Shown piece by piece: positions 1 to 10,104 of a DNA stretch of 10,104 nt (its first letter is position 1; every line of letters begins with the position of its first letter). A model generated the notes under the pieces. That model ran no database searches. It worked only from the letters and a program-made list of their open reading frames with translations, and was not told the DNA's origin. The position numbers were made by a program, and so were the translations under genes. Source of the stretch: Dehalococcoidia bacterium (GTDB taxonomy: Bacteria; Chloroflexota; Dehalococcoidia; Dehalococcoidales; CSSed11-197); NCBI GenBank assembly GCA_003563865.1, contig PWTP01000144.1:1-10104 (forward strand). The letters are read 5' to 3'.

Positions 1-1
1 C

Positions 2-26
2 AAAGGCCGGGATATACCCGGCCTTT
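2..26 (-). terminator. Hairpin terminator of the zinc-ribbon gene
   Basis: Perfect 10-bp inverted repeat (2-11 and 17-26) with a 5-nt ATATA loop, about 30 bases past the zinc-ribbon stop codon. On the minus strand the stem is GC-rich in its inner half and ends in TTT before the window edge, so the full T-tract cannot be seen. The stem is symmetrical, so it could also serve a gene arriving on the plus strand. Confidence 0.65.
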
Positions 27-56
27 AATAGTATTATATTGTAGCTTGTCTTGAAT

Positions 57-347
57 TTAGCCGTTCAGTCTGACTTTTCGGTAACAATCACTGCAGTAGA
101 CTGGCCTGCCTTCCCGCGGTTGGAATGGTACTTCAGTTTCTTTGCCACAGTCGTCACATATCGCAGGGAACATTTGGCGGTGGGTTGTGTGTCCGTTACG
201 CCCGGATTTACGTGCCTGACGGCATTCCGTACAGCGTTTGGGGTCATTGGTGTAACCCTTGGTTTGGAAAAATTCCTGTTCCTCCACGCTGAAGGTGAAG
301 TTATGGCCACAATCGGAACATTGGAGTAGTTTATCCTGAAAACTCAT
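57..347 (-). CDS. Double zinc-ribbon protein (zf-trcl / CxxC-x17-CxxC type)
   Basis: A 96-residue protein made of two zinc knuckles. The first (residues 10-42) has C10-x2-C13 and C39-x2-C42, with the aromatic and EQEFF-type spacing typical of the probable zinc-ribbon (zf-trcl) family. The second (64-88) has C64-x2-C67, exactly 17 residues, then C85-x2-C88, with the family signature VPFQPREGRPVYC. The family is widespread in Clostridia and has no assigned reaction; nucleic-acid or protein binding is presumed. The start is set by AGGAGG 7 bases before the ATG. The gene is monocistronic here, with its own candidate promoter at 409-438 and a hairpin terminator at 2-26. All eight cysteines are present, so the protein looks intact. 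Confidence 0.9.
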   Translation of the reverse strand: MSFQDKLLQCSDCGHNFTFSVEEQEFFQTKGYTNDPKRCTECRQARKSGRNGHTTHRQMFPAICDDCGKETEVPFQPREGRPVYCSDCYRKVRLNG

Positions 348-408
348 TGGATGGCCTCCTCTTTTTTAAATTTTAGTTAGAGCCTGGGCCTTCCAATACT
401 TGAGTTAA

Positions 409-438
409 ATTAAAGGAGCATACTTGAGAAAATTGCAA
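409..438 (-). promoter_or_regulatory. Candidate sigma-A promoter of the zinc-ribbon gene, with direct repeats
   Basis: On the minus strand TTGCAA (438-433), an 18-bp spacer and TTTAAT (414-409) form a plausible -35/-10 pair about 60 bases before the start codon. A 9-bp direct repeat, ATACTTGAG on the plus strand, occurs at 396-404 and 420-428, exactly 24 bp apart and on either side of the -10 box. It is a candidate regulator site. A perfect 12-bp palindrome AACCAATTGGTT lies just upstream at 452-463. Confidence 0.4.
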
Positions 439-480
439 CAACCTAAACTGAAACCAATTGGTTCTACCTTAACACAAACA

Positions 481-504
481 GGTTTTGGCTGGCCAACAAA
501 AGCC
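481..504 (-). terminator. Candidate terminator after the PH-like gene
   Basis: Imperfect hairpin: 481-487 pairs with 497-504 (7 bp, one bulged base) around a 9-nt loop. Read on the minus strand it lies 33 bases past the PH-like stop and is followed by the T-rich stretch TGTTTGTGTT. The stem is weak, so this is only a candidate for ending the ligase-YkoP-PH transcript. Confidence 0.35.
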
Positions 505-536
505 TAAATTGTCCACTTATCCTTTGGTGGAGTGGA

Positions 537-812
537 TCATTTCCGATGTTCTTTCAGGTGTTTCTTGACTTCACTCAAGAATTGTTCTGGGTTATCAGGG
601 GCGACAGTAACGTATTTCAACCAGCCCTCTTTTTTGGTAATGGTTACCAGGCCCCACCACTTAAAAATAGTCCACATTTCTCCGAATATGCCTTTTGAGC
701 CAAGAGTTACATTGGCAACGTTGGAAAAATGAATTCTGCGTATAACAAGCCCTAAAAAGGTAATATTGATGGCCTGATTACTTGCCTTACATCCGAAAAT
801 GGATATGCACAT
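537..812 (-). CDS. Small bacterial PH-domain-like protein
   Basis: A 91-residue protein. Residues 24-86 follow the pattern of bacterial PH (bPH/DUF304-like) domains: a strand reading RIHFSNVANV, a GLVTIT strand, a YVTVAPDNP turn, and a C-terminal amphipathic helix (EQFLSEVKKHLKE) that caps the barrel. The VxPxNPEQF motif before the helix is the most telling part. These domains usually mediate protein or membrane-surface contacts; the role here is unknown. It is shorter than a typical PH domain, so the first strands may be reduced. The start at 812 is supported by AAGGAG 9 bases upstream. It lies 42 bases downstream of the YkoP-like gene on the same strand, most likely as the last gene of that operon. 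Family assignment is by pattern only. Confidence 0.7.
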   Translation of the reverse strand: MCISIFGCKASNQAINITFLGLVIRRIHFSNVANVTLGSKGIFGEMWTIFKWWGLVTITKKEGWLKYVTVAPDNPEQFLSEVKKHLKEHRK

Positions 813-854
813 ATTGCCTGACTCCTTATTGATGTAGTAACGGACTTGTCAGGT

Positions 855-1436
855 TTATAACTTGGAGCCGTATAGTTTCAGGAGTCCGTCCCGCGAAAGC
901 CATACTGCTTTGATTTCGATCGATCTACCAGCGGCTCTGTTTCTTTTATTTTCCTGGACATGATAGGTACTCACCAACACGCCTATATACCACCTGGCCA
1001 GCCTTATTCTAAGCGTATTGGGAAGCTCTAATACCTGAAAGCCAAGTCTCGTGGCCGGTTTATGGAGAAACGTCCAGCCGTAAAAGGCCCTCACCCGGCC
1101 GTATCTGCCGTTTTTTACCTGGGTGGCCAGAAGTTGCATATCACTTTTAAAATCATGGAGAAACTCCAGTTGCCCGGAGACATTTTGCAGGGAGCCTGGC
1201 CGTAGTTTGTCCTTAAACCAGCCATGGTCAAAATGCAGCTTCATGACCTGATCATCGGGTTCAACCTCATCGCCATCTACCAATTTCACAGCTCTCCCTG
1301 TATAACGTTGCAGTTCAACGCAGATGATTTTGCTATTTTTACCCAATGGCCTGGCACCAATAATGAACATATAAATACTGTGCACTATAGATACCAGGGC
1401 AGTTTTAACAGCTTTCGAGAAAATGAATGAGCCCAT
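855..1436 (-). CDS. YkoP-like domain protein
   Basis: A 193-residue protein resembling the Bacillus YkoP family. It has a hydrophobic N-terminal helix (about 9-27), a compact alpha/beta core with the ELQRYTGRAVKLVDGDEV strand-turn (41-58) and the hallmark LHFDHGW (67-73). A second half (about 112-160) contains LGFQVLELPNTLRIRLARWYI. Function is not established; as I recall, related domains occur alone or beside polysaccharide deacetylases and envelope genes. The ATG at 1436 is preceded by AGAGGG with a short spacer. The gene starts 18 bases after the ligase stop codon, so the two are surely cotranscribed. The basic C-terminus and hydrophobic N-terminus suggest membrane association. I see no catalytic motif. 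Confidence 0.7.
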   Translation of the reverse strand: MGSFIFSKAVKTALVSIVHSIYMFIIGARPLGKNSKIICVELQRYTGRAVKLVDGDEVEPDDQVMKLHFDHGWFKDKLRPGSLQNVSGQLEFLHDFKSDMQLLATQVKNGRYGRVRAFYGWTFLHKPATRLGFQVLELPNTLRIRLARWYIGVLVSTYHVQENKRNRAAGRSIEIKAVWLSRDGLLKLYGSKL

Positions 1437-1454
1437 TTAACCCTCTTGCAGAAC

Positions 1455-2854
1455 CTATAGCGATGACTGGTTCATGTTTGAGATGATGTTTTTCCATTTA
1501 CCCATGTTGCCGGACCGGTCTCCCAGGTTTGCTACCGGCTTTATATGTATGGCAGGGTTTGAAGCACCAAGGGTTTGCAGTTCTTGCTCCAGCCGCTTCC
1601 TTACGCTGTCGACTACCACCTCATTGCCTTCCTCAAACACCAAGCTTAAATGGATACCATCGTTTTCCTGGATTACCTGGTACTGCCTGATTTCACTGTA
1701 GCTTTCCAGTACATCCCAGAACTGGACGGGATGGACGGCAACCTGTCCCCCCGTGTGACCTTGAAGATAGATAACGTCGTCGTTTCGCCCGTTGATGGAG
1801 CCGATGCGCCGGAACGGCCGGCCGCACAAACAGGGCTTTGTGTCCAGGTTTACCATATCCGAGATCTCATAGCGGATGATGGGCAGGGTGAAGCTATAAA
1901 GGTTGGTAAACAAGATCTTGTGTCCCAGATTCCCATCGGGCACGGGCCGGTTGCATTCATCCACCACTTCAATAATGCCCAGGTCTTCAAACAGGTGCAT
2001 CCCGCTACCGGGGCTGCATTCCATCGAACGGATGCCCTCCTGGGTTCCGTAGATATCATAGATGCCACACTGTGGCCATGCATGTCTGAGCTGGCGCCTC
2101 ATCTCTTCAGTCAGCGCTTCGCCCCCACCGGCGATGAAGCGTGGATTTATTTTCAAGTGGCCTTGAAGCTGTTCGGAGGCCAGTAGCCCGAGCATGGAAG
2201 GGAACCCCGGAGGAGGTCCGGTTTGAGGGTGTTTAATTTCCAAACCAGTTCAACAACAGGGGTGGTAGCCGGCAGCATGTGGTAGTGATAAAGCCCGATA
2301 TCCATGCTTAGAGGGAGACGGTAACTATCATGCAGGGGGCTGGGGGAGCCGGTGGTGACAATCCTGGGCCGTTTTACTGAACAGGGGAATATTCCCATCA
2401 TGGCGGCGATGCGCATGCTTGCTGCCTGCTGCAAGCTCCATTCCTTCCTGTTTGATACAAACACCGCCCTGTGCCCGGAGCTACCGGCGGTGGTAAGAGC
2501 CCGGTACTCGCCAAGGTAGTATTCATCACTTGAAAGGCAAGCCAGATGGTCATGAATCTGAGAGAGCCGCAACCGGGGGTCGGTGACAAGCTGGTCAAAG
2601 TGCTGCATGTGGGCCTGTTTGTCCATAATCGGAAAATCCTGGAGGTCAAAGGGTTTGCTTATATTAAGGGTTTGGCATAATTTGAGATAAAAGGGGGACT
2701 TATGGGTTACCCAATCAAGAAGTCTGGTTAATTGGCGATATTGAAACTTCTCAAGCCTCGGGCGAGACCATCGTTCATGTCTGATCAGGGCCTGCCGGTA
2801 AGCCACAGCTCGGGCAAGGTCTCCCAGGCGGCGCAGAGTGTCAGGCCGTCCCAT
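1455..2854 (-). pseudogene. PaaK/CapK-type adenylate-forming ligase, frameshifted
   Basis: Two overlapping frames (2153-2854 and 1455-2243) join into one 466-residue phenylacetate-CoA ligase/coenzyme F390 synthetase-like enzyme. Such enzymes activate a carboxylic acid as an acyl-adenylate. The N-terminal half carries the ATP loop TTAGSSGHR (121-129). The C-terminal half carries YGTQEG, RYEISD, a Cys pair in CLCGRP, GRNDD, and the terminal MGKWK with the expected catalytic Lys. The break lies at the C4 run 2205-2208: restoring one base turns PDLLRGS into PDLLRGFPSML, which matches the family motif (PDxLxGYPS). All catalytic motifs remain, so the lesion is recent or a sequencing error. ATG 2854 has a weak GGAG 10 bases upstream. 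First gene of the minus-strand operon; the YkoP-like gene follows after 18 bases. The substrate is unknown. Confidence 0.85.
2205..2208 (-). other. Frameshift site in the ligase gene
   Basis: Run of four C on the plus strand (GGGG in the coding sense). One added G restores the family motif and a continuous frame of 466 codons. It is a homopolymer, so sequencing error, phase variation or a fixed mutation are all possible. Confidence 0.7.
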
Positions 2855-2975
2855 TTAGTATTAGCTCCGGACTTCTTTTGGGTTCTTGCACTTCATCTCC
2901 CGCCCAGGGTTTATTAAGCCTGTTGACAGTAGTTATTTCCTGGATGAATCTACCTAGATAATCGAGGCATTGAGC

Positions 2976-3004
2976 ATTATAGGCCTGCAAACCGGCATTG
3001 TCAA
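2976..3004 (-). promoter_or_regulatory. Consensus sigma-A promoter of the ligase operon
   Basis: On the minus strand: TTGACA (3004-2999), exactly 17 bp, TATAAT (2981-2976). Both hexamers match consensus perfectly. The predicted start near 2969 leaves an untranslated leader of about 115 bases before the ligase ATG at 2854. I saw no strong hairpin in that leader. Confidence 0.8.
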
Positions 3005-3027
3005 AGAAATTTAATGGTAAATATAAT
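2998..3027 (+). promoter_or_regulatory. Divergent sigma-A promoter of the hydrolase gene
   Basis: Plus strand TTGTCA (2998-3003), 18-bp spacer, TATAAT (3022-3027). Its -35 shares five bases with the -35 of the leftward promoter. Predicted start is near 3034, about 60 bases before the ATG at 3096. A second TATAAT at 3057-3062 has no good -35 but could be used with an activator. Confidence 0.6.
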
Positions 3028-3095
3028 AGAAAAGAAAAATTTCTGGACACTTAAGCTATAATAGTAATAAAACAGGCTTCAGGGGGTGGCATGAT

Positions 3096-4070
3096 ATGTT
3101 CTCTGAGGCGCAAAAGCTGAATTTAATATCCTGCCTGGTCATCTCATTTGGCATTACGCTTGTCTTGCTGACTGTCGGGCCAGTGGAAGCGACAAGCTTC
3201 AACCTGATTGCTTGCTCTGCTGTTTCGTTTAGCCTTTTATTCGTGCTGCTGGCTCTTACTCCGCTGGAACCATCGATGCATTATTCTGCTAGCCAGGAGG
3301 CCGATCATCATCTTGCTACAGGCCTCAATGATGTCCCGGAGCGGGTCATGCAAGATGCATGGCATGAGGCCAAAAGGCTTTATGGCTCTAAAGCCGGTGC
3401 CGTCAAGGGTTTTGCCTGCCAGCTTATAGAAACATACAAAGCAGCCAGCCAGATCGACACCATTATTTTATTCAACCCCGGTGGTTTTGGCTGGTCTTTG
3501 GCCAGGGATTCACCCGGCTGGAAAACGGTAATAGCAGGCATCATGCAGGAACTCTCAACTTTGCAACAAAAGGTGCTTGCCATTGACTACCGGCGAACAA
3601 GGCCAAGTCCTGTTGGAGTTATCAATGAACTGACAGCTTTCTGGGGGCTAAACCCGCTAAAATCAAGGGAACTGGTTCTAAGGATTGAGTTTTTAACCCG
3701 GCACCTGCCGGAAGTCAGGGTCATAATCGCCGGAGAAAGCAGCGGCTGCAATATTGTTGAAAGGACCATCAGGAAACTCAAGGATAACAACCGGGTGTAT
3801 GCCATTCAAACCGGGCCTCTACCGTTACAGCGGTGTATTAATTTCGAACGCTCGCTGGTCACCCGGCACAATGGCAGGCATTCGGATTGCCTGAGCACCG
3901 GCAATATCTTTGCCCTGATATGGGCCAACCTGAAGGCCTTGATTGGTATCGAGCAGGAACATCCCGGGAGGTTCCTCTTGCGTTTTGGCGCACCCGGGCA
4001 CCATTACTCATGGGAATATGAGGGCTTCAGGGATAAGGTCACCGGTTTTTTAAAAAGGCATCTGTCTTGA
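3096..4070 (+). CDS. Membrane-anchored alpha/beta-hydrolase-like protein
   Basis: A 324-residue protein with two hydrophobic segments (about 9-29 and 36-54) that would anchor it in the membrane, followed by a soluble domain. The domain shows alpha/beta-hydrolase features: a strand ending in ILFNPGGFGWS (oxyanion-hole-like), LAIDYRR after the next strand, and a nucleophile elbow VIIAGESSGCN (209-219) fitting GxSxG with Ser215. A late His pair lies in GAPGHHYSW (298-305). The acidic triad member was not identified. Substrate unknown; an esterase or lipase-like role on a lipid or envelope ester is a guess from fold and context. Strong AGGGGGTGG ribosome site 6-7 bases before the ATG. First gene rightward from the divergent promoter, with the acyltransferase 103 bases downstream. 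Confidence 0.7.
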   Translation: MFSEAQKLNLISCLVISFGITLVLLTVGPVEATSFNLIACSAVSFSLLFVLLALTPLEPSMHYSASQEADHHLATGLNDVPERVMQDAWHEAKRLYGSKAGAVKGFACQLIETYKAASQIDTIILFNPGGFGWSLARDSPGWKTVIAGIMQELSTLQQKVLAIDYRRTRPSPVGVINELTAFWGLNPLKSRELVLRIEFLTRHLPEVRVIIAGESSGCNIVERTIRKLKDNNRVYAIQTGPLPLQRCINFERSLVTRHNGRHSDCLSTGNIFALIWANLKALIGIEQEHPGRFLLRFGAPGHHYSWEYEGFRDKVTGFLKRHLS

Positions 4071-4147
4071 GTGGCCCCCAATTTTAATGGACTTGTTTTT
4101 AAAGCGTGCCGGTAAAAGGGTTTGTTTATGATAATTTTACGATCAAC

Positions 4148-4153
4148 TATAAT
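4148..4153 (+). promoter_or_regulatory. Possible -10 box before the acyltransferase
   Basis: A perfect TATAAT lies 20 bases before the TTG start of the acyltransferase. No recognisable -35 sits at the right distance, and the implied start of transcription would nearly abut the ribosome site. It is either a weak internal promoter or chance. Confidence 0.2.
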
Positions 4154-4173
4154 CGGGTGAGGCTTATAAAACC

Positions 4174-4887
4174 TTGGGAGACAAAGTCAGGATCCGGGCT
4201 GTCGTCTGGACGGTTGGTATCCTTGGTGGCCTATTGCTAAACTTGTTAAGGTTACCAAGGATAGTCAAAGTTACCGGTTACCGCAAAGACAAGTTTATCC
4301 CTTCCGGTAAAGGGCTGGTCGTTATCTACCGACACCCCTCCTTCAGGGAGCCGGCCCTGGTACCCTTTCTCTTTTTTCCCTGGTTCCTGTTTGACACCCG
4401 GCTGGTGCCCTTCTCCACTCCCAGCAAGCCCGACCAGTATGACCGGTGGTGGCTGAAAGCCGTCAGACCGGTATGCATCCCGGTGGAAAGGGGCAGCCAC
4501 CGTATGGTAGATCGAACCCTGCAGCGGATGAAGGCCAGGCTGGACCAAAAGGGAGTGCTGTTAATGGCCCCGGCGGGAGGCAGGGAGTTTAAGGGCACGG
4601 CCTTTAAATGGGTCAAGGCTGGCAAGGTCGAGGTAACCAGGCTTCCTCCCGGGCAGAATTACCGTGACCTGTTAAAGGAGTCCGAAGGCAGAGTTATGCG
4701 GCGGTTTCAGACGGGGATCGGCTGGTTACTGGATAACACCAAGGCTACAGTGCTTCCGGTTTGGGTTGAGACCGGCAGGATAAGAATGCATATAATTATC
4801 GGCGAGCAAACCAGGCTACCCGACGGGTTTTCCCGAAAAGCGACGGTTGAGGCCTTGGAGGACCTGTTGCTGGCACTCAAAACATAG
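4174..4887 (+). CDS. PlsC-like acyltransferase (LPLAT superfamily)
   Basis: A 237-residue protein with the four-block order of glycerolipid acyltransferases, which move an acyl chain to a glycerol phosphate or other hydroxyl at the membrane. Block I is HPSFRE (54-59), an HxxxxE variant of HxxxxD; Glu at this place is known in LpxL/HtrB-type enzymes. Block II is IPVERG (102-107). Block III is APAGGRE (132-138), in place of FPEGTRS. Block IV is VLPVWVE (193-199). The N-terminal hydrophobic helix (about 9-29) suggests membrane attachment. The start is TTG, the only reasonable one after an in-frame stop at 4150, with GGTGAGG 11 bases upstream. Same strand as the hydrolase gene and probably cotranscribed. 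The degenerate blocks suggest an unusual acceptor. Confidence 0.75.
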   Translation: MGDKVRIRAVVWTVGILGGLLLNLLRLPRIVKVTGYRKDKFIPSGKGLVVIYRHPSFREPALVPFLFFPWFLFDTRLVPFSTPSKPDQYDRWWLKAVRPVCIPVERGSHRMVDRTLQRMKARLDQKGVLLMAPAGGREFKGTAFKWVKAGKVEVTRLPPGQNYRDLLKESEGRVMRRFQTGIGWLLDNTKATVLPVWVETGRIRMHIIIGEQTRLPDGFSRKATVEALEDLLLALKT

Positions 4888-5203
4888 GGTGTCGCTTTAA
4901 CAGAGAGTTACGGCTGCCGGACAAGACGTTGTTTTAGCTTGAACGGTTACAGGTTGTACCGGACGTGTTGATTAAGGGTTTATGGTCTATTCCGGCTGCC
5001 AGGAGACAAGCCGCCGCATAAGGCGTATCGCTTCGCCAAAGGAGGCAAATTCATAATGATCAATTGCTGCCTTTTTAAATAGCAAGCGAAGGCGGCCGGT
5101 GGCTAACACATAATCGGCAGCTACAGCTATAAGTCAATGAGCCTTGGGGTGATTAATCGAAACCTTTCATGCTGGTTGTTTTAAGCAATCGACCTGCTAG
5201 CTG
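4888..5203. other. Gene-poor gap between convergent genes
   Basis: This 316-base stretch separates the acyltransferase from the MCM-like gene, which converge on it. I see no clear terminator for either gene. It holds a coding-like minus-strand remnant (4987-5130). On the plus strand, AGGAGG at 5040-5045 is followed by an 8-codon ORF at 5056; this is probably chance, because it lies antisense to the remnant. Confidence 0.6.
4987..5130 (-). pseudogene. Short coding-like remnant, unknown
   Basis: A frame open from just after a stop at 5136-5134 to TAG at 4989-4987 encodes 47 residues with protein-like composition, including DHYEFASFGEAIRLMRRLVS, an amphipathic helix. The only in-frame start is GTG at 5109 (40 residues), and it has no ribosome site. 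It reads like the C-terminal end of a decayed gene rather than random sequence. I do not recognise the family. Confidence 0.3.
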
Positions 5204-6640
5204 TTATTGGTGCCAGGCTGCCATACAGGCTTCCATCAAGGCAATCGCCTCGTCCAGGGTCTGTTCGTTGATTTCGGTGAATCCTGCCCTGGCAATGGAC
5301 ATAGGTATCCTTTTTGCATGGTCGCCCATCCTCAAATCACGGCACAGGGGGGTTTGTGAGTATCGGTCAATGAGTTTGTTAACCCTGGCTACATAGTCAT
5401 CGATTTCGTGTTCTGAAGCTGTGAATTTCGGAAAATGCTTGCGGCTTTCTTGCAGCCAGGATAAATACCAGCGCGAAAATTCAGAAGTTTTTTCCCCACC
5501 GATCAGCTTTCTCTTGAGGATTTCCTTTCTGCGGTTTACCTCAAGCTCCTCGGCCTTTACGACCAGGGCAAAACGGCTGAGAAGATTGGGGGGCACCCCG
5601 ATTTCCTGGATAGGGTCTCGAACAAATACCGTTTCTATCGGGTTGGCAAAGGCGATCATAATGAAGTGAGATTCGAAGGTCTCATGCACATTTGCCGAAT
5701 GGATACTGCACTTGCCGTTAGACAGCAGCTCATAACAATATTCAACATCTTGAGGGGGAATCCTGTCGAATTCGTCGGTCAAGACAACCTTCCTGTCCGC
5801 ATAGGCAAGGACGCCGGGTTTGCCTGTAGCCGGATTGCATACCAGGCCGGATTTGGTTGTGTTGGCCCCGACCAGCTCAATGTCCGACCCCAGCCTTCTG
5901 GCGATAATATCGCGTGCCAGCGTCCTTCCGCCGGCCGGTTCCCCTGCTACCAGCACGTGTGCAGGCTCGTAAGGCGTGGAAAAAAGGGCGCAGGTGATCG
6001 CCTTCTTCATAATATCATTACCCTCCAGCTCTGAGAAGAAGCTCTGTGCAAAACCGTCAAAACCCATTTCCCTGGCGATACCTATCACTTCTTTGCCGGG
6101 TTTGTCATCCAATTCGGTACCCTTTTCCTGTGGCATAAGGCTATATTCTCCGGCTTTTATCTGTAACCACTGAAATGTATCCTCAAGTGAGCTTATTTCT
6201 GTTGTTTGGTAATAATCGTGTTCGTGCTTGAAGCGGCATTCCTGGCAAAGGCATGCCCGGCAGTTTTCACAGATATAAATCGGCTCCACCCCGCAAAACG
6301 AGCACGGCGTACGTTCCGGGGCAAAGATTATTAACCTGTCGCCCTCGACCTCACGCTTGAATCCCGGCGATACCCCTAAAACATGCTCCACAGATACTAT
6401 GGTCGACCTGCTGGTATCCGAGATAGTCACAGTGACAGCGTCGTAGCCGCAATCGATGGCCTTGATGCGCTCGTAAGCCAGAAGGCTCCTGGCCCTATTG
6501 AGAATGGCACCCCATTTCCCTTTGCCTAAACCGAGCTCCTCCTTCCAGCAAAGTGCTATCTCTTCGACCGTATCCAACCCCATGCTTTCTAGAATGCTCT
6601 GCTCCAGATGTGATAAATTAAGTTTGATTAACTCCACCAC
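5204..6640 (-). CDS. MCM-type AAA+ ATPase with B-box-like zinc finger
   Basis: A 478-residue protein. An N-terminal helical segment (5-55) and a small domain (56-110) precede a B-box-like finger: C113-x2-C116-x7-C124-x2-C127-x4-C132-x2-C135-x3-H139-x-H141. The AAA+ core (about 205-380) follows MCM order: GEPAGGRT (233-240) at Walker A, SGLVCNPATGKPGVL in the helix-2 insert region, DEFD (289-292) at Walker B, sensor-1 FANP (N333), and LLSRF with Arg finger R356. A helical lid (about 400-475) ends it. The usual Walker A Lys is Arg239, so ATP hydrolysis may be weak or lost. The MCM OB-fold N-terminus is absent. MCM proteins are archaeal/eukaryotic replicative helicases and rare in bacteria. GTG start with AAGGTGG 7 bases upstream. 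Confidence 0.8.
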   Translation of the reverse strand: MVELIKLNLSHLEQSILESMGLDTVEEIALCWKEELGLGKGKWGAILNRARSLLAYERIKAIDCGYDAVTVTISDTSRSTIVSVEHVLGVSPGFKREVEGDRLIIFAPERTPCSFCGVEPIYICENCRACLCQECRFKHEHDYYQTTEISSLEDTFQWLQIKAGEYSLMPQEKGTELDDKPGKEVIGIAREMGFDGFAQSFFSELEGNDIMKKAITCALFSTPYEPAHVLVAGEPAGGRTLARDIIARRLGSDIELVGANTTKSGLVCNPATGKPGVLAYADRKVVLTDEFDRIPPQDVEYCYELLSNGKCSIHSANVHETFESHFIMIAFANPIETVFVRDPIQEIGVPPNLLSRFALVVKAEELEVNRRKEILKRKLIGGEKTSEFSRWYLSWLQESRKHFPKFTASEHEIDDYVARVNKLIDRYSQTPLCRDLRMGDHAKRIPMSIARAGFTEINEQTLDEAIALMEACMAAWHQ

Positions 6641-6676
6641 CTTATTGCCACCTTCGCTTTTGATTATTTTTGATGA

Positions 6677-6709
6677 AAAACCGGTTTTGTCCTTTTTGGC
6701 ACAGTGCCA
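6677..6709. promoter_or_regulatory. Paired palindromes upstream of the MCM-like gene
   Basis: Perfect 12-bp palindrome AAAACCGGTTTT (6677-6688) and perfect 13-bp TGGCACAGTGCCA (6697-6709). Their centres are about 20.5 bp apart, close to two helical turns. They lie 37-70 bases before the GTG start. A third, imperfect dyad (CTGTAACA ... TGTTACCAG) spans 6724-6750. They look like operator sites. I found no convincing -35/-10 pair on the minus strand here. Confidence 0.35.
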
Positions 6710-6821
6710 CTCGTATGTTCTGCCTGTAACAAAAGCAGTTCTGTTACCAGCTTATAATCACATTCAAAGCCAGTATACATAGCCCAGAGTATAATGCGGC
6801 TTTACCTCTGTGCTAAATTGC

Positions 6822-7241
6822 TCAATCAATCTTTCTTCCGGCATCCTGCGGGGATTGCGAATACACTGCCTCCACTTTTATGCTGGCCACACCGGTTATA
6901 TCAGCCCCGATGGCTTCTTTTATAACCCTGGCAAACTGTTCGAAAACAGGCCCGGTGGTATCGTAGCCGGCATACTTTCCCTTTATCTGGTATGCGGTAA
7001 ACGGGGGCGCCATTGGGGTTTTTAACACCAGGATGGCTGCCTGCCGGGTTTCCTCCAGGTTGGTAAATGTACGGCTCTTGCCCCCGTACAGATCGGCAAA
7101 CGCCAGCGTGTCATTATCCACTACCATCAGGCTTGCCTTGGGAGTAAGGTTGGGTATTCCATCTTTGTCCACTGTTGCTACAATTTTAGGGGCTGTCTGG
7201 TCTTTGATCAATCCAGCCAGATCTTCGTCAATTTTCGCCAT
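6822..7241 (-). CDS. Pyridoxamine 5'-phosphate oxidase-like flavin-binding protein
   Basis: A 139-residue split-barrel protein of the PNPOx-like FMN-binding superfamily. It shows the opening strand KIVATVDKDGIPNLTPKASL (19-38), the DTLAFADLYGGKSRTFTNLEE segment that binds the flavin phosphate (44-64), and a closing GVASIKVEAVYS strand (117-128). The length is typical of the short stand-alone members, which use FMN or F420 or only bind flavin. The substrate is not predictable; it is not the canonical pdxH enzyme, which is longer. ATG 7241 is fixed by AAGGAGG 8 bases upstream. The next gene on this strand is the MCM-like ATPase, 181 bases on. A strong promoter about 250 bases upstream gives a long structured leader. 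Confidence 0.88.
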   Translation of the reverse strand: MAKIDEDLAGLIKDQTAPKIVATVDKDGIPNLTPKASLMVVDNDTLAFADLYGGKSRTFTNLEETRQAAILVLKTPMAPPFTAYQIKGKYAGYDTTGPVFEQFARVIKEAIGADITGVASIKVEAVYSQSPQDAGRKID

Positions 7242-7364
7242 TTCTGTTCCTCCTTAAGAAAGGTCGTGGTGTATTAGTAAGCACAATAGGGTTTAGAATC
7301 AATAAGATACTTGAAAAACTTACAAGAACACGGGGTAAATAAGGGGTGTAAAGGGGTCAAGCGG

Positions 7365-7403
7365 CTATTTGGGCAGCCAGAAGAGTTTGCATACCTTTAT
7401 CAT
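7365..7403 (-). CDS. 12-residue leader peptide candidate
   Basis: ATG at 7403 is preceded by a perfect AGGAGG (7414-7409) with a 5-base spacer. It encodes MIKVCKLFWLPK then TAG. It lies in the transcribed leader of the flavin-protein gene, right after the hairpins at 7418-7480. A short ORF this well initiated in a structured leader suggests translation-linked control. There is no run of one amino acid of the classical attenuation type. Confidence 0.35.
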   Translation of the reverse strand: MIKVCKLFWLPK

Positions 7404-7417
7404 AAGCACCTCCTCTT

Positions 7418-7480
7418 CCACCTGGAGCCAGGGTGGATACTTACTGGATAAGTAACCTGTCAAGCCGGTTGAGCTGTTAC
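7418..7480 (-). promoter_or_regulatory. Structured mRNA leader with competing hairpins
   Basis: In transcript order (minus strand): hairpin A, 7480-7452, arms GTAAC-NNN-TCAA and TTGA-NNN-GTTAC around CCGGC; hairpin B, 7457-7435, 9-bp arms with one mismatch around a 5-nt loop; hairpin C, 7436-7418, CCACC/GGTGG plus inner pairs. A and B share 7452-7457, so only one can form at a time. Hairpin C ends 3 bases before the AGGAGG of the 12-codon ORF. This has the layout of a regulatory leader; I could not match it to a known riboswitch class. Confidence 0.4.
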
Positions 7481-7494
7481 CGGGCAATAACTGT

Positions 7495-7523
7495 ATATTA
7501 GTAAGCTGGTAAGCTGGTGTCAA
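7495..7523 (-). promoter_or_regulatory. Sigma-A promoter of the flavin-protein transcript
   Basis: Minus strand TTGACA (7523-7518, perfect), 17-bp spacer, TAATAT (7500-7495). The spacer consists almost wholly of the 8-bp tandem repeat GTAAGCTG x2 (7501-7516). The predicted start near 7488 gives a leader of about 247 bases before the ATG at 7241. A second perfect TTGACA at 7463-7458 lacks a good -10. Confidence 0.6.
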
Positions 7524-7562
7524 TAGGTTTTGGGGTAAAATTTCGGGGGGGGTGGTATTTAT

Positions 7563-7580
7563 AAAACGGTTAACAGTTTT
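7563..7580. promoter_or_regulatory. 18-bp palindrome upstream of the sigma-factor gene
   Basis: AAAACGGTTAACAGTTTT is AAAAC-N-GTTAAC-N-GTTTT, symmetrical except for one position pair. It overlaps a second dyad, TAACA-N5-TGTTA (7571-7585). It looks like an operator. The core GTTAACAGTT recurs at 9773-9782. Confidence 0.35.
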
Positions 7581-7732
7581 TGTTAGTTTGTAAGTAAAAA
7601 CCGGTAGAAGCCGTTAATTAATGGTGGTAGAATTATGAATGCTGGTTTTTGCTAGTTAAAGCGTTTACCGTCCTGGTCTACTCTATTTACCGGACTTGTC
7701 ACATCTCCGGAACACCGGAAGGGCAGTGGTTG

Positions 7733-9226
7733 ATGGTAGAGGATAAGGAAAAAAAGAGGGGCAGTGCTAGGCCAGAGGAATTTATCCGGGAAAGGCTTTC
7801 AGAAACCCCCTTAGAGGGGCAACCCGGGGAAATACCGCCACTCGTTGAAAACCTGACCCAAAAAGGACCTGTTCTCGACACAGAAACATCAGGGGAACCG
7901 GTGCCTGCTGAGGCCACAAAACCTCCGGATCAGATTGAAGGCCGCATAGCACCGGATGACCCGGTGCGCATGTACCTCAATGAAATCGGTCAGACGGCGC
8001 TGCTCAGCGCCGATGATGAAAAGGCACTTGCCAAAAAGATTGAAGCCGGAAGACACATTCGCGCGATTAAGGATGGCTTTACTAAAGAGCTTGACTTGCC
8101 CCCGACCCCCGTTCAGTTGGTTTTGCATATGCTAATAGATCTGGGCAAAGCCCGGGAAACCATCCGGCTGCTGCAAGAAGAACTTGGGCTTGAGAAGTGC
8201 CAATACTTTAAAGGGGCTGTAACCAAATTGCTGATGCAGCAAAACCTCATCGATGAGATGCACCAGAAACATACCCGGTCGATCGCTGCCAGAATCGGCA
8301 GGGACCCGGCAGAGGTTGAGCGAGAACTTGTAAACATTTCCCTCAACACAAGACTGCTACCGGCAGAGGTTTTCGAGGCTGTGCCAACTGAAACCACCCT
8401 TAAGGAAATTGAAGCCGCGGCACACAACCAGGGCTTTGTTGATTCTTTAAGCCCAGTTGAGCAGCAGCTGAAGTGCCACCTCGATAATCTGGAGGTTGAA
8501 GCCGACCGGGCCGAAAAACACTTAACCGAAGCCAATCTAAAGCTGGTGGTAAACGTGGCCAAAAAATATACAAGTCGTGGCATGCCTATCCTGGATCTGT
8601 TGCAGGAGGGTAACATCGGCCTGATGCGGGCCGTGGAAAAATTCGATCACCGCCGCGGTTTCAAGTTCTCCACCTATGCCACCTGGTGGATCCGCCAGGC
8701 TGTTACCCGTGCCATCGCCGACCAGGCACGCACCATCCGCATCCCAGTGCATATGATAGAAACCATCCACAGGTTACTGACGGTAAGCCGCCAGCTCACC
8801 CAGCAATTCGGCCGCGAGCCGACGCGCCAGGAGATCGGCGCTGAAATGGACCTGCCACCGGAAACAGTCAAGCAGATTGCAGGCATAGCCCAAATTCCGG
8901 CTTCAATCGACGCCCCTGTTGGCGAAGAAGGAGACAGCCAGCTGGGTGACTTTATTGAAGATCAGGATGCGGTGGCACCGCCGGACGCAGCCTCCCGCCA
9001 GCACCTTAAAGAGCGGGTGGAGGAAGCCCTCTCCAGCCTGACCAACCGGGAGCGCAGGATTATAAAACTCAGGTTCGGGCTTGAAGACGGGCGGGAGAGA
9101 ACCCTCGAAGAGATCGGCACGGAATTCAATGTCACCCGGGAGCGTATCCGCCAGATAGAAGCCAAGGCCCTGCGTAAACTGCGACACCGGAGTCGCAGCC
9201 AAAAACTAAGGGATTTCCTCGAATGA
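7733..9226 (+). CDS. RpoD-like sigma-70 family RNA polymerase sigma factor
   Basis: A 497-residue promoter-recognition subunit of RNA polymerase. Region 1.2 is at about 75-106 ([11 protein letters not shown]). Region 2 is at 264-340, including [20 protein letters not shown] for -10 binding. Region 3 is at about 341-419 and region 4 at 425-497, with the helix-turn-helix [20 protein letters not shown]. Between regions 1.2 and 2 lies an insert of about 155 residues, a non-conserved region much longer than in typical Firmicute SigA (about 370 residues). Residues 1-72 are acidic, charged linker, not a recognisable region 1.1. I place the start at ATG 7733, with GGAAGG 9-10 bases upstream, rather than at TTG 7649. 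There is no dnaG next to it, so it may be a second primary-like factor rather than the housekeeping one. Region 2.4 predicts recognition of normal TATAAT boxes. Confidence 0.92.
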
Positions 9227-9282
9227 GCCTTACACATACTCGTATCCAGTCCATGATTTGCCCCGTGAAAATCTCTCCAAGC

Positions 9283-9299
9283 ATGGAACCGGTTTCCAT
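9283..9299 (+). other. Short inverted repeat after the sigma-factor gene
   Basis: ATGGAA-CCGGT-TTCCAT, a 6-bp stem with a 5-nt loop, 57 bases past the sigma stop. There is no T-tract, so it is not a typical intrinsic terminator; it could be a binding site. Confidence 0.2.
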
Positions 9300-9364
9300 A
9301 TCGGTTCTGCTCCATTGCCCTTCTTACAGGGTGGCCGATTTCAGCGAAATACGCAGTTGGTGTG

Positions 9365-9375
9365 TATAATATAAT
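9365..9375 (+). promoter_or_regulatory. Double -10 box before the muconolactone-isomerase-like gene
   Basis: Two TATAAT hexamers share one base (9365-9370 and 9370-9375). TGTG directly precedes the first. No good -35 is visible, so strength is uncertain. The start of transcription would fall near 9382, just before the ribosome site. Confidence 0.4.
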
Positions 9376-9404
9376 ATTTGCAAAAAAGGAGGAGGAGGAG
9401 GAAT

Positions 9405-9746
9405 ATGAAATTTCTGGTACTTATTGAAGGTGTACCTGGCAACCCAACACCCCCTGAGCAACTGCTTACTCTGGCTAAAGCACAATGGGCCTGGTCTAAG
9501 AGGCAACAGGATACTGGAAAGGTAGAGGCCATATATAGCCTGGCAGGACATGCCGGAGGTCTTATGGGCGGGATGGGCATTTGCAACTTTGATTCTGCAG
9601 AAGAATTAGCTGAAGCCCTGGCAACCATGCCCGCTGTATATTCCGCGTCGGTTAAGGTTTATCCACTAGTTACCCTTGAAGTAACTGGGCGGTTGATAGA
9701 AACTGAGCTCAGTGCACTTCGAAGAAAGCAGGCCTCAACTCTTTAA
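9405..9746 (+). CDS. Muconolactone isomerase-like small protein (dimeric alpha/beta barrel)
   Basis: A 113-residue protein with a ferredoxin-like layout. Strand 1 is KFLVLIEG. A long helix (about 17-37, PPEQLLTLAKAQWAWSKRQQ) is followed by GKVEAIYSLAGHAGGLMGG, then GICNFDSAEELAEALATMP, a hallmark strand-helix of muconolactone delta-isomerase-like and related dimeric barrel proteins, then VYPLVTLE. A role in aromatic breakdown is not implied; no other pathway gene is nearby, and the fold is shared by YCII and antibiotic-biosynthesis monooxygenase proteins. The start at 9405 is set by a run of five GGA units (9388-9402) ending 2-3 bases before ATG. The 27 upstream in-frame bases from TTG 9378 merely translate this ribosome site. 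Confidence 0.75.
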   Translation: MKFLVLIEGVPGNPTPPEQLLTLAKAQWAWSKRQQDTGKVEAIYSLAGHAGGLMGGMGICNFDSAEELAEALATMPAVYSASVKVYPLVTLEVTGRLIETELSALRRKQASTL

Positions 9747-9852
9747 TAGAATCGCAACAATAGGCCAAATTTGTTAACAGTTGAGCTTGATAACTTTTTG
9801 GGTAACACAATTCATTGAATGAAGGCGATGTTTCCCTCTGTTTTGTTTTCAT
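9709..9852 (-). CDS. Hypothetical 47-residue ORF
   Basis: ATG at 9852 with AGGAG 8 bases upstream; the frame runs 47 codons to TGA at 9711-9709. It begins MKTKQRETSPSFNELCYPKS and has four Cys in all. It starts 49 bases after the stop of the partial gene at the right edge and overlaps the 3' end of the muconolactone-isomerase-like gene antisense by 38 bases. No family recognised. The ribosome site is good, but the codon evidence is thin. Confidence 0.35.
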   Translation of the reverse strand: MKTKQRETSPSFNELCYPKSYQAQLLTNLAYCCDSIKELRPAFFEVH

Positions 9853-9901
9853 ATATCCTGCTCCTTTCAATTCCTGTTATTTTAGGCAACAGAATCCTCT
9901 C

Positions 9902-10104
9902 TTAACAAGCTGCTTGAATTCCGGGGATTACCTCATAGTTCGTGATGTTATCATGCAACGAGACAATTTTTTCATTCAAGATTGCACGAATACTACGTCT
10001 AGCCGCAGCAGGTTTCTTTTGTAAGAGAAGAGCGCCCTCAATTGACACATATAAATAAAATATCTGCATGGCAAGAAATTTGGTGGGGTTCTTGGTTGCC
10101 AAGC
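9902..10104 (-). CDS. C-terminal part of a gene running off the right edge
   Basis: An open frame enters from the right edge and ends at TAA 9904-9902, giving about 66 visible residues. The helix-rich pattern KFLAMQIFYLYVSIEGALLL, then PAAARRSIRAILNEKIVSLH, resembles the ligand-binding C-terminus of TetR-type repressors (the EGALL motif in the last helices). This is only a resemblance; the DNA-binding end would lie outside the window. No ribosome site precedes the internal TTG or ATG codons, which supports a partial gene. Confidence 0.5.
   Translation of the reverse strand, partial: LATKNPTKFLAMQIFYLYVSIEGALLLQKKPAAARRSIRAILNEKIVSLHDNITNYEVIPGIQAAC

Follow-up and report, generated by a model that had tools for sequence, protein, structure and literature searches.

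An MCM-type AAA+ motor with a RAD51-type helix-hairpin-helix domain in archaea, and a possibly eroding copy on a Dehalococcoidia contig

Introduction

What kind of protein is an MCM-like ATPase encoded by a Dehalococcoidia bacterium, and is its motor likely to work? The gene lies in a stretch of 10,104 nucleotides, contig PWTP01000144.1 of assembly GCA_003563865.1, which is referred to here as the window. MCMs in bacteria are reported to be tied to phages and mobile elements, according to the available part of PMC5862659. A preliminary description of the window, made from its letters alone, proposed a non-replicative, possibly catalytically weak MCM relative carrying a B-box-type finger. Here we assign the protein to what is apparently an undescribed family, named HhH-MCM; no description of its architecture was recognised in the literature searched, which was thin in subscription journals. 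Our explanation as a whole, whose prospects we judge to be evenly balanced, is that the family has a motor role on duplex DNA, and that the window copy was acquired horizontally and has an eroding motor.

Gene and domain organisation

The features discussed are listed in Table 1. The gene is an open frame on the minus strand, and the plus strand of the same interval is interrupted by stops. Sequence comparison and structural models together show a predicted chain running from a RAD51-type helix-hairpin-helix (HhH) through a small β-β-α-β-β domain and an optional B-box-like finger to an MCM AAA+ motor, lacking the MCM N-terminal domains and the winged helix.

Table 1 Features of the HhH-MCM gene and its neighbours in the window. 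Residue numbers refer to the window protein.
Feature	Position	Strand	Remarks
HhH-MCM gene	5204..6640	-	478 aa, GTG start
RAD51/RadA-type helix-hairpin-helix, residues 1-55	6476..6640	-	
Small β-β-α-β-β domain, residues 59-106	6323..6466	-	Model secondary structure; Foldseek matches weak
B-box-like finger, residues 113-141	6218..6304	-	Ligands C113 C116 C124 C127 C132 C135 H139 H141
MCM-type AAA+ motor and lid, residues 167-478	5207..6142	-	Pfam and structural matches
Walker A GEPAGGRT (233-240)	5921..5944	-	Arg239 at 5924-5926
Shortened helix-2 insert region, residues 258-276	5813..5869	-	phmmer alignment to MCM3
Walker B LTDEFD (287-292)	5765..5782	-	Family alignment
Pre-sensor-1 hairpin, residues 310-323	5672..5713	-	Asn317; Lys or Arg in 156/157
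Sensor 1 FANP (331-334)	5639..5650	-	Family alignment
Arg finger LLSRF (353-357)	5570..5584	-	Family alignment
Arg437, probable sensor 2 (role inferred)	5330..5332	-	Invariant, 157/157
Acyltransferase neighbour	4174..4887	+	Within the order, this genome only
PNPOx-type protein, upstream neighbour	6822..7241	-	14/155 other genomes of the order

The preliminary description had the N-terminal OB fold replaced by a helical segment. The OB fold is indeed absent: none of the seven Pfam matches of the window protein is to an MCM N-terminal or OB model, and the HhH-MCM chain has no room for a winged helix. The segment is helical, and is more exactly described as a RAD51/RadA/Dmc1-type HhH (rmsd 1.2 Å over 55 residues, 20-30% identity), although in Foldseek residues 1-172 gave no match at E ≤ 0.001 and the E-values of the HhH were weak. 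RAD51, Dmc1 and RadA are the closest HhH relatives, and HhH modules are also found in NusA. The interest of this arrangement lies in an MCM engine with a different front end, in which a RAD51-type HhH replaces the MCM N-terminal domains across a conserved family.

The motor domain

The window protein matches the Pfam MCM P-loop profile over residues 194-363 with 52.1 bits, against a cut-off of 23.3; Mg_chelatase scores 26.1 bits, and AAA_3 17.6 bits, below its cut-off. When solved relatives are ranked by sequence, MCM3 comes first, followed by archaeal and other MCMs. A structural search with the model of the motor gave an MCM AAA+ fold, the best 50 rows listed all being MCM chains. A place in the MoxR or Mg-chelatase clade, named earlier as a possible better match, is therefore not supported. 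The MCM P-loop profile is also matched by all 83 family members of set A2 (E ≤ 0.1).

For the family as a whole we aligned 157 proteins, made up of 123 found proteins of 430-520 residues and 34 archaeal loci, some of them near duplicates. The motifs DEFD, FANP and LLSRF follow MCM order, as first proposed, and D289, E290, N333 and R356 are invariant throughout the alignment, as is R437, which is probably sensor 2. The helix-2 insert noted before is present, but it is not full length, with eight gap columns relative to human MCM3 in one phmmer alignment. To speak of a bacterial MCM is correct as regards the contig but misleads about the kind of protein, since the named relatives, among the matches listed, are archaeal.

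The B-box-like finger

Proteins with the first four finger cysteines were counted as finger members, of which there are 40 among the 157. All 40 have C113, C116, C124 and C127 (by definition of the set) and also C132, while C135 is found in 38 (His in the other 2), H139 in 38 and H141 in 37. The positions of the eight-ligand cross-brace set of a B-box are thus present. Nine zinc ligands had been proposed, but C130 is not conserved among the finger members and has been dropped as a ninth. The ligand pattern is B-box-like, but the B-box match of the window protein reaches 17.8 bits, below the Pfam cut-off of 24.1, and among PDB entries a MYND finger (E 0.0017) ranks above a B-box (E 0.41). Across the family, 24 of 83 members match the B-box at E ≤ 0.1, the best at 1e-5. 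The finger is probably a protein-docking module.

Family members and their relationships

The first protein search returned 245 proteins at E ≤ 1e-3, with 120 listed, and a profile built from 37 finger members returned 223, again with 120 listed; about 8000 candidates were scored in both searches, so that these counts are not totals. Among the matches listed, the finger proteins are 48-71% identical to the window protein, and the finger-less proteins are about 435-469 residues long and belong, where named, to Thermoplasmata, Thermoplasmatales, Thermoplasmatota or Helarchaeota. A contig scan for hosts of the finger subclade looked for exact matches to peptides of the window protein, so that relatives at 60% could escape it.

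A tree of the motor was calculated from the 40 finger members, 40 random members of the other 117, and 23 canonical MCMs. Canonical MCM separates from HhH-MCM with support 100/100, although the program warned that long branches separate some rows from the canonical MCMs. The finger group forms one clade (100/100) with the window protein inside it, grouped with P0002, P0007, P0005, P0006, P0030 and P0031 (99/98).

Changes in the window copy

Codon 239 is AGG, confirming the Arg reported at the Walker A Lys position. Lys is kept in 156 of the 157 aligned proteins and the window protein alone has Arg. This is the refuting outcome named in the preliminary description, homologues with Lys; Arg239 is therefore rejected as a family trait, and a catalytically weak family is not supported. 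However, Arg239 is one of several private changes at conserved motor sites, so that a weak motor remains likely for the window protein itself. Exchange of the Walker A Lys for Arg often allows nucleotide binding and hinders hydrolysis.

Radical changes were counted over residues 183-478 at sites conserved by class in at least 97% of the sequences. The window motor has 7 at 122 sites and ranks first of 157 (the others have a mean of 0.80 and a maximum of 6), with Arg239 left out because Lys and Arg share a class. Over the full length the window protein ties with P0039 at 7/143, and by exact residues it is second of 37 (8/113) and third of 83 (5/78). Besides Asn317 in the pre-sensor-1 hairpin, the changed positions include Cys433 (Arg in 155 of 157), His441 (Tyr in 156) and Pro270 (Leu or Met in 155). 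The catalytic residues other than position 239 are intact.

It is unlikely that the window copy is fully active, with Arg239 either an error of sequencing or a conservative exchange that the protein tolerates. In its favour, AGG is one base away from a Lys codon, all 478 codons are open with the other catalytic residues kept, and the contig carries a frameshift in a PaaK-like gene, which calls for caution about a single-base error at codon 239; one letter, such as one in this codon, could be an error. A base error would, however, explain one of the radical motor changes and hardly all of them. Where genes of the window are compared with their copies, the differences are commonest at third codon positions (62/115, 64/134 and 248/417), a pattern like real evolution rather than random error.

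As a control, the RpoD-type sigma factor of the window (7649-9226) also leads its set of 12, with 12/215 private changes against 0 to 11 in the other 11 rows. The whole contig may therefore evolve fast or under broadly relaxed selection, which weakens the idea of a decay specific to the MCM gene. A second control, the PNPOx-type protein, was unfair, in that it set one divergent row (20/118) against five close ones. The window sigma factor is the most divergent of the 12 compared, and the metagenome-assembled genome (MAG) holds at least two RpoD-like sigma genes (that of the window and one in G000:C50), with 64% protein identity.

Occurrence in archaea and the neighbouring genes

In a sample of 292 genomes from the archaeal phylum, 37 have HhH-MCM, the three genomes from which the search started included. 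A canonical MCM match of at least 197 bits is also present in 18 of the 22 genomes tested out of these 37, the other four (G963, G1070, G1095 and G940) having no strong one, and both proteins occur in each of the three genomes of loci L002, L003 and L004. HhH-MCM is thus usually a second MCM. All eight non-bearing genomes tested have one strong canonical match each. The family occurs in some of the Thermoplasmata and in Helarchaeota, as a rule alongside the replicative MCM.

Neighbouring genes were compared in 22 archaeal loci, comprising 20 that were fetched, partly favouring long contigs, together with L002 and L003; the family names of the neighbours were tested on one locus, L065. In 10 of the 22, HhH-MCM comes after genes for RIO1 and a KH protein that share its strand, and 8 of these loci have aIF1A as well. 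A NAD-synthase cluster is close by in 10 of the 22, and in seven it begins over the end of the gene or at most 10 bases away. The argS gene adjoins HhH-MCM in L002 (by similarity) and L003. Beyond argS in L003 there is a reverse-gyrase gene (363-3491). The recurrent neighbours are therefore translation, ribosome-biogenesis and NAD genes, and not recombination genes.

These neighbours are the basis of the strongest rival for the family, that HhH-MCM is an AAA+ protein with a part in translation or ribosome biogenesis, which would bind RNA or complexes of RNA and protein through its HhH and β-β-α-β-β domains. The HhH modules of NusA favour it too, as do the gene links between archaeal replication and translation proposed in the part of PMC2643942 available to us. 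We nevertheless consider it improbable: the RIO1/KH set is absent from the other 12 loci, the closest HhH domains are those of RAD51, Dmc1 and RadA, and the pre-sensor-1 hairpin is basic in 156 of 157 members.

The bacterial host and the contig

Within its order the HhH-MCM gene is present in one of 156 genomes, that of the window, and one genome in the class sample (1/393) and one in the phylum sample (1/400) carry it. Frames of about 510 residues in three of five genus-mates and in the window's own genome match weakly over residues 262-358, and are probably YifB/ComM-like. Apart from the protein itself, the protein collection contains just ten relatives of the adjoining acyltransferase, and the 155 other genomes of the order contain none. 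The PNPOx-type protein on the other side has matches of up to 58% in that order (Table 1), with none in the five genus-mates. The sigma factor gene is matched by genus-mates. A second copy of the block 616-4072, 82% identical, is found on a different contig of the MAG (L027, G000:C83, 340-3824). The similarity ends ahead of the acyltransferase and MCM genes, and the copy reflects either a duplication or the presence of a second strain in the bin. These features fit an acquired stretch between host genes.

The earlier remark that no mobile gene is visible holds, in that Pfam recognised none in the window. The phage collection gave no match to the window protein, the plasmid collection gave only the canonical MCM of a Methanosphaera plasmid, and a scan of viral contigs matched one pattern stretch but no relative; a phage or plasmid origin is rejected. 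Terminal repeats around 4100-7400 were rejected, since the pairs there are all short and imperfect, the longest inverted one being 21 nt at 76%. G+C was rejected as a mark of transfer, the gene being within the range of its neighbours.

Some other features of the contig were recorded. The PaaK-like gene (1455-2854, minus strand) is split into two frames near 2204-2207, both of which are matched in one frame by the L027 copy. A double treble-clef zinc protein (57-347, minus strand) has matches at the DNA level in almost every one of the 20 relatives searched, in some at several places. The stretch 9829-9935, of about 107 bases, is repeated in G000:C120, G001:C54, G001:C20 and G016:C63, and 7394-7543, upstream of the sigma factor gene, matches partially at three places of G001:C35. 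Neither the first stretch (on both strands) nor the second folds better than shuffled sequences, and both were rejected as structured RNA. The window has no Rfam match and no tRNA.

That the gene comes from a different organism, possibly an archaeon, and was joined to the contig by chimeric assembly is in our view quite improbable. With 184 contigs and a completeness of 77% the MAG is fragmentary, and the absence of the gene and the acyltransferase from the other 155 genomes would agree with this. However, genes typical of the order lie on both sides of the 10-kb contig (the sigma factor, PNPOx and the block 616-4072), so that a chimera would need two joins, and the G+C of the gene does not fall outside that of its neighbours. 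A part in anti-phage defence, like that of the MCM-like BrxL (PMC10164562, in part), is highly improbable, since the weak matches which favour it, to the PADLOC candidate PDC-M37B (27.5 bits for the window protein, residues 281-378) and to BrxL_ATPase (5 of 83 members at E ≤ 0.1), span part of the motor only, no defence or phage family was recognised by Pfam among the ten window proteins, phage matches are lacking, and the recurrent archaeal neighbours are housekeeping genes. P0067 has a weak PADLOC match to PDC-M37B of 31.6 bits.

Proposed function

Returning to the reading of HhH-MCM as a motor on duplex DNA, we suggest that its subunits would ring the DNA, and that Walker A, Walker B and the Arg finger would let adjacent subunits share catalysis. 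The HhH may grip duplex or branched DNA, as RuvA does for RuvB, and the short helix-2 insert, together with the basic pre-sensor-1 hairpin, may track duplex DNA, as proposed for ComM. As a second MCM alongside the replicative one, HhH-MCM would probably serve recombination or repair, by translocation or by branch migration. A Chloroflexota-like bacterium would then have acquired the window copy horizontally, and its motor would be eroding through K239R, K/R317N, R433C, Y441H and L270P. From these changes the window protein probably hydrolyses ATP poorly; it probably survives as a binder, one that may act, if it acts at all, as a subunit binding DNA or protein, or heads for pseudogene status. 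Against this reading it counts that the archaeal neighbours are not recombination genes, that erosion is also seen in the sigma factor, that the window copy does not rank first by exact residues and shares first place over the full length, that 4 of 22 bearing genomes have no strong canonical MCM, that the tree has long branches, that Foldseek gave no match at E ≤ 0.001 for residues 1-172, and that the other catalytic residues of the window copy are intact.

By analogy, a more specific and rather doubtful proposal is that HhH-MCM is a single-chain counterpart of RuvAB or ComM, an archaeal branch-migration motor in which the HhH would grip the junction or duplex and the MCM ring would drive, and that the finger branch reached bacteria, where at least one copy would be losing its motor and becoming a DNA-bound adaptor. 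If it were true, the MCM engine would have one more use outside replication, besides those in ComM and MCM8/9 (for the latter, the portion of PMC10400076 available). Should HhH-MCM prove to work in recombination or repair, it would give archaea a candidate motor open to direct tests. The bacterial copy would show, in nature, how an MCM motor decays or changes its role after transfer.

Comparison with known systems

The MCM replicative helicases (archaeal MCM and eukaryotic MCM2-7) differ from HhH-MCM, which has neither their N-terminal domains nor room for a winged helix, has a short helix-2 insert, and forms a separate deep clade. RAD51, RadA and Dmc1 have an N-terminal HhH domain in common with HhH-MCM, but their ATPase is a RecA core whereas that of HhH-MCM is an MCM AAA+ core. 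The MCM-like proteins of bacterial mobile elements likewise place an MCM motor in a bacterial genome, but here the Pfam, phage and plasmid searches of the window found no phage or mobile gene. BrxL of BREX, which resembles MCM according to the available part of PMC10164562, is like HhH-MCM an MCM-like AAA+ protein outside replication; for the window protein, the PADLOC and Pfam lists hold no BrxL match. ComM/YifB proteins share with HhH-MCM an MCM-like motor, a short helix-2 insert and a pre-sensor-1 loop; in ComM the insert is half the size of that in MCM, and Arg328 of the loop could contact the DNA backbone (PMC11612176, in the part available). ComM differs in having a Lon-like N domain where HhH-MCM has an HhH, and the TIGR00368 profile gives 11.3 bits against a cut-off of 362. 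In RuvAB, RuvA gives RuvB its grip on DNA, a division of labour between an HhH protein and an AAA+ motor. The RuvB profile scores the window protein at 14.5 bits, below its cut-off of 27, and the motor of HhH-MCM is of the MCM type, but the same division of labour would be found in HhH-MCM within a single chain.
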